Below, one piece after another: positions 1 through 64,000 of a DNA stretch of 64,000 nt. A program made the translations under genes and the position numbers. The stretch spans positions 186,001 to 250,000 of the forward strand of contig NZ_CP095046.1 in the NCBI RefSeq assembly GCF_022919215.1. Reading direction: 5' to 3'. Below the pieces are notes generated by a model. The model was not told the DNA's origin. It saw only the letters and a list, made by a program, of their open reading frames with translations, and did no database searches. Each line of letters begins with the position of its first letter. Positions within the stretch are counted from its first letter, which is position 1. The DNA comes from Hymenobacter cellulosilyticus. Lineage in GTDB: Bacteria; Bacteroidota; Bacteroidia; Cytophagales; Hymenobacteraceae.

Positions 1-2420
1 GGCCGCCGCCACGCTGTCCAGCTTTTCGCCGAAATACAGCCGCACTATCGTGGGCGAAACCGCCACGGCCCGCAGTAGCCCGGGCGGGGTCCGGTCGGCG
101 TTGGTGGCCCGCACCGCATTGACCCGGCCGGGCGTGCCGCCGCTGGCATCGGTGCTGGCCGTCCAGTTGTCGATACCAGCGCAGAAGTTGCCGGTGTCTA
201 CCATTTCCAGGGCCCAGCCGCCGTCTTTCTTGGCCGCGTCCTTGTACCAGGTGCTCGAATACGAGACTTCAAACAAAGTACGTCCGTCGCGGGCCCGCAG
301 CACGAGCTGGTCCCCGTCGTTAGACAAGCTCGGGAAGTTGCTCAGCCCAATTACGGTGCCGTAGCGGGCAAATAGAGCCGCACGGGTACTGCTGCACACC
401 ACCGCGTACTGGCCCGGCTGCAGGCGGGTGGTGTCCGGAAACACCGTTGCCGAACTGCTGCCCGGCTTGAGCAGCCGCAGTCCGCCCAGGTCCAGAATCC
501 GGGTTGTGGGATTGTGGATTTCCAGATACTCGGCAGCCGGTAGGCCCACGGTGGGCGTTTCATCAGCCAGGATTTCGGTGATAATAACCTGCCCTACCGT
601 CGGCATCACCGGTAAGCCAAACGTGACGGAAGCCGCCGCGCCGGTGGCATTACCCACGCAGTCGACGGAGCGCTGCACGGTGGCCGTGTACAGCTGGGCC
701 GCAGCCAGCGGGGTAGCCAGCGTCAGTTCCACAGCCCGGAAGTCAAACGGCACGGGCGTTACCCGGGTAATAGTGAGGCCGGGCGACACGCTGTACAAGG
801 CAGGGTTGACGGCCTGTACACTGTCCAGCTTTTCATCAAACTCCAGCCGCACCAGCGTAGGGCTCAGCACGGTGGCCCGGCGCAGCAGCGGGGCTGTCCG
901 GTCGGCGTTATTGGCCCGCACGGAGTTGGCCCGGCCGGGGGTGCCGCCGCTGACATCGGTGCTGGCCGTCCAGTTGGTAGCACCGCCGCAGGGGTTGGCC
1001 GTATCAATCATTTCCAGGGCCCAGCCTCCCTCCTTCTTCACCGCGTCGCGGTACCAGGAATCGGCGTAGCGCACCTGGAAAATGGTGCGTCCGTCGCGGG
1101 CCCGTAGCAGCAGCTCGTCGCCAGCATTGGTTAAGGAAGGAAAATTGCTCAGGCCAAACACTTTGCCGAAGGGGGTAAACTGGGCCGTGCGGGTACTGCC
1201 GCACACCACGGCATATTCCCCGGGCAGCAGTTGAGCCCCGGTCGGGAAGACAGCCGGCGTGGCCGTGCTGCTGGTACGCAGCAGCCGCACCCCACTCAAA
1301 TCCAGGGTCTGGGTAGCCGAGGGTTATGAATTTCCACAAACTCCGACGCGGGCAAACCGACTACCGGCGTTTCATCAGCCAAAATTTCGGTGATGAGCAG
1401 CTGGTAATAGCCTGGGGCTGCAGCCGGCGGGGTGTAGCTCACCGTGGCCGTCAGGGGGCCAGCCGCCACGTTGCCATATAAGTCGGCCACATTGCGTACG
1501 GTCAGGGTGCTGGTACCGGCAGGCAGGTCGCTGGCAAAAGTGAGGTGAACCAGGGCCGGGTCGGTGGCGTCGCGCTGGGCGCTGGCAACGGCCGGGGCTC
1601 CGGTGCCCGCCAGCGAATAGCTGGCCGGGGCTTGCGGAGCGGCTACTGGCTCATTAAACGTCACATCCACCTGCCGGGCGTTGACGAGCGTGGCGCTCTG
1701 CAGCGTAGGGGCCGTAGCATCAGTGATGCGGAAGTCGTCGAAAAAAAAGCTGCGGCTATTGGTGGCCGAATACGTCAGCGCAACGCCGAAATAGTTGCTG
1801 CGCTGGTGCGTGGCGTCGGTTACGGTGCCTTCGGTAGTGAAATTCTGGTTGCCGCTCAGGTCCCGCTCCAGGGTCCAGACGTTCTGCAAGGAGCGGGTCA
1901 CGCGCACCCGCACCGTGTTGCTGGTACTCGAACTCAGGGTACCATCGGCTCCATCAATGATAAGGGCGGCGGTAGTAGCCGCATTCTTACGGTAGAGGGA
2001 AGTTTCATCGGCCGTGTTGCCCAGGCGCACAAAGTAGCCCTTGTTGGCCGTGGCCCGCAGGTCGCTCAAGTCCGACATCAGCCAGACCTCGGCCTGATTA
2101 GCCGATGAGGTACCCAGGTTCAGCTTGGCATAAAACTCCCAGGTGGTGCCCGTGGCCGCCTGACTGGCCGTTACCAGCTGCGGACTGGCTGCCACGGCCG
2201 GGCCGTTGCTTTGCAGCTGCTGGCTGGCATTAACCACAAAATCGGTGGTGTTGCCCGTCCAGGTCGGGTTTTGGGTGAAGTCGCCGTCGGCAAACGACTC
2301 GGTGAGCTGAGCCCAGGCAGCGGGGCGGCCGAGGCTTAGCAAAAGCAGCAGCAAACCCAAGAATCGTCTTCCTCTTTGTAGATTTCCTATAGCACTATTT
2401 GGGGTAGAAGTTTTCTGCAT
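1..2420 (-). CDS. Lamin-tail-domain surface/secreted protein, partial at left edge, one frame break
   Basis: The start at 2420 gives a basic N-terminus, a leucine-rich signal peptide and a cleavage site ending AWAQ. Then come a roughly 220-residue N-terminal domain and an SbsA-like Ig domain (around DVTFNEPV). Two copies of a lamin-tail (LTD) domain follow, each opening with ITEILADETP and then an EIHNP motif, separated by another Ig-like domain. The gene runs off the left edge, so the C-terminus, probably a T9SS sorting tail, is not visible. A frame break at about 1322 (GGG run on the + strand) is repaired by one extra base, which restores the LTD reading. LTD proteins of this type in Bacteroidota are large exported proteins of unknown role, often nuclease- or adhesin-associated. 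An upstream in-frame start at 2507 is less likely because it would bury the signal peptide. Confidence 0.8.
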
Positions 2421-2549
2421 AGTAGGTTTGTAAAATAGCTGGTACCCGTAGCGTAATGATTTGCGCACGAACTGCCTAAGTAACTTGCTTTTCCCGACAT
2501 TTACCACGCGCGCAGCCCAGCTGGCTGACGCTTTTTTTCTCTAATTGCC

Positions 2550-3548
2550 ATGAAAGTAGCCGTAGTAGGTGCCACCGGCCTGGTCGGGGGCGAAATGTTG
2601 AAAGTACTGGCCGAGCGGAATTTCCCGGTCACCGAGTTGTTGCCCGTGGCCTCGGAGAAATCCGTGGGCTTGCCCATTGAGTTTCAGGGCAAAACCTACC
2701 ACGTCATCAGTATGGACGACGCCATTGCGGCCCGCCCCGATGTGGCCATCTTCTCGGCCGGCGGCAGCACCTCTAAGGAGCAGGCCCCGCGCTTTGCCGA
2801 AGTAGGCACCGTGGTCATCGACAACTCCTCGGCCTGGCGCATGGACCCCACCAAAAAGCTGGTCGTGCCCGAAATCAACGCCAAAGAGCTGACCGCGGAA
2901 GACAAGATTATTGCCAACCCCAACTGCTCCACCATTCAGATGGTGCTGTCCTTGCATAAGCTCCACGAGGCGTTCAAAATCAAGCGCATCGTGGTGAGTA
3001 CCTACCAGAGCGTGACGGGCACGGGCAAGAAAGCCGTGGACCAGCTCATGGAAGAGCGCGCCGGCCAGAATGCTTCTAACCCCGCCTACCCCCACCGCAT
3101 CGACCTGAACGTGCTGCCTCACATCGACGTGTTCGAGGACAACGGCTACACCAAGGAGGAGATGAAGATGGTAAAGGAAACCAAGAAAATCCTCGGCGAC
3201 GACTCCATTCAGGTAACGGCCACCGCCGTGCGCATCCCCGTCATGGGCGGGCACTCGGAGTCGGTAAACGTGGAGTTCGAGCGGGAATTCGAGCTGGAGG
3301 AAGTTTATAGCCTGCTGCGCGCCACCGAAGGCGTGGAAGTAGTAGACGACGTGGCCCAGAACAGCTACCCCATGCCCAAGGATGCCCACGGCAAGGACAG
3401 CGTGCTGGTAGGCCGCCTGCGCCGCGACGAAAGCCAGCCCCGCACCCTGAACATGTGGGTAGTAGCCGACAACCTGCGCAAGGGCGCCGCTACCAACGCC
3501 GTGCAGATTGCCGAGCACATGATAAAGCTGGGTTTGCTCAAAGCCTAA
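2550..3548 (+). CDS. asd: Aspartate-semialdehyde dehydrogenase
   Basis: 332 residues, the usual family length. The enzyme reduces aspartyl phosphate to aspartate semialdehyde in the cytoplasm, the branch point to lysine/diaminopimelate and to homoserine, methionine and threonine. The N-terminus carries the nucleotide-binding motif GATGLVG. The catalytic cysteine lies in NPNCSTIQ at residue 126, and the substrate-binding arginine and histidine are in RIPVMGGH (R228, H235). The ATG start gives the compact N-terminus MKVAVVGATG, typical of the family. It lies 130 bases downstream of the divergent LTD gene and 12 bases before the multi-TonB-domain gene. The methionine-branch genes hom, metX and metY are about 15 kb away in the same window. 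Confidence 0.96.
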   Translation: MKVAVVGATGLVGGEMLKVLAERNFPVTELLPVASEKSVGLPIEFQGKTYHVISMDDAIAARPDVAIFSAGGSTSKEQAPRFAEVGTVVIDNSSAWRMDPTKKLVVPEINAKELTAEDKIIANPNCSTIQMVLSLHKLHEAFKIKRIVVSTYQSVTGTGKKAVDQLMEERAGQNASNPAYPHRIDLNVLPHIDVFEDNGYTKEEMKMVKETKKILGDDSIQVTATAVRIPVMGGHSESVNVEFEREFELEEVYSLLRATEGVEVVDDVAQNSYPMPKDAHGKDSVLVGRLRRDESQPRTLNMWVVADNLRKGAATNAVQIAEHMIKLGLLKA

Positions 3549-3560
3549 ACCACCTGGTTA

Positions 3561-5690
3561 GTGAAGAATAGTTTTCGTGGAATTAGTTTGTTGGGCCTGC
3601 TGGCACTTTGCCTGGCGGGCCCAACTGCTGTTCGGGCCCAGAGTAAGCCCAAAGCGGACAGCACCGTGTATACCTATGTAGAGAAGATGCCCCAGTTCGG
3701 CAAAGAGCCGGCGGATCTGCTTACATACATCGGGAAGAACATTAAATACCCGGCCGCCGCCATTATGGATCGGGCCCAGGGAACGGTCTTCGTCGGCTTC
3801 ACGGTCGGCCTAACCGGGCAGGTAGAAGACGTGCATATAGTGAAAACGGCGCATCCGTCGCTGGATGCCGCCGCGCTGCAAATGGTGAGGTCCATGCCAG
3901 CATGGGAGCCGGGTATTCAGGGTGGCAAGCCGGCCCGGGTGGCCTACACGGTTCCGGTTACGTTTCGCTTTGGCCAGGGTACCAAAGACACCCAGCTGCC
4001 GCCCCCAACCAATGCGGAATTTGCCGGCTCGGCGGAAGAATTGCATACCCTCCTTAATGCGCCGCCTTACCCGGAAGCAGCTCGCAAAGCGGGAGCCTCG
4101 GGTAAAGCCGTAGTGGTGTTTGAAGTCAGCAAAACCGGCCAGATTCTGAACCCGCACGCTCTTACGCCACTCTCGGAAACGGAGCAAAGCTTTATGCACC
4201 AGAAAAGCCAGGTACCGCCGCTACACCCCGCCCTGCTGGCAGCGGCGGAGGCGCAGATTGGCTGTATGCGGGCCTGGAAACCCGCCACAACCTCCGGCAG
4301 CTCTGTGGCCTCATTCGTTATGCTGCCCGTTACTTACCGCCTAGCAGCTACCCCGGCCCCCGACACCGTATATGCCGTGACCGACCAGCTTCCCGAATTT
4401 CCGGGCGGCATCGAGGCCATGACGGGCCAGTTGGCCCGGTCCATCCAGTATCCAAAGGAAGCGCGCCAAGAGCAGGCCGAGGGCGAGGTGCTGCTGTACT
4501 TCGTGGTCAACAAGCTGGGCAAGGTTGAGCAGGCCGAAGTACTCCGCTCGGTTCACCCCGCCATCGACGCGGAAGCACTGCGCGTTATTAAAACTCTGCC
4601 GGCCTTCGCGCCAGCCATGCACCACGGCCACCCGGCCAAGGTTGCTTTTCTGCTACCTCTACCGTTTGTGCTGCCTTCCGCATCGGTCATTAATCAACCT
4701 ACGCGTTTCGCGCCGGCCCTGAGCAAGAAGTTCGTGTATCCCACAGAGGCCTTGCGGCTGGGTATTCAGGGCAAAGTATTCCTGGATTTCTCCTTCGACA
4801 GCACGGGCTACGTCCACAACGTCAGAGTAACCAACGGGCTGCATCCGCTGCTCGATGCCGAAGCCGTAGCGGCTTTGGAGCACATGGCGCCGGTAAGTCG
4901 GGCACGGGCGCTGCAGCTCAATGGTCAGTCCTTTTCTGTTCCTATTTCCTTTAAACTGCCGGCTAATGCTGATCGGCTGCTGGTCGAGCGCTATGCCAAC
5001 GAAGGACTGCAGCCAGCGGCGGCCTTCAAACCAGCGGAATACCCCGGTGGCCCGGCCGCCCTGCAGGCTTTTCTGGCCGCCGCTTCCTACCCGGCAATGG
5101 CCCGCGCCCAGCAGGTCAGCGGACGAATATTCATGACGCTCACCATTGATGAAGCCGGCTGGGTGAAGAAGATTGAGCCGTTTCACTCCTCGCTTGCGGC
5201 TGCTACCACTACGGCAGCCAAGGCCCGTACTGACGCGCTGAATATGCTTTATGAAGCTGCCAGGCAGTATCTTATGGAAATGCCACAGTGGAAACCGGCC
5301 CTTTGGAATGGAAAGGCCTTCGCCTCTACCATCACGGTACCCCTGACTTACTCTATGTTGCCGCCCAGCACCCCGGAGCCGGTGGTATATACCTACGCCG
5401 ATGAAATGCCCGTGCCAGCGGCTCCGAGTGTGGCAGCGGCTTCCTCCCACCGACTTATGTACCCAGAGGCAGCGCTAAGAGCCCGGGCAGAAGGGATAGT
5501 GTGGGTTTATTTCGTGGTAGATGAGCAGGGCCAGGTAGTGCAGCCCGCTATTATCAGTTCGCCCCACCCCAGCCTCGAGGCCGAAGCGCTGAAGCTTATC
5601 GGGGGCCTGCGCAAGTACACGCCGGGGCGGCACGGCGGCAAGCCGGTGAAAGTAGCGGTGGTAACCCCGGTACCGTTTACCATTAGGTAG
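3561..5690 (+). CDS. Secreted protein with six consecutive TonB C-terminal-like domains
   Basis: 709 residues starting at GTG (3561). A signal peptide (about residues 1-26, ending VRAQ) is followed by six repeats of roughly 100-120 residues that resemble the TonB/energy-transducer C-terminal domain. Each repeat has an opening proline-rich strand such as MPQFGKEP or LPEFPGG, a YPxxAR/YPxxAL helix, a G-x-V strand, a V-HP-L-D/E-A-A segment and a closing W-P or Y-P strand with a GGKPxxV motif. Repeats 2, 4 and 5 are the most diverged. There is no N-terminal membrane anchor and no ExbB/ExbD neighbour, so it is probably periplasmic and not a classical energy transducer. It follows asd by 12 bases, but functional linkage is unclear. 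The repeat boundaries (about 36-137, 150-270, 275-378, 385-475, 490-610 and 615-709) are estimates. Confidence 0.85.
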   Translation: MKNSFRGISLLGLLALCLAGPTAVRAQSKPKADSTVYTYVEKMPQFGKEPADLLTYIGKNIKYPAAAIMDRAQGTVFVGFTVGLTGQVEDVHIVKTAHPSLDAAALQMVRSMPAWEPGIQGGKPARVAYTVPVTFRFGQGTKDTQLPPPTNAEFAGSAEELHTLLNAPPYPEAARKAGASGKAVVVFEVSKTGQILNPHALTPLSETEQSFMHQKSQVPPLHPALLAAAEAQIGCMRAWKPATTSGSSVASFVMLPVTYRLAATPAPDTVYAVTDQLPEFPGGIEAMTGQLARSIQYPKEARQEQAEGEVLLYFVVNKLGKVEQAEVLRSVHPAIDAEALRVIKTLPAFAPAMHHGHPAKVAFLLPLPFVLPSASVINQPTRFAPALSKKFVYPTEALRLGIQGKVFLDFSFDSTGYVHNVRVTNGLHPLLDAEAVAALEHMAPVSRARALQLNGQSFSVPISFKLPANADRLLVERYANEGLQPAAAFKPAEYPGGPAALQAFLAAASYPAMARAQQVSGRIFMTLTIDEAGWVKKIEPFHSSLAAATTTAAKARTDALNMLYEAARQYLMEMPQWKPALWNGKAFASTITVPLTYSMLPPSTPEPVVYTYADEMPVPAAPSVAAASSHRLMYPEAALRARAEGIVWVYFVVDEQGQVVQPAIISSPHPSLEAEALKLIGGLRKYTPGRHGGKPVKVAVVTPVPFTIR

Positions 5691-5696
5691 CGGCGG

Positions 5697-6455
5697 CTAC
5701 TTCCCAAACACAGCCCCGGCGAAATCCAGTACGGCGCGGCGGGTTTCCCGGGGCTTTTCGTAGTAGGCCAGGTGGCCTACGTCGGCCAGAAACAGGGCGT
5801 AGCTCACCGGGGCCAGGGGCGCCAGGGCCACCGACTGCTCCAGGGGCACGGCCACGTCTTCTTTGCCGGCAATGAGCAGCACCGGAAACTTGGCCTCGCG
5901 CAGCACCTTGGTTCGGTCGGGGCGGGCGGCCATGGCCCGCATGCCGCCCACGATGGTTTCGGCGGGCGTGGCCTTGCCGATTTCCTCCAGGAACTCCCGC
6001 TGGGTGCTCATGGCTTCGCGGTGTACCGGGGCAAACAAAGGCCGGATAAAGGACTCCATGAACTTCTCCACCCCGTGCCGCTCCACAAAGGCCACGTTCT
6101 TTTCGCGGTTGGCCTTTTTTTCCTCCGAGTCGGCGTAGGCCGAGGAGTTGAGCAAACACAGACCGGCCACCCGCTCGGGCCACCGCTCGGCGAAGGCCAG
6201 GGCCGCGTAGCCACCCATGCTGTGGCCCACCAGCAGGGCCTTTTCTACGCCGGCCGCGTGCAGCTTATCGGCTACGTAGCGGGCCTGGGCTTCCATCGAG
6301 TAGTCGCGCACGTCGTGGATGTTGGTGCCGTGCCCGAGCAGGTTGAGGCTGATGACACGGTACTCGGCGGGAAAGTCGCGGATGAAGTCGGTCCAGATTT
6401 CGCGGCTTTCGGCAAAGCCGTGCAGGAATACGAGAGTTGGTTGGGTAGAAGGCAT
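5697..6455 (-). CDS. Alpha/beta-fold hydrolase
   Basis: About 252 residues from the ATG at 6455. The serine nucleophile is in GHSMGG, preceded by the oxyanion motif LHGFAES. The acid aspartate is in AGKEDVAVP, and the histidine is in DVGHLAYYEKP near the C-terminus, so the full triad is present. There is no signal peptide, so the protein should be cytoplasmic. It resembles small esterases and MhpC/BioH-like hydrolases, but the substrate cannot be read from sequence. The upstream in-frame extension to 6569 has no family similarity and overlaps the divergent upstream region, so I prefer the internal start. The gene converges with the multi-TonB-domain gene, with only a 6-base gap between the stop codons. 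Confidence 0.85.
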   Translation of the reverse strand: MPSTQPTLVFLHGFAESREIWTDFIRDFPAEYRVISLNLLGHGTNIHDVRDYSMEAQARYVADKLHAAGVEKALLVGHSMGGYAALAFAERWPERVAGLCLLNSSAYADSEEKKANREKNVAFVERHGVEKFMESFIRPLFAPVHREAMSTQREFLEEIGKATPAETIVGGMRAMAARPDRTKVLREAKFPVLLIAGKEDVAVPLEQSVALAPLAPVSYALFLADVGHLAYYEKPRETRRAVLDFAGAVFGK

Positions 6456-6546
6456 AAGGTAAAATGCGGCAGTCCGGGGCCGGCCGGCGGTTGAATGGCC
6501 ACAATTACGCACTTTTACCTCGTCCGTTGCTATTCCAGACCCTGTC

Positions 6547-7545
6547 ATGCCCCTCTTCCAACGCCACAATACTCACTACGTCGTTGCCGTACTGGCGGGG
6601 TTATTTTTCGCCCTGCTGGGCCGCTTCACCTTTGCCAGTGAACTGCTTGACCGGGGCGGCGGACTGCTTATGCTGGGTTTTCTGGTGTTGGTACCGGTGG
6701 GGCTGGGAGTCATTACCGAGCATTTCTCTCCGGTTCAGGCAAATGATTCGTGGAGCTTCATTTTTCGGTCGTGGAGTGCGGTAATGCTGTTTATGGTTGC
6801 CGCGTTTATCTTTCACCTCGAAGGCGCTATCTGCCTGATTATCATTGCACCCCTATTTGTTGCTCTTTCCGCAGTGGGGGTGCATTGTACCGGATCCTGA
6901 CAAGAGGACGCAAGCACGATGATAACCGCAACACCTTCGTAATGGCCGGCTTTGCCCTGCTGCCCTTCGTGGCCGCGCCCCTGGAAAGCCAGCTTGCCAC
7001 CCCGACGACTTCCGCCGGGTCGAAAACACGATTATAATTAACGCCCCAGCGGAGGCGGTGTGGCACAACATCATCAGGGTGCCCGCTATTTCGGCCCAGG
7101 ATCTGGGCCCGAGTCTGGTCGATAAAATCGGCTTCCCGCGGCCGGTAGAGGCAACACTCTCCTTCGAGGGCGTGGGCGGGGTGCGGCACGCTACCTTCGA
7201 GCGGGGCGTCGAGTTTATTGAAACCGTGGACGTGTGGGAGCCGCTGCGGCGTATTTCCTTTAGCATTGTGCCCAACACGGCTACCATTCCGCCCACCACC
7301 TTCGATGAGCACGTCACCGTCGGGGCCGATTCTTTGACGTGCTGCGCGGCACCTACGAGCTGGAGCCAGCTGGCCCCGGCCGTACCCGCCTGATCCTCCA
7401 CAGCCAGCAGCGCCTCAGCACCCGCCTCAACCCCTACGCCGGCCTGTGGACCGACTACGTGATGAGCGAAATCCAGGAGCGCATTCTGCGGGTGGTGGCC
7501 AAACGCAGCGAAGCCGAAGCAGCCAGGCTACTTCGGCTTCGGTAA
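6547..7545 (+). CDS. Membrane protein with C-terminal SRPBCC-like domain, three frame breaks
   Basis: Read through three one-base breaks (G run near 6878, C run near 7001, G run near 7324), this becomes one protein of about 333 residues. The first 150 residues hold about four hydrophobic segments (VVAVLAGLFFALLG, LLMLGFLVLVPVGLGV, AVMLFMVAAFIF, LIIIAPLFVALSAV). The remaining part starts ENTIIINAPAEAVW and has the pattern of a START/SRPBCC polyketide-cyclase-like domain: an early INAPAEAVW, a central GGVRHATF strand and a C-terminal amphipathic helix after YVMSEIQERIL. Function is unknown; SRPBCC domains usually bind hydrophobic ligands. Without the repairs the region looks like four unrelated fragments. 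It stands alone between two minus-strand genes. Confidence 0.7.
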
Positions 7546-7598
7546 TGGCAGCGCAGCGCTAAACCAGCGGGGCAGATCCGCCGGCTCAGGCTCCGTAC

Positions 7599-8146
7599 TT
7601 AGGCGGCTACTTCAGCCTTCTCCTTTACGAACTGCACGTTGGCGAACAGCTTCACGTCGTCGCCGAGCACGATAGAGCCGGCTTCGGTTACGGCGTGGAA
7701 GGTCAGGCCAAACTCCTTGCGGTTGATTTTGCCGCTCACTTCAAAGCCGGCCTTCTCGTTGCCGTAGAAGTCGGTGGCGGTGCCGCCATACTCCACGTCC
7801 AGGGTCACGGGCTTGGTTACGTCCTTCACGGTCAGGTTGCCGGCCAGCTTGTAGGTATCGTCGCCGGTCTTGGTCAGGCCCGTCGATACGAAGGTGATGT
7901 TGGGGTAGGTCGGCACGTCGAAGAAGTCGTTGTTGCGCAGGTGTTCGTCGCGCTGCTCCTGGTTGGTGTCGATGCTGTGCACGTCCAGCGTGAAGGTTAC
8001 CTGGGCATTCTCGAAGCTGTCGTCTTCGGTAATGGCTTCGCCCGAAAACTTCTTGAACGAACCCGTTACGGTCGAAATAACAAGGTGCTTGATTTTGAAC
8101 TGAACCTCGGAGTGCGTGGGTCAATTGCCCATTTGGTAGTGGCCAT
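7599..8146 (-). CDS. YceI-family protein, one frame break
   Basis: About 182 residues from the ATG at 8146. The protein begins MATTKWAIDPTH after one missing base is restored in a C run (GGG on the + strand, near 8119). It then follows the YceI beta-barrel pattern: HSEVQFKIKHL, a DVHSIDTNQEQRDEHL segment, FFDVPTYPNI, and the closing GLTFHAVTEAGSIVLGDDVKL. YceI proteins are lipocalin-like and bind isoprenoid or amphiphilic ligands. Many are periplasmic, but this one has no signal peptide and is probably cytoplasmic. It has its own promoter with an overlapping palindrome (8230-8264), which suggests control by a repressor. Confidence 0.9.
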
Positions 8147-8229
8147 GATGCGGTGAAATTAGGGTTGTTATTTCGTGGTTGATGCTGGCTCAGCGGCGGC
8201 ACCCAAAGCTGCCGCGGCTGATTGATGAT

Positions 8230-8264
8230 GCAAATATACAAATAGTGTACATACATCAATGTAC
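8230..8264 (-). promoter_or_regulatory. Promoter of the YceI gene with overlapping palindromic operator
   Basis: On the minus strand a TAnnTTTG -7 box (8238-8231, followed by C) is preceded by TTG at 8260-8258 with 19 bases between, the standard Bacteroidota spacing. A perfect inverted repeat GTACAT-N6-ATGTAC (8247-8264) overlaps the -33 element. A direct repeat TACATCAAT occurs at 8252-8260 and 8266-8274. The placement fits a repressor site. Confidence 0.7.
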
Positions 8265-8313
8265 CTACATCAATTATTTTTGTTTAGTTCACTTCCTTGC
8301 ACTCTGGAAAAGC

Positions 8314-8349
8314 AAAAAGCCCCGCCGGACGAATCCAGCGGGGCTTTTT
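8314..8349. terminator. Bidirectional intrinsic terminator downstream of dxs
   Basis: A 12-base perfect stem (8314-8325 with 8338-8349) is rich in C/G at its head, flanked by A5 and T5, with a 12-base loop. It lies 15 bases past the dxs stop, so it ends dxs transcription on the minus strand. Confidence 0.85.
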
Positions 8350-8364
8350 CATGATTGGTAGTGC

Positions 8365-10301
8365 TTAAACAACTTTTTCCACCGCGGCTTTGGCGGCGAC
8401 TTTTCCGGCCATTTCGCGCACGGCGGCGGCAATACCGGCGGCGTCGAAGCCGCACTCCTTGTAGAGTTCATCCTGGGTGCCGTGCTCTACGATACGGTCC
8501 GGAATGCCGAGGCGCTTCACGGGTACCGAGTAGCCGTGGTCGGCCATGAACTCCAGAATAGCCGAGCCGAAGCCGCCGGGCAAGCAACCGTCTTCCACCG
8601 TCACAATGGCTTTGTACTTGCTCAGAGCGGCGGCCAGCAGTTCCTCGTCGAGGGGCTTGGCAAAGCGCATATCATAGTGACCCACGCTCAGGCCCTCGGC
8701 GGCCAGCTGCTGGGTAGCCTTGGCGGCGTAGTTGCCGATGTGGCCGATGCTCAGAATGGCGACACCTTCACCTTCGCGCACCACGCGGCCGGTGCCCACG
8801 GCAATTTTTTTCAGCGGCGTGCGCCACTCGGGCATCACTCCTTCCCCGCGGGGGTAACGGATGCTGAACGGACCCATGTCGGGCAGCTGGGCCGTGTACA
8901 TCAGGTTGCGCAACTCTTCCTCATTCATCGGCGCCGACACCACCATGTTGGGAATGTTGCGCATGTAGGAAATATCGTAGCAGCCGTGGTGGGTGGGGCC
9001 GTCGGCGCCGGCAAACCCGGCCCGGTCGAGACAGAACACCACATTCAGGTTTTGCAGAGCCACGTCGTGCAGCACCTGGTCGTAGGCGCGCTGCATAAAC
9101 GAGGAGTAGATGTTGCAGAACGGTACCAAGCCCTGCGTAGCCAGGCCCGCGGAGAAGGTTACGGCGTGCTGCTCGGCAATGCCCACGTCGAAGGCGCGGT
9201 CGGGCATGGCCTTCATCATGATGTTTAGGGAGCAGCCCGAGGGCATGGCAGGCGTCACGCCCATCACCTTGTCGTTCTGCTGGGCCAGCTCCACCATCGT
9301 GTGCCCAAACACGTCCTGGTACTTAGGCGGCTGAGGCTTCTCGTAGGTTTTGGTGTGGATTTCGCCGGTAATCTTGTCGAACAGGCCCGGGGCGTGCCAC
9401 AGGGTCTGGTCTTTCTCGGCCAGGGCGTACCCTTTGCCTTTCACCGTTACGCAGTGCAGGATTTTGGGACCAGGAATGGTTTTCAGGTCCTGCAGAATGG
9501 TAGCCAGATGCTGCACGTCGTGCCCATCCACGGGACCGAAGTAGCGGAAATTCAGGGCCTCAAACAGGTTGCTTTGCTTGAGCAGGGTGGCCTTCATGGC
9601 CTGCTCCACCTTGCGGGCAATCTGCTGGGGTTGGGACCAAACTTGCTGAGCTTGCCCAGCACGTTCCACAGCTCATCGCGCACCTTGTTGTATGTACGGG
9701 AGGTAGTAATATCGGTGAGGTACTCCTTGAGCGCGCCCACGTTGGGGTCGATGCTCATGCAGTTGTCGTTGAGGATAACCAGCAGGTTAGAGTTGGCCAC
9801 GCCGGCGTGGTTGAGGGCTTCAAACGCCATACCGGCCGTCATGGCCCCGTCGCCGATTACGGCAATGTGCTGCCGGTCCTTCTCGCCCTTGTAGTCGGAA
9901 GCCACGGCCATGCCTAAGGCAGCCCCGATGCTGGTGCTGCTGTGGCCCACCCCGAAGGCGTCGTACTCACTTTCCTTGCGCTTGGGGAAACCCGACATGC
10001 CGCCATAGCGACGGTTGGTGGGGAAACGGTCCCGGCGCCCGGTCAGGATTTTGTGGCCGTACGCCTGGTGGCCCACATCCCACACGAGTTGGTCGTAGGG
10101 CGTATTGAAGACGTAGTGCAGGGCTACCGTCAACTCGACCACGCCCAGGGAGGCGCCGAAATGGCCTCCGTAGATGGAAACCGAGTCGATAATGAACTGT
10201 CGAAGCTCCTGGCTGACTTGAACCAGTTGATCTTCACTGAGCTTTTTGAGGTCGTCAGGCGAGTTTATGGCCGCCAGCAATTCACCGGGTTCGACAATCA
10301 T
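8365..10301 (-). CDS. dxs: 1-deoxy-D-xylulose-5-phosphate synthase, one frame break
   Basis: About 645 residues when the break at about 9628 (GGGG on the + strand) is repaired by one base, the normal DXS length. The enzyme condenses pyruvate and glyceraldehyde 3-phosphate using thiamine diphosphate, the first step of the MEP isoprenoid pathway, in the cytoplasm. The N-terminal half shows [15 protein letters not shown], the thiamine motif [18 protein letters not shown] and NDNCMSI. The C-terminal half shows [28 protein letters not shown] and SIRYPRGEG, followed by the C-terminal transketolase domain. The start at 10301 is an ATG about 90 bases from a good -7 box. The apparent split into a 235-residue and a 434-residue ORF is the artefact of the missing base. 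Confidence 0.95.
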
Positions 10302-10393
10302 CTTCGAGAGAGGGCAAGGAGAGGTTTTTCAGAAAGGCAACAGACTCAGGAGCCTAAAGGTTAAGCACTTTGTACTATTTGCCTTTGGAACAT

Positions 10394-10402
10394 GCAAAGG
10401 TA
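10394..10402 (-). promoter_or_regulatory. -7 box of the dxs promoter
   Basis: The minus strand reads TACCTTTGC, matching TAnnTTTG. No well-spaced TTG is seen upstream. It would give a 5' untranslated region of about 85-90 bases. Confidence 0.5.
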
Positions 10403-10540
10403 CGACTTTTCACAGCTACCGGTTGTAGGCAACAGCAGGTCGGGAGGACGACGGGCAAGCCCGTCAACGGGGAAGTTGTTCAGACCAACCAGGCGCTGCT
10501 GGCAGGATTAAGGAAGCCGGGCCTGCGGGCCTAGCCATAG

Positions 10541-10582
10541 CCAATCCGAACCCAGGCCAGTAGTGCCCGGGTATCGGATTGG
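10541..10582. repeat. Imperfect palindrome, 42 bases
   Basis: The arms CCAATCCGA (10541-10549) and TCGGATTGG (10574-10582) are perfectly complementary, with further CCC/GGG pairing inside. There is no T run, so it is not an obvious terminator. Confidence 0.6.
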
Positions 10583-10657
10583 TAGTGGGGTCACCTCAGG
10601 GAATGACCACCTTGGCCGCTCTGGCTGCCAGGGAAAAGAGCCGAAGCCCATTTTTCC

Positions 10658-10879
10658 TCAGCGCACCGCGCCGATAACATTGGCCCTCATCAGAGCCTTA
10701 CTGAATAGAAGCGTAACAATAGGGAATAGCATAACGGATAGCATACATAAGGATAGCGCTAACATAACCGACTCAACTTCTTCCCGAGAAAGGCTTTCGT
10801 CGTATTTGTTGATTAAAGATGCGGAACTGACTTGGGCTCCAAAAAAACAATACACCAACCCATAGATTGGCTGTACCAA
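10658..10879 (-). CDS. Possible small membrane protein (weak call)
   Basis: A 73-codon ORF with a TTG start. It encodes one strongly hydrophobic segment (LALSLCMLSVMLFPIVTLLF) after a charged stretch (KYDESLSREEVESV). The alternation of a polar amphipathic region and a membrane helix looks more protein-like than the overlapping plus-strand ORF. The region is poorer in G+C than neighbouring genes, there is no clear ATG, and no homologue comes to mind. It could be a remnant or non-coding. Confidence 0.25.
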   Translation of the reverse strand: MVQPIYGLVYCFFGAQVSSASLINKYDESLSREEVESVMLALSLCMLSVMLFPIVTLLFSKALMRANVIGAVR

Positions 10880-10937
10880 TCCGAGCTTGGCAAGTGTTAA
10901 CCCACGGCGGCGTGGCGACGGGGCCCGAAGAATGCCT

Positions 10938-10945
10938 ATTTTTGT
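10938..10945 (+). promoter_or_regulatory. -7 box upstream of the flippase-like gene
   Basis: TATTTTTG matches TAnnTTTG and lies 17 bases before the ATG at 10963. This argues for that start and against the earlier in-frame start at 10867, which precedes the promoter. Confidence 0.6.
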
Positions 10946-10962
10946 GTTGCCTACCTTTTCTA

Positions 10963-12042
10963 ATGCCTATGCCGCTCACCCAGCAGAACAACCAGGAGCA
11001 GCAACTGCTCGACAAGCTTAAGCCCTCGCGCATTGTCTTGCCGGTGCTTATTGGCCTGGGCGTGGTGGGCTTCATGTTCTGGCGTAGCTACCGCCCCGGC
11101 GACCTGGCCCCGCTGGCCGATGCCAAGCTGCACTGGCTGCTGGTGATGCTGGCCGTGCTGGTAGCCCGCGACCTGGGCTACATCTACCGGATCCGGCACA
11201 TTTCGGAGCGGGTGCTCAGTTGGCGCCAAAGCCTCGACGTCATTATGATCTGGGAGTTTGCCTCCTGCGTGCTGCCCTCGGCCGTGGGCGGTACGGCTGT
11301 AGCCTCGTTTATTCTGAACAAGGAAGGAATTTCCCTGGGCAAGTCCCTGGCCTACGTGATGGTAACGGCCCTGCTGGATAACCTGTACTACGTGGTGACA
11401 GTACCCCTGGTGGTATGGCTGGCCGGTGATGCGCTTTACCCGCACGAGGCCCTGCAAGGTGGTTTGGTAGCAACCCTGAAAGCGGCTTTCATCGTGAGCT
11501 ACGTCATGGTTTCGCTCTACGCGCTGCTAATGCTCTATGCCATTTTTGTGAATCCGGAATCGGTGAAGCGGCTGCTGGTGCGGCTCTTTTCCTTTCGGGG
11601 GCTGCGGCGCTGGCGGGCCAAGGCCTACCAGCACGGCAACGAAATGGTGTGGGCTTCGGCCCAGCTGCGCGGCAACGGAGCTGCCTACTGGTTGCAGGCC
11701 ATCGGCTCCACGTTCTTCGTCTGGACGGCCCGCTACCTGGTCATCGGCTGCATCATTGCGGCCTTTGTTGATGTGAGCTGGGACGAGTTTCTGCTGATTT
11801 TCGGCCGCAACCTGACCTACAAAGTTATCCTGCTGATTGCCATTACGCCCGGTGGCGCGGGCATTGCCGAAGGAGCTTTCCCGACCTTCTTCGGCAAGTT
11901 TATCGGCACGCCCACCATGACCAATTTCGTGGTATTGCTCTACCGCTTGGTTACATATTACTTGTATCTGGTGCTGGGAGCTTTCTTTCTACCTCGCTGG
12001 GTGGCCCGGGTTTTCGGCACCCGTCAGTCGCCGGCCCAGTAA
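10963..12042 (+). CDS. Lysylphosphatidylglycerol synthase TM-region / UPF0104-like membrane protein
   Basis: About 359 residues with roughly eight hydrophobic segments. The family pattern is visible in the segment SAVGGTAVASFILNKEG, in the ALLDNLYY helix, and in the later AITPGGAGIAEGAF motif typical of the flippase-like domain of MprF and of YbhN/UPF0104 proteins. There is no soluble synthase domain, so it probably moves a lipid or glycolipid across the inner membrane instead of aminoacylating it. The start is chosen because a -7 box lies just upstream. It has its own terminator and no operon partner. Confidence 0.85.
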   Translation: MPMPLTQQNNQEQQLLDKLKPSRIVLPVLIGLGVVGFMFWRSYRPGDLAPLADAKLHWLLVMLAVLVARDLGYIYRIRHISERVLSWRQSLDVIMIWEFASCVLPSAVGGTAVASFILNKEGISLGKSLAYVMVTALLDNLYYVVTVPLVVWLAGDALYPHEALQGGLVATLKAAFIVSYVMVSLYALLMLYAIFVNPESVKRLLVRLFSFRGLRRWRAKAYQHGNEMVWASAQLRGNGAAYWLQAIGSTFFVWTARYLVIGCIIAAFVDVSWDEFLLIFGRNLTYKVILLIAITPGGAGIAEGAFPTFFGKFIGTPTMTNFVVLLYRLVTYYLYLVLGAFFLPRWVARVFGTRQSPAQ

Positions 12043-12069
12043 GCTAGGCTATCAGCCTCTGCTTTACCC

Positions 12070-12106
12070 AAGAAAGCCCTTTTCATACGTTGAAAAGGGC
12101 TTTCTT
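12070..12106. terminator. Bidirectional terminator between convergent genes
   Basis: A perfect 16-base stem (12070-12085 with 12091-12106) with loop TACGT. The stem contains A4/T4 and ends in TTTCTT, and it serves the genes ending at 12042 (+) and 12114 (-). Confidence 0.85.
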
Positions 12107-12113
12107 ATGAGTA

Positions 12114-13378
12114 CTACGGTTTACTGACTTCCAGTTGCGGCGCCGGTTCCAAGGGCTGCGGGCGTTGGTAGCTTTGCCAGAACAGCGGCCGGTAAGGAGT
12201 TTTCGACGCCTGCCAAATTTCCCCCAATGAAGCGTTGGGTCATCTTTGGCCGCCAGCAGTTCGGCAGCGGAGGCCTGGGGCAGCGGACTGAAATATTCCT
12301 CGCAGGATTTCTGCGCATAAAACGGATTTCCACCCAACACATGACCGACACTAACCACTTGCGCCACGCTGGTTGCCACGTGATAACGCCCATTAGCGCC
12401 CTGCTGATACGTGACCACGTGGGCCTTGCGGTGGTCAGAGAAAACCTTAGTATAGAGGCGCGCAATGCTGCTTTTGGTACCGTGGTATTTTCGGGCAATA
12501 GCGTTGTTCTTCACAGTGTCTTCCTGCCACAAGGCCTCGTAGCGCACCACGGCGTAGTCGCGCTGGCGCACATACACTTTCCCAGCATAGCCGCTAACCT
12601 GGTACATGCCCGTGGCCCGATTCGTGGCCCGTTTCACGGCAAAGCGAATCACATAGAACGCTTCGCCACCTCGCTGCTCTATACTATCTAACCGCAGCTC
12701 GTACTTGCCCAGCGTACCCGACTTGAACAGGGGCGAAATCCGCACGGGGTCGGAGCCGGCGGTGAAAAACCCGTGCCCAGGCTCCAGGTAAACGGAGTAG
12801 TCGGTTGGTTCCTGCCCGGGTACTACCGTGTGCTTCTCCCGCACCATATGGGTTTGTTTGGGCCCCATCATCAGGAAGCCGCCGCCCCATTCTTTGAAAC
12901 CAGCCGGGTCGAGCACATCACTGACGTATTCTACCTCATTGCGCAACGTGTCGAAGTTGGTAATGCGGCGGCGGGTGTATACCTGCGCGGTATAATCCTG
13001 GCGCTCGTAGTTGGTAGCCGCCGCCCCGATGACCTTTTTCATAATCCGCCGCGGGTCCTGGGACTGGGCACTCACCCGTACATCGGCCAGGGCAAAGGCG
13101 GCAGGCACGAGGTGGACCGCCAGCGGAGCCGCCGACCGGGCAGCCAGCGTAACCGGTTCGTAACCAATGCTGCTGACCTGCACGGTTTCGCCCTGCCGGC
13201 TCGGCAGCCGGAACCGCCCCTGGGCATCGGAGACAGTTCCGGCACTGCGGCTGGGCACCGCTACCGTGGCAAAAGGAACAGGAGCCCCGGTTTTACGGTC
13301 GAGCACCGTGCCGGTCAGCATAACAGCCAGGCCCAGTGGACCAGCGGGCCGATGGGCCGGATTCAGGCCGGGACGCAC
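12114..13378 (-). CDS. Carboxypeptidase-regulatory-like domain protein, one frame break near the C-terminus
   Basis: About 421 residues. Residues of about 20-110 form a CarboxypepD_reg (CNA-B-like) domain with LTGTVLDRKTGAPVPFATV, GTVSDAQGRFRLP and VSSIGYEPV. The rest is a beta-rich domain of the kind that follows this module in many Bacteroidota outer-membrane-associated proteins (segments YTRRRITNFDTLRNEVEYVSD and DYAVVRYEALW). A break at about 12223 (C5 on the + strand) is repaired by one base. The tail then ends LEVSKP at 12114 instead of an arginine-rich missense tail. The GTG start at 13378 gives only a weak signal peptide and overlaps the upstream gene by 16 bases. A further unseen frame error, or a fusion with the upstream protein, is possible. 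Confidence 0.7.
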
Positions 13379-14680
13379 CGGGTTCGGGCGGAGCCTGGGA
13401 GGCCAGGTGTAGCTTCCCGTGTTGCCGGTCCAGCCACGGCGGCATGCGGCGGGTTCACCGATTTGAGGAACAGAAACCCATCGACTACCTCACTCCACCG
13501 TCCGGTCAGGGCTTGTATTCGAAAGCGTAGGTAGTGAGTGTCTGCCCTGGGGCATCGTGCTTCAGGCTGACAAAGCTGTACTCGTTGCCTTTTGCCAGGA
13601 GCTGAGCTTCCAGCGTACCAGAGGCCGGAGGGGCACCGCCACCGGTTTGCCCCAGGAGCCAAAGCCGTGGCTACCACCGCCCGCCAGGGTACCCAGCACG
13701 TAGACGGCCTCGGGCCCCAGCTTGGCTTTCACGGCCTGTCCCATAGAGCGAAAACCCTTTACCTCAGGCCCCAAAACCTGCACCTTATTGGCCAAATGGC
13801 CCAACGCACCCCAGCAAATTACTTTTTCCCGCGGGTGCTGCCGCAGGTACCACAGCAGGTTATCGGCCATCTGGGCGTCGCGGGGGTTGCTGGTGGTAGC
13901 CGTCCATTCCGTAGAATCCCGCACGCCGGAGTCGTTAGTGGCATAATCGTGGGCTAGGGCCTGCAAGCTACGCAGGTTCTGCAACCAAAATGTAGCCCGC
14001 TCCCGCCGGGAGGCATTGGGTCCGGCCGCTACTTTTTCCAGCAGCTTGCGCGCCTTGCTTACCTGCAAATCGAAAATAAGAATCTGGTGGCTGGGCGGAA
14101 AAAGGAAGTTTTCTCCCATCGTGCTCAGGCACTCCTCCAGGTAATCATAGGCCAGTTCGTTGCCTCCTTTCTCGGGTTTGAGCAGTGCTTCCAACTCCTC
14201 TATCTGGCTTTCCTGGTAGGCCCCGCTGAGCTGATAATCGAAGCCGGCCACGCGCAGCCGACCTTTGCCCAGCAGCGGTAGCACCGCCTGAAATTCCTGG
14301 GTGCCCGTCCAGACGCCGAATACGCTAGACTCAATAGCTTCCCGTACCGCTGCGCCGCCCGTAATCTGGCGCTGGGCCATATCCAGCTCATAAAAGCCGC
14401 TTTCGAAAGCTACGGTGGTAAAGCCCAGGCGCTGCTGCAAAAAGCGTATCAGCCGGATTTTAGCCTCGGTTACGTTGCCTTCCCCGTGGGTTGGCTCCCC
14501 CAGCATGACGACTTGGGCCGGACCAATTTCCCGTACTAAGAATTCCAGGTCGGCAAAGCTGGTATCAGCTGGGTTAATACTACGAATAGGGTGCGCCAAC
14601 AAGGAGGGTTGGGCCTGAGCAACAGAAACCACCGCCGCATACAGCAGACCAACGGCTAACCAGCGAAGGATAGAAAACAT
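13363..14680 (-). CDS. Erythromycin-esterase-like protein, two frame breaks
   Basis: About 440 residues from the ATG at 14680, with a signal peptide ending SVAQAQ, so exported. The family motifs are present: LGEPTHGEGN with the catalytic-site histidine and glutamate, FESGFYELD, AGFDYQLSG, and the late segment CWGALGHLANK. Breaks at about 13631 (G4) and 13510 (G3) are each repaired by one base. They restore a C-terminus containing YAFEYKPLTGRW and the family-typical VDGFLFLKSVNPPHAA. The family includes EreA/EreB macrolide esterases, but most chromosomal members, especially exported ones, have unknown substrates, so no resistance role is claimed. It lies immediately upstream of, and overlaps, the regulatory-domain gene. 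Confidence 0.8.
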
Positions 14681-14804
14681 GACTATAGACAAGCGACGCA
14701 AAGAGTATATAGCGCTAATCTAATAGGTTTTAGTAAGCTCCTGCCCTCACTAAGCAGGATCAGGTAGGTAGAGCCGCAGACTCACAATACTATTTGACGC
14801 ACGA

Positions 14805-14839
14805 AAAAGGCCGCTTCCTGGAGCAGGAAGCGGCCTTTT
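14805..14839. terminator. Intrinsic terminator of the lipoprotein gene
   Basis: A 16-base stem (14805-14820 with 14824-14839) with A4 before and T4 after the G/C-rich head. It is 22 bases past the stop of the minus-strand lipoprotein gene. Confidence 0.8.
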
Positions 14840-14860
14840 GACAATTGGCGGAACGAAAAA

Positions 14861-15276
14861 CTATTCCTTTTCGAGGCGCAGCTCAGCACCTTCGGGGCTT
14901 TTCATGGTGAGCTTGTCGTCGGTCAGGGTTACTACGTCGAAGCTGTTGCTGGTAGCGGCACCGTCGGGGTCAGCGTGATTTTCTTGCCGGGCTGGTCGAA
15001 GGTATACTTACCGTTTACGGCTCCGGCCGGCGAAGTCATATTGTACTGGCCGTTGGCGAAAAACGTGATACGCTCGTCCTCCTGGGTGTCGGTCTGCTTT
15101 ACCTTGTCGCCGCCGGCGCTGAGCTCTTTATCGGTTTTCCAGACTTTGCTCTCGGTACCGTAGAGCATATTGACGCCTTCAACTTTGCCTTCCTTGCTAC
15201 CACAGGCAGACAGGAACAGAACAGTCAGCATCATCAGGCTGGCGAGCAGGCGAAAGGAAGTGGGGAGAGTTTTCAT
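14861..15276 (-). CDS. Small lipoprotein, lipocalin-like, one frame break
   Basis: About 138 residues. The N-terminus has a lysine, a hydrophobic stretch and the lipobox LSACG, so it should be lipid-anchored. The mature part has the pattern seen in lipocalin-like proteins of Bacteroidota: WKTDKELS, ITFFANGQY, NGKYTFDQPGKKITL and a final DDKLTMKSPEGAELRL. A break at about 14967 (G4 on the + strand) is repaired by one base and recovers the last strand; without it the protein ends early. The start at 15276 is preferred over the longer frame because it begins directly at the signal peptide. Function unknown. Confidence 0.75.
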
Positions 15277-15500
15277 GGTGGAAAAGGGTTTGGAGAAGGG
15301 ATTAAAACGACAGCGCCGGCTCGCCAAATAGCGGCTAGCGTTGCGGTTCTTACGGGGCAAAATCCAAAGAGTTAGGGCCGGCAGCGTTGGGCTTGGCGGG
15401 CCACAACCAATTTACCCTGAGGGCGTACTAAGCCCTGATACCGTGGCCGTCAGGCACATGCGGTAGCGTCTACTCCCCTCACCTTAACCGACACATAACC

Positions 15501-15809
15501 ATGGGACTGTTCGATTTCCTCAGCAATAAAGGCGAAGAAAAACCGGTTCAGCCAGCGGCCAAGCCCGCCGCCGGAGCCACCGATTTTTTCGGAAATAATA
15601 ACGCCGCTGCGGCCCCCGCAGCGCAACCTACCGCCGCAAAAGGCGACTCTTATACTGTGGTAAGCGGCGATTCGCTCTCGAAGATTGCCAAGCACCACTA
15701 CGGTGACGCCTCCAAGTGGCACCAGATTTACGAAGCAAATAAAGCCATTATTGGCGCTAACCCCGACCATATCGAAGTGGGTCAGCAGCTAACGTTACCT
15801 ACCCTTTAG
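15501..15809 (+). CDS. LysM-domain protein
   Basis: 102 residues with no signal peptide. The N-terminal half is a low-complexity alanine/proline-rich linker after MGLFDFLSNKG. The C-terminal half is one LysM domain running from YTVVSGDSLSKIAKHHYG to VGQQLTLPTL, the whole of the fold. This architecture matches small YgaU/LysM proteins whose tail binds peptidoglycan or another glycan. Without an export signal its location is uncertain. It is followed by a terminator and then by the promoter of the methionine operon, so it is probably monocistronic. Confidence 0.85.
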   Translation: MGLFDFLSNKGEEKPVQPAAKPAAGATDFFGNNNAAAAPAAQPTAAKGDSYTVVSGDSLSKIAKHHYGDASKWHQIYEANKAIIGANPDHIEVGQQLTLPTL

Positions 15810-15834
15810 GTCCTTTTTTGCAGAAAAAGGTTGG

Positions 15835-15867
15835 AAACGCCGTCCGAGCTTCGGGCGGCGTTTTTTT
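15835..15867 (+). terminator. Intrinsic terminator after the LysM gene
   Basis: A stem of about 12 pairs (AACGCCG with CGGCGTT, then a T-G pair and CCGA/TCGG) is capped by a three-base loop and followed by seven T. Confidence 0.85.
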
Positions 15868-15907
15868 CGTCCATTTTCTGGAAAAAATAAAAAACTTTCC
15901 CCGGAAT

Positions 15908-15937
15908 TTGGTCTTTTCAATTCCAGGTGTACATTTG
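15908..15937 (+). promoter_or_regulatory. Promoter of the metY-metX-hom leader transcript
   Basis: TTG at 15908-15910, exactly 19 bases, then TACATTTG (15930-15937), the full Bacteroidota housekeeping promoter pattern. The expected start of transcription is about 15943, some 45 bases before the riboswitch. Confidence 0.8.
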
Positions 15938-15986
15938 CAGTCACCAACCCGGTACTCTCCCAGAACGATGGGACAGTTTGAAAGAA

Positions 15987-16095
15987 TTTATACAGAAGCG
16001 GCGAGAGAACAGGCTCCCTGACCCGCTGGCAACCTTCATCTGATGAAAGGTGCCAATTCCTGCCCGCATGGCGTAAGGCCTGCGGGAGCTATAAG
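15987..16095 (+). promoter_or_regulatory. SAM-I (S-box) riboswitch aptamer
   Basis: The arrangement of the S-box class is visible. P1 pairs TTTATA (15987-15992) with TATAAG (16090-16095). P2 pairs AGCGG (15997-16001) with CCGCT (16023-16027) and carries the kink-turn-type bases GAGAGAA and TGA. The conserved GGCAACC is followed by the P3 hairpin (ACCTTCATC/GATGAAAGGT) and GGTGCCAATTCC. P4 pairs CCCGCA with TGCGGG. SAM binding normally shuts down methionine-synthesis genes, matching the metY-metX-hom genes downstream. I see no terminator directly after the aptamer; the start codon of the leader ORF is only nine bases from P1. Confidence 0.92.
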
Positions 16096-16104
16096 TCGAG
16101 TACC

Positions 16105-16269
16105 ATGGAAAACAACCCTGCTTCCGCTTTCTTTACCCCGTCCGCGTCAGCCGCCTCCGTGCCGGCTGCTTCGCCGATGGGTTTGCGCATTTCTGCCCCT
16201 GGGTTTTCGGCCCGGCTGGCCGAACGAATGCGAATGTGCTGTTGGACCACGTGTTGTTGCTGTTGCTAG
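16105..16269 (+). CDS. Leader peptide with a C-terminal cluster of cysteine codons
   Basis: A 54-codon ORF starts nine bases after the SAM aptamer and ends 210 bases before metY. The body is plain (MENNPASAFF..., rich in A, S and P), but the last 13 codons read MRMCCWTTCCCCC followed by TAG, giving seven cysteine codons among the last nine. Such a run at the end of a short ORF in a biosynthetic leader is the hallmark of translation-coupled attenuation that senses charged tRNA-Cys. Comparable cysteine-rich leader ORFs are described in actinobacteria. A shorter start at 16225 (ATG CGA ATG) would keep the cysteine cluster. The peptide itself is unlikely to have a function. This ORF was recognised by reading the leader directly. 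Confidence 0.75.
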   Translation: MENNPASAFFTPSASAASVPAASPMGLRISAPGFSARLAERMRMCCWTTCCCCC

Positions 16270-16320
16270 CCCCTGAGCGCCTAGCTTCTCCCCTCCCCTC
16301 CTTTTTTAGGCTTCCCCACC
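16265..16320 (+). promoter_or_regulatory. Candidate Rho-dependent attenuator after the leader ORF
   Basis: A small hairpin (GCTAG 16265-16269 with CTAGC 16281-16285) covers the leader stop codon. The next 40 bases (16281-16320) contain 20 C and only 3 G, the composition of a Rho-loading (rut) site, with six T at 16302-16307. This tract would be exposed once ribosomes finish the leader. No strong intrinsic terminator is evident between here and metY, although 16325-16345 can form a G/C-rich hairpin without a T run. Confidence 0.5.
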
Positions 16321-16420
16321 GCTTGCGGCCCTTGCGGGCCCGCTTCGTCGCAGGGTTTGGCCTGGCTCCGTTGCAGCCTTTTGCGGGCTCCGGATGTATT
16401 CCTGGTTGCCGTCGCCATGA

Positions 16421-17862
<1,442 letters not shown>

Positions 17863-17982
17863 AGTAGAGAGGAGACGGGGTGGGAATTGAGAGTGACCAC
17901 CCGTTTCAGCTACGGCAGCGCCGTGAATGGCAGGATGAGGAGTTGTGAGAGAGGAATCATCCTGACCATTCCGCAATAGCCC

Positions 17983-18055
17983 GGGTTGAGCCGGCCTCGG
18001 TCCAGATTACCTTCATTGGGTGGGACTGATGCAAGAGGACCAACCGGCTCAGCCC
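17983..18055 (+). repeat. Long-range inverted repeat between metY and metX
   Basis: The 12-base arms 17983-17994 (GGGTTGAGCCGG) and 18044-18055 (CCGGCTCAGCCC) pair with one wobble and enclose 49 bases. It could fold into an intercistronic RNA structure, a processing site or a partial attenuator. No T run follows. Confidence 0.5.
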
Positions 18056-18125
18056 GCGCGCTATTGTATTGCTATTCAAGCTTACCGCTTCCGGCGGCAG
18101 GCTTCCCAACCCGACCTATTGCATC

Positions 18126-19157
18126 ATGAATCAGCCTCGGCTTTTGAACCTTCCGGCGGGACTCGTGCTCGAAAGTGGCGCGACGCTGGCTCCGGTGCAG
18201 ATAGCCTACCACACTTTCGGCACCCTGAATGAGGCCCGCGACAACGTAGTATGGGTGTGCCACGCCCTGACGGCCAACGCTGACGTGCTCAGCTGGTGGA
18301 ATGGCCTGTTTGGCCCAGGCTGCTACTTCGACCCAGCCGACTGGTTAATCGTGTGCGCCAACATCCTGGGCTCGTGCTACGGCAGTACCGGTCCGCTCAC
18401 GCCCGTAGGAGACGCTGCTGAGCCCTTGTACCAGCAGTTTCCGCTGATAACTATCCGGGACCTGGCGGCGGCGCACGAGGCGCTGCGGCTGGAGCTGGAC
18501 CTGACGAGAATCCACACCCTGATTGGGGGTTCTTTGGGTGGGCAGCAGGCCTTGGAATGGGCCATTCAGCAGCCCGAGGTATTTACCAATCTGGTCGTGC
18601 TGGCAACTAATGCCCAGCATTCTCCCTGGGGAATTGCTTTCAACGAAGCCCAGCGCCTGGCCATTTTTGCCGATGCTACTTACCACGTAGGCACCCCGAC
18701 CGGCGGGCAGCTCGGCCTGAAAGCGGCCCGGGCCACGGCTCTGCTCAGCTACCGCAGCTACGACGCCTACGGCCGCACTCAGGCTGAAACCGACCCCGAC
18801 CGTTTCGACGACTTCCGGGCCAGCTCCTACCAGCAGCACCAAGGGGATAAGCTCGTGGCCCGCTTCAACGCCTACAGCTACGTGGCCTTGTCGCGCACGA
18901 TGGATACCCACAATCTGGGCCGGGGCCGGGGCAGTATTGCCCATGCCCTCAGCCAGATTAAAGCCCGCACGCTGGTGCTCAGCATCAGTTCCGATGTGCT
19001 GTTTCCGCCTGCTGAGCAGCAGCTACTAGCTCGCCACATTCCGGGCGCGACGTATGCCGAAATGGACTCCCAGTTCGGCCACGATGGTTTCCTGATTGAA
19101 ACCGCTCAGATAACTCAGTTTTTAGAGCAATTCTATGTCCCCAGCCTTGTCCATTAA
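18126..19157 (+). CDS. metX: Homoserine O-acetyltransferase
   Basis: 343 residues from the ATG at 18126 (MNQPRLLNLPAG). It transfers acetyl from acetyl-CoA to homoserine, producing the substrate of MetY. This is an alpha/beta-hydrolase fold: the nucleophile serine is in IGGSLGGQQALEW, the conserved NILGSCYGSTGP loop is present, the catalytic aspartate is in SSDVLFPP, and the histidine is in FGHDGFL. The 3' end overlaps hom by 23 bases, so the two are translationally linked. Together with metY and hom it covers homoserine to homocysteine. An in-frame upstream start at 18069 is unlikely. Confidence 0.95.
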   Translation: MNQPRLLNLPAGLVLESGATLAPVQIAYHTFGTLNEARDNVVWVCHALTANADVLSWWNGLFGPGCYFDPADWLIVCANILGSCYGSTGPLTPVGDAAEPLYQQFPLITIRDLAAAHEALRLELDLTRIHTLIGGSLGGQQALEWAIQQPEVFTNLVVLATNAQHSPWGIAFNEAQRLAIFADATYHVGTPTGGQLGLKAARATALLSYRSYDAYGRTQAETDPDRFDDFRASSYQQHQGDKLVARFNAYSYVALSRTMDTHNLGRGRGSIAHALSQIKARTLVLSISSDVLFPPAEQQLLARHIPGATYAEMDSQFGHDGFLIETAQITQFLEQFYVPSLVH

Positions 19158-20424
19158 CCCAGCCGTATCGGCTATTGCCGCTTCCCTGGTAACGGCTAAC
19201 GCTCCGCTCCGCATCGGACTTATCGGCTTTGGCTGCGTGGGGCAGGGCCTCTATGATATTCTGCAGCGCCAGCCCGGCTTCGGTGCTGAGGTTCGACGCA
19301 TTGCCGTGAAGAACCCAACCAAGTCCCGCACGCTGCCCACCAACGCCTTCAGCTTCCAGGCCGAGGAGCTGCTACACGACCCCGAGCTGGATGTGCTGGT
19401 CGAAGTCATTGACGATGCGGCGGAAGCTTTCCGGCTGGTGAGCACCGCCCTGCGGCAGGGCCGGCAGGTAGTCACGGCCAATAAGGCTATGGTAGCGCAG
19501 CACTTGCCCGAGCTGGTGGCCTTGCAGCACGAGTTTGGCGGTACCCTGCTGTACGAAGCCGCCGTGTGCGGCAGCATCCCGGTTATCCGCACCCTCGATT
19601 CCTACTTTGGCCAAGAGCCCCTGCGCAGCGTGAGCGGTATTTTCAACGGCTCGTCGAACTACGTGCTGACGCGCATGGGCCAGGACGGCTCGGAATACGC
19701 CGTAGCGCTGGCCGAAGCTCAGGGCAAAGGCTTTGCTGAAACCGACCCCACACTGGACATGGCCGCCTTCGACCCTCGCTCGAAAGCCGTAATTCTGGCG
19801 GCGCATGCGTATGGCGTATTCCTGCAGCCCGAGCAGGTTCTGAATCTGGGCATCGAAAACGTCAGCGCCACCGATATTGCCTACGCCGCCGTGGCGGGAC
19901 AGAAGATCAAAGTAGTGGCCGGCCTGTACCTGCTGCCCGACAACCAACTCAGCGTGCTGGTTACCCCGCAGTTTGTGGACCGCACCTCCCCGCTATACAC
20001 TGTGGATGACGAGTTTAACGGCGTGGTTATCGAGGCCGAGTTTGCCGGTACGCAGTTTCTGCAGGGCCGGGGCGCGGGCGGCCATCCTACCGGCTCGGCC
20101 GTGCTGGCCGATATTGCGGCCCTGCGCCAGCAACAGCGTTACACCTACCCCAAGCTGACTGCCGCGCCACTGGCCTACACTACCGACCTGGAAATTGAAA
20201 TCTACCTGCGCACCGACGACGAACTGATTCTGGACCAACTCGGCTTTACCGACATCACCGAGGAAGCCGACGAGGACGGCTATATCGTGGGTTATGTCCC
20301 CTTCGATGCCCTGTTGCAGCACCGGGACCGGCTGCGCAAGGCCGGGGCCTTTGTAGCCCGTACCGGCAACGTGCGGCCCGCCACACACCCGGTCGAGGAC
20401 CTGGCATTGGCCGTCAGTGAGTAG
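19135..20424 (+). CDS. hom: Homoserine dehydrogenase
   Basis: 429 residues, the size of a monofunctional enzyme with a C-terminal regulatory-type domain. It reduces aspartate semialdehyde to homoserine. The NAD(P) motif is GLIGFGCVGQG near residue 30. The family signatures TANKAMVA, GIFNGSSNYVLTRM and FAETDPTLDM (with the substrate-binding glutamate and aspartates) are all present. The C-terminal 90 residues are only loosely ACT-like. No aspartokinase is fused to it. The start codon lies inside metX, so it belongs to the same operon, which closes with a terminator at 20444. Confidence 0.95.
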   Translation: MSPALSINPAVSAIAASLVTANAPLRIGLIGFGCVGQGLYDILQRQPGFGAEVRRIAVKNPTKSRTLPTNAFSFQAEELLHDPELDVLVEVIDDAAEAFRLVSTALRQGRQVVTANKAMVAQHLPELVALQHEFGGTLLYEAAVCGSIPVIRTLDSYFGQEPLRSVSGIFNGSSNYVLTRMGQDGSEYAVALAEAQGKGFAETDPTLDMAAFDPRSKAVILAAHAYGVFLQPEQVLNLGIENVSATDIAYAAVAGQKIKVVAGLYLLPDNQLSVLVTPQFVDRTSPLYTVDDEFNGVVIEAEFAGTQFLQGRGAGGHPTGSAVLADIAALRQQQRYTYPKLTAAPLAYTTDLEIEIYLRTDDELILDQLGFTDITEEADEDGYIVGYVPFDALLQHRDRLRKAGAFVARTGNVRPATHPVEDLALAVSE

Positions 20425-20443
20425 CCTGCTGATTTTAGTGAGT

Positions 20444-20486
20444 AACGAAAAAGCCTTGCTCTGTCGTGGAGCAAGGCTTTTTCGTT
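20444..20486. terminator. Bidirectional terminator ending the methionine operon
   Basis: A perfect 18-base stem (20444-20461 with 20469-20486) with an A5/T5 segment and a seven-base loop. It also serves the minus-strand esterase gene. Confidence 0.9.
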
Positions 20487-20502
20487 GAAAACATGGTCAT
20501 AT

Positions 20503-21729
20503 TTACTCAAATACCACTCGCTGCGGAGTCAGTCCCGCGCCCCGCAAAAAGTAGAGGCCGGGCGAGAGGCTTCCGCGGCGAACCAGCTGCTCAGGCTGCT
20601 CCCAGCGGAAACGACGCACCACCTGGCCAGTAGCATCGAGCAGCTCCAGTGTGCGGGCCTGGAATGCCACGCCGGTAGCGGCCGTGAGGCGTACCTCGGC
20701 TACGGCCGGCTGCGGATACAGCTGCATAGCAGCTAAAGTGGCAGAGGAACGGCTGGCCGTTACGGTGCCGGGCTGGCGCAGAATGGGCCGCAGAAAGTCG
20801 CGTACGAAGCGGAAGGTGGTGTCCATATAGGCCAAGTTCCGGGCGCTGGTGCCGCTGTAGGGCACGTGGCCGGCCCCTTTAAACGTGTACAGCGGATTGG
20901 GTACGCCCACCGCATCGGCGCGGGGTTTGAGGGCGCCGCTACCGTACACCAGCTGGGGCGGCAACCCGCTGCCTATGGTTCCTTTGCCGTAAGGCACGGT
21001 GCCGTCGCCGGTGCCGTGCATGCTCACGAAGGGCACGTTGCCGGGCTCAATCCACTGGGGGCGGCCCAGGGCGCCGCACAGGTTTACCACGCCACGCACT
21101 GCGCTGGAGTAGCCGGCGTTACCGCTGTTGCCTTCGAGGCCGCCGAGCTGGTCTATCTCCAGGTAGGCTGGCACTTCACTGGCTTTATCTAGGTAGGCCA
21201 GCTGCAGAGCCATAAAAGCCCCGGCGGAGCTGCCCGCGGCGAAAATATAGCCGGGATGAATCCGGTAGGTTTTGCTGGTGGCCGCATCCTGACGGAAAAA
21301 GCGCACCGCCGCCCGCATGTCCTGCATGGCGCGAATGGAGGCCCGGGCAATGTTTAGGGTATCGAAGGGCACAAACAGGGTGCGGTAGTCGATGCTGGCC
21401 GTAACGTAGCCCAGGCGGGCGTAGCGCTGGCAGAGCTCGGTTACGTCCTGGTCATTTTTGGTGCCCCCAATAAAGCCACCGCCGTGGGCAAACACCAGCA
21501 GCGGCCGGCGGCGCACGGTGTCACCGGCCGGCTCGTAGATGTTCATCGTCAGCGTCTGGCGGTTGCCCAGGTAGTTGAGGGCCGAGCCAAATACGACGTT
21601 GGTATAGGTATTCAGCGTGGGGAAGATGGGCTGATGGTACCGGCCGCGGGTAGTGTCAATCTGGGCTTGAGCCCGGGCCTGCGACAATCCAGCTATAGCC
21701 AGGAAGAGAAAGAGGAGAAGTTTTTTCAT
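20503..21729 (-). CDS. Exported alpha/beta-hydrolase (carboxylesterase-like) with T9SS type A sorting domain
   Basis: 408 residues from the ATG at 21729, with a signal peptide (MKKLLLFLFLAIAG...ARAQ). The catalytic domain has the oxyanion motif FAHGGGFIGG, the nucleophile elbow AAGSSAGAFMA, an aspartate in GTGDGTVPYG and a histidine in GAGHVPYSG, as in acetyl-esterase/feruloyl-esterase-like enzymes. The last 80 residues form a T9SS C-terminal sorting domain: LYPQPAVAEVRL, LELLDATGQVVRR, and the closing GLYFLRGAG...RVVF. The protein is therefore expected to be delivered to the cell surface or medium by the T9SS, whose SprA component is at the right end of this window. Substrate unknown. Confidence 0.9.
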   Translation of the reverse strand: MKKLLLFLFLAIAGLSQARAQAQIDTTRGRYHQPIFPTLNTYTNVVFGSALNYLGNRQTLTMNIYEPAGDTVRRRPLLVFAHGGGFIGGTKNDQDVTELCQRYARLGYVTASIDYRTLFVPFDTLNIARASIRAMQDMRAAVRFFRQDAATSKTYRIHPGYIFAAGSSAGAFMALQLAYLDKASEVPAYLEIDQLGGLEGNSGNAGYSSAVRGVVNLCGALGRPQWIEPGNVPFVSMHGTGDGTVPYGKGTIGSGLPPQLVYGSGALKPRADAVGVPNPLYTFKGAGHVPYSGTSARNLAYMDTTFRFVRDFLRPILRQPGTVTASRSSATLAAMQLYPQPAVAEVRLTAATGVAFQARTLELLDATGQVVRRFRWEQPEQLVRRGSLSPGLYFLRGAGLTPQRVVFE

Positions 21730-21911
21730 ACGGATAAACAAGTAGATACGAGCTACTAGGACGAGGCCCGAGAAGGCAAAGTTGTTCTTTACAGCTGATT
21801 TATACGCTTTTCTCGGGCGGATTGCAGGAATCATTCTCAACCCAGGGCCCGGCGCTTGGGCCGGCGCGCCGCGTTGAGTAGGTTTGCCCTGTTCTCTTAG
21901 CCTCTTCGCGT

Positions 21912-22814
21912 ATGCCCATTACTCCTCCCTCCCTGCGGCCCCACGACCGGGTAGCCATTGTCAGCACGGCCCGCAAAGTGTCGGCCGAGGAAATGGCTGC
22001 CGCCGTGGACATTCTGCGCGGCTGGCAGCTGGAGGTAGTGCTGGGCGAGTCGACGACGGCAGTACACCACCAGTTTGCTGGGGATGATGAGCTACGGCGC
22101 CGCGACTTGCAGCAGCAGCTTGACGCACCCGATATCCGGGCTATTTTCTGTGCCCGCGGCGGCTACGGCACCACCCGTATCATCGACCAGCTCGACTTTA
22201 CTGGCTTCGTGCAGCACCCCAAGTGGATTGCCGGCTTCAGCGACATTACCGCCCTGCACTGCCACTTGCTCAAGATGGGCTACGAAAGTATCCACGGCGT
22301 GATGCCCTTTATTTTCAATCAAGCCGGCGGAGAAGAATCTTTGGAAAGCCTGCATCGAGCCTTGTTTGGTGAAGCGTTGACGTATGCTGTGGCCCCACAC
22401 CCACTCAACCGCCCGGGTACGGACTCCGGGGAGCTGATTGGCGGCAACCTGACGCTGCTGCAAAACCTGACCGGCACCGCCTCCGACTGCCCTACCGCCG
22501 GGCGCATTCTGTTCGTGGAAGACGTGGCCGAGTACCTGATGAACATTGACCGGATGATGGTGCATCTGGACCGGACCGGTAAGCTCCAGAACCTGGCAGG
22601 GCTGGTAGTAGGCCATTTCACCGACTCCCAGGACAACGCTGTTCCCTTCGGGCAGACCGCCTACGAAATCATTGCTACCTACGCCAACAAATATGGTTTT
22701 CCGGTGGCCTATGGCTTTCCCGTAGGGCATGAGCCCCAGAACATGGCGCTGATCTGCGGCCGCCCGGCCCGGTTAACCGTGAGCAGCCAGGGCACCGAAC
22801 TCAGCTACTGCTAA
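21912..22814 (+). CDS. LD-carboxypeptidase (peptidase family S66)
   Basis: 300 residues without a signal peptide. Family S66 enzymes cut the terminal D-alanine from murein tetrapeptides in the cytoplasm during cell-wall recycling. Visible signatures are VAIVSTARKVS at the N-terminus, the nucleophile serine in IAGFSDITALH after CARGGYGT, the glutamate in LFVEDVAEYLMNIDRMM, and the histidine in FPVGHEPQNMAL, so the Ser-Glu-His triad is complete. The GNAT gene begins 13 bases downstream, and the two probably share a transcript. Confidence 0.92.
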   Translation: MPITPPSLRPHDRVAIVSTARKVSAEEMAAAVDILRGWQLEVVLGESTTAVHHQFAGDDELRRRDLQQQLDAPDIRAIFCARGGYGTTRIIDQLDFTGFVQHPKWIAGFSDITALHCHLLKMGYESIHGVMPFIFNQAGGEESLESLHRALFGEALTYAVAPHPLNRPGTDSGELIGGNLTLLQNLTGTASDCPTAGRILFVEDVAEYLMNIDRMMVHLDRTGKLQNLAGLVVGHFTDSQDNAVPFGQTAYEIIATYANKYGFPVAYGFPVGHEPQNMALICGRPARLTVSSQGTELSYC

Positions 22815-22827
22815 CCGCTATTTACCG

Positions 22828-23349
22828 ATGAGCCTCATTATTCGAGAACTTACCGCTGCCGAAGCCCAGGCTCAGATTCCAGCGCTGACGGCCTTGTTTC
22901 AGGATGCCTTGGATTCGGGTGCGGCCCTGGGGTTCCTGGCTCCTACGGCCCCCGGTGAGCTGGAGGCCTATTGGCAGGAAGTAGCGGAGGCCGTGGCTGA
23001 GGGCAACCGGATTCTGCTCGTGGCCGACGACAACGGCCAGCTGCTGGGCACTACCCAGCTGGATCTGGCTACCAAAAGCAACGGCCTGCACCGGGCGGAA
23101 GTTTGCAAGGTGATGGTGCACACCCAAGCCCGGCGCCAGGGCATAGCGCGCCGGCTGCTGGAAGCCGTGGAGGAAAAAGCCCGGCAGCGCCAGCGCACCA
23201 CCCTGCTTCTGGACACCCGCCAGCACGACCCGTCCGAGCAGCTCTACCAACGCCTTGGCTACGTGGCCGGCGGCGTCATTCCCGACTTTGCCCGCAGCTC
23301 TTCGGGCGAGCTGCACGCCACGGTTATCTACTACAAGCTACTGCGCTAG
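22828..23349 (+). CDS. GNAT-family N-acetyltransferase
   Basis: 173 residues. The acetyl-CoA-binding motif A is visible as VMVHTQARRQGIARRLLEAVE, followed by LLLDTRQHDPSEQLYQRLGY, the typical motif B/helix-4 region. The substrate cannot be assigned; similar proteins acetylate small amines or antibiotics, but nothing here indicates either. It is close behind the LD-carboxypeptidase gene and converges on a small minus-strand gene. Confidence 0.88.
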   Translation: MSLIIRELTAAEAQAQIPALTALFQDALDSGAALGFLAPTAPGELEAYWQEVAEAVAEGNRILLVADDNGQLLGTTQLDLATKSNGLHRAEVCKVMVHTQARRQGIARRLLEAVEEKARQRQRTTLLLDTRQHDPSEQLYQRLGYVAGGVIPDFARSSSGELHATVIYYKLLR

Positions 23350-23372
23350 TGCACCCCGGCCACAGTCATTCG

Positions 23373-23780
23373 TTACTGCGGGTCCGTGCTGGTGGGCAGC
23401 TCTGGGGCGCCGGCGGCATGGGATGAGGTAATGAGCAGCGCTACCAGCTGGGCCGGCCCGTCGGGCGTCAGGTCCCACACGGCTACTTCTTTTCCGCTGG
23501 CCTGGTAGCGCCGCGGAGTTGGGGGCAGGCCAGGGCCAAAGCTGAGCACCCGCACCCAGTTGTCGAACCCAAAGGAAATGCGGGCAGCCCGCAAGGCCGG
23601 CACTACCCCACTGAGAAAGTCTGGCCCGATTTCGTACTCCCGGCCTAAGGCATCCCGCACCCGACCGGGGCTGCCATCGGGCTCCACCAGCCACTGCGTG
23701 ACGTAGGGAAATTCAATCAGCTGCTGCCCGGCTCCCAGCGCCTGCTCTACCAAGGCCAGCAAATCCCACTCGTTTTTCAT
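23373..23780 (-). CDS. Hypothetical protein
   Basis: 135 residues from the ATG at 23780 (MKNEWDLLALVEQ). Soluble and acidic, with no signal peptide or membrane segment. The middle contains GREYEIGPDFLSGVVPALRAA and a conserved-looking FGFDNWVRVLSFGPGLP. I do not recognise the family. Codon use and G+C match its neighbours, supporting a real gene. A stem-loop separates it from the upstream M28 gene. Confidence 0.6.
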   Translation of the reverse strand: MKNEWDLLALVEQALGAGQQLIEFPYVTQWLVEPDGSPGRVRDALGREYEIGPDFLSGVVPALRAARISFGFDNWVRVLSFGPGLPPTPRRYQASGKEVAVWDLTPDGPAQLVALLITSSHAAGAPELPTSTDPQ

Positions 23781-23802
23781 CTCGGTTCCTCCCACACAAA
23801 TA

Positions 23803-23835
23803 CGCCCGACATCTTACGCAAGAAGATGCCGGGCG
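23803..23835 (-). terminator. Stem-loop between the M28 gene and the hypothetical gene
   Basis: CGCCCG/CGGGCG and CATCTT/AAGATG arms (23803-23815 with 23823-23835), with one internal mismatch and a seven-base loop. On the minus strand it follows the M28 gene and is trailed by a short T-rich stretch, so it may terminate that transcript. Confidence 0.55.
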
Positions 23836-23864
23836 GGTTCGCACGAGCGGGCGCAGATAAGGCT

Positions 23865-24890
23865 TTACTCGTTGTAAATGGTTTGCAGCACGGTCTGGCC
23901 CACCGCTTTCAGGGTCCGCTTGTCAATCACGCTCATGTTGTCCTGCGTGGTGTGGTGGTAGGGCGGGAAGTACTCGTCGCCCACGGGCAGGTGGTCGATG
24001 ATATCAACGGTGCGCACCCCGGCCTGATTGGTGTAAACGTGGTCATCGTCGATGCCCGGACTGTCCTGGAATAGGAAGAAGTCGGAATAGCCGAGCTGAG
24101 CGCCGGTGTTCCACACTTTGTCTACCACGTCGCGGGCGTACTGTCGGGAAGTTTCCTCGCGGCTGAACTTGGCGTTCTTGGCTCCCACCATGTCCAGCAA
24201 AATGCCGTAGCTGGGCTTGTAGCCGGTCGGCACCAGGTTTTTGGACCAGTACTGGGAACCCAGGCACCAGCTGTCTTTGCCCTGGGCAGCCAGCTGGTCT
24301 TTCAGGTCGCTCTGCGTGGAGGAATCGTAGCCGTAGTCTTCCGAGTCGAACAGGATGAAGTCGACCCCGACGGCGGGCCGCTGATTGGCGGGTTGCTGGC
24401 TGAGCAGGCGGGCCATTTCCAGGGCAATTGCCACGCCGCTGGCTCCGTCGGAAGCACCATCAAGCGGAGCATTCTTTTTCTCCTTGTCCTTATCGGCGAA
24501 GGGGCGGGTGTCCCAGTGCGCAAATACGGCTACGCGCCGGGCCACGGTGGGGTCAAACTGCGCAATAATGTTGCGCGAGCGGAGCATCTTACCATCGAAG
24601 GCCATAACCTCAAACTGCTGCTCCTTTACCGTCAGGCCGTAGCTCTTGAACTCCTGCACCAGCCAGTCGCCGGTAGCTACGTGGGCTTTGGTGTTGGGCA
24701 CACGGGGGCCAAAGGCCACTTGCTTGGCCGTAAAGGCGTACGCCGAGTCGGCATTGAACGCCGGGGCCGCTGGACCTTTGGCTACTTCCGGAGCGGCCGT
24801 CGTGGTCGTTTCCTTCTTGTCGGTGCCGCAGCTGGCCAGCAGCATTCCGGCTGCGACGGTCAATGCCCACCCAATTCGATTATTCTTCAT
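23865..24890 (-). CDS. M28-family lipoprotein, glutaminyl-cyclase-like
   Basis: 341 residues from the ATG at 24890. A lipobox (LLASCG) follows the hydrophobic N-terminus, so it is anchored to a membrane facing the periplasm. Zinc-ligand motifs of M28/glutaminyl-peptide cyclotransferase proteins are present: AHWDTRPFADKD, DGASDGASGVAIALEM, FDSEDYGYD, LLDMVGAKNAKF, DDDHVYTNQAG and a C-terminal HHTTQDNM. In Bacteroidota, related proteins convert N-terminal glutamine of exported proteins to pyroglutamate, a common finish for T9SS cargo, but aminopeptidase activity is also possible. The start overlaps the end of cysS by 11 bases, so it is cotranscribed. Confidence 0.88.
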   Translation of the reverse strand: MKNNRIGWALTVAAGMLLASCGTDKKETTTTAAPEVAKGPAAPAFNADSAYAFTAKQVAFGPRVPNTKAHVATGDWLVQEFKSYGLTVKEQQFEVMAFDGKMLRSRNIIAQFDPTVARRVAVFAHWDTRPFADKDKEKKNAPLDGASDGASGVAIALEMARLLSQQPANQRPAVGVDFILFDSEDYGYDSSTQSDLKDQLAAQGKDSWCLGSQYWSKNLVPTGYKPSYGILLDMVGAKNAKFSREETSRQYARDVVDKVWNTGAQLGYSDFFLFQDSPGIDDDHVYTNQAGVRTVDIIDHLPVGDEYFPPYHHTTQDNMSVIDKRTLKAVGQTVLQTIYNE

Positions 24891-26382
24891 AAGCCCAGTC
24901 AATGCCGGTTTTTAAGTCTTTAATCACAATGCCCTGCTCTTTCAGCGCCGCCCGGATCTGGTCGACCTTGTCGTAGGCTTTGGCCGTTTTGGCTTCCTGG
25001 TAGAAGCCCAGGGTCAGCTCCAGCAGCTGCTCGGTGTTGGCGCGGGGCTCGTCTTGCAGGCCCAGAATATCGGTTACCACGGTACGGTAGGCCTGCAGGG
25101 CTTCCTGCAAAGCGGCTTCGCTCACGGTGCCCAGCGTGGCCGGGTTGGCGAAAAAGCCGTTGAACTTGCGCAGCAGATTAAACAGGCTGGCCAGGGCCCG
25201 GGCCGTGTTCAGATCATCGTTGAAGCCTACGAAAACGTCGGCCACCAGCTTGCGTAGCTCGGCGTCGGCTTTCTCCGTGTCGGTGGCACGCTCGGCACCT
25301 TCGGGCAGCTGCAGCTTCTCGAGCAGGCGCAGGCCGTTCATCAGCTTGCGGTAGCCTTTGCGGGCGGCCTGCAGGGCGGCGTCGCTGACATCCACGGGGC
25401 TGCGGTAGTGGGCCTGCAGCAGGAAAAAGCGCACCACCATGGGCGAGTAGGCCTGGGTGAGCGTGGCCGTGGGCCCCTTGAACATTTCGCCCAGCAGCAC
25501 GAAATTGCCTAGGCTCTTGCTCATCTTGGTGCCGTCCACGGTTATCATGTTGTTGTGCACCCAGAAACGCGACTCATCGGTGTGGGTGTGGCTGCCTTGG
25601 CACTGGGCTATTTCGCACTCGTGGTGCGGAAACATCAAATCCAGGCCGCCGCCGTGGATGTCGGAGAGCTGGCCCAGGTACTTGCGGCTCATGGCCGAGC
25701 ACTCCAGGTGCCAGCCCGGGAACCCCTCGCCCCAGGGCGAAGGCCAACGCATGATGTGCTCGGGCGCGGCCTTTTTCCAGATGGCAAAATCCAGGGGGCT
25801 GCGCTTCTCGTCCTGCCCGGCCAGGGTGTCGCGGGTGCCGGCCAGCTGGTCTTCAATGCTGCGGTTGGAGAGCTTGCCGTACCGCTCCCGCTCGGCGTTG
25901 TATCGGGGCACGTCGAAGTACACCGAGCCGTTGACCTCGTAGCCAAAGCCGTTCTCGATGATTTCCTCCACCATCGTAATTTGCTCGGTGATGTGGCCGC
26001 TAGCCTGAGGCTCAATATCGGGCGGCAGGCAGCCCAGAGCCAGCATATTCTGGCGGTACAGATTGGTATAGTGCTGGGCAATCTGCATGGGCTCCTTGCG
26101 CTGGGCGCGGGCGGCCTTGGCCATCTTGTCTTCGCCTTCGTCGGCGTCGCTTTCCAGGTGGCCCACGTCGGTTACGTTGCGCACGTAGCGCACGGTGTAG
26201 CCCAGGTGGCGCAGGTAGCGGGTCAGCACATCGAACACGACCGGGCCGCGGGCGTTGCCCAGGTGGGCCTCGCTATACACCGTCGGGCCGCAGAGGTAAA
26301 CACCCGCGAAGGGCGCGTTGACGGGTACGAACTGGTCTTTGCGACGGGTAAGGGTATTGTAAAGGGAAAGCGGGTGCTCCAT
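24880..26382 (-). CDS. cysS: Cysteinyl-tRNA synthetase
   Basis: 500 residues. It charges tRNA-Cys. The first zinc cysteine is in [16 protein letters not shown], where the HIGH-type motif is HLGN, and the KMSKS motif is in [11 protein letters not shown]. Other zinc ligands lie in WHLECSAM and [10 protein letters not shown]. The C-terminal anticodon-binding helices end [15 protein letters not shown]. The ATG at 26382 lies directly next to a -7 box, so the mRNA may begin at or near the start codon. The next gene in the operon encodes the M28 lipoprotein. A link to the cysteine-sensing leader at 16105 is possible in principle but not shown. Confidence 0.96.
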
Positions 26383-26385
26383 GGG

Positions 26386-26394
26386 GCAAAAGTA
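26386..26394 (-). promoter_or_regulatory. -7 box immediately before cysS
   Basis: The minus strand reads TACTTTTGC, matching TAnnTTTG, and ends only three bases before the ATG at 26382. No clear TTG is found at the usual distance. Confidence 0.45.
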
Positions 26395-26540
26395 GCAAGA
26401 TTTGGCGGGTGAGCCCGGCGCGAATTACTTAGGATTATCAGGCAGATTCCGGGCAGTAAACAAACGACCCGGCATCTGTTTTGGAGTGCCGCCAACTTAT
26501 TAGCCGCCTAATACCAGCCGGCTTGCCCCTATTCAGCACA

Positions 26541-26563
26541 AAAACGGTACATAAACCCGTTTT
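26541..26563 (-). terminator. Candidate terminator of the endonuclease/phosphatase-like gene
   Basis: AAAACGG and CCGTTTT arms (26541-26547 and 26557-26563) around a nine-base loop. On the minus strand the stem is followed by TTG, giving a short T run. It lies about 60 bases past the stop codon at 26620. Confidence 0.45.
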
Positions 26564-26564
26564 G

Positions 26565-26617
26565 GCAGTACAAAAAGTTCACTGAGCAGCACAAGAGGTT
26601 CCATTAGCAGTACATCC
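26565..26617. repeat. Three imperfect tandem copies of a 21-base unit
   Basis: Units start at 26565, 26586 and 26607 with GCAGTACA or GCAGCACA, exactly 21 bases apart. The third copy is cut short. It is intergenic, between cysS and the next minus-strand gene. Confidence 0.55.
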
Positions 26618-26619
26618 GC

Positions 26620-27756
26620 CTACTGTTGCGCTGTCGGGACCAGCAGCCGATACGTGGCCGAAGTTGGAAAATGGTCGGAGTATGGAATGTCGTAATTCAC
26701 GCCAAACTCTTCCACCTGCCACTGCGGACTGGCAAACTGGTTGTCGATGCGCACGAAGGGCAGAGCGCCGTTGTAAGTGGCGCCCACCCCGTTGCCCACG
26801 GTGGCCCAGGCGTTCTGAAAATGGTCGGCCAGTTGGTCGTAGCTGTAGCTATAGGGCAGGTCGTTGAGGTCGGCGCAGAGCAGCATGGGGTAGCGGCACC
26901 GCTCGAAGCGCTGAATCAGCGTATCGACCTGCACGCTACGGGCCACCAGGCCGCGCTTGAAGCGGCGCATCAGACCCAGACCTTTTTTCTTCAGCCCGTC
27001 CTTGCTGGAGTAGCTGTCCACGATATCCTTCTCATCCATGCTCATGCTTTGCAGGTGGAAGTTGTAGACCCGAATTGTGTCGCCGGAGGGCAGGCGCAGG
27101 TCGGCGTACATGGCGTGGTTCTGGGTGAGCCGGTCGAAGGGAATGGTGCCCCGCCCCACGATGGGAAAGCGGGAGAAGATGGCCATGCCAAACTCGGCTC
27201 CGGCCGCGTTGGTCAGCGTTTTGGACACGAAAGCCTGCCGCCCGGCCTGCTTGCCGATCTGGTCGACGCTGCGAAACAGGCGGCCCTCGCTGCTGCGCCC
27301 GCCGGCCGGCTCGTTGTAGAACTCCTGCAGGCAAAGCACGTCGGCCGGGTTATCGGCCAGCCACTTAATAAACTGGGCCGGGGCCCTGGGGTCTTTCTCG
27401 CGCAGCTGCGGATACACGTTGAAGATGCGCACGTTGGCACTAACCAGCCGCACCGTTTGGTCGGTGGGTTTGGGGGCGCTGCGCATAGAAGCCAGCCGGG
27501 CCGGGTGCAGGGCTAGTCCGCGCTGAAAGTGGGGCCAGGTTAGCACGGCCACCAGGGCCGGCAGGGCAGCCACGCGCCAGTTGCGCAGCAGCCAGTAGCC
27601 CACGGCAGCCACGTTCAGACCCAGGGCCACGGGCAGCGTGAGGGCCCCAAAGGAGGCGGGCCAGAACACGCGGGACGGAATCTGCACGCAGGCAATGGCT
27701 AGCAGCAGCCACGCAATGACGAGCAGGGTACATTTAAAGGCAAAGGAACGGCGCAC
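26620..27756 (-). CDS. Membrane-anchored endonuclease/exonuclease/phosphatase-family protein
   Basis: 378 residues from a GTG at 27756. Three hydrophobic segments occupy about residues 10-85, and an EEP-fold domain fills the rest. EEP signatures are VSANVRIFNVYPQLR, LCLQEFYNE with the metal-binding glutamate, IFSRFPIVGRG, the NFHLQSMSM region, LLCADLNDLPYSYSY and the final SDHFPTSATY with the catalytic Asp-His pair. Related membrane-linked proteins are common in Bacteroidota next to rhomboid-type genes; the substrate may be a phosphodiester or a phospholipid. It is transcribed alone, divergently from the giant gliding-associated gene. Confidence 0.88.
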   Translation of the reverse strand: MRRSFAFKCTLLVIAWLLLAIACVQIPSRVFWPASFGALTLPVALGLNVAAVGYWLLRNWRVAALPALVAVLTWPHFQRGLALHPARLASMRSAPKPTDQTVRLVSANVRIFNVYPQLREKDPRAPAQFIKWLADNPADVLCLQEFYNEPAGGRSSEGRLFRSVDQIGKQAGRQAFVSKTLTNAAGAEFGMAIFSRFPIVGRGTIPFDRLTQNHAMYADLRLPSGDTIRVYNFHLQSMSMDEKDIVDSYSSKDGLKKKGLGLMRRFKRGLVARSVQVDTLIQRFERCRYPMLLCADLNDLPYSYSYDQLADHFQNAWATVGNGVGATYNGALPFVRIDNQFASPQWQVEEFGVNYDIPYSDHFPTSATYRLLVPTAQQ

Positions 27757-27865
27757 AATCGAGAACCCCTAGGCGGGCAAAGCAAAGGTATGGGTTACGG
27801 CCACTTTCGCGCTACAGCTATCCGCAACGCGCAAAAACCACGCTTTTTTGGTTGTATCTTTCCCT

Positions 27866-30800
27866 ATGCAATTACCCTTACTCTCCCGATTCGTCGCTAT
27901 TTTCCTTATTCAGCTGCTGCCGGCCTTATGTACCCGTGCCGCCGCAGCAGCCCCGGCATCCCCGAGCAGCCGGCCCGCACCCTGGAATTTGTGGAAAACA
28001 AAGGCCAGTGGCCCGCCCGTGTGCAGTACCTGGCCGAGCTGCCCAGTGGGCGGCTGTTCCTGGAGAAAACCGGCTTCACCTACGCATTTGTCGACTCCAA
28101 GGCCCTGGACCAGCACCACGACCACGGAGCTCCGGCCGCGAAGCTGCCGGCCCACGCCTATTCCATGACGTTTGTGAACGGCAATGCCAACCCGGACATG
28201 GTTGCTGCCACCGCTACCGATGAGCAGCGCAACTATTTTCTGGGTAACGACTCCCGCAAGTGGGCCGCGCGGGTGCGGGGCTTCCGGCAGGTGCGCTACC
28301 AGAACATTTACCCCGGCATTAGCACCGAGCTCTACGAAAACGCCGACGGCCACCTCGAGTACGACTTCCAGGTGGGGGCCAAAGCGCAGCCCTCCCAGAT
28401 CCGGCTGCGCTACAACGGAGCCCAGCATCTGAGCTTGCACGAAGGTCAACTCCGGATTCAGACTTCCGTGGGTACCGTGGTGGAGCTGGCCCCCCGGGCC
28501 TGGCAGCAGCAAGGCGAAAAGCGGGTACCCGTGGCCTGCGAGTACGTGCTGCAGAACAATGTGGTGAGCTTCCGCCTAGGCCGCTACAACCACGAGCTGC
28601 CGCTGATTATTGACCCCACGGTGCTGTTCTCATCCTTTACTGGCTCCACGGCCGACAACTGGGGCTTTACGGCCACCTACGACCCCCAGGGCAATATGTA
28701 CTCCGGCGGCATCGTGTTCGGCGTTGGCTTTCCCACCGTCCTGGGCGCCTATGACACCTCGTTCAACGGCCTGGCCGATATTGCCATTTTTAAGTACACT
28801 ACCACCAACACCGGTTCTGCCTCCCGCGCCTACGCCACCTACCTGGGCGGTGACTCGACTGAGGCCCCGCACAGCCTGGTCGTAAATCCGGCCGGAGAAC
28901 TGGTTATTATGGGAGCCAGCAGCTCGCGCAATTACCCAACCACCGCCGGGGCCTACGACAGGTCGTTCAACGGCGGCCCCCGCGTCAACAACGTGAACGG
29001 GCTGCGCTACATTAACGGCTGCGACATTATCGTCAGCAAGCTCAGCGCCGACGGCAGCCGCCTGACGGCCTCCACCTTCCTGGGTGGCGCCGGTACCGAC
29101 GGCCTGGTCCCGACCGGACCTCTGACCCACAACTACGGTGACCAATTCCGCGGCGACGTTATTGCGGACGGCTCGGGCAACGTGTACATAGCCTCCGTTA
29201 CGGGCAGCGGTGATTTTCCCATTGCCAGCACCCAGGCCATGCAGCGCACCTACCGGGGTGGCAGCTCCGACGCGGTGGTGTGTAAGCTCAGCGCCGACCT
29301 GAGTAGCCTGCAGTGGAGCACCTACCTGGGCGGGCAAGGAGCCGATGCGGCCTATTCCATCCAGGTGGGCCCGACGCGCGACGTGTACGTAAGTGGGGGC
29401 ACAAGCAGCACCGACTTTCCTACTACGCCCGGCGCACACCAATCCCAGCACCCCACCAGCGACGTGGACGGCTTTGTGGCCCACCTCAGCAGCACCGGCA
29501 CCAAGATGGAGCAGGCCACCTACCTGGGCACCGGCCTTTATGATCAGGCCTACTTTATTCAGCTCGATGCCGTTTCGAACGTGTACGTGCTGGGCCAAAC
29601 CAACGGGGTATACCCGGTCACGCCGGGCCTGTACTCCACGCTGCGCGGCAATCATTTTGTGCAGAAGTTCAACCCTACGCTCAGCCAGAGCCTGTACTCC
29701 ACCCGCTTCGGCGGCGGCCGCAGCACCACGCCGAACCTGTCGTTAACCGCGTTTCTGGTCGACGACTGTGAGCGAATCTACATCTGTGGCTGGGGCGGCA
29801 CCGTCAATGCCGGCTTCAGCGGGGGCGGTACCAGTGAGCTAGTCGTGACGCCCAATGCCCTGCAGTCGGGTACCGACGGCTCCGACTTTTACCTGGCCCA
29901 GTTTTCTCCCGGCATGAAGGATCTGGACTACGCCACGTTTTTTGGGGAAGCCGGCGGCCGGGGGGAGCACGTCGACGGAGGCACGTCCCGCTTCGACAAG
30001 CGCGGCATCGTGTACCAGGCCGTGTGTGGCGGCTGCACGGGCACCTCGGGTTTTCCCACCTTGCCCACCGGCAGCTTTTCCTCGACCAACAACAGCCGCA
30101 ACTGCAACAACGCCGCGTTCAAGATTGACTTTGGCGTGCGCCTCGCCGACCCCGGCCCTAACCGCTCCGTGTGCGTCAGCGCGGCCCCGTTTACACTGGG
30201 CGGCAGCCCGGCCGGCGGCACCTGGTCGGGCCCGGGCGTGTCGGCGCGGGCGGGCGGCGGCTACGAGTTTACGCCTTCCGTGGCCCGGCTTGGCGTCAAT
30301 GTGCTGACGTACTCGGTTGCTTCGACGGGCGTCTGCGTCAGTACCCGCAGCCTGCGCGTCACGGTCACCCCGGAAGTAGCACCCGTATTTGTTCCAGTGC
30401 CACCGCAGTGCGCCGCCACTTCCGCGGCCATTTCCTTGTCGGCCACCCCGGCCGGGGGCACGTTCAGCGGCCCGGGCGTCAGCGGCAACACGTTCACACC
30501 TTCCCTGGCCCAGGCCGGCACCCACCTCCTTACTTATTCGTTCAGCGACACCACCCGCTGCGGCTCAGTTACCCAAACCGTGGTGGTAGACCCGCCGCGC
30601 CCAGTCGAAGCTGGCCCCAACCTGACGCTGTGCTCCTACGAAACGCAGCCGATTCAGCTGACGGGCTTCAGTCCGGAGGGCGGAGTGTGGAGCGGGCAGG
30701 GCGTAAGTGCCAGCGGCTTGTTTACGCCTCCCAATACCAACAACCGCGGCGCCATTATTACCCTGCGGTACAGCTTCTCCGACAACGCCTGCAGCACCTC

Positions 30801-31335
30801 TGATACCCGAACCGTGGTGCTGGCGCCTTCTGCCGGCACCAACATCGACCTGAACGTGCCGGCCTGCGAAGCCGCGCCCCAGTACACGGCCCTGGCGCCC
30901 TTCACCCATACCTTCGCCCCGATTTTGCCGGGTGGCGTGTATCAGTGGAGCTTCGGCGACGGGGGCACTTCTACCGAGGCCAACCCCACGCACACGTACT
31001 CCCAGCCGGGCCAGTACCAAGTGCGACTCACCGCGTTTTATTCCAATTGCGAAGTACTGACTCAGTTTGCCCCGGTCAACGTCGGCGACGTGTTCATTCC
31101 CAACATTATCACCCCTAACGACGACCCCGAACGCCTCAACGAGCAGTTTGTGCCCCGCTTCAGCTGTGAGCCAGCTTCGCTGCAGGTGTTCACGCGCTGG
31201 GGCAACAAGGTGTACGAAACCGCCGCTTACCACAACGACTGGCGCGGCGAGAACCTGCCCGACGGTGTGTACTACTATCTGTTGCGCGACGCGGCTGGCC
31301 GCTCGGCCAAGGGTTGGGTCGAAGTCAAACGCTAG
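27866..31335 (+). CDS. Giant gliding-motility-associated / T9SS type B protein, one frame break
   Basis: About 1,156 residues. The signal peptide (MQLPLLSRFVAIFLIQ...) is in a different frame from the body, and one missing C near 27961 joins them. Then follow a DUF7948-type N-terminal domain (LEFVENKGQWPARVQYL), a run of SBBP/beta-propeller-like repeats (YLGGDSTE, FLGGAG, TYLGGQGADAAYSIQ, GFVAHLSSTGTK), Ig-like modules carrying the motif GGTWSGPGVS, and a PKD-like domain (SFGDGGTSTEANPTHTYS). The last part is the gliding-motility-associated C-terminal domain (FIPNIITPN ... RWGNKVYE ... LPDGVYYYLL), which directs T9SS type B export. It is therefore probably a secreted or surface adhesin. It is followed after about 80 bases by a paralogue. 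A -7-like box (TATCTTTC) sits just before the ATG. Confidence 0.88.
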
Positions 31336-31414
31336 ATTCTTGGGGTTGGTGGCAGCCGCTGTGCGTACCTTTATTCGCTTATTTCCTTTTTAGAATTTGC
31401 TGAATAATCCATTT

Positions 31415-34400
31415 ATGTGGAGAAAATTACTGTGCTCAGTCACGTTGGTGGCTGTTTTTACCGGTACTAGTCAGGCCCGTTCAGAGCCACCGGCTAATGC
31501 CAGTCTGGAGTTCATCGAAAACCGCGGGCAGTGGCCGGCGGCGGTACGCTACAGTGCCGACCTTGACGGCGGGCGGTTATTTCTCGAACCAGGCGGCCTG
31601 ACGTACTCCTTCTTGGCCAGCCTGCCCCACGGCCACGGCAACACCCAGCAGCTCGCGGCCGAAACCGGCCTCAAGGCCCACGCCCTACGCGTAACCTTCG
31701 CGGGTGCGGCTTCTCTACCCACGGTGCAGGCTGAAAATCAAACCACCGAAGTCCGCAACTACCTGCGCGGCAACGACCCCAGCCGCTGGGCCCAGAATGT
31801 ACCGGGCTTTCGGGCGCTGCGCTACGCCAGTATCTGGCCGGGCGTGGGGGCCCACTTCTACGAAAACCGGCAGCAGCAGCTGGAGTACGACTTTGAGCTG
31901 GCCGCCGGCGCTAACCCAGACCTGATCCGCCTACAGTATGCCGGCGCCGATGCCCTGCAGCTTACCGCCGACGGGGCCCTGGAGGTGAAAACTTCCGTTG
32001 GGGTATTGCGTGAGCTGCCGCCCCAGGCCTGGCAAACCGATGCCACCGGCCACCGGGTGGCCGTGCCATGCTCGTACGTGCTGGAAGGACGCACCGTGCA
32101 TTTTAAGCTGGGCCGTTACAACCACAAGCAGCCCCTGACCATTGACCCGACGGTCGTCTTTTCCAGCTACACGGGCTCTACTTCCAACAACTGGGGCTTC
32201 ACGGCTACCTACGATTCGCAGGGCAATATGTACTCCGGCGGCATTGTGTTCGGTCCCGGCTACCCCACTACCTCGGGCGCGTTTAAGACCACGTTTGGCG
32301 GCGTCACCGATATCGGCATTATCAAGTACAATACCGCCACTTCCGGCCCGGCCGCCCGGGCCTGGGCTACCTATATTGGCGGCTCGGGCTCGGAATTTCC
32401 CCACAGCCTGATTGTGGGTAGCCAGGGCGACTTGTTTTTGCTGGGAACAACCTCGTCGACTGACTACCCTACTTCCGCCACCGCCTACGACCGGAGCTTT
32501 AACGGGGGCACCTACATCGACCCCTACGGCCAGGGCTCACGGGCCCCGTATGACGTGCCCGACGGCTCCGACCTGGTGATTTCGCGTCTGAGCCCTACTG
32601 GCAGCACTCTTGTTGCCTCCACCTATCTGGGCGGCTCCGGCAACGATGGATTGCTGGACCCGAGCCTTTCGCCCCTGGCCCGCAACTACGGGGATGCCTT
32701 CCGGGGAGACATTCTGCTCGATGCCAACGATAATATCTATATCGCCTCCAGTACCACTTCCCCCAATTTTCCGGCCGCCAACGGGTTCAGCAGCGCTTAC
32801 CGGGGCGGCGGCTCCGACGCAGTGGTGTGCAAGCTTGACCCGGTAGCCAGCCGCCTGTTATGGAGCAACTTTTTGGGTGGCTCCGGCCACGATGCCGCCT
32901 ACTCCCTGCAGTTTGATGCCACGGGCAATATCTACGTAGGCGGCGGCACAACTAGCCCTAACTTTCCAACCACCGCAGGCTCCCTGCACCAAACTGCCCG
33001 GGGCGGGGCGGATGGCTTTGTAGCCCGAATCAGCAATGCCGGCAACCAGGTCCAGAAGGCGACTTACCTGGGTACTACTTCCTACGACCAAGCTTACTTT
33101 CTGCAGCTGGATGTGAGTGGCTCGGTGCTAGTGCTCGGGCAGTCCTTGGGCAGCTACCCCGTCACGGCGGGCCGCTACCAGAATGCGGGAAGCCGGCAGT
33201 TTATTCACAAGCTTGACCAGGATCTGAGTACCACGGACTTTTCTACCGTGTTCGGCAGTGGCCGCTCTACCCTGGATATCTCGCCGACTTCTTTTCTGGT
33301 TGACCAGTGTAACCGCATCTACGTCAGCGGCTGGGGCGGCGGGGCCAACCAGCGGTTCCCTTATAACAACGGGAACACGTACAGTCTGCCCGTGACGGCC
33401 AATGCCGTGCAGCGCATTACCGATGGGGCAGATTTTTACCTCATGCAGCTGGCCCCTGAAGCCGTCCGACTCGACTATGCTACTTTTTTCGGCCAGCAAG
33501 GCGGTGAAGGCGACCATGTGGACGGGGGCACCTCCCGCTTTGATCCGCGGGGCATGGTGTACCAGGCCGTGTGTGCCTGCGCCTCTTCGGGAGGAAGCTC
33601 ATTTCCTATCCTGCCCGGCGCCGGTACCTTCTCTTCCTCCTCGGGCGTGACGGGTAGCGCCTGCAACAACGTGGCCTTCAAGTTCAACTTTGAAACAGTA
33701 ACCGTGGTAGCCGGCACCGATGCCACCGTGTGCGTGGAGGCGCGCCCGCAGCCACTGATGGGCTCCCCCGCCGGCGGCACCTGGACCGGGCCCGGCGTGT
33801 CCGGTTCGGTAGCTACGGGCTTTTTCTTCACTCCCACACCGGCCCTACTTGGCGTTCAGACCCTAACCTACACTGTGCCGGGCGTGGGCCTCTGCGGTGG
33901 GGTTTCCAGGCTGCGCCTGACCGTGGCGCCTACTCCCCCGGCTCCTACCATCACCTCCATCCCGCCCGCTTCGTTCTGCTTAAACACGACTCCGGTGCCT
34001 AGCTTTCCGCTGACGGCCACCCCGGCCGGCGGTACCTTTTCGGGCCCGGGTGTAACCAACAATGCTTTTAACCCCACCACGGCCGGCCCTGGTACTCACA
34101 ACATTGTATATAATGTAACGGTGAATGGCTGCCTGCTTCAATCTACTACGCAAATGGTCGTGGTCCGGGCGGTTGCCGGCCCGGGGTTCAGCGTGTGCTC
34201 CAACGGGGTTTCTCGCCCTCTGGCAGGCTCTCCGGCCGGGGGCACCTGGTCCGGGCCGGGCGTGTCAGGCTCGGTAGCTACGGGCTTTGTCTTCACCTCT
34301 TCCCAGGCCCTGCTCGGCCCCCAGACGCTCACCTACACCCTTACCGGAGCCAGCGGCTGCACCAGCCAATCGACGCTGGTTGCTTCGGTGCTTTATAATC

Positions 34401-35345
34401 CGGTCTTTACGCCGCCGGCCCAGCTAACTTACTGCGCTGCCACTACTACTCCCATTCAATTACCAGGCAGTGTTGTGTGGTACGGGCGCGGAGTGCAGGG
34501 GCCTATTCCCAACGGATTTACCTTTACGCCTTCTCTGGCTGGGGCCGGCTCTTTCACGCTTAACTACTTCAGCGGGAACGGACCCTGTGACATTGCCGGC
34601 ACCGTTCCCGTTGTCGTCAGCCCGGCTGTTAGCGTCAGCCTGCCGCCCGACACGATTCTGTGCCCCGGCACTACCCAGCCCTTCCGCCTGCGGGCCACGC
34701 CGGCCGGAGGCACCTGGTCGGGAGCCAACGTAAGCAGTGCAGGTATCTTCACGCCCCCGGCGGGCTTCAGCGGGACAAGTATTCTTACTTATACTGCCAA
34801 CAGCGGCTCCTGCGTGAGCAGCGCCACGCGTCGGGTAAGCGTAGCACCCGTTCCCAATTACGCCGCCCGCTGGGATGCAGAGCTGTGCGCCGAAACCCGC
34901 CAGGCCCCCTGACCATTCGCTTCTCCGACCCGCTCAACAGCTTCTCCGGCGTCAGCTGGGACTTTGGCGACGGCACTAAGGGCAGCGGCAATACGGTAAC
35001 CCACGTTTATCAGCAGGCCGGCCGGTATACGCCCCGTATCAGCAGGCCCTACAACAACGGACTGTGCACCGTGGAGCTGACTCTGCCCGTTATTGAGGTG
35101 ACGCCCGCCTATCAGATTCCCAACATCATCACCCGAACGGAGACTCCAGAAACGACTACTTCCTGGCTACCAATGGCTGCCCGGCCCGCTTACAGGTATT
35201 TTCCCGCTGGGGTAACAAGGTGTTCGAAGCGGCCGAGTATCATAATGACTGGAATGGCGGGCAGCTTCCCGACGGCACTTACTACTACCACCTGCAGCAG
35301 GCCGATGGCATTACCATAAAAGGCTGGCTGGAAATAAGCCGCTAG
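31415..35345 (+). CDS. Giant gliding-motility-associated / T9SS type B protein, paralogue of the preceding gene, two frame breaks
   Basis: About 1,310 residues from the ATG at 31415, with a signal peptide ending TSQAR. The order of parts copies the preceding gene: DUF7948-type domain (LEFIENRGQWPAAVRYS), propeller-type repeats (TYLGGSGNDG, NFLGGSGHDAAYSLQ), more numerous Ig-like modules with GGTWTGPGVSG, GGTFSGPGVTN and GGTWSGPGVSG, a PKD-like segment (SWDFGDGTKGSGNTV) and a gliding-motility-associated C-terminal domain. Breaks at about 34907 (C5) and 35133 (C3) are each repaired by one base. The second repair restores NIITPNGDSRNDYF and the normal ending GWLEISR at 35345. The two neighbours arose by tandem duplication, the second having gained Ig-like modules. 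Confidence 0.88.
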
Positions 35346-35435
35346 GGTGCCGCCGTAACCACTGCTTAGCTTGGTCTTTCCCGCCCGGGGAGCCTGAAGT
35401 TCAAAGGCTCCCGTTTTGGCAGCCCGGCGTATGGC

Positions 35436-35466
35436 TTGCTTCCGGCATTTTTTCGGCTTATCTTTG
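35436..35466 (+). promoter_or_regulatory. Promoter of rimP-nusA-infB
   Basis: TTG at 35436-35438 followed after 20 bases by TATCTTTG (35459-35466) and C. Transcription would start near 35471, about 65 bases before rimP. Confidence 0.75.
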
Positions 35467-35485
35467 CACCAGCAAACTGACTATG

Positions 35486-35516
35486 AAGAGGGGACACACA
35501 GTCCCCTCTTTCTTTT
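35486..35516 (+). terminator. Terminator-like hairpin in the rimP-nusA-infB leader (candidate attenuator)
   Basis: A perfect 10-base stem (35486-35495 with 35501-35510) with loop ACACA, followed by a T-rich tail (TCTTTT). It lies between the promoter and the rimP start and so is a candidate attenuation site inside the leader. Confidence 0.6.
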
Positions 35517-35534
35517 GTCCCCCTATTCATCTCC

Positions 35535-36005
35535 ATGAAATTCGACCGCGACCAAATTGCCGAAATGCTCCAGGACAGCCTGCCCGGTCCCGAGCTGTTC
35601 GTTGTCGCCCTTACCGTCTCCGACGCCATCCGGCCCAAGATTACGGTCATTCTCGACAGTGAGCAGGGTTTCGGCATCGACGAGTGCGCCAAGGTCAGCC
35701 GCCGACTGGCCCGTCGCATCGACGAGGCGTACGGCGAAGAAGCCAGCTACACGCTGGAAGTAACCTCGCCCGGCGCCGACCAGCCCTTCACTGACCAGCG
35801 CCAGTACACCCGTCACGTGGGCCGGTCCTTGAGCGTGAAGCTGCAGGATGGCACCGAGAAAACCGGCGTTATGGAAGCCGTCGAAGCCGAGGGCATTCAG
35901 CTGGCCGAGGAAATCAAGGAGAAAAACAAAAAGAAAGTCCTGCCCGCCGTTCTGGTGCCCTTCGCCGAAATCAAGGAAGCCCGGGTAGTTATTTCCTTTA
36001 AGTAA
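35535..36005 (+). CDS. rimP: Ribosome maturation factor RimP
   Basis: 156 residues. RimP binds the 30S subunit during late assembly. The N-terminal alpha/beta domain contains the family pattern: VVALTVSDAIRPKITVILDSEQGFGIDECAKVSRRL, then YTLEVTSPGADQPFTDQRQ. The C-terminal part is an SH3-like barrel with a lysine-rich EKNKKKVLP loop and ends FAEIKEARVVISFK. The gene order rimP-nusA-infB is conserved across bacteria. The ATG at 35535 is well placed downstream of the leader hairpin. Confidence 0.95.
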   Translation: MKFDRDQIAEMLQDSLPGPELFVVALTVSDAIRPKITVILDSEQGFGIDECAKVSRRLARRIDEAYGEEASYTLEVTSPGADQPFTDQRQYTRHVGRSLSVKLQDGTEKTGVMEAVEAEGIQLAEEIKEKNKKKVLPAVLVPFAEIKEARVVISFK

Positions 36006-36131
36006 CTGAGTAAGCCAACCGCCCCTCGCTGTTGGCTTTGTTCTGAAATTCATCTAAACCGCAAACTGTTGCGTAAGTAGCTGGCCGTCAAAAACCCATC
36101 CGCCACCCAACAGGTATATAGCTTAACCCCC

Positions 36132-37415
36132 ATGAACAGCCACGTTCTGATAGAATCGTTCGCCGAGTTCGCCCGCTCCAAGAACATCGACCGTCCCACG
36201 ATGATGAGTATTCTGGAGGACGTGTTCCGCACGATGATCCGGAAAAAGTACACCACCGATGAGAACTTCGACGTCATCATCAACGTGGACAAAGGTGACC
36301 TGGAGATTTGGCGCAACCGCGAAATCGTGGATGACGACTCCGAAGACATCTGGGATTTCGACAAGATTCCGCTGGCCGAAGCCCAAAAGATCGAGGCCGA
36401 CTTTGAAGTGGGCGAGCAGGTAGCCGAAGAGGTGAAGCTCGAAGACTTTGGCCGTCGTGCCGTGCTCATGGCCCGCCAGACGCTGATTCAGCGCGTGAAG
36501 GACTTGGAGCGCGACAACCTCTACCAGGCCTACAAAGATCAGGTAGGCGAAATCGTGACCGGGGAAGTGTACCAGGTGTGGAGCCGCGAGGCCCTGATCT
36601 TGGACAAAGAAGAAAACGAGCTGGTGCTGCCCAAGTCGGAGCAGATCCCTAAGGACCGTTACCGCAAGGGCGACACCGTGCGGGCCGTGGTGCACCGCGT
36701 GGAAATCATCAATGGCACGCCCAAGATTATCCTTTCGCGCGCTGCTCCGGCTTTCCTGGAGCGTCTGTTTGAGCTGGAAGTGCCTGAAATCTACGACGGC
36801 CTGATTACCATCAAGAACATCGTGCGGGAGCCCGGCGAGCGGGCCAAAGTAGCCGTAGAAAGCTACGACGACCGGATTGACCCCGTGGGTGCCTGTGTGG
36901 GTATGAAAGGGTCCCGTATCCACGCCGTGGTGCGCGAGCTGGAAAACGAGAACATCGACGTCATCAACTACACCGACAACCTCGAGCTATACATTCAGCG
37001 GGCGTTGTCGCCGGCCAAGATTGGCTCGATGCGCATTAATGAACAAACCGGTCGGGTATCGGTGTTCTTAAAGCCAGACCAGGTTAGCTTAGCCATCGGC
37101 CGCGGTGGTGCCAACATCAAGCTGGCAAGCCGGTTGGTAGGAATGGAAATCGACGTGTTCCGCGAAGCCGGCGACTACGACGAAGATATTGCCCTCGACG
37201 AGTTCCAGGATGAAATCGAAGGCTGGGTGCTCGACGAGCTCAAGAAAATCGGCCTCGACACGGGCCGTGCCGTACTGGCAGTGAGCAAAGAAGATATCGT
37301 GCGGCGCACCGAGCTGGAGGACGTCACCGTAGAGGACGTTTTCCGCATCATCCGCAATGAATTTGAGGATAACGAAGAACAAGAAGAAACCACAAATTCC
37401 GGCGACGCGCAATGA
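36132..37415 (+). CDS. nusA: Transcription termination/antitermination factor NusA
   Basis: 427 residues. NusA binds RNA polymerase and nascent RNA and modulates pausing and termination. In order: the N-terminal polymerase-binding domain (MNSHVLIESFAEFARSKNI...), an S1 domain (about 135-200, GEIVTGEVYQVWSREALIL), and two KH domains with GSRIHAVVRELENENIDV and AIGRGGANIKLASRLVG. An acidic tail (FEDNEEQEETTNSGD) resembles those of other Bacteroidota NusA proteins. It lies 126 bases after rimP. NusA may act on the terminator-like hairpin upstream of rimP (inference). Confidence 0.96.
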   Translation: MNSHVLIESFAEFARSKNIDRPTMMSILEDVFRTMIRKKYTTDENFDVIINVDKGDLEIWRNREIVDDDSEDIWDFDKIPLAEAQKIEADFEVGEQVAEEVKLEDFGRRAVLMARQTLIQRVKDLERDNLYQAYKDQVGEIVTGEVYQVWSREALILDKEENELVLPKSEQIPKDRYRKGDTVRAVVHRVEIINGTPKIILSRAAPAFLERLFELEVPEIYDGLITIKNIVREPGERAKVAVESYDDRIDPVGACVGMKGSRIHAVVRELENENIDVINYTDNLELYIQRALSPAKIGSMRINEQTGRVSVFLKPDQVSLAIGRGGANIKLASRLVGMEIDVFREAGDYDEDIALDEFQDEIEGWVLDELKKIGLDTGRAVLAVSKEDIVRRTELEDVTVEDVFRIIRNEFEDNEEQEETTNSGDAQ

Positions 37416-37445
37416 ATGCGCGGCGGCCGGTACAGCAAGGACGTT

Positions 37446-37469
37446 AAATCACGCTAGTCGGCGTGATTT
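37446..37469 (+). repeat. Hairpin between nusA and infB
   Basis: AAATCACGC (37446-37454) and GCGTGATTT (37461-37469) form a perfect 9-base stem with a six-base loop. No T run follows, so it may be a processing or partial-termination site. Confidence 0.5.
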
Positions 37470-37496
37470 GGCGTCGGCTGGCAAGATTTAATGTAG

Positions 37497-37504
37497 TACC
37501 TTTG
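37497..37504 (+). promoter_or_regulatory. -7 box upstream of infB
   Basis: TACCTTTG followed by C, 33 bases before the infB ATG at 37538. It suggests infB also has its own promoter within the operon. Confidence 0.5.
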
Positions 37505-37537
37505 CATCTGAATACGAGTATCGTTCGCGAGCATAGA

Positions 37538-40500
37538 ATGGCGGAAGCAGCACCTAAACGGCTCCAGCAGGCAGCCAAAGACCTGAATATTGGAATGGGC
37601 ACGGTCGTAGAGACCTTGGCCAAGAAAGGACATCAGGTAGAAAATAAACCTACCACGAAGCTGACTGCCGAACAGGTAGGCCTGCTGGAGAAGGAATTTG
37701 CGTCGTCGGCGCAAGACAAGATGGAGGCGACCAAGCTCACGCAGGCCAAGCGGCAGACGGAGCAGGAAGTAGCCCCAGCTCCCGCTCCCCGGCCTGAACC
37801 CGTAGCGCCGAAAGCCGTTAGCCCCGCTGTGTCCGCTCCGGTCCCCGTGGCTGAAGCGCCCAAACCCGCTGCTCCCGCCCCGCAGGCGGCACCCGTAGCA
37901 GAGGCTAAGCCAGCTCCAGCTCCTGTGGCAGCGCCAGCCGCTCCGGCTCCCGTAGCTGCAGCCCCAGTTGCGCCCGAAGCACCGAAAGTGCCGGGCCTGA
38001 AGGTGCTGGGTAAAATTGAGCTTGACTCAAAAGGCCGGCCGGTACCACCGCGTCCGGCTGCGGCTGCCCCTCAGCCCGCTCCAACTCCGGCTCCTCAGCC
38101 AGCACCGGCTCCCGTGGCCGCTGCGCCGGCTCCAGCTCCGGTTCCAACGCCCGCTCCGGCTCCTGTAGCCGAAGCCAAGCCCGAACCAAAGGTTGAAGCT
38201 GCCCCTCAGCCAGCGCCGACGCCCGTAACGGCTCCAGTTGCTCCGGTAGCACCAGCTCCCGTGGCTGCGGCCCCCGTTACGCCTGCCCCCGCTCCGCAGC
38301 CTGCCGCGCCTGTAGCTCCTACAGCAGCGCCTGAGCCAGCCGCATCTGAGCAAGCTCCTGATGGTAGCACTATCGTAGCTAAAGCCGACCAGCTGAAAGG
38401 CTTGACGGTTCTGGGCAAAATCGAGCTGCCGCTCGACTCGTCCCGCCGTGGCGGCCGGAATGCTCGTCCGGTAGCTTCATCCGATGTCCGTAAAAGCGGG
38501 CTTGGCGCTGGTGCCGGTACCGACAACAAGAAAAAACGCCAGCGCATGCCGGCCCCGGCGCACCTACTACGGGTGGACAAGGTGGTCAAGGCGGCCAGAA
38601 TACCGGTCAAGGTGGCGGCGGTGGCTATCAGGGCAACCGTCCTGCTGGTGGACAGGGCCAAGGCCCACGTCCCGGCGGGCCTGGTCAGCGCCCCGGCGGC
38701 CCCGGTCAGCGGCCCGGTCAGGGTGGGCAGAACAATGCTCCCCGCCCGGCAGCTGTAGCTAATACGCCCGAGCAGAACGACAAGCAGATTCAGGAGCAGA
38801 TCAAAGCCACGCTGGCTAAGCTCAGCGGCGGCCGTGGTGGCAACCAGAACAACCGCGCTAAGTACCGCCGCGACAAGCGGGCCGGTGGCGCGGAGGATCG
38901 GGAAGCCCAGCGCGCTCAGAACGAGCTGGACGCCAAGACCCTGAAAGTAACCGAGTTCATCTCCGCCAATGACCTGGCTTCGCTGATGGACGTTTCGGTG
39001 AATGAGGTAATTAAGGTGTGTCTGAACATGGGCATGTTCGTTTCCATCAACCAGCGTCTCGATGCGGAAGCTATTACGGTGGTAGCCGACGAGTTTGGCT
39101 ACGACGTAGAGTTCCTGTCGGCGGAGGAAGATGAAATCGACACCACTATCGAAGACAATCCCGAGGACTTGTTGCCCCGCGCCCCGATTGTGACCATCAT
39201 GGGTCACGTCGACCACGGTAAGACCTCGTTGCTTGACTACATCCGGAATGCCAGTGTAGCCAAAGGCGAAGCCGGTGGTATTACCCAGCACATCGGTGCC
39301 TACGACGTAATGACCAAATCGGGCAAGCGCGTAACTTTCCTCGATACGCCGGGTCACGAAGCCTTTACGGCCATGCGTGCCCGTGGTGCCAAGGTCACCG
39401 ACATTGCCATCATCGTGGTAGCTGCCGACGATTCGGTAATGCCCCAGACTCGGGAAGCTATCAACCACGCGCAAGCGGCGGGCGTGCCCATCGTTATTGC
39501 GATGAACAAGATTGATAAGCCCGGCGCCAACTCGGAGAAAATCCGGGAGGAGCTCTCGCAGATGAACATTCTGGTCGAAGATTGGGGTGGTAAATATCAG
39601 TCGCAGGAAGTTTCGGCCAAAACTGGTTTGGGTATCGAAGACCTGCTGGAAAAGGTATTGCTGGAGGCCGAACTGCTCGAGCTTACTGCTAACCCGGACC
39701 GTAACGCTGTAGGTACCGTAATCGAAGCCATGCTGGACAAAGGCCGGGGCTACGTAACTACCGTGCTGGTGCAAACCGGTACGCTGAAGGTAGGCGACGT
39801 GGTACTGGCAGGTCCGCACTACGGCCGCGTGAAGGCCATGACCGACCACCGCGGCAAGAAGATGAAGCAGGCTGGCCCGGCTACTCCGGTGCAGGTACTC
39901 GGCTTGACCGGTGCCCCGCAGGCTGGTGACAAGATTCAGGTGATGGAAACCGAGCGTGAAGCCCGGGAACTGGCTACCCAGCGTCAGCAGCTCTCGCGTG
40001 AGCAGAGCATGCGGACCAAGAAGCACATCACCCTCGACGAAATTGGTCGCCGTCTGGCTATCGGCTCGTTCAAGGAGCTCAACGTTATTGTGAAAGGTGA
40101 CGTGGACGGCTCGGTAGAAGCACTCTCCGACTCGCTGCTCAAGCTCTCGACGCCGGAAGTAAAGGTGAACATCCTTTCCAAGGGTGTAGGTGCCATCTCC
40201 GAATCGGATGTACTGCTGGCTTCGGCTTCCGACGCCATCATCATCGGTTTCCAAGTGCGGCCCTCGCAGAGTGCCCGCAAGCTGGCCGACAACGAGCAGA
40301 TCGATATTCGCCTCTACTCTATCATCTACAACGCCATCAACGAGGTGAAGGATGCCATGGAAGGCATGCTGGCCCCAACGGTGCAGGAAGTAGTGGTAGC
40401 CAATGCCGAGGTGCGGCAGGTGTTCAACATTACCAAGGTGGGCAGCATTGCCGGCTGTATGGTAACGGAAGGCTCCTTCACCCGCAATACCAAGGTACGG

Positions 40501-40683
40501 GTGGTGCGCGACGGTATCGTAGTACACTCCGGCGACATTTCGGCGCTGAAGCGTTACAAAGACGACGTATCGGAAGTACGCCAGGGTTACGAGTGCGGTA
40601 TTTCGATCAAAGGCTTCAATGACCTGCGCGAAGGCGACAACATTGAGGGCTTCGAAGAGAAAGAAATCAAGCGGACGCTGTAG
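37538..40683 (+). CDS. infB: Translation initiation factor IF-2, one frame break
   Basis: About 1,049 residues. IF-2 is the GTPase that places initiator tRNA on the ribosome. The start [16 protein letters not shown] at 37538 gives the usual IF2 N-terminal helix domain. A long alanine/proline/valine-rich linker (about residues 85-320) and a glycine/glutamine/proline-rich stretch follow. A break at about 38551 lies in that linker and is repaired by one base, giving [11 protein letters not shown]. The GTPase motifs are [17 protein letters not shown] and NKID; the switch region is followed by the domain II beta-barrel, and the C-terminus ends EKEIKRTL. The upstream ORF extension to 37463 precedes the promoter box and is not used. 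Confidence 0.95.
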
Positions 40684-40707
40684 TCGGCTTGAAGGTATAC
40701 AGGCAGG

Positions 40708-40739
40708 ACGCCCCAGCTGGAAACGGCTGGGGCGTTTTG
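40708..40739 (+). terminator. Terminator of the rimP-nusA-infB operon
   Basis: A 10-base stem (40708-40717 with 40726-40735) with a high-GC head and TTTTGTTTT trailing from within the right arm. Confidence 0.8.
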
Positions 40740-40740
40740 T

Positions 40741-40962
40741 TTTCCACCCCTGGGAGAAGTTTAACCCTCCCACATTCATGTGATGTAACCAGAGCCGAAA
40801 CAAAGGCGCCAGTCGCCCCTGGCCGTAACGGCAGTTGGATAGAAGATACCGGTAGTAAATATCTTGTTGTGTCCTTGCCAAAAGCCTAAATAATTAATGA
40901 GCATGATACTCAATTACCTCTAACTATCAGACGCTTAGCATTCTGGTCACATATTTATGCGA
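40741..40962. other. Intergenic, nothing recognised
   Basis: Unusually A/T-rich for this genome from about 40840 to 40960. I find no gene, hairpin or repeat that stands out. Confidence 0.4.
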
Positions 40963-40993
40963 TTGACCCTAGACGACAGCCGCAGTAATTTTG
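40963..40993 (+). promoter_or_regulatory. Promoter of the outer-membrane-like protein gene
   Basis: TTG (40963-40965), 20 bases, then TAATTTTG (40986-40993) and C. It would give a leader of about 60 bases before the ATG at 41057. Confidence 0.7.
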
Positions 40994-41056
40994 CATCAGT
41001 TCAGGAAAAAATTGCACACCTGAGCAGATTGTCCGTCCTCTTACTCCTCAGTTGCT

Positions 41057-41853
41057 ATGAAAACACTTACCACCATCCTCCTCGCAGCCACCATGACCAG
41101 TGGTACCGTATTGGCTCAAACCAAAACGCCAGCCCGAGCGGCAAGACCAGCCGGTGCTACCACCCCGGCAGCGCGAACAACCACAGCCAAGACTACGACC
41201 ACGACCAAGCCTGCTCCTAAACCTAGCGCCAAGCCCAGCACGCCGGTAGCCAGCAAGCCGGCTCCCAAACCCGAGCCTGCAGCGGTACCAGCCCCTACTC
41301 CTACTCCTGCCCCTTCGGCAACGAAAAGTGCTGACCAGACTGCCGCCGGGGAGTTGTTCCGCAAAGGCACTACTATGGCTAACCTGGGTGTGGGCTTAGG
41401 GCTGGGCTACGGATATTATGGGACCTTTAAATCGTCGCCGGCGCTTAGCTTATCGGTGGAGCACGGCGTGTTGGACGGCATCGGGCCGGGTACTATTGGC
41501 GTGGGCGGCTTGGTTGGCTACAAATCCTACCATTATGATTACCCAAGCACCAACTACAAGGCTACCTGGACCAATATTATTGTAGCCGCACGAGGCACTT
41601 ATCACTACAATATTTTTCAGAATCCAAAGCTTGATACTTACGGGGCCTGAGCGTGGGAGTACGCATTCAGAAATGGAGCGACACCTACTACGATGAAATT
41701 CCGGAGCTGAAAGGCTATTCCAGCAGCTCGACTTACCTGACCAGCGGCATTTTTGCCGGGGCCCGTTACTTTATCACCAACAATGTGGGGGCCTTTACCG
41801 AGGTGGGCTACGATATGAACTACCTCAAACTGGGGGTAACGGCCAAGTTCTAG
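41057..41853 (+). CDS. Outer-membrane beta-barrel-like protein with Ala/Pro/Lys-rich linker, one frame break
   Basis: About 265 residues. A signal peptide ending VLAQ is followed by a low-complexity linker of A, P, T and K (about residues 25-95), then a glycine-rich beta-rich domain starting MANLGVGLGLGYGYYG. A break at about 41643 (G4) is repaired by one base and continues the protein through GLSVGVRIQKW, FAGARYFITNNVGAFTEVGYD and YLKLGVTAKF. The alternating aromatic/glycine strands and the terminal phenylalanine are typical of small porin-family barrels. The positively charged linker could hold peptidoglycan. Function is not known. Confidence 0.78.
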
Positions 41854-42177
41854 CAAAGGCCTGGAGCCTGCCCTTATTATGAATAGGATGCCCAATTATG
41901 TGTGCATAGTTGCTGAAAGGTTAAACGCACGTCCTCTCGATACTCCATGCCGGGTTCATAAGCACAAAGTGCTTTAGGATAAACTAAGTAGAGTAATCTG
42001 GGATTCTGCGTTACCTCAGCCAAGATAAATCGTATGAAGGAGCAGGCACCTTGACATACTGTTGAGCACGAAGCTTCATTAAAACATAACGCCTTGGCAG
42101 TTCTCTGCGACGGCCAGGGTGCGTTACTTCTTCAGCAGCGTCGGGGGCGAACGGTGGCCCGAGGCCGTTGAAGATGC
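41854..42177. other. Intergenic, nothing recognised
   Basis: No gene-like frame is convincing: the 76-codon plus-strand ORF starting at 42119 reads through a terminator. Only a short AAGCACAAAGTGCTT palindrome near 41959-41973 stands out. Confidence 0.4.
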
Positions 42178-42210
42178 AAAAAGCCCCGTAGTGCTGCTAC
42201 GGGGCTTTTT
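42178..42210. terminator. Bidirectional intrinsic terminator
   Basis: A 14-base perfect stem (42178-42191 with 42197-42210), with A5 and T5 flanks and a five-base loop. It lies 23 bases beyond the repaired stop of the minus-strand basic protein gene and argues for that stop. Confidence 0.88.
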
Positions 42211-42232
42211 TGTTGTTCTGCAATCAGGCTAC

Positions 42233-42655
42233 CTAGAAAAACAGGAACCGGTGCTTCTTTTTGTGCTTGAGCGGCTTGCCCTTGGGTCAATGCCGGGGCG
42301 CGGCGGCTCTGACCACGCTTCTGCTGGGCCGTGCCGCGCTTGTCTTTGAACTTGCGCACGGTAAAGCCCGAGTTGCCTTTCTCGTACTGCCGGGCCGGCC
42401 CCGAGGCGCGACCAAAGCTGGTGTTGGCCGTGCCGCCCGAACGGGCTTCCAGAATTTCCAGCTGCTGGTCACGCTTCACCTCGTCGGGGTTCATGCTCAT
42501 GCGCCGCTGCATGCGGGCCACCTCCTCCCCGAAGGCTTGCGGGACGATTTGCGCGCCGCTGCCGGCTTCTGGGCCGGCTCCGACGATTGAGCCTGAGCCT
42601 GGAAAGCAACAAGGCTAGTACCCGCCAGCAGCAGAGCGGCAATCAGCTTTTTCAT
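42233..42655 (-). CDS. Small exported, highly basic protein, two frame breaks
   Basis: About 141 residues from the ATG at 42655: a signal peptide (MKKLIAALLLAGTSLVAFQAQAQ), an R/K/Q-rich middle with the phrase MQRRMSMNPDEVKRDQQLEILEAR cut across a break, then GGTANTSFGRASGPARQYEKGNSGF. Repairing one base near 42528 joins the signal peptide to EEVARMQRRMSM. A second repair near 42285 gives a lysine-rich end (GKPLKHKKKHRFLFF) whose stop lies just upstream of a terminator. Without the second repair the ORF reads through that terminator. The protein is of unknown family; net charge is strongly positive. The second repair is less certain than the first. Confidence 0.6.
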
Positions 42656-42764
42656 ACGAGGAGGAAGATGAAGAAAAAACACTTGATCGGGGCGTAAAGC
42701 AGTCGGCTCAATCCCGGGTTTGGCAGCCATGCAACCAGCGGGGTGCGAATATAGTTCAATTTGG

Positions 42765-43740
42765 TTAAAACCTATAAGTCAGGCCGATACCCAGGGTTTC
42801 CTTGAACTGAATCCGCCGTCCCCGGCTGTCAGGAACACCGTCGTCATTCTGGTCAATGGGCACTAAAACGTCGTCATCGTATACCAGGGTGGTGGTAATA
42901 CTGCTGCTGATGAATTTATTGACCTTGAAGCTAATCAGGGTTTCCCAGTTTACGTCCACATTATCGGGGTTGTGCAGGTAGTTGCTGAAGAGGTCCAACT
43001 TACTTTGAAATGTAATATTTTCCCAGATGGGCCGCCGGTACTTTACGTTTAAATACGCGCCGAGTTCCTCTCGAAACCGTTGCCCGGTACCCGAACCAGT
43101 TCTCCACGGGCGTCGCGGCGGGCGGCTTCTACCCCAAAAGCCCGGCATCGGCCAGGGTCTGGTCGGCTACTACGGTAAACTTGCCCGTGATGGGCGACAA
43201 AAACACTGACAGCTGGTCGTTGGGCTTATAATCGATGCCGACGGAGGCCAGGATAAACGCCGGGGCAAAAAAGCGGGACAGCAGCGAGTCAGGCTTTTCT
43301 ATCGAGCGGGTGGGCGTCAGCTGAGTCTTGAGGTTGGCTTGAAAGGCGTAGTAGAGCACCTTGGTAAACTGGTGTCCATACTTGGCATTCAGCTCAAGCC
43401 GGTCGTCGCTCTTGCGAATCTTGGCCTTACCGGCTTTCAGGCTGCCATACACCACGTCCAGGGAAGTGTCGAAGGTGTTATGGCCGCGACGATAGTGCAG
43501 AAACGCGTTGCCGATGCCCAGCAGTGACAACGAGCTTTGCCCACCGGGCGCCCAGTTGCTCAGGCTCACCTGGCTGAAGTTGAGCGTACCCACGCCCCCA
43601 CGCTTCCAGCCCTGCACAGTATCCGGCGCAGCGGCACTTGATTCAGAGGTTTGGGCCCGCGTAGTGGCAGCCCAGCCACTGAGCAATAACAACAGCAGGA
43701 GCCGCCGGGACCACCCGGAATTGCGGGTAAAAAGTATCAT
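42765..43740 (-). CDS. DUF3078-family outer-membrane-like protein, two frame breaks
   Basis: About 325 residues from the ATG at 43740, with a signal peptide ending TTRAQ. The early segment WKRGGVGTLNFSQVSLSNWAPGG is the characteristic DUF3078 opening, followed by beta-barrel-like strands (NTFDTSLDVVYGSLK, LELNAKYGHQF, YYAFQANLKTQL). Two breaks near 43141 and 43084 are each repaired by one base. They connect to AYLNVKYRRPIWENITFQSKLDLFSNYL and the ending LGIGLTYRF, whose terminal phenylalanine is typical of barrel proteins. DUF3078 proteins are widespread in Bacteroidota and of unknown function. Confidence 0.82.
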
Positions 43741-43809
43741 GCAGTACGGAGCTAAAAAGTAAGCCGGTCTTCCCCAGCGTGGGAAAGACCGGCCTAGGTA
43801 TATCAGAAG

Positions 43810-44232
43810 TTAGCGGTTGCGGAGGGCATCCCGGATTTCCATCAGTAACGCCTGGTCTTTGGTCGGGCCCGGGTCGGCTACGGCTACCACCACGGGCGGC
43901 TTGCGGAAGCGGTTGGCCGCCTTCACAATCAAAAACACGCAGAAGGCAATGATGAGGAAGTAGATAATGGCGTTCAAAAATAGGCCGTAGTTAATGGTAG
44001 CCACCTTAGCTGCCTTGGCCGCTTCGAGACTAGCGTACGTGTTGCCATCCAAGGGTAGGTACCATTCCTTGAAGTCGATGCCGCCGGTAGCTAGGCCCAG
44101 GACGGGCATCAGCACATCATCCGTGAGGGAAGTTACAATCCGGCCAAAAGCAGATCCGATAATTACGCCGACGGCCAGATCCAGCACGTTTCCTTTCGAA
44201 ATGAATTCCTTAAACTCAGAAACAAAGCCCAT
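43810..44232 (-). CDS. mscL: Large-conductance mechanosensitive channel MscL
   Basis: 140 residues, the usual size. The channel opens under membrane tension to release solutes after osmotic downshock. The N-terminal amphipathic helix and TM1 are seen in MGFVSEFKEFISKGNVLDLAVGVIIGSAFGRIV. A periplasmic loop of about 40 residues follows, then TM2 (NAIIYFLIIAFCVFLIVKAAN), then a cytoplasmic helix ending KDQALLMEIRDALRNR. The start at 44232 removes a non-conserved 30-residue extension. It is a single gene. Confidence 0.96.
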   Translation of the reverse strand: MGFVSEFKEFISKGNVLDLAVGVIIGSAFGRIVTSLTDDVLMPVLGLATGGIDFKEWYLPLDGNTYASLEAAKAAKVATINYGLFLNAIIYFLIIAFCVFLIVKAANRFRKPPVVVAVADPGPTKDQALLMEIRDALRNR

Positions 44233-44449
44233 ATGCTTACAGGGATTTAGGGTGGAAACAAAGAAAGTACGGCCGCTAAATATGAATTTTTGACGATACT
44301 TTGCTTTTACTATACTATTTCTCAAATATATAGTCCCCTTTTCTGAGGCTCACGGCACTCTCGCCAAACGCCGGGCGGCTGTGGGCCAAGCCCGGCAAAT
44401 TGTCGCTGAGCGGTTGGGAGCAGGCCTGAACCGGGCCGCGCTTTTGCCC

Positions 44450-44457
44450 TATCTTTG
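44450..44457 (+). promoter_or_regulatory. -7 box upstream of the crotonase gene
   Basis: TATCTTTG followed by C, 37 bases before the ATG at 44495. No well-spaced TTG is evident. Confidence 0.5.
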
Positions 44458-44494
44458 CAGCCATTCGCTCCTACTTTCCATCCCAACCTAACGC

Positions 44495-45283
44495 ATGGCT
44501 ACTTTCGAAAACCTGCTTTATGCCCTGGATTCGGCCACGGGTATCCTGACCATTACCCTGAACCGCCCCGCCAAGCTCAACGCCCTGAATGCGGCCACCA
44601 TTGAGGAAATCCGGGAGGCCACCCAACAGGCCCTCGACGACCCGGAAGTGCGCGGCATTATCCTGACCGGCAGCGGGGAAAAAGCCTTCGTGGCCGGCGC
44701 CGACATTTCGGAGTTGGCGGCCCTAAACGACATAAGCGGCCGGCGCGCCGCCGAGCGGGGCCAGGAGGCGTTCTGCATGCTGGAAGAAAGCACCAAGCCC
44801 GTCATTGCCGCCGTCAACGGCTTTGCCCTGGGCGGGGGCTGCGAACTGGCCATGGCCTGCCACATGCGCGTAGCCTCCGAAAATGCCCGCTTCGGTCAGC
44901 CCGAGGTAAACCTGGGTTTGATTCCGGGCTACGGCGGCACCCAGCGCCTGACCCAGCTCGTGGGCAAAGGCAAAGCTCTGGAGCTGCTGCTGACCGGCGA
45001 CCAAATCAAAGCCGACGAAGCCCACCGCCTGGGGTTGGTCAACCACGTGGTGCCGCTGGCCGAGCTGCTGCCCTTCTGCGAGCAGCTCATGACCAAGATT
45101 CTGAGCAAGGCCCCGCTGGCCGTAGGCTTGGTTATCGACTGCGTGAATGCCTTCTACGACAAGGAAATGAACGGCTACCAGACCGAGGCTAACTCCTTCG
45201 GCCATAGCTTCGCCTCGGAAGACTTCCGCGAAGGCACAACCGCTTTCCTGGAAAAGCGCCCGGCCGTGTTTAAGGGCCAGTAA
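44495..45283 (+). CDS. Enoyl-CoA hydratase/isomerase (crotonase) family protein
   Basis: 262 residues. Crotonase landmarks are LNRPAKLNALNAATIEEI, AGADISELAAL, the oxyanion segment AVNGFALGGGCELAMACHMRVA, and GQPEVNLGLIPGYGGTQRLTQLVGKGKALEL. Both glutamates typical of true 2-enoyl-CoA hydratases (in GCELAM and QPEVNLG) are present, so hydratase activity in fatty-acid oxidation or the crotonyl/3-hydroxybutyryl-CoA step is the best guess. The exact substrate chain length is not determinable. It stands alone with its own promoter and is followed by a perfect inverted repeat. Confidence 0.9.
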   Translation: MATFENLLYALDSATGILTITLNRPAKLNALNAATIEEIREATQQALDDPEVRGIILTGSGEKAFVAGADISELAALNDISGRRAAERGQEAFCMLEESTKPVIAAVNGFALGGGCELAMACHMRVASENARFGQPEVNLGLIPGYGGTQRLTQLVGKGKALELLLTGDQIKADEAHRLGLVNHVVPLAELLPFCEQLMTKILSKAPLAVGLVIDCVNAFYDKEMNGYQTEANSFGHSFASEDFREGTTAFLEKRPAVFKGQ

Positions 45284-45305
45284 TTCTTTTAAGACTGAAT
45301 GAAAA

Positions 45306-45342
45306 ATCAGCCGTGCTTCGCCAGAAGGTAAGCACGGCTGAT
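45306..45342. repeat. Perfect inverted repeat after the crotonase gene
   Basis: The 13-base arms 45306-45318 and 45330-45342 are exactly complementary around an 11-base loop. It probably acts as a terminator although no T run follows; it starts only 15 bases before the next gene. Confidence 0.65.
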
Positions 45343-45356
45343 TAGCGAATAACTGC

Positions 45357-46862
45357 ATGAGTATAGCAAAGAGGCTGGCCAGCCAGACGGCTGTGTACGG
45401 CATCAGCAGCATCGTGGGACGCGTGTTGTCCTACCTGTTGGTCCCGATTTACACGGCCCGGTTTGCGGCGGCAGAGTACGGCATCGTCACGGGCCTGTAC
45501 GCCTACGTGTCGTTTCTGAACGTGGTGTTTACCTACGGCATGGAAACCACGTTTTTCCGGTTTGCCAACCGTGCTGGGGCCGACCGCAAAGAGCTTTACG
45601 ACCGGGTGATGACCTTGCTGCTGCTCAGCAGCGCTGCCCTTACGGTGCTAATGGCCTTGCTGGCCCGGCCCCTGATGCGCCTGCTCGACCTGCCCCCGGG
45701 CCAGGAGCGCTACGCCATTTGGATAGCCTTGATTCTGGGCCTGGATGCCGTGGCCGCTATTCCATTTGCGCGGCTGCGCCTGGAAAACAAGGCCCGCAAG
45801 TTTGCCGGCATCCGCATGGCCAACATCCTGCTCAACGTCGGGCTCAACATCTTTTTCATCGTGTTCTGCCCCGACGTGCTGGCCGGCAAATACCTTTCGG
45901 GCCTGCAGCCGCTGGTGGCCCGCCTCTACGACCCGAGCGTGGGCGTGGGCTACGTGTTCTTATCGAACCTGGCGGCCAGCGCCTTTACCCTGCTGCTGCT
46001 GGGCCGGGAACTGACCGACTTCCGCTTCCGCCTGAACCTGGAGCCGCTGCGGCCCTTGCTCAAGTACGCCTACCCAATTATGCTCATGGGCCTGGCGGGC
46101 ATGGTAAACGAAACCCTGGACCGGATTCTGCTGCCGCTGTGGCTACCCGAGGGCTTTTATCCGGGCAAGAGCAGCCTGACGGCGGTGGGCATCTACGGGG
46201 CCTGCTACAAGCTCAGCATTTTCATGCAGCTCGTTACGCAGGCCTTCCGCTACGCGGCCGAGCCGTTTTTCTTTGCCCAGAGCTCCGACAAGAACTCGCC
46301 CCGCACGTTTGCCCTGGTATTGAAGTGGTTTACGCTGAGCTGCGCGGTGATTTTCGTAGTGGTGAGCGTAAACGTGGAAGTTTTTGGCGGCCTGTTTCTG
46401 CACCGGGCCGAGTACCGGGAAGGCCTGGGCGTGGTGCCCGTGCTACTGCTGGCCAATCTGTTTTTGGGCGTGTACTGGAACCTGTCGGTGTGGTTTAAGC
46501 TGACCGACAAAACCTACTATGGTACCTACATCGGCTTCGGCGGCGCCATTCTGACCATTGCCCTCAACTTCCTGCTGATTCCGGTGCTGGGCTACATGGG
46601 CAGCGCCCTCACCACACTGGCTTGCTACGCCATGATGGCCCTGGTGTGCTGGCGTCTGGGCGACAAACACTTTCCGGTGCCCTATCCTGCTGCCCGGCTG
46701 GGCTTGTGGCTGGCGCTGGCCTGCGGCATCGTGGCCCTGGGCTGGTATGTGCCCGTAGCCGACGCCTGGCTGCGCCACACTTTCCACGCAGCTCTGTGCG
46801 CCGTGTTTGTGGGTCTATTGGTGCTGATTGAGCAACCCCATAGGGCCGCTAGAGTCGGCTAA
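45357..46862 (+). CDS. Polysaccharide/lipid-linked oligosaccharide flippase (Wzx/MATE-like)
   Basis: 501 residues with about 12-14 hydrophobic segments. The N-terminus MSIAKRLASQTAVYGISSIVGRVLSYLLVPIYT is characteristic of the oligosaccharide flippase family, and the MVNETLDRILLPLWLP segment and the late LNFLLIPVLGYMGSALTT are also typical. It is expected to flip undecaprenyl-linked sugars across the inner membrane. Neighbours do not include a complete capsule or O-antigen cluster, although a sugar nucleotidyltransferase lies 600 bases downstream. The exact glycan is unknown. Confidence 0.9.
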   Translation: MSIAKRLASQTAVYGISSIVGRVLSYLLVPIYTARFAAAEYGIVTGLYAYVSFLNVVFTYGMETTFFRFANRAGADRKELYDRVMTLLLLSSAALTVLMALLARPLMRLLDLPPGQERYAIWIALILGLDAVAAIPFARLRLENKARKFAGIRMANILLNVGLNIFFIVFCPDVLAGKYLSGLQPLVARLYDPSVGVGYVFLSNLAASAFTLLLLGRELTDFRFRLNLEPLRPLLKYAYPIMLMGLAGMVNETLDRILLPLWLPEGFYPGKSSLTAVGIYGACYKLSIFMQLVTQAFRYAAEPFFFAQSSDKNSPRTFALVLKWFTLSCAVIFVVVSVNVEVFGGLFLHRAEYREGLGVVPVLLLANLFLGVYWNLSVWFKLTDKTYYGTYIGFGGAILTIALNFLLIPVLGYMGSALTTLACYAMMALVCWRLGDKHFPVPYPAARLGLWLALACGIVALGWYVPVADAWLRHTFHAALCAVFVGLLVLIEQPHRAARVG

Positions 46863-46946
46863 GGACAAAAAGAACTCGCGGCTTTTGGACTGGAATTCTT
46901 TTCGTCTCAATTAATCTTCCTAAACTTATCCATATCTGGTTCGGCC

Positions 46947-46954
46947 TATCTTTG
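46947..46954 (+). promoter_or_regulatory. -7 box upstream of dut
   Basis: TATCTTTG followed by C, 29 bases before the ATG at 46984. It favours that start over the in-frame ATG at 46969. Confidence 0.5.
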
Positions 46955-46983
46955 CCGCCGAATCACCTTTGCGCTGCCTGTTC

Positions 46984-47418
46984 ATGCTCATTCCCGTCAT
47001 CAACCGCTCCCACCACCCGTTGCCCGCTTACCAAACCGCCCACGCGGCCGGAATGGACGTGCGGGCCAACCTCACGGAGCCCGTTACGTTGAAGCCCCTG
47101 CAACGGGCCCTGATTCCGACGGGTCTGTATATGGAAATTCCGGTGGGCTACGAAGTGCAGGTACGGCCCCGCAGCGGTTTGGCCTACAAGCACGGCATTG
47201 GCATTGTCAACAGCCCGGGCACCATCGATGCGGACTACCGCGGGGAGCTCAAAGTACTGCTGGTCAACCTCTCGGCTGAGGACTTTATCGTGCAGGACGG
47301 AGAGCGAATTGCCCAACTGGTCGTGGCCCGCCACGAAACTGCCGAGTGGCAGCCCGTAGCCGAGCTTACCGAAACCGAGCGGGGTACCGGCGGCTACGGT
47401 AGCACGGGCAGCCGCTAG
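46984..47418 (+). CDS. dut: Deoxyuridine 5'-triphosphate nucleotidohydrolase
   Basis: 144 residues, the usual trimeric dUTPase size. It hydrolyses dUTP to dUMP, keeping uracil out of DNA and supplying thymidylate synthesis. The five dUTPase motifs can be followed: [47 protein letters not shown] and the glycine-rich C-terminal [10 protein letters not shown] that closes over the substrate. The next gene, a nucleotidyltransferase, begins 66 bases later. Confidence 0.95.
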
Positions 47419-47484
47419 TCCATCCAAATTGCGCTGAATACGTTTCAACACCAAAATCAACTCCTTAAAATTCTCTTTTTCGCT

Positions 47485-48495
47485 ATGAAAATCATCGTTC
47501 CGATGGCTGGCATGGGAAAGCGCATGCGCCCCCACACTCTTACCGTTCCCAAGCCCCTGATTCCGATTGCCGGTAAGCCCATCGTGCAACGACTGGTCGA
47601 AGATATTGCCAAGGTCTGCGGTGAGCAGGTAGATGAAGTGGCCTTCATCATCGGCCGCTTCGGCGAAACGGTAGAGAAAAGCCTGATTAAAATTGCGGAG
47701 TCGGTGGGCGCTAAGGGCACCATCGTGTACCAGGACGAGCCTCTGGGTACGGCCCACGCCATTCTTTGCGCCAAAGAATCGTTGAGCGGCCCGCTGGTAG
47801 TAGCTTTTGCCGACACGCTCTTCAAGGCCGATTTCACCCTCGACAGCTCGGCCGCCGGCACCATCTGGGTGCAGCGCGTAGACGACCCCAAACCCTTCGG
47901 CGTGGTGAAGCTCGACGAGCAGGGCCAGATTACCGACTTCGTGGAAAAACCCCAGGAGTTTGTGTCCGACCTGGCCATCATCGGCATCTACTACTTCCAG
48001 GACGGCGAATACCTGCGCGACGAGCTGCAGTTCCTGCTCGACAACGACATCAAGGACAAAGGCGAGTACCAGCTCACCAATGCCCTGGAAAATATGAAGA
48101 ACAAGGGCACGACGTTCGTGCCCGGCCGCGTTACGGAATGGCTCGACTGCGGCAACAAGGACGCGACGGTCTACACCAACCAGCGCTACCTGGAATACCT
48201 GCAGGAACGCAGCGAAAACCTGGTGGCCGAATCGGCTAAGCTGGTTAACTCCGTAGTTATTCCCCCGGTCTACATCGGCGAAAACGTGGTGGTTACTGAT
48301 TCTGTGGTAGGACCGCACGTGTCGTTGGGCGACAACAGCAACGTGCGCAGCTCGGTGGTATCGAACTCCATCGTGCAGCAGTCGGCCACGGTACTGCATG
48401 CCAACGTGACCAACTCCATGATTGGCAACTTTGCCTCCGTGACCGGTACACCCGATGATCTGAGCCTGGGCGACTACAACACGCTGCGCGTGTGA
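47485..48495 (+). CDS. Sugar-phosphate nucleotidyltransferase
   Basis: 336 residues. The N-terminal NTP-transferase domain carries VPMAGMGKRMRPHTLTVPKPLIPIAGKP, the nucleotide-binding signature, and later DEPLGTAHAILCA and FADTLFKADF, with the metal-binding aspartate. The C-terminal part has hexapeptide-type left-handed helix repeats (VYIGENVVVTDSVVGPHVSLGDNSNVRSS). It resembles glucose-1-phosphate thymidylyl/uridylyl-transferases, so it probably makes a nucleotide sugar for surface glycan. The nucleotide and sugar cannot be fixed from sequence. Confidence 0.9.
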   Translation: MKIIVPMAGMGKRMRPHTLTVPKPLIPIAGKPIVQRLVEDIAKVCGEQVDEVAFIIGRFGETVEKSLIKIAESVGAKGTIVYQDEPLGTAHAILCAKESLSGPLVVAFADTLFKADFTLDSSAAGTIWVQRVDDPKPFGVVKLDEQGQITDFVEKPQEFVSDLAIIGIYYFQDGEYLRDELQFLLDNDIKDKGEYQLTNALENMKNKGTTFVPGRVTEWLDCGNKDATVYTNQRYLEYLQERSENLVAESAKLVNSVVIPPVYIGENVVVTDSVVGPHVSLGDNSNVRSSVVSNSIVQQSATVLHANVTNSMIGNFASVTGTPDDLSLGDYNTLRV

Positions 48496-48518
48496 TATTT
48501 TTGTCGCTCTTGATGTTA

Positions 48519-48603
48519 GCAGTAGCGCGGGCTTCTGTCCGCAGATTTGTTTATTTGGCGTAACTCTTTTTTCTGAACGGCGAACAGCCGTCCGTGCTAC
48601 TGC
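48519..48603. repeat. Inverted repeat immediately upstream of the TPR gene
   Basis: The arms 48519-48530 (GCAGTAGCGCGG) and 48592-48603 (CCGTGCTACTGC) pair over 12 bases with one wobble. Shorter internal pairings (GCGG/CCGC near 48527-48542) lie within. The right arm ends four bases before the ATG at 48608. It looks like an interspersed palindromic element. Confidence 0.55.
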
Positions 48604-48607
48604 GCTC

Positions 48608-50432
48608 ATGAGTCGATTTGCTCCTTTCACCTTTCTCCTGCTGGGCCTGCTGCTGGCCGGGCCGGGGTATGCCCAGCAGCCGGCGGGCAAGGAAGCGCCG
48701 GCCAAAGATGCCCCGCCTGCCGAAACCAAACCCGCAAGCTGAGCCGTAAGGAGCGCAAGGAGCTGGCCCACCGCGCCGAGCTGGACGTTGCCCGGCAGCA
48801 GGTGCGGGAACTCTCGGAGAAAGACCGGGAAATGAGCGAGTCGTTCTTCGTGGAAGGCGTCAAGTTTGTGCTGCTGGAGGATTACAACAAGGCGCTAGAG
48901 CGGCTGCTGAAAGCCTACGCTCTGAATCCGACCAATGCGGCCATCAACTACAAGATTGCCGAAACCAACCTGCTCAGCGGCAACCTCAAGGATGCTACCA
49001 ACTTCGCGCTGGTAGCCGTGAAGCTCGACCCTAAAAACGCCTACTATTACCTGCTCCTGGCCCAGATTTACTCGTCCCAGAAGCAGTACGACCAGGCGGC
49101 CAAGGTGTATACCAACCTGATTAAGGACGTGCCCGATTCGGGCTACTACCTCTTCAACCTGGCTGATCTGTACCTGGCTCAGGGCAAGCTGAACGAGGCT
49201 CTAACCACGTTTGAGCAGGCCGAAAAGCAGTTTGGTCCGCTGGACGAGGTGTCGTTCAAGAAGCAGCAGATTTACCTCAAGCAGAACAACCTCGACAAGG
49301 CCCTGCAGGAAGGCGAAGCCCTGATTGCCTCCAACCCGAGGAAGTGCGCTACGTGCTGGCCCAGGCCGAAATGTACGCGGCCAACAACCGTTTTCCCGAC
49401 GCTATCCGGGTGGCGGAAAAGGCGCTGAAACAGGACCCCGACAACCCCCAGGCCCGCATGATTCTGGCCGACATCTATCGGCAGCAGCAAAATAAGCCCG
49501 AGTCGGACAAGCAGATCAAGCTGGCCTTCGAAAGTCCGGGCCTTGATATTGACGAGAAAGTCCGCATTCTGGTGGACTACATCAAGCAGCTGCCCAACCC
49601 GGCCCTGGAAACCATTGCCCTGGAGCTGGCCGATATTACCACCCGCGTCCACCCCCGGGAAGCCAAGGCCTTTTCCGTAGCCGGCGACATTCAAACCATT
49701 ACGGAGCGCAAAGAGCTGGCCCGGGCCAACTACCTGAAAGCCGTCAAGCTCGACAACTCAAAGTTTCAGATCTGGCAGCAAGTGGTGCTTATCGACGCCG
49801 AGCTAAACCAGATTGACTCCCTGCTGCGCCACACCGACCAGGCCCTAGAGTTGTTTCCCAACCAGGCTCCGCTCTGGTACTACAACGGCGTGGCCCAGCT
49901 CCTGAAAAAGCAGCCGACCAAGGGCATCAAATCCTTGGAATACGGCCGCAAGCTGGCTACCGACAATCCCGAGCTGCTGGCTCAGATAGACACCCAGCTC
50001 GGCGACGCTTACCATGAAGTAAAGGAGTACGCTAAGTCGGATGCGGCCTATGAGGCGGCGCTGACCTTTGATGCCAACAATGCCCAGGCCCTGAACAACT
50101 ACAGCTATTTCCTCTCCATCCGGGGCGAGAAGCTGGAAAAGGCCAAGGAAATGTCGGGGAAGCTGGTCAAGCAGTTTCCCACCAACGACACCTACCTCGA
50201 CACCTACGCCTGGGTGCTTTATAAGCTCAAGGACTACACCGGGGCCCGACAAAGCCTGGAAAAGGCGCTAAAAACGAGTACCGACGCAACTATCATCGAG
50301 CACTACGGCGACGTACTGTTTCAGCTCGGGGAAAAAGAACTGGCCATGGCCGAATGGCAAAAAGCCAAAAAAGCGGGCGGAGCTTCAGCTCTGATTGACC
50401 GCAAGATCAAAGACAAACGACTCTATGAATAA
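48608..50432 (+). CDS. Tetratricopeptide-repeat protein, exported, two frame breaks
   Basis: About 608 residues from the ATG at 48608, with a signal peptide ending GYAQQ. Repairing one base near 48733 joins it to LSRKERKELAHRAELDVARQQVREL. A second repair near 49337 joins EALIASNP to EVRYVLAQAEMYAANNRF. The rest is a superhelix of at least ten TPR units (NKALERLLKAYALNPTNAAINYKIAE, NAQALNNYSYFLSIRGEKLEKA and others). TPR proteins of this sort are scaffolds in the cell envelope. The stop overlaps the DUF4292 gene by eight bases, forming a tight three-gene run with the M23 gene. Confidence 0.88.
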
Positions 50433-51194
50433 GTGCTTTCCGCTGGTATTGCTTTGGGTGGGCCTGCTGCTCAGTGGCTGTAGCTCCAAGATTTTCCCGA
50501 CGAAGTCGGCCACGACCACTGCGCCAGCCAAAGGCTCTGAACTGGTAAAAGCCAAGAACCTGGACTTTCGTTACCTGAAAGCCAAAGGCAAAATCAAGGT
50601 CGACATGCCGCAGCTGCAGCAAACGGCCAACCTCAACCTGCGCGTGCGCAAGGACAGCGCCATCTGGCTGTCGGTGTCGCTGGGCATCGAAGGCGTACGG
50701 GCCTACATTACCCGCGACTCGGTGCAGGTGATTAATTACTTGCAGAAAGAGTACTACGCCGGCGACTATGCCTACCTAAGCCGCCTGCTGAACGTGCCCG
50801 TGACCTTTGACCGGGTACAGGCCCTGCTGCTGGGTAACTACTTGCCCGCCGAGGCCAGCACCACGCCCAAGGTGGCCGATGAAGGCGCCATGCAGCGGGT
50901 CGAGTTTCAGGAAGGCAACGTGCTTATCACCCAACTCATCGAGCTGACGCGCAACCGGGTGCAGCAGATCAAGCTGGCCGAGCAGCAAACCCAGAACCAG
51001 TTTACCGTCGACTTTTCCGACTTCCGCCCCTGGCTCCCAGCGGACTACCGTTTGCGTACGGGGTACTGGTGCAGGGCCAAGTCACCAAAGGCAAGCCGGC
51101 CACCGCCACGATTAGCTACCGGAACATTGACGTAGACCAGGAGCGGCTTTCTTTCCCCTTCTCGGTGCCTAAGGGCTATGTTCGCAAAAAGTAA
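50425..51194 (+). CDS. DUF4292 lipoprotein, one frame break near the C-terminus
   Basis: About 257 residues. The lipobox is LLSGCSS at about residue 19. The body (FRYLKAKGKIKVDMPQLQQTANLNLRVRKDSAIWLSVSLGIEGVRAYITRD) is the DUF4292 pattern, which has a LolA/LolB-like fold. A break at about 51048 is repaired by one base, giving the ending DVDQERLSFPFSVPKGYVRKK and overlapping the M23 gene by 17 bases. DUF4292 proteins in Bacteroidota sit between TPR and M23/EnvC-like genes. An envelope role, possibly lipoprotein or lipid handling, is inferred from fold and position. Confidence 0.88.
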
Positions 51195-52563
51195 GCGTAC
51201 CGCTTTTTTCCTGGTGCTATTTAGTCTGTTGGTCGTGCAGAATGCACCGGTATGGGCCCAGCGCACTACCCGCAGCAGCACTACCAAACCCAAAACCAAG
51301 GCCCAGCTGCTGCGGGAGCGGCGCGCCACGCTCAAGCGGATTCAGGAAACCAGCCGAATTCTGGAGCAAACCCAGAAACAAAAGGAAGCTTCCGTCGGTC
51401 AGCTCAATGCCCTGAAGGAAAAGCTGACGGTGCAGCAGGGCGTTATCAAGAACATTTCCTCCGACCTGAAGTACATCGAGTCGGATGTGCGGCAGACCGA
51501 AACCCAGGTGCAGAAAACCCAGCAGAGCCTAGAGCAGCTGCGGGCCGAGTACGCGCGGATGATTTACGCCTCGTCGAAAACGGCCAACAGCTACAACCGC
51601 ATCATGTTCCTGTTTGCGGCCGAGTCGTTCAACCAGTTTATGCTGCGCCTGCGCTATATCCGCCAGTACTCGGAAGTGCGCCAGGCCCAGGCCGCCCAGA
51701 TTACCAGCACCAAGCAGCGCCTAAACCAGCAGCTCACCGGCTTAACCGCTAAAAAGCAGGAGAAAAGCAGCCTGCTCACCACCCAGCTCACCGAAAACCG
51801 CAACCTAGTCACGCTCAAAACCCAGCAGGACCAGGTGGTGACCAAACTCAGTCAGCAGGAGGAAAGTCTGCGCCAGGAGCTGGCCGAGCGTCAGCAGGCC
51901 GTGGGCCGCCTCGACAACCTGATTGCCGAGCGGGTTCGGGAAGAAATTGCCCGTGCGGCCCGGGCCGCCGCCCGTGCCGCGGCGGCCAGAGCCCGGGCTA
52001 ATGCCGCCCGCGCCAATGCCGGTTCAGGAACGGCCGCCCGACCCAGCTCCTCTCCTTCCCGGGCGGCCACCGCCGAAGCCGCCGCGGCCGAAGAAGAAGC
52101 CGTGGAACGCGTGGATAAGGTGACCCTGACGCCCGAAACGGCGGAGCTTTCCTCTTCGTTTGCCGACAACCGAGGCCGCCTGCTGTGGCCCGTTTCCAAG
52201 GGGTTTATTTCCCAGCGCTTCGGCCGCCACGCTCACCCGGTGCTCAAGAATGTTATTGTCGAAAACCGGGGCGTTGATATTCAGACCAGCGCCGGGGAGC
52301 CGGTGCGGGCTATTTTCGAGGGCAAGGTACTTACCGTGGCCAGCATTGCGGGCATGAACAACATCGTCATGATTCAGCACGGCGAGTATTTTACGGTGTA
52401 CGCCAAGCTGCGCAGCGTCAGCGTCACGGAAGGCCAGCACGTGGATATGCGCCAGCAGATTGGCACCGTATACACCAGCCCCGATGGCACTTCGGAGGTT
52501 CAGTTTCAGGTGTGGCGCAACAGCTCCAACCTAAACCCGGAGAACTGGCTCGGCCGCAAGTAA
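51178..52563 (+). CDS. EnvC-like coiled-coil protein with degenerate M23 domain
   Basis: 461 residues. A signal peptide ending PVWAQ is followed by a long coiled coil (about residues 35-260, many K/E/Q with heptad spacing), an alanine/arginine-rich stretch (about 255-300) and a C-terminal LytM/M23 domain (about 330-461). In that domain the usual zinc-binding HxGxD is replaced by NRGVDI, and the HxH motif is QFQVW. The site thus looks catalytically dead, as in EnvC and NlpD, which activate cell-wall amidases instead of cutting peptidoglycan themselves. The HPVLKN and IQHGEYFTVYAKL segments of the fold remain. It overlaps DUF4292 and probably works in cell separation. Confidence 0.9.
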   Translation: MFAKSKRTAFFLVLFSLLVVQNAPVWAQRTTRSSTTKPKTKAQLLRERRATLKRIQETSRILEQTQKQKEASVGQLNALKEKLTVQQGVIKNISSDLKYIESDVRQTETQVQKTQQSLEQLRAEYARMIYASSKTANSYNRIMFLFAAESFNQFMLRLRYIRQYSEVRQAQAAQITSTKQRLNQQLTGLTAKKQEKSSLLTTQLTENRNLVTLKTQQDQVVTKLSQQEESLRQELAERQQAVGRLDNLIAERVREEIARAARAAARAAAARARANAARANAGSGTAARPSSSPSRAATAEAAAAEEEAVERVDKVTLTPETAELSSSFADNRGRLLWPVSKGFISQRFGRHAHPVLKNVIVENRGVDIQTSAGEPVRAIFEGKVLTVASIAGMNNIVMIQHGEYFTVYAKLRSVSVTEGQHVDMRQQIGTVYTSPDGTSEVQFQVWRNSSNLNPENWLGRK

Positions 52564-52588
52564 GCTCAACCGTAAGGACATAAAAAAA

Positions 52589-52612
52589 CACCGTACAGAG
52601 TACGGTGCCTTT
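52589..52612 (+). terminator. Terminator after the M23 gene
   Basis: An 8-base stem CACCGTAC/GTACGGTG (52589-52596 with 52600-52607) with a three-base loop, followed by CCTTT and preceded by A7. Confidence 0.6.
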
Positions 52613-52803
52613 CTGAGCTATGAAAACAAACTTAGCTACCAGAAACCTCCTCGCAGCGGCTAAGACGTTGCCGTCTCCACTCGCCATGAAGCATTCCTTG
52701 ATAACAGGACGAAAGATAGTTGTGTCACTATCAAATCCCATCATCTTTCGCTGAAAGTGTAATATTTCTCGGCCAAGGATATCTTTTCCTGTCCGGCCAA
52801 GCC

Positions 52804-53765
52804 CTACACTAAGTTCAAACGATTAAGCAAGCCTGCTTTATAAGAACTCCCGATTGGGACGGGTAATAAGTTGCTGACGCCTTCGGCCCCGCGGCCGGTA
52901 TCCACGACCACCGCATCGGCCTCAATGGCCACAATCCGGTCGAGGCGCACGATGTACTTGCGGTGCACCCGGGCAAACTCGCGGGCGGCAGCTTGGTTTC
53001 CAGCTCCTTCATGGTGCTGTACACGGTGTGCCGGTCGCGCCCGGCGTAGATGTTGACATAGTCGCCCAGGGCCTCCACATACCGAATGTCGGCGGCACTG
53101 ACGCGTACCAGCTTATGGTCCTGCTTAATAAATAGCTCGTTGCGGCTCACCATATACAGGGAATCAGCCGCATCGTTAGCCATGCGCAGCAGGCCGTCAA
53201 GCTTGCGCTGCTCCTGCTCGAGCTGCAGACGGGCGCGGCGCAACTCCAGGTGGGCCACCACTTCCCGGGCCAGAATGCGCAGGGCCTCCCGCTGCTGCTC
53301 GGTCAGGCGGCGCGGCACCCGGTCGATGGCGCACAGGGTGCCCAGGGGCTGCCCATCAGGCGTCATCAGCGGCGCGCCGGCGTAGAACCGAATACCTGGG
53401 TCGTTAACGACCAACGGGTTGCTGCTAAAGAGCGGGTCTTTCCCAGCATCTTCCACCTCGTAGATGTCAGTACCAAACATGGCGTGCTGGCAAAACGATA
53501 TTTCACGCTCCGTACTTTCCACGCCTTCTAAGCCCACGTTGGCTTTAAACCACTGCCGGTCGGCATCAATCAGGGAAACCAGTGAAATAGGCGTGCCGCA
53601 GATGCAGGCTGCCAGCTTCGCCAGATCATCAAACACTTCCTCGGGAGGCGTGTCTAGGATCTGGTAGTTACGCAGTGCTTCTAAGCGGTCAGTTTCCCGG
53701 GCATCACGCAGGGACTGAGGGGTAATGGAGTTAGGCAAAAAAGGCAGGCTCGTCTTCGCTGGCAT
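52804..53765 (-). CDS. GAF-LytTR regulator, one frame break
   Basis: About 320 residues. The N-terminal GAF domain (about 25-180) has LRNYQILDTPPEEVFDDLAKLAACICGTPISLVSLID and FYAGAPLMTPDGQPLGTLC, like the GAF sensors seen before GGDEF or kinase domains. A short helical linker follows, then a LytTR DNA-binding domain: FIKQDHKLVRVSAADIRYVEALGDYVNIY. Beyond a repaired base near 52984 come FARVHRKYIVRLDRIVAIEAD and the end at 52804. LytTR proteins bind direct repeats upstream of target genes. The GAF domain probably senses a small ligand or redox state. It lacks a receiver domain, so it is not a response regulator. Confidence 0.88.
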
Positions 53766-54100
53766 TGGTCAATCATCGGAAAAGGCAGGGGGCAGCCGCT
53801 ACCATAACAATTTAAAGATAAAAATGCTTTATCATAAAGATCCATCCGCGTTGCCAACGTTCAGATTTTATAGATGAAGCCCGGCACAAACCTACCCATA
53901 GCCGCGCTGCGGCTGGCCAAAATCCCTGTATATACGGAGAAGTCCCTTGCAAAGGATTGAACTAGGGGCTGAATATTTTTTTCCGAATTGCGGCGGCTAA
54001 ACGCATTTGAAAATTATCGGGTACTTTTACCAATCCTAACCGGCGCTTATTCGCGTACAATAAGCTTTGCCACCCCAAATCGGCCTTAGGCCAACTGTAT
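53766..54100. other. Divergent intergenic region between the LytTR gene and tatA
   Basis: It holds the LytTR promoter, but only weak -7-like words near tatA (ATAAGCTTTGC close to 54060, with three bases between TA and TTTG). No gene is seen. Confidence 0.45.
53813..53839 (-). promoter_or_regulatory. -7-like box and palindrome upstream of the LytTR gene
   Basis: The minus strand reads TATCTTTA at 53820-53813. A perfect 13-base palindrome CTTTATCATAAAG lies at 53827-53839, a suitable place for autoregulation. Confidence 0.4.
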
Positions 54101-54322
54101 ATGACACTTGCCTCGCTTTTTCTGATCGGCAACTTCGGCACGACCGAAATCCTGCTGATTCTTTTTGTTATTATCTTGTTGTTCGGTGCCAAGCGCATTC
54201 CGGAGCTGGCTAAAGGTCTGGGCAAAGGCATCCGGGAGTTTAAAGACGCCTCCAAAGACGAGCAGCCCGAGTTTCGGGACCGGCCGGTGAATCCTAATGA
54301 CCCGAATCAAACCCGTCTGTAA
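54101..54322 (+). CDS. tatA: Twin-arginine translocase subunit TatA/TatE
   Basis: 73 residues: one membrane helix ([21 protein letters not shown]), the conserved [16 protein letters not shown] hinge and amphipathic helix, then an acidic tail. TatA forms the pore-like assemblies that move folded proteins across the inner membrane. tatC is not in this window. A second, closely related tatA follows after 12 bases, so the pair is cotranscribed. Confidence 0.93.
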
Positions 54323-54334
54323 CCGCTCAGAATT

Positions 54335-54735
54335 ATGCAGACTCCCACGTTTCTCTTCCTAGGCGACCTTGGCGGCGGCGAAATCATGCTGATCATGGTT
54401 GTTATCCTGATCTTCTTCGGGCCAACAAGATTCCAGAACTGGCCCGGGGATTGGGTAAAGGCATCCGCGAGTTCAAAGACGCGTCGCGCGAAATCCGCAG
54501 CGAGTTTGAAAACGCCGACCAGCCCCGCCACAATCCCAACGCCGGCTACCAGACCCCGCCCGCGTACTCGGCGCCAGTACAACCTACCACGCCGGAGCAC
54601 CCCAATGCTGCCGACAACGTGAATGTGGCTTACACCGCTCCCGTAGCTCCTATAGCTCCGCCCATGGACGGCGGCATTACGCCCCCGGTGCCCCATACGG
54701 AAGAGCGGCCCCGCCTTGATCAAACGACCAACTGA
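54335..54735 (+). CDS. Second TatA-family protein with long proline-rich tail, one frame break
   Basis: About 133 residues. The N-terminal helix (GGGEIMLIMVVILIFFG) and, after repair of one base near 54420, [21 protein letters not shown] copy the TatA hinge. The C-terminal 80 residues are a proline/alanine-rich tail absent from the first copy. Such extended TatA proteins may act as a TatA or TatB variant. The unrepaired sequence appears split into two short frames. The 3' end lies 10 bases before the chosen gatA start. Confidence 0.85.
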
Positions 54736-54745
54736 TAGCAACCAC

Positions 54746-56185
54746 TTGAGACGCTTTACCTCTCTTACGGAAGTTCGCAACGAGCTGACGGCAGGCACTA
54801 CCACCTGCCGTCAGCTCGTGGAGTATTATCTGGATAACATCCAGAAGAAAAGCCATTTGAATGCTTTTCTGGAAGTGTGGCCCGAAGAAGCCCTTGTCCA
54901 GGCCGAGGCCGTGGATGCTAAGCTGGCCGCCGGCACCGCCGGCAAGCTGGCTGGTATGGTCATCGGCCTGAAAGATGTGCTGGCCTACAAGGACCACGCC
55001 CTGCAAAGCAGCAGCCACATCCTGGACGGCTTCAAGTCGCTCTTTACCGGTACGGCCGTGCAGCGCTTGCTCGACGAGGACGCCATACTCATCGGCCGCC
55101 AGAACTGCGACGAGTTTGCCATGGGCGCTTCGAATGAAACGTCTTACTTCGGCCCGGCCCGCAACGAAATTGACCCCGAGCGAGTCCCCGGCGGCTCATC
55201 GGGCGGCTCGGCCGTGGCCGTACAGGCCGATATGTGCCTGGCCTCGATTGGCTCCGATACCGGCGGCTCAGTGCGCCAGCCGGCAGCTTTCTGCGGCATT
55301 ATCGGCTTCAAGCCCACCTACTCGCGCATCTCCCGCTACGGTTTGGTAGCGTATGCCTCGTCGTTTGACCAGATTGGCACGCTGACTCGCTCGGTGGAAG
55401 ACGCGGCCCTGCTGCTGGAAGTAATGGCGGGCCCCGACGACTTCGACAGCACCGTGAGCCAGCAGCCCGTGCCGGCTTATAGTGAGCTGCTGACGCCTGC
55501 TCCTCACTACCGCATCGGCTACATCCGCGACACGATGGAACGGCCCGGCCTGAATTCCGAAATAAAGGCGGCGGTGGAAGAAACCCTGGACACGCTCCGC
55601 GGCCAGGGCCACGTAGTAGATGCCGTGGAGTTTCCCTACCTCGACTTCATCGTGCCTTCCTACTACATTCTGACCACGGCCGAAGCCAGCTCCAACCTGA
55701 GCCGCTTCGACGGAGTGAAGTATGGCTACCGGGCTCCCGACGCTACCGACCTGGAGTCGCTCTACAAGAAAACCCGCGCCCAGGGTTTTGGCCCCGAGGT
55801 GCAGCGCCGGATTCTGCTGGGCACCTTCGTACTCTCGGCCGATTATTACGACGCGTATTATACTAAAGCCCAGCGGGTGCGTCGTTTGATTAAGGACAAG
55901 ACCGACGAGCTGTTGCGCCAGTACGACTTCCTGGTGCTGCCGACCACGCCCACTACGGCGTTTAAGATTGGCGAAAACCAGAAAGACGCCTTGGCTATGT
56001 ATCTGGCCGACATTTTCACCGTACAGGCTTCCCTGGCGGGCGTGCCGGCCATTTCGGTACCAGCCGGCGTCGACTCGGCCGGGCTACCGATTGGCGTGCA
56101 GGTGCTCAGCGGCGCGTTCCGCGAGGAGCACTTGCTGGCGTTTGCCAACTCCCTCACGGAATCCCTCACTCCAGCTATTCCCTGA
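54746..56185 (+). CDS. gatA: Asp-tRNA(Asn)/Glu-tRNA(Gln) amidotransferase subunit A
   Basis: About 479 residues. It provides ammonia from glutamine so that GatB can convert Glu-tRNA(Gln) or Asp-tRNA(Asn). The amidase triad is present: lysine in GLKDVLAYK, the cis-serine in PGGSSGGSAVAV and the nucleophile serine in SDTGGSVRQPAAFCG. A TTG at 54746 gives the family-like N-terminus (M)RRFTSLTEVRNEL and is preferred; the frame also reaches back to a TTG at 54716. The stop TGA shares a base with the ATG of the next gene, so they are cotranscribed. gatB and gatC are not in this window. Confidence 0.93.
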   Translation: MRRFTSLTEVRNELTAGTTTCRQLVEYYLDNIQKKSHLNAFLEVWPEEALVQAEAVDAKLAAGTAGKLAGMVIGLKDVLAYKDHALQSSSHILDGFKSLFTGTAVQRLLDEDAILIGRQNCDEFAMGASNETSYFGPARNEIDPERVPGGSSGGSAVAVQADMCLASIGSDTGGSVRQPAAFCGIIGFKPTYSRISRYGLVAYASSFDQIGTLTRSVEDAALLLEVMAGPDDFDSTVSQQPVPAYSELLTPAPHYRIGYIRDTMERPGLNSEIKAAVEETLDTLRGQGHVVDAVEFPYLDFIVPSYYILTTAEASSNLSRFDGVKYGYRAPDATDLESLYKKTRAQGFGPEVQRRILLGTFVLSADYYDAYYTKAQRVRRLIKDKTDELLRQYDFLVLPTTPTTAFKIGENQKDALAMYLADIFTVQASLAGVPAISVPAGVDSAGLPIGVQVLSGAFREEHLLAFANSLTESLTPAIP

Positions 56186-58137
56186 TGAAAAAGTCGTTGC
56201 TGCGCGTTGCCGCCCCTTTTCTGCTCCTGGCTGTTGCTGCCCGTCCCGGGGCGGCCCAAATACAACCCGAACTGAATCCGGCCGGTACGCGCAGTGACGA
56301 TACCACCCGCGTGCAGCTCACCCAGCCGCTCGACTCCCTGGTAGCCGAATCGACGTCGGCGGCCGACTCGGCCCGGCTGGTGTGGCTACAAACGCCCCCC
56401 GAGCTGCGCGACCTGGTCGGGGACCGGATAAGCTGCTTGGATACCGACATGCCGCACGTGTTCAACGGCACGGTGATGAGCTTTGTGAATTACTTCACCT
56501 TGCGCAACCGAGCTTATACCCAGCGGATTCTGGAGCGGCAAAACTTGTATTTCCCGCTATTCGAGAAGTATCTGGCCAAATACCACCTGCCCCAGGATTT
56601 GAAATACCTGGCCGTAGTTGAATCGGCTTTGTTGCCTACGGCCCGCTCCCGGGTAGGCGCCGTGGGTTTGTGGCAGTTTATGGGGCCGACCGGGCGCGAC
56701 ATGCGGCTGGTGCAGAATGAGTATATCGACGAGCGGATGAATCCGGAGAAGTCGACGGAGGCGGCTTGCAAGTACCTGCGCGACCTGTACCGCATGTTTG
56801 GCGACTGGGAGCTGGTTATGGCGGCCTACAACTGGGGCGGGGGCAACGTGCAGCGGGCCATGAAGCGCACCGGCAAGCGTACCTTCTGGGATTTGTACCC
56901 GCAGCTGCCCAAGGAAACGCGCAACTACGTGCCTACTTTCACGGCGGCCATGTACACGCTGCAGTATGCCAAGGAACACGGCCTGCACAACGACTCCCTA
57001 CGCTATCAGTATCCCGAAGCCACCGATACGCTCATGATTTCGGGCCGCAGCCTGGACTTGCGCAAGCTCTCGGCACAGTTTGGCCTCGACTCGGCGGCCC
57101 TGGCCCATTACAACCCCGAAATTCGCAAAACCTACCTGCCCGAAACGGTCCGCAACTACAAGCTGACAATTCCGGCTTGCGTGCGGACCGAACTGGTGGC
57201 CCTGGACCGCAACACGGTGCTCGACTTCTGCAAAGTAGTTCTGCCCCCACCCCGTCCGCTTACCCCGCTGGTACCAGCTTTGCCCGCCGCCGACTCAGCT
57301 AGTGCTGCGCTGGCGGCCGCGGCCAAGGCGGCTGACAAGCCTCAGTACCGCCGCATCCGGCACTCGGTGAAGCGTGGGGAAAGTGTAGCCGACGTGGCGG
57401 CTCGCTACGAGGTGAGTCCGGCTCAGGTGCGGCGCTGGAACAAGTTACGTCAAGGCAGAGCCCTGGTACCCAAGCAGCAGCTGGTGGTATTTGTACCACT
57501 GGAAGCCTCGGAAACGACAGCTCCCGTGGTGGCCGTGCGCAAGGCAACGGTACCCGCCAAACTGCCTTTGCCCGGGGGCCAGCCTGAAAAAGAAATCAGT
57601 GTAGCGGCCAAAGCACCGGCTGTATCCCAGCCGGAAGCAGAAGACGCCCCTGCCGCAGCCCCGGAAAAAGCTGTGGCTTCTGTAAAGGCCAGCCGCCAAA
57701 CGCGAGAAACGGTAACTGCCGCAGCTGAACCCAAAGCCTCAACTGCGCCGGCCGACGAAAACCTGCCTACGGAGTACACGGTGCGCAAAGGTGACAACCT
57801 GAACCGGGTGGCCCGGGAGCGGGGCCTAACGGTAGCCCAGCTAATGACTTGGAACAACCTCGAAACGGAGGCAGTAATGCCGGGGCAGAAACTGCTGCTG
57901 CGCGCCCCTACCGAGGCCGAAGCCGCTGCGGCTGCTAAAAGCATAGCCCGCCGGACGCCGGCTGCTCGTTCCGTTGAGGTCCTGCCCGCCCCGAAGGTGC
58001 ACCTGGTACAGCCTGGCGACACGCTCTACAACATTTCCCGCCGCTACCAGGGCGTGACGGTGGAACAGCTGCGCAAACTCAACCACCTCAAATCGGATGA
58101 GGTAAAGCCGGGGCAGAAGCTGCTGGTGCAGGGCTAA
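56185..58137 (+). CDS. MltD-like lytic transglycosylase with three LysM domains
   Basis: 650 residues. A signal peptide (KSLLRVAAPFLLLAVAARPGAA) is followed by an SLT domain (about 95-260) with the catalytic glutamate in AVVESALLPTARSRVGAVGLWQFM and the later AAYNWGGGNV. Three LysM domains lie at about 390-435 (HSVKRGESVADVAARYEV), 530-575 (YTVRKGDNLNRVARERGL) and 605-650 (HLVQPGDTLYNISRRYQGV), separated by alanine/proline/lysine-rich linkers. It cleaves peptidoglycan glycan strands in the periplasm with formation of 1,6-anhydro ends. It overlaps gatA by one base. I avoid a firm symbol because several paralogues exist in this group. Confidence 0.92.
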   Translation: MKKSLLRVAAPFLLLAVAARPGAAQIQPELNPAGTRSDDTTRVQLTQPLDSLVAESTSAADSARLVWLQTPPELRDLVGDRISCLDTDMPHVFNGTVMSFVNYFTLRNRAYTQRILERQNLYFPLFEKYLAKYHLPQDLKYLAVVESALLPTARSRVGAVGLWQFMGPTGRDMRLVQNEYIDERMNPEKSTEAACKYLRDLYRMFGDWELVMAAYNWGGGNVQRAMKRTGKRTFWDLYPQLPKETRNYVPTFTAAMYTLQYAKEHGLHNDSLRYQYPEATDTLMISGRSLDLRKLSAQFGLDSAALAHYNPEIRKTYLPETVRNYKLTIPACVRTELVALDRNTVLDFCKVVLPPPRPLTPLVPALPAADSASAALAAAAKAADKPQYRRIRHSVKRGESVADVAARYEVSPAQVRRWNKLRQGRALVPKQQLVVFVPLEASETTAPVVAVRKATVPAKLPLPGGQPEKEISVAAKAPAVSQPEAEDAPAAAPEKAVASVKASRQTRETVTAAAEPKASTAPADENLPTEYTVRKGDNLNRVARERGLTVAQLMTWNNLETEAVMPGQKLLLRAPTEAEAAAAAKSIARRTPAARSVEVLPAPKVHLVQPGDTLYNISRRYQGVTVEQLRKLNHLKSDEVKPGQKLLVQG

Positions 58138-58186
58138 TCTGACTGCCCGGCCTTTTTAGTGGAGAAGTTTGCGCACTTAATCACAG

Positions 58187-58227
58187 AGCGCAACGCGGAT
58201 TAGCTTTATCCGACGTTGCGCTTTTTT
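58187..58227 (+). terminator. Terminator after the MltD-like gene
   Basis: A 9-base outer stem AGCGCAACG/CGTTGCGCT (58187-58195 with 58214-58222) is extended by GGAT/ATCC, with a run of T after it. Confidence 0.85.
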
Positions 58228-58232
58228 CTTGC

Positions 58233-58458
58233 TTTTTTCTCAGCGTATTAGGGGTGGCTCAACAGCAGTTACGGGTTGTCAGGTCGCTTTTAAACTCCTG
58301 ACGTAACTTTGGTGCCAGATCTTTTGCAGAGGCCCCAGACAGGCTGCCACGCCTTACGGCTCCGCCGGCCGCCCGCTGTTTTAGCTTTGATTCCGGCTGA
58401 TTTCGCCCCAACTTGCTTACTTGCTTTGTAGCAAGCCCTCATCCATTGCTCCGCCCCT
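58233..58458. other. Upstream region of maeB
   Basis: A -7 box-like TAACTTTG at 58304-58311, followed by G, has no well-spaced TTG and would give a long leader of about 140 bases. Nothing else is recognised. Confidence 0.4.
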
Positions 58459-60728
58459 ATGCTCAAAATAAACAAACAGGAAGCCCTCGACTACCACTCC
58501 CAGAACCCCGCGGGCAAGATTGAAGTGGTGCCCACCAAGCCCGTCAGCACCCAGCTGGACCTGGCCCTGGCCTACTCCCCGGCGTGGCCGAGCCCTGCAA
58601 AGCCATTGCCCTCAACAAGGACGACGTGTATAAGTACACGGCCAAGGGCAACCTGGTAGGCGTTATCAGCAACGGTACGGCCGTGCTGGGCTTGGGCAAC
58701 ATCGGCCCCGACGCCTCCAAGCCGGTGATGGAAGGCAAGGGTGTACTGTTCAAGAAGTTCGCCGGCCTCGACTGCTTCGACATCGAAATCGACTGCACCG
58801 ACCCCGAGGAGTTCGTGCGCATCGTTAAGTCGCTGGAGCCTACGTTTGGTGGCATCAACCTGGAAGACATTAAGGCCCCCGAGTGCTTTATCATCGAAAA
58901 GGCCCTGCGCGAGCAAATGACCATTCCGCTGATGCACGACGACCAGCACGGCACGGCCATTATTTCGTCGGCCGCCCTCCTGAACGCCCTGGAGCTGGTC
59001 GGCAAAGACATTAAGGAAATCAAGCTCGTGGTGAGCGGCGCGGGCGCCGCGGCCATCAGCTGCCTGCGCCTGTACCGGGAACTGGGCCTGAACGTGGCCA
59101 ACGTGACCGTGTTCGACAAGGACGGCGTCATCAACCAGCACCGCACCGACCTGGCCGAGCTGCAGATGCAGTTTGCCACCTCCAGCAACGTCACGACCCT
59201 GGCCGAGGCCATGGAAGGCGCCGACGTGTTCTTGGGTTTGTCGGCGGCCAACGTGCTGCCCGCCGAGCTGCTGCTGAAGATGGCCGACAACCCCATCGTG
59301 TTTGCCCTAGCCAACCCTGATCCGGAAATCGTGTACGAGCTGGCCCTGGCTACCCGCCCCGATATCATCATGGCCACCGGCCGCTCTGACCACCCCAACC
59401 AGGTAAACAACGTGCTGGGCTTTCCCTACATTTTCCGGGGAGCTATGGACGTGCGGGCCACCGAAATCAACGAGGCCATGAAGCTGGCCGCCGTGCAGGC
59501 CCTGGCCGAGCTGGCCAAGGAGCCCGTGCCGGATATGGTCAACAAGGCCTACGGCGACAACACCCTGACCTTCGGCCGCACCTACCTGATTCCCAAGCCC
59601 CTCGACCCGCGCCTGATAACTACCGTGAGCGTGGCCGTAGCTAAAGCCGCCATTGCCAGCGGCGTGGCCCGCCGCGAAATCACGGACTGGATGGGCTACG
59701 AGGACGAGCTGCGCAGCCGCTTGGGCGTGAACCAGAAGCTGATGAACCGCATCACCAGCGCGGCCAAGGCTAACCCCAAGCGCGTGGTCTTTGCCGAGGG
59801 CGACAACTACAAAATCCTCAAGGCTGCCCAAATCGTGTACGACGAGGGCATTGCCGTACCGATTCTGCTGGGCAACCGCAAGAAGATTGACGCCATTGCA
59901 CGCGCCAACAGCCTCGACCTGGAAGGCTGCCAGATTATTGACATTCTGGAGGAAGACGCCAAGCGCGACGAGTACGCCGAACTGATTTTCCGCAAGCGGC
60001 AGCGCCGCGGCATTACGCTGTATGAAGGCCGCCGCCTGCTGCGCGAGCGGAACTACTACGGCTCCATGATGGTCGAAACCGGCGAGGCCGACGCCTTTAT
60101 CACCGGTCTGAGCAAGGACTATGGCAAAAGCATTCTGCCGTCCCTGCAGGTTATTGGCGTCGACGACGGGGTGAAGCGGGTGGCGGGTATGTACATCATC
60201 CAGCACAAAAAGGGCCCCTTCTTCTTTGCCGATACCACCGTAAACATCGACCCTACGGCCGAGGAAATGGTGGACATTATCGGGCTGGCAGCCCGCACCG
60301 TGCGCTTCTTCGACACCGAGCCCCGCGTTGCGGTGCTGAGCTACTCCAACTTCGGCTCCAACCCCGGCCTGCTGCCCGACAAGGCCCGCTTGGCTACCGA
60401 GCTGGCTAAGAAGCGCTACCCTGATCTGCTCCTCGACGGCGAAATGCAGGCCAACACGGCCCTGAACCCCGAGCTGCTGCGCGAGCAGTACCCCTTCAGC
60501 GACCTGGCTGAGCTAGGCGCCAACACCCTGATTTTCCCCAACGTGGTATCGGGCAACATTGCCTACAAAGTGCTGCAGGAAATAGGTGGGGCCGAGGTTA
60601 TCGGGCCGGTACTGATGGGCATGCGCAAGCCGGTGCACATTCTGCAGATGGGCGCCTCGGTGCGCGAAATCGTGAACATGACGGCCATTGCCGTGGTGGA
60701 TGCCCAAACCAACCGCAAGCCTCTGTAG
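58459..60728 (+). CDS. maeB: NADP-dependent malic enzyme fused to a phosphotransacetylase-like domain, one frame break
   Basis: About 756 residues, the size of the MaeB fusion. It oxidatively decarboxylates malate to pyruvate with NADPH formation. The N-terminal portion reads [15 protein letters not shown], and after repair of one base near 58579, [13 protein letters not shown]. Malic-enzyme signatures are [22 protein letters not shown], the NAD(P) motif [15 protein letters not shown] and [10 protein letters not shown]. Residues from about 430 onward match the phosphate acetyltransferase domain ([44 protein letters not shown]). In MaeB this domain is regulatory and not catalytic. It has its own terminator and is followed by ruvA and sprA. 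Confidence 0.94.
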
Positions 60729-60760
60729 CGGCCTCCACTAAAACCTGCTTAAACATCCAG

Positions 60761-60809
60761 AAAACGGGATGTTTCCGACCATAAATTCGGCGGAAACATC
60801 CCGTTTTTT
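60761..60809. terminator. Terminator after maeB
   Basis: A perfect 17-base stem (60761-60777 with 60791-60807) with A4/T6 flanks and a 13-base loop. Confidence 0.9.
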
Positions 60810-60959
60810 AGTGGAAAAAGCCAGTAGATTTGGGATAGAAAACCTCGTGCGTTTCGTTGCTTTTCACCGGCCCTTCACGGGCTCCGAGTATGGCAATATC
60901 CCTATTGTGCCGTAGTTGGTGCCCTGCCGCGTTCAGTTTCTTATTCTTAGCTTGCTTGC

Positions 60960-61565
60960 ATGATTGCGTACATCGACGGAAAACTAGCCTACAAGGACCC
61001 CACCATGGCCATTATGGACGTGAACGGCGTGGGATATGAAATTAAAATTTCGCTGACCACTTACTCCAAGCTCCCGGGCGAGGGGGAGAAGGCCAAGATT
61101 TATACTTACCAACATATCAAGGAAGACGCTCAGGCGCTCTACGGCTTCCTGGACCCCAACGAGAAGGCCTTGTTTATGCACCTGATTTCGGTGTCGGGCA
61201 TTGGGCCGGGCACGGGCATTATGATGGTCTCGTCGATGTCGGTGGGCGAAATCCGCCACGCCATCGTCAACGAGGATGTACGCTCTATTCAGAGCATCAA
61301 GGGAGTGGGTCCTAAAACGGCACAGCGCGTAATTCTGGACTTGCGCGACAAGCTGCGCAAAGATGAGCTGCTCAGCAAAGCCGGCGTCGATACCGTACCG
61401 CTGGCCCGGGCACACAATACGAATCGCTCGGAAGCGTTAGCCGCCTTAGTGACCTTGGGCTTTGCCCGTGCCGCCGCCGAGAAGAACCTGGATCAGATTC
61501 AGCAAAAGCATGGCAACGAGCTGAGCGTGGAGGAATTAATTAAGTTTGCTCTTAAGTCTCATTAG
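60960..61565 (+). CDS. ruvA: Holliday junction branch migration protein RuvA
   Basis: 201 residues, the usual size. RuvA binds Holliday junctions and recruits the RuvB motor. The N-terminal OB domain (MIAYIDGKLAYKDPTMAIMDVNGVGYEI), two helix-hairpin-helix segments (ISVSGIGPGTGIMM, IKGVGPKTAQRVILDLRDKL) and the C-terminal RuvB-binding helices (NRSEALAALVTLGFARAAAEKNL) are all in place. It immediately precedes sprA, an order that is conserved in many Bacteroidota as I recall. Confidence 0.96.
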   Translation: MIAYIDGKLAYKDPTMAIMDVNGVGYEIKISLTTYSKLPGEGEKAKIYTYQHIKEDAQALYGFLDPNEKALFMHLISVSGIGPGTGIMMVSSMSVGEIRHAIVNEDVRSIQSIKGVGPKTAQRVILDLRDKLRKDELLSKAGVDTVPLARAHNTNRSEALAALVTLGFARAAAEKNLDQIQQKHGNELSVEELIKFALKSH

Positions 61566-61598
61566 AATTTTACCTGGCCCCGCGTCTGCTTGTTACAC

Positions 61599-64000
61599 TT
61601 GAACTCCGGTAAGAAGTCCCTCACCGTTTCGGTAGTTATTGTCGCGTCCTTGCTGGCCTGGTGGTCACAGGCCGCGCCTACCGGAGCCGGTCCCTTTGCC
61701 TTGCGTCAGCTGTGGGCCTGGCTTCCTAAGCCTGGTCGCCTGGCTCGCGTGGCTTTTGCTGCCCCTCCCGACACGCCCCGGGTCGTATTACCCGATACCA
61801 GTCGCTACCGGCCTAGCCGCCGGCCTAAGGTTGATCCGGAGGATCGGCCCGGCTCGCCGTTTGCGCCCCAGCGGCGTCAATCGCCGCTGCTGCTGGATCT
61901 GCCTTCGAACGTAAACCTGCAGGTAACGCCCGACGACAGTCTAGAATACTACGATGTGCGCGAAAAGGTTGGGACGGACATTGATTTCCGTGACCCGAGC
62001 CGCATGACGTTCCAGGAATATTCGGAGTGGCAGCAACGCCAGGCCGTGCGCGACTATTTCCGGACCCGCTCGGCGGGCGGCATCGTGGGCGACCCGGCCG
62101 CGCCCGAAACCAAGCGCCTGATTCCCAAGATTTATTTGGGTCCCATGGCCGACCGCCTCTTCGGAGGCAGCTACGTGGACATTCGCCCTAATGGAGCGGT
62201 GACCCTGCGCATGGGCGCGCGCTTCAACCGCAACCTGAACCCTACGCTGACCCTGCGGCAGCAGCGGGTGGGCGACTTTCAGTACGAGCAGAACATGAAC
62301 CTGAACCTCACCGGCCAGATCGGGGAGAAACTGCGGCTCACGTTCAACTACGACACCAAGGCAGCCTTTGACTTCGAGAACAACATGAAGCTCGACTACA
62401 CGGGCTTCGAGACGGAAATCATCCGCAAAATTGAGCTGGGCAACGTAAGCCTGCCGCTCAACAACTCCCTGATTCAGGGCGGGCAAAACCTGTTCGGCGT
62501 CAAAACTCAGCTGCAGTTTGGCAAGCTGGCCGTGACGGCCGTGGCCAGCACCCTGCGCGGCACCGCCGACGCAGTGAGCGTGCAGAACGGCGCCCAGAGC
62601 CGCCAGTTCGAAATTAAGTCGAGCCAGTACGAGCGGGACCGGCACTTCTTCCTGTCCCAGTTTTTCCGGGACCGGTACGACGCGGCCCTGCGCAACCTGC
62701 CCACGATTCAGTCGGGTATCGAAATCAATAACATCGAGGTTTACGTCACCAACGACAACCGCCAGAGCGACAACTTGCGCAACGTAGTGGCCTTAATGGA
62801 CTTGGCCGAGCCGGTGCGGGTGTACCGCCCCCAGTTTCAGCGGAGCGTGAGCCGCCAGCCGGCCGCCAACGAATCGAACCCCGTGTACCAGGAAGTGGTA
62901 CTGGGTGGCGACAGCCGCAGCAATGAGTCGGTAGACAACTACCTGCAGAATAAATACAGCGGCAAGCAACAGCAGCTCTCCAAAACAGTGGACTACGAAC
63001 GGGTGCGGGCCCGTCTGCTCAATCCGCGCGAGTATACTTACAACGCCCAGCTGGGCTACCTTTCGCTGAACACGCCCCTGCTGCCCGAGCAGGTATTGGC
63101 CGTCGCCTACACGTACACCTACAACGGCAGGAGCTACAGCGTTGGGGAAATCTCGACCAACAACACCCAGGTAACGCAGGAGCAGGTACTCTACCTGAAG
63201 CTGCTCAAGGCCAGCAACCCCGGCGTGCAGCTGGCCGACCCGGACGTGAACCCCAGGAACGAGAACCTGAAAACGCGCAATCTGCCAACCTGGGATTTGA
63301 TGATGAAAAACATCTACTCCCTGAACGCCAGCCAACTCAACCGCGACAATTTTCAGCTGCAAATCGTGTACAAGGACGACGCAACCGGTGTCGACCTTAT
63401 CTCGCTGAAGGAAGGGCAGCGCATTGCCAACAAGCCGCTGATTCAGGTGCTGAACCTGGATAACGTGAACCCCAACAACGACCAGAACCCCGACGGCAAC
63501 TTCGACTTCTTCCCCGGCACGACCATCGACCCGGACCTGGGCAAGATCATCTTCCCGGTGGTGGAGCCCTTTGGCAGCTACCTGCGGGCCCAGTTCGACA
63601 CGGCGGGCACATCCGGTGGCAATGCCCAGCGGGAGCGGGAGCTAGCCCGCCAGTACGTGTACCAGGAGCTCTACAATCAGACCCAGAGCGACGCCCAGCA
63701 GCGCCAGGAAAAAGACAAGTTCTTTCTGCGCGGCCGGTTTCAGGCCACGGCTACCGACGAAATCAGCCTGCCCGGCCTGGGCATTGCTGAAGGCTCGGTG
63801 CGCGTAACGTCGGGTAGCACGGTGCTGGAAGAAGGCCGCGACTACCAGGTGTTCTACGACCAGGCCAAGGTCAAGATTCTGAACCCGAGCTACCTCAACT
63901 CGGCCAACGAGCTGAAGGTGTCGTTCGAAAAGAATGCCCTGGTACAGGTACAGCCGCGCAAGCTGCTCGGAGCCCGGTTTGACTACCGCCTCAACCAGGA
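61599..64000 (+). CDS. sprA: T9SS outer-membrane translocon protein SprA, partial at right edge
   Basis: At least 800 residues of an ORF that runs off the right edge; full SprA proteins are around 2,400 residues. The frame opens after a stop at 61563-61565. The likely start is a TTG at 61599 (LNSGKKSLTVSVVIVASLLAWWS), giving a signal peptide; a TTG at 61590 is the alternative. The body shows SprA features: YDVREKVGTDIDFRDPSRM, IYLGPMADRLFGGSYVDIRPNGAVTLRMG, LNLTGQIGEKLRLTFNYDTKAAFDFENN, LGNVSLPLNNSLIQGGQNLFGVKTQLQFG, the segment RDRYDAALRNLPTIQSGIEI and a long beta-rich region. SprA/Sov forms the 36-stranded T9SS channel. Several proteins encoded in this window carry T9SS sorting domains. Confidence 0.92.
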   Translation, partial: MNSGKKSLTVSVVIVASLLAWWSQAAPTGAGPFALRQLWAWLPKPGRLARVAFAAPPDTPRVVLPDTSRYRPSRRPKVDPEDRPGSPFAPQRRQSPLLLDLPSNVNLQVTPDDSLEYYDVREKVGTDIDFRDPSRMTFQEYSEWQQRQAVRDYFRTRSAGGIVGDPAAPETKRLIPKIYLGPMADRLFGGSYVDIRPNGAVTLRMGARFNRNLNPTLTLRQQRVGDFQYEQNMNLNLTGQIGEKLRLTFNYDTKAAFDFENNMKLDYTGFETEIIRKIELGNVSLPLNNSLIQGGQNLFGVKTQLQFGKLAVTAVASTLRGTADAVSVQNGAQSRQFEIKSSQYERDRHFFLSQFFRDRYDAALRNLPTIQSGIEINNIEVYVTNDNRQSDNLRNVVALMDLAEPVRVYRPQFQRSVSRQPAANESNPVYQEVVLGGDSRSNESVDNYLQNKYSGKQQQLSKTVDYERVRARLLNPREYTYNAQLGYLSLNTPLLPEQVLAVAYTYTYNGRSYSVGEISTNNTQVTQEQVLYLKLLKASNPGVQLADPDVNPRNENLKTRNLPTWDLMMKNIYSLNASQLNRDNFQLQIVYKDDATGVDLISLKEGQRIANKPLIQVLNLDNVNPNNDQNPDGNFDFFPGTTIDPDLGKIIFPVVEPFGSYLRAQFDTAGTSGGNAQRERELARQYVYQELYNQTQSDAQQRQEKDKFFLRGRFQATATDEISLPGLGIAEGSVRVTSGSTVLEEGRDYQVFYDQAKVKILNPSYLNSANELKVSFEKNALVQVQPRKLLGARFDYRLNQ

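Follow-up and report, generated by a model that had tools for sequence, protein, structure and literature searches.

A short open reading frame (ORF) ending in a run of cysteine codons starts directly behind a SAM-I riboswitch aptamer in the leader of metY-metX-hom in Hymenobacter cellulosilyticus, and the same arrangement recurs in relatives. The two parts fairly probably make up a composite cis-regulatory RNA with two inputs, SAM and cysteine, that would serve the entry of sulfur. In the fuller reading towards which we lean, with somewhat less assurance, they would act as a gate in series: the SAM-I aptamer would control initiation at the leader, and the cysteine and methionine codons would then control the downstream fate through tRNA charging. 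The result would be a NOR-type sensor that reads both sulfur end products and serves sulfur-entry genes across Bacteroidota lineages; the readout RNAs would differ from lineage to lineage and include a new covarying element. What was observed is a recurrent anatomy, its spacing, a bias in codons and residues, a partition among genes and an RNA structure in one clade.

The leader ORF of the metY operon

The features of the locus in the window (the whole stretch of 64,000 nucleotides that was analysed) are the following.

15907..15937, forward strand: candidate promoter of Bacteroidota type, TTTG (15907-15910), N19, TACATTTG (15930-15937); from the sequence
15985..16097, forward strand: SAM-I (S-box) aptamer; RF00162, 69.9 bits, model positions 1-108 of 108
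16105..16269, forward strand: leader ORF, 54 codons, ATG to TAG; from the ORF listing and its translation, with the same layout in relatives
16237..16266, forward strand: ten codons (45-54) with seven cysteines (CCWTTCCCCC), adjoined by the TAG at 16267-16269; from the sequence
16270..16478, forward strand: interval from the leader stop to the metY start, where the readout presumably takes place; from the sequence, no conserved structure found in Hymenobacter
16479..17694, forward strand: metY (O-acetylhomoserine sulfhydrylase), in three frames, the end being that of the tblastn match; tblastn and TIGR01326
18069..19157, forward strand: metX-like homoserine O-acetyltransferase; TIGR01392 and PRK00175, both below cut-off
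19135..20424, forward strand: hom, homoserine dehydrogenase; NF004976, 307.2 bits (cut-off 205)

The leader ORF translates into MENNPASAFFTPSASAASVPAASPMGLRISAPGFSARLAERMRMCCWTTCCCCC (54 residues), with the C-terminal end RMRMCCWTTCCCCC. A sequence-only reading of this DNA had described a 54-codon cysteine-rich ORF with seven cysteines among its last nine codons; the ORF is present, while the last nine codons hold six cysteines and the last ten hold seven, five of which form an unbroken final run of TGT or TGC. Cysteine accounts for 0.85% of the 15,573 codons of the 31 long ORFs of the window, and the binomial probability of at least seven cysteines in nine codons is approximately 1e-13, a few-fold larger for ten codons. 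The aptamer is a full-length member of its family and passes the RF00162 gathering score (69.9 vs. 44.4 bits); judged by sequence and structure score, it is a SAM-I aptamer. The leader ATG lies at +8 nt from the aptamer end.

The candidate promoter stands approximately 170 nt upstream of the leader ORF, and the pattern TTG-N18..22-TANNTTTG, which we take to be the Bacteroidota promoter consensus, was matched at 15908. Within 150 nt upstream, this pattern was present at 31 of 48 leader-bearing aptamers vs. 68 of 136 leaderless aptamers. Further upstream of the operon, a GC-rich inverted repeat with a T-run behind it (15837-15867), located after a LysM-domain ORF (15501-15809), resembles an ordinary intrinsic terminator.

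The placement of the leader before metY-metX-hom, as first read, is backed by NCBIfam matches to all three genes, those of metX being below the curated cut-offs. The three metY pieces found by tblastn (16497-16541, 16538-16741 and 16729-17694) are 97-100% identical to the Hymenobacter nitidus MetY (L288), and the largest scored 498.0 bits against TIGR01326 (cut-off 495.1). The best matches of the metX-like ORF were TIGR01392 (349.1 bits, cut-off 500) and PRK00175 (320.9 bits, cut-off 331). Relative to the H. nitidus MetY, the metY frame breaks near 16540 and 16735. The cysH gene of the same genome (G000:C1:2160359-2160999) was likewise matched as two separate pieces. Indels in the assembly are a likelier cause than two pseudogenes, and other frames of this genome should therefore be read with care. 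The leader frame is intact, and its H. nitidus counterpart ends in ERMRMCCWTPCCCCC, a near-identical C-terminus.

Relatives, codon use and downstream genes

SAM-I loci of relatives were scored with a leader rule that required a start codon (ATG or GTG) at +5 to +20 relative to the aptamer end, a length of 15-80 amino acids and at least three cysteines in the last 15 residues. The loci are the best-scoring matches, so the fractions given here are not population estimates. The rule selected a leader at 42 of 95 SAM-I loci drawn from the own genome, the genus and the order (L067, a duplicate of L020, was dropped) and at 6 of 89 class-level loci. As a control, it was applied to other positions of these loci, which overlap and are hence not independent, and selected 170 of 58,745 (0.29%). 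In a phylum-level draw, none of the 29 best-scoring loci carried a leader, at least one of these being from the same class.

A second set consisted of the best 80 named metY loci. SAM-I was detected upstream by nhmmer in 69 of them, and 49 of these 69 had a leader behind the aptamer when the start window was widened to +1 to +30; the other 11 of the 80, some with little upstream DNA, had no detected SAM-I and were excluded from this count. The named and the handle-only sets share some loci (L015 and L244 are the same locus, and L319 has the leader of L232) and were not summed. Four loci with cysteine-run ORFs (L236, L242, L284 and L286) failed the distance rule or had a truncated aptamer match and were scored as misses, and the cysteine-rich ORF of L126 also failed the rule. 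Carriers were found in Hymenobacter, Pontibacter, Rufibacter, Cesiribacter, Thermonema, Chryseolinea and Mucilaginibacter, and among metagenome-assembled genomes (MAGs) labelled Pedobacter and Flavobacteriales; a cysteine-run ORF is also present in a Saprospiraceae MAG (L281).

Conservation of the cysteine run in relatives, which the first reading had made a matter for alignment, is borne out by these two sets, and the expected poor conservation of the body was found as well, the alignments keeping the start and the cysteine end while the body drifts. On comparative grounds, the arrangement is real and far wider than the single locus first noted. The view of a single locus proved right for the metY operon and incomplete for the genome: six SAM-I aptamers were found by the genome search, and five of them are followed by a cysteine-rich ORF starting 8-11 nt past the aptamer. 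The five leaders lie before metY-metX-hom; a sulfate-assimilation region in which cysH (two pieces), cysD, a siroheme-type methyltransferase and cysJ were matched; an amino-acid permease (by a weak match and likeness to L311, PF13520); a RimK-type ATP-grasp gene (by likeness to L299); and a SusC/SusD pair (L314). The sixth aptamer, before metH, has no leader.

The leaders share a near-fixed geometry. Of 97 leaders, 87 start at +8 to +13 past the aptamer, with the mode at +10, and the stop codon adjoins the last cysteine in 74 of 97, some leaders running several residues beyond it. In the 97 leaders, cysteine makes up 44.8% of the last 12 residues vs. 3.2% of the body, and methionine 9.7% vs. 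1.4%; in 95 distinct sequences the methionine enrichment is 112/1140 vs. 36/2550 (p 3e-30, related sequences being treated as independent). Several class-level leaders mix both residues, as in DCMCMCCCCC and CCCMCMCMQVM. The runs differ in number of cysteines and are mixed with M, W, T, A and G, neither spacing nor partner residues being fixed. In ungapped within-group comparisons, 274 aligned Cys-Cys codons were identical and 89 differed in T or C (89/363), and cysteine faced another residue at 231 of 594 aligned positions; drift thus affects the run as well.

TGT is the rarer cysteine codon and yet the preferred one in Hymenobacter leaders. In 36 such leaders, cysteine was encoded by 146 TGT and 64 TGC (of 210), vs. 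21 TGT and 111 TGC (of 132) in the 31 long ORFs of the window (p 3e-23), and the other two-fold NNY codons of the same leaders ended in T in 63 of 184 cases (p 6e-12 vs. cysteine), both p values again treating related sequences as independent. The TGT bias is thus partly specific to cysteine. A sensor of tRNA charging might favour a slower codon that is read by wobble.

The presence of a leader varied with the downstream gene. Genes were assigned by tblastn likeness, and the two groups compared were named after the table had been seen; two loci of the order set, one with and one without a leader, had no assignment and stand outside the totals. In the order set, leaders preceded metY at 14 of 18 loci and cysH at 8 of 9 (the remaining four and one failing the leader rule), RimK-type genes at 9/9, permeases at 4/4 and SusC at 2/2. 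Leaders were also present at 2/2 loci of a group whose reference is an unassigned ORF, at the one locus of a CMD-domain gene and at the one locus of an NhaC-like gene, a label given without a family search. The presumed sulfur-entry group thus totals 41 of 46. By contrast, no leader was found before metH (0/15), cystathionine-lyase/synthase-type PLP genes (0/18), a CysK/CBS-like gene (0/8), hom (0/3) or metX (0/3), a total of 0/47 (0/44 without metX; Fisher p 3e-21 for 0/47 vs. 41/46). In the class set, leaders were found at 0/52 metH, 0/13 PLP-gene, 4/8 metY, 2/6 metX, 0/1 SusC, 0/1 hom and 0/8 unassigned loci. Read simply, both sensors would go with the genes by which sulfur enters, and SAM-I alone with those that redistribute it (metH, transsulfuration). 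The metX gene blurs this split. For the permease, RimK-type and SusC genes, a sulfur role is deduced from the presence of the leader, a partly circular argument.

Among 30 order-level cysH loci, SAM-I was found at three and a leader at two of these three. No cysteine leader was found at the 27 cysH loci without SAM-I, in up to approximately 1500 nt upstream of the match. Cysteine-rich short ORFs were also seen before metY without detectable SAM-I in two loci (L262:1829-1897 and L292:694-777), possibly leaders that have been without an aptamer from the outset or since its loss.

Aptamer types and the RNA behind the leader

The aptamers followed by a leader differ from the others. Leader-type aptamers end in TATAAA (each position in at least 44 of 48), while leaderless ones mostly end in GATAAG. 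A scan for a hairpin plus T-run within 160 nt found a terminator-like site at 3 of 48 leader loci vs. 77 of 136 leaderless loci, and in Hymenobacter only, at 3 of 30 vs. 27 of 32. None of the 18 metY and 8 cysH leader loci had one, the three belonging to two SusC-type genes and one permease. As terminator-like sites are so rare at leader loci, the usual terminator seems to be replaced by the leader start in Hymenobacter. A classical terminator/antiterminator pair behind the leader is not visible in the same scan.

In Hymenobacter, the RNA behind the leader gave little sign of a shared fold. RNAalifold covariation terms were near zero in the metY, cysH (two sets), RimK-type and permease groups. 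The signature of Rho was not decisive: the 80 nt after the leaders contain 33.8% C and 23.9% G, a modest difference from the coding sequence of the window (31.6% C and 29.4% G). In seven Mucilaginibacter metY leaders, an inverted repeat after the stop appeared conserved by eye and was rejected, since shuffles of the single sequences did not support it (11 to 117 of 200 shuffles reached the observed arm length). Across 95 leaders, pairing of the cysteine run with downstream RNA had a mean z of -0.50 (sem 0.14) vs. -0.29 (0.13) for a body segment. The excess of downstream pairing is slight and general, and not clearly specific to the cysteine run.

A candidate readout element was found in a Chryseolinea-like clade. 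In ten metY loci of this clade, GCAACA lies 19-34 nt past the leader stop and is followed, in most of the ten, by a hairpin with the loop NNGTGACR.

L227:1886-1943 and L259:1891-1948; also in L256, L257, L283, L230, L232 and L223, and in L317, L318 and L320: RNA element of the clade, GCAACA plus hairpin

On eight loci, the hairpin had 87.5% of its cells paired, seven pairs changed on both sides and a covariation score reached by 0 of 500 shuffles; the hairpin counted was drawn by hand from single-sequence folds of these eight, with L248 and L252 left out of the ten, a choice that favours the structure. RNAalifold on the unedited ten-sequence alignment of the clade gave three pairs only, none with both sides changed. 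A covariance model had one match each in 4 of 241 order-level genomes, which belong to a single genus. Among 77 sources it matched 9, of which eight are loci used to train it and one is a weak match. Upstream of each of the four genome loci is a cysteine-codon leader, in one case identical to that of L232. The 5' segment can pair with the cysteine codons in 13 of 13 loci, including L320, where the segment is AACAACA; such pairing is weak by itself because the cysteine run is repetitive and pairs easily. In combination, this pairing and the covarying hairpin suggest a switch that would be disturbed by a stalled ribosome. An Rfam search of three clade loci at E up to 2 returned SAM and two sub-threshold snoRNA matches only.

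Proposed mechanism, alternatives and known systems

The series gate would work as follows. The 3' strand of P1 in leader-type aptamers (TATAAA) ends approximately 10 nt before the leader start codon, and SAM binding would close P1, hinder the landing of the ribosome and leave the leader untranslated. In the absence of SAM, the leader would be translated, and its terminal cysteine codons, often together with methionine codons, would gauge charged tRNA-Cys. With ample cysteine the ribosome would reach the stop and leave, with scarce cysteine it would stall on the run, and its position would decide whether the following RNA permits expression. The readout might be Rho-dependent termination or a structure of unrecognised type in Hymenobacter, and the covarying hairpin, which begins with a segment complementary to the cysteine codons, in the Chryseolinea-like clade. 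Sulfate assimilation, metY and uptake genes would then be fully on only when SAM and cysteine were both short. Several results weigh against this model: the missing terminator, shared fold and decisive Rho signature in Hymenobacter, the lack of a pairing excess specific to the cysteine run, the drift within the run and the leaders that extend past it, the SAM-I metY loci with an ORF at +11 to +13 but no cysteine run, the four metY loci and one cysH locus of the order set that fail the rule, the cysteine-rich ORFs of L262 and L292 and the 0/29 of the phylum-level draw.

The sequence-only reading had proposed attenuation by charged tRNA-Cys and a response of the operon to both SAM and cysteine. 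Dual input has become more likely owing to the gene partition, the TGT bias and the near-fixed spacing; in other respects the reading is incomplete or wrong, since no terminator/antiterminator pair is visible and methionine codons are enriched too. The 10 of 20 leaderless SAM-I metY loci that keep an ORF at +11 to +13 without a cysteine run also speak against it. That proposal did not include gating of the leader's own start codon by SAM, which is probable here from the anatomy of the junction.

The strongest alternative is that the two are independent devices, the leader sensing tRNA-Cys charging while the aptamer acts elsewhere (on RNA stability, a weak terminator or Rho access) and leaves the start ungated. 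SAM control of the start is deduced from distance, no antisequestor having been identified, and three of 48 leader loci do have a terminator-like site, which favours independence. We nevertheless regard it as unlikely, because the spacing between aptamer and start is near-fixed (87/97 at +8 to +13), leader-type loci have a distinct P1 strand and have lost the terminator-like site, and cysH was not found with a leader where SAM-I is missing (0/27).

Alternatively, the nascent poly-Cys or Cys-Met chain might itself arrest the ribosome in response to a metal, redox, haem or thiol ligand, so that the codons matter via the peptide only. Poly-Cys could bind metal, and cysteine is placed at the very end, adjoining the stop, in 74 of 97 leaders, which recalls TnaC and other peptides that arrest at a stop codon. 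An arrest peptide would not explain the synonymous preference for TGT, runs that vary without fixed spacing or partner residues, or the restriction to sulfur-related genes downstream, and we give this explanation little credence.

Translation of the leader could also merely couple the aptamer to the gene, through reinitiation or Rho shielding, the cysteine content sensing nothing. A riboswitch-controlled upstream ORF is known from ppe2 of M. tuberculosis, where, according to the accessible text of PMC11260477, a B12 riboswitch controls translation of the leader uPPE2, which overlaps the gene start and hands translation on to that gene. Shared with the leaders studied here is a riboswitch with a short ORF starting directly behind it (+8 in the window). 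Simple coupling might also account for the 10 of 20 leaderless SAM-I metY loci (in Spirosoma, Algoriphagus, Belliella and others) that retain an ORF at +11 to +13 without a cysteine run. Unlike uPPE2, the leader of the window does not overlap the gene start, metY beginning approximately 209 nt past the leader stop, and it carries amino-acid-specific codons; with mere coupling, the cysteine enrichment and the TGT bias would have no reason, which makes this a very improbable account. The ORFs without a cysteine run (among them L220, L225 and L226 in Spirosoma and L250, L253, L254, L273 and L278 in Algoriphagus) would represent either a decay series or another use of the start.

A chance ORF or simple-repeat artefact, suggested by cysteine runs that are near-repeats of TGT/TGC and by the assembly indels in metY, has a negligible probability in view of the 42/95 loci against 0.29% of control positions, the T/C differences at 89 of 363 aligned cysteine codons, which exclude a fixed DNA repeat, and the near-identical C-terminus in the separate H. 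nitidus record.

The series gate would combine parts that are known. The S-box family (RF00162) is represented by its full-length aptamer, and differs here in the ORF start directly behind it and in the rarity of the terminator-like site. With ribosome-mediated attenuators, the leaders share a short ORF with a run of the relevant codons that recurs in relatives, but not a terminator/antiterminator pair (3/48 leader loci, 0/18 before metY). In Actinobacteria (Mycobacterium, P. acnes and B. longum), the accessible text of PMC1262725 describes cysteine-run leader ORFs before sulfur genes, with no obvious terminator and with Rho as one suggested possibility. Short ORF, cysteine codons near the stop, sulfur genes and the missing terminator are thus shared with what that text describes, whereas the leaders reported here stand behind a SAM-I aptamer, belong to another phylum and are enriched in methionine codons. 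Mycobacterial cysteine ORFs (Canestrari 2020) are titled leaderless, as cited in the available parts of PMC9094748 and PMC13236596; in the window, by contrast, the ORF lies behind an aptamer and a candidate promoter approximately 170 nt upstream. The Rhodobacterales uORFC-8-2 before cysS, with two tandem cysteine codons and an intrinsic terminator, is read as ribosome-mediated attenuation in the accessible text of PMC8632094; cysteine codons in an upstream ORF are common to both, while here the runs are longer, no terminator is seen, the genes are those of sulfur entry and an aptamer precedes. The SAM-II riboswitch of Sinorhizobium metA acts on translation initiation, at a distance (PMC9373788, as far as accessible), which is the step that SAM would control here; it has another class of aptamer, and the available text includes no sensing leader peptide. 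Accessible passages also mention leader-peptide attenuation for amino-acid operons of Flavobacterium psychrophilum (PMC9723704) and leader-like small ORFs in Bacteroides (PMC7366714).

The arrangement is absent from the accessible text of two riboswitch surveys (PMC3766115 and PMC2211319) and of a survey of contiguous riboswitches (PMC12452182). No description of a SAM-I aptamer joined to a cysteine leader was found in the accessible main texts of the open-licence literature, which does not prove priority. The S-box and the cysteine leader would therefore be known parts in an arrangement not found described there, and the comparative evidence for its function is strong, the mechanism being a proposal.

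If true, the proposed mechanism would provide a natural two-input RNA gate, with a metabolite aptamer and an amino-acid-charging sensor in series, and a hypothesis for the methionine/cysteine balance in Hymenobacter, Mucilaginibacter, Pontibacter and relatives. It suggests one possible way for a SAM-I aptamer to do without an intrinsic terminator, via control of a leader start. The transporters and the ATP-grasp/luciferase-like pair behind leaders would be candidate sulfur-supply genes.

RimK-type genes stand behind leader-type SAM-I aptamers in several loci (L315, L299, L300, L302, L306 and L310), with a luciferase-like oxygenase gene next in L299; the pair possibly belongs to an uncharacterised sulfur-supply or sulfur-compound pathway. 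SusC-type TonB receptor genes were found behind leader-type SAM-I in the own genome (L314, with SusD) and in another genome (L297, G010). They are candidate importers of a sulfur compound, and both leader loci have a terminator-like site.
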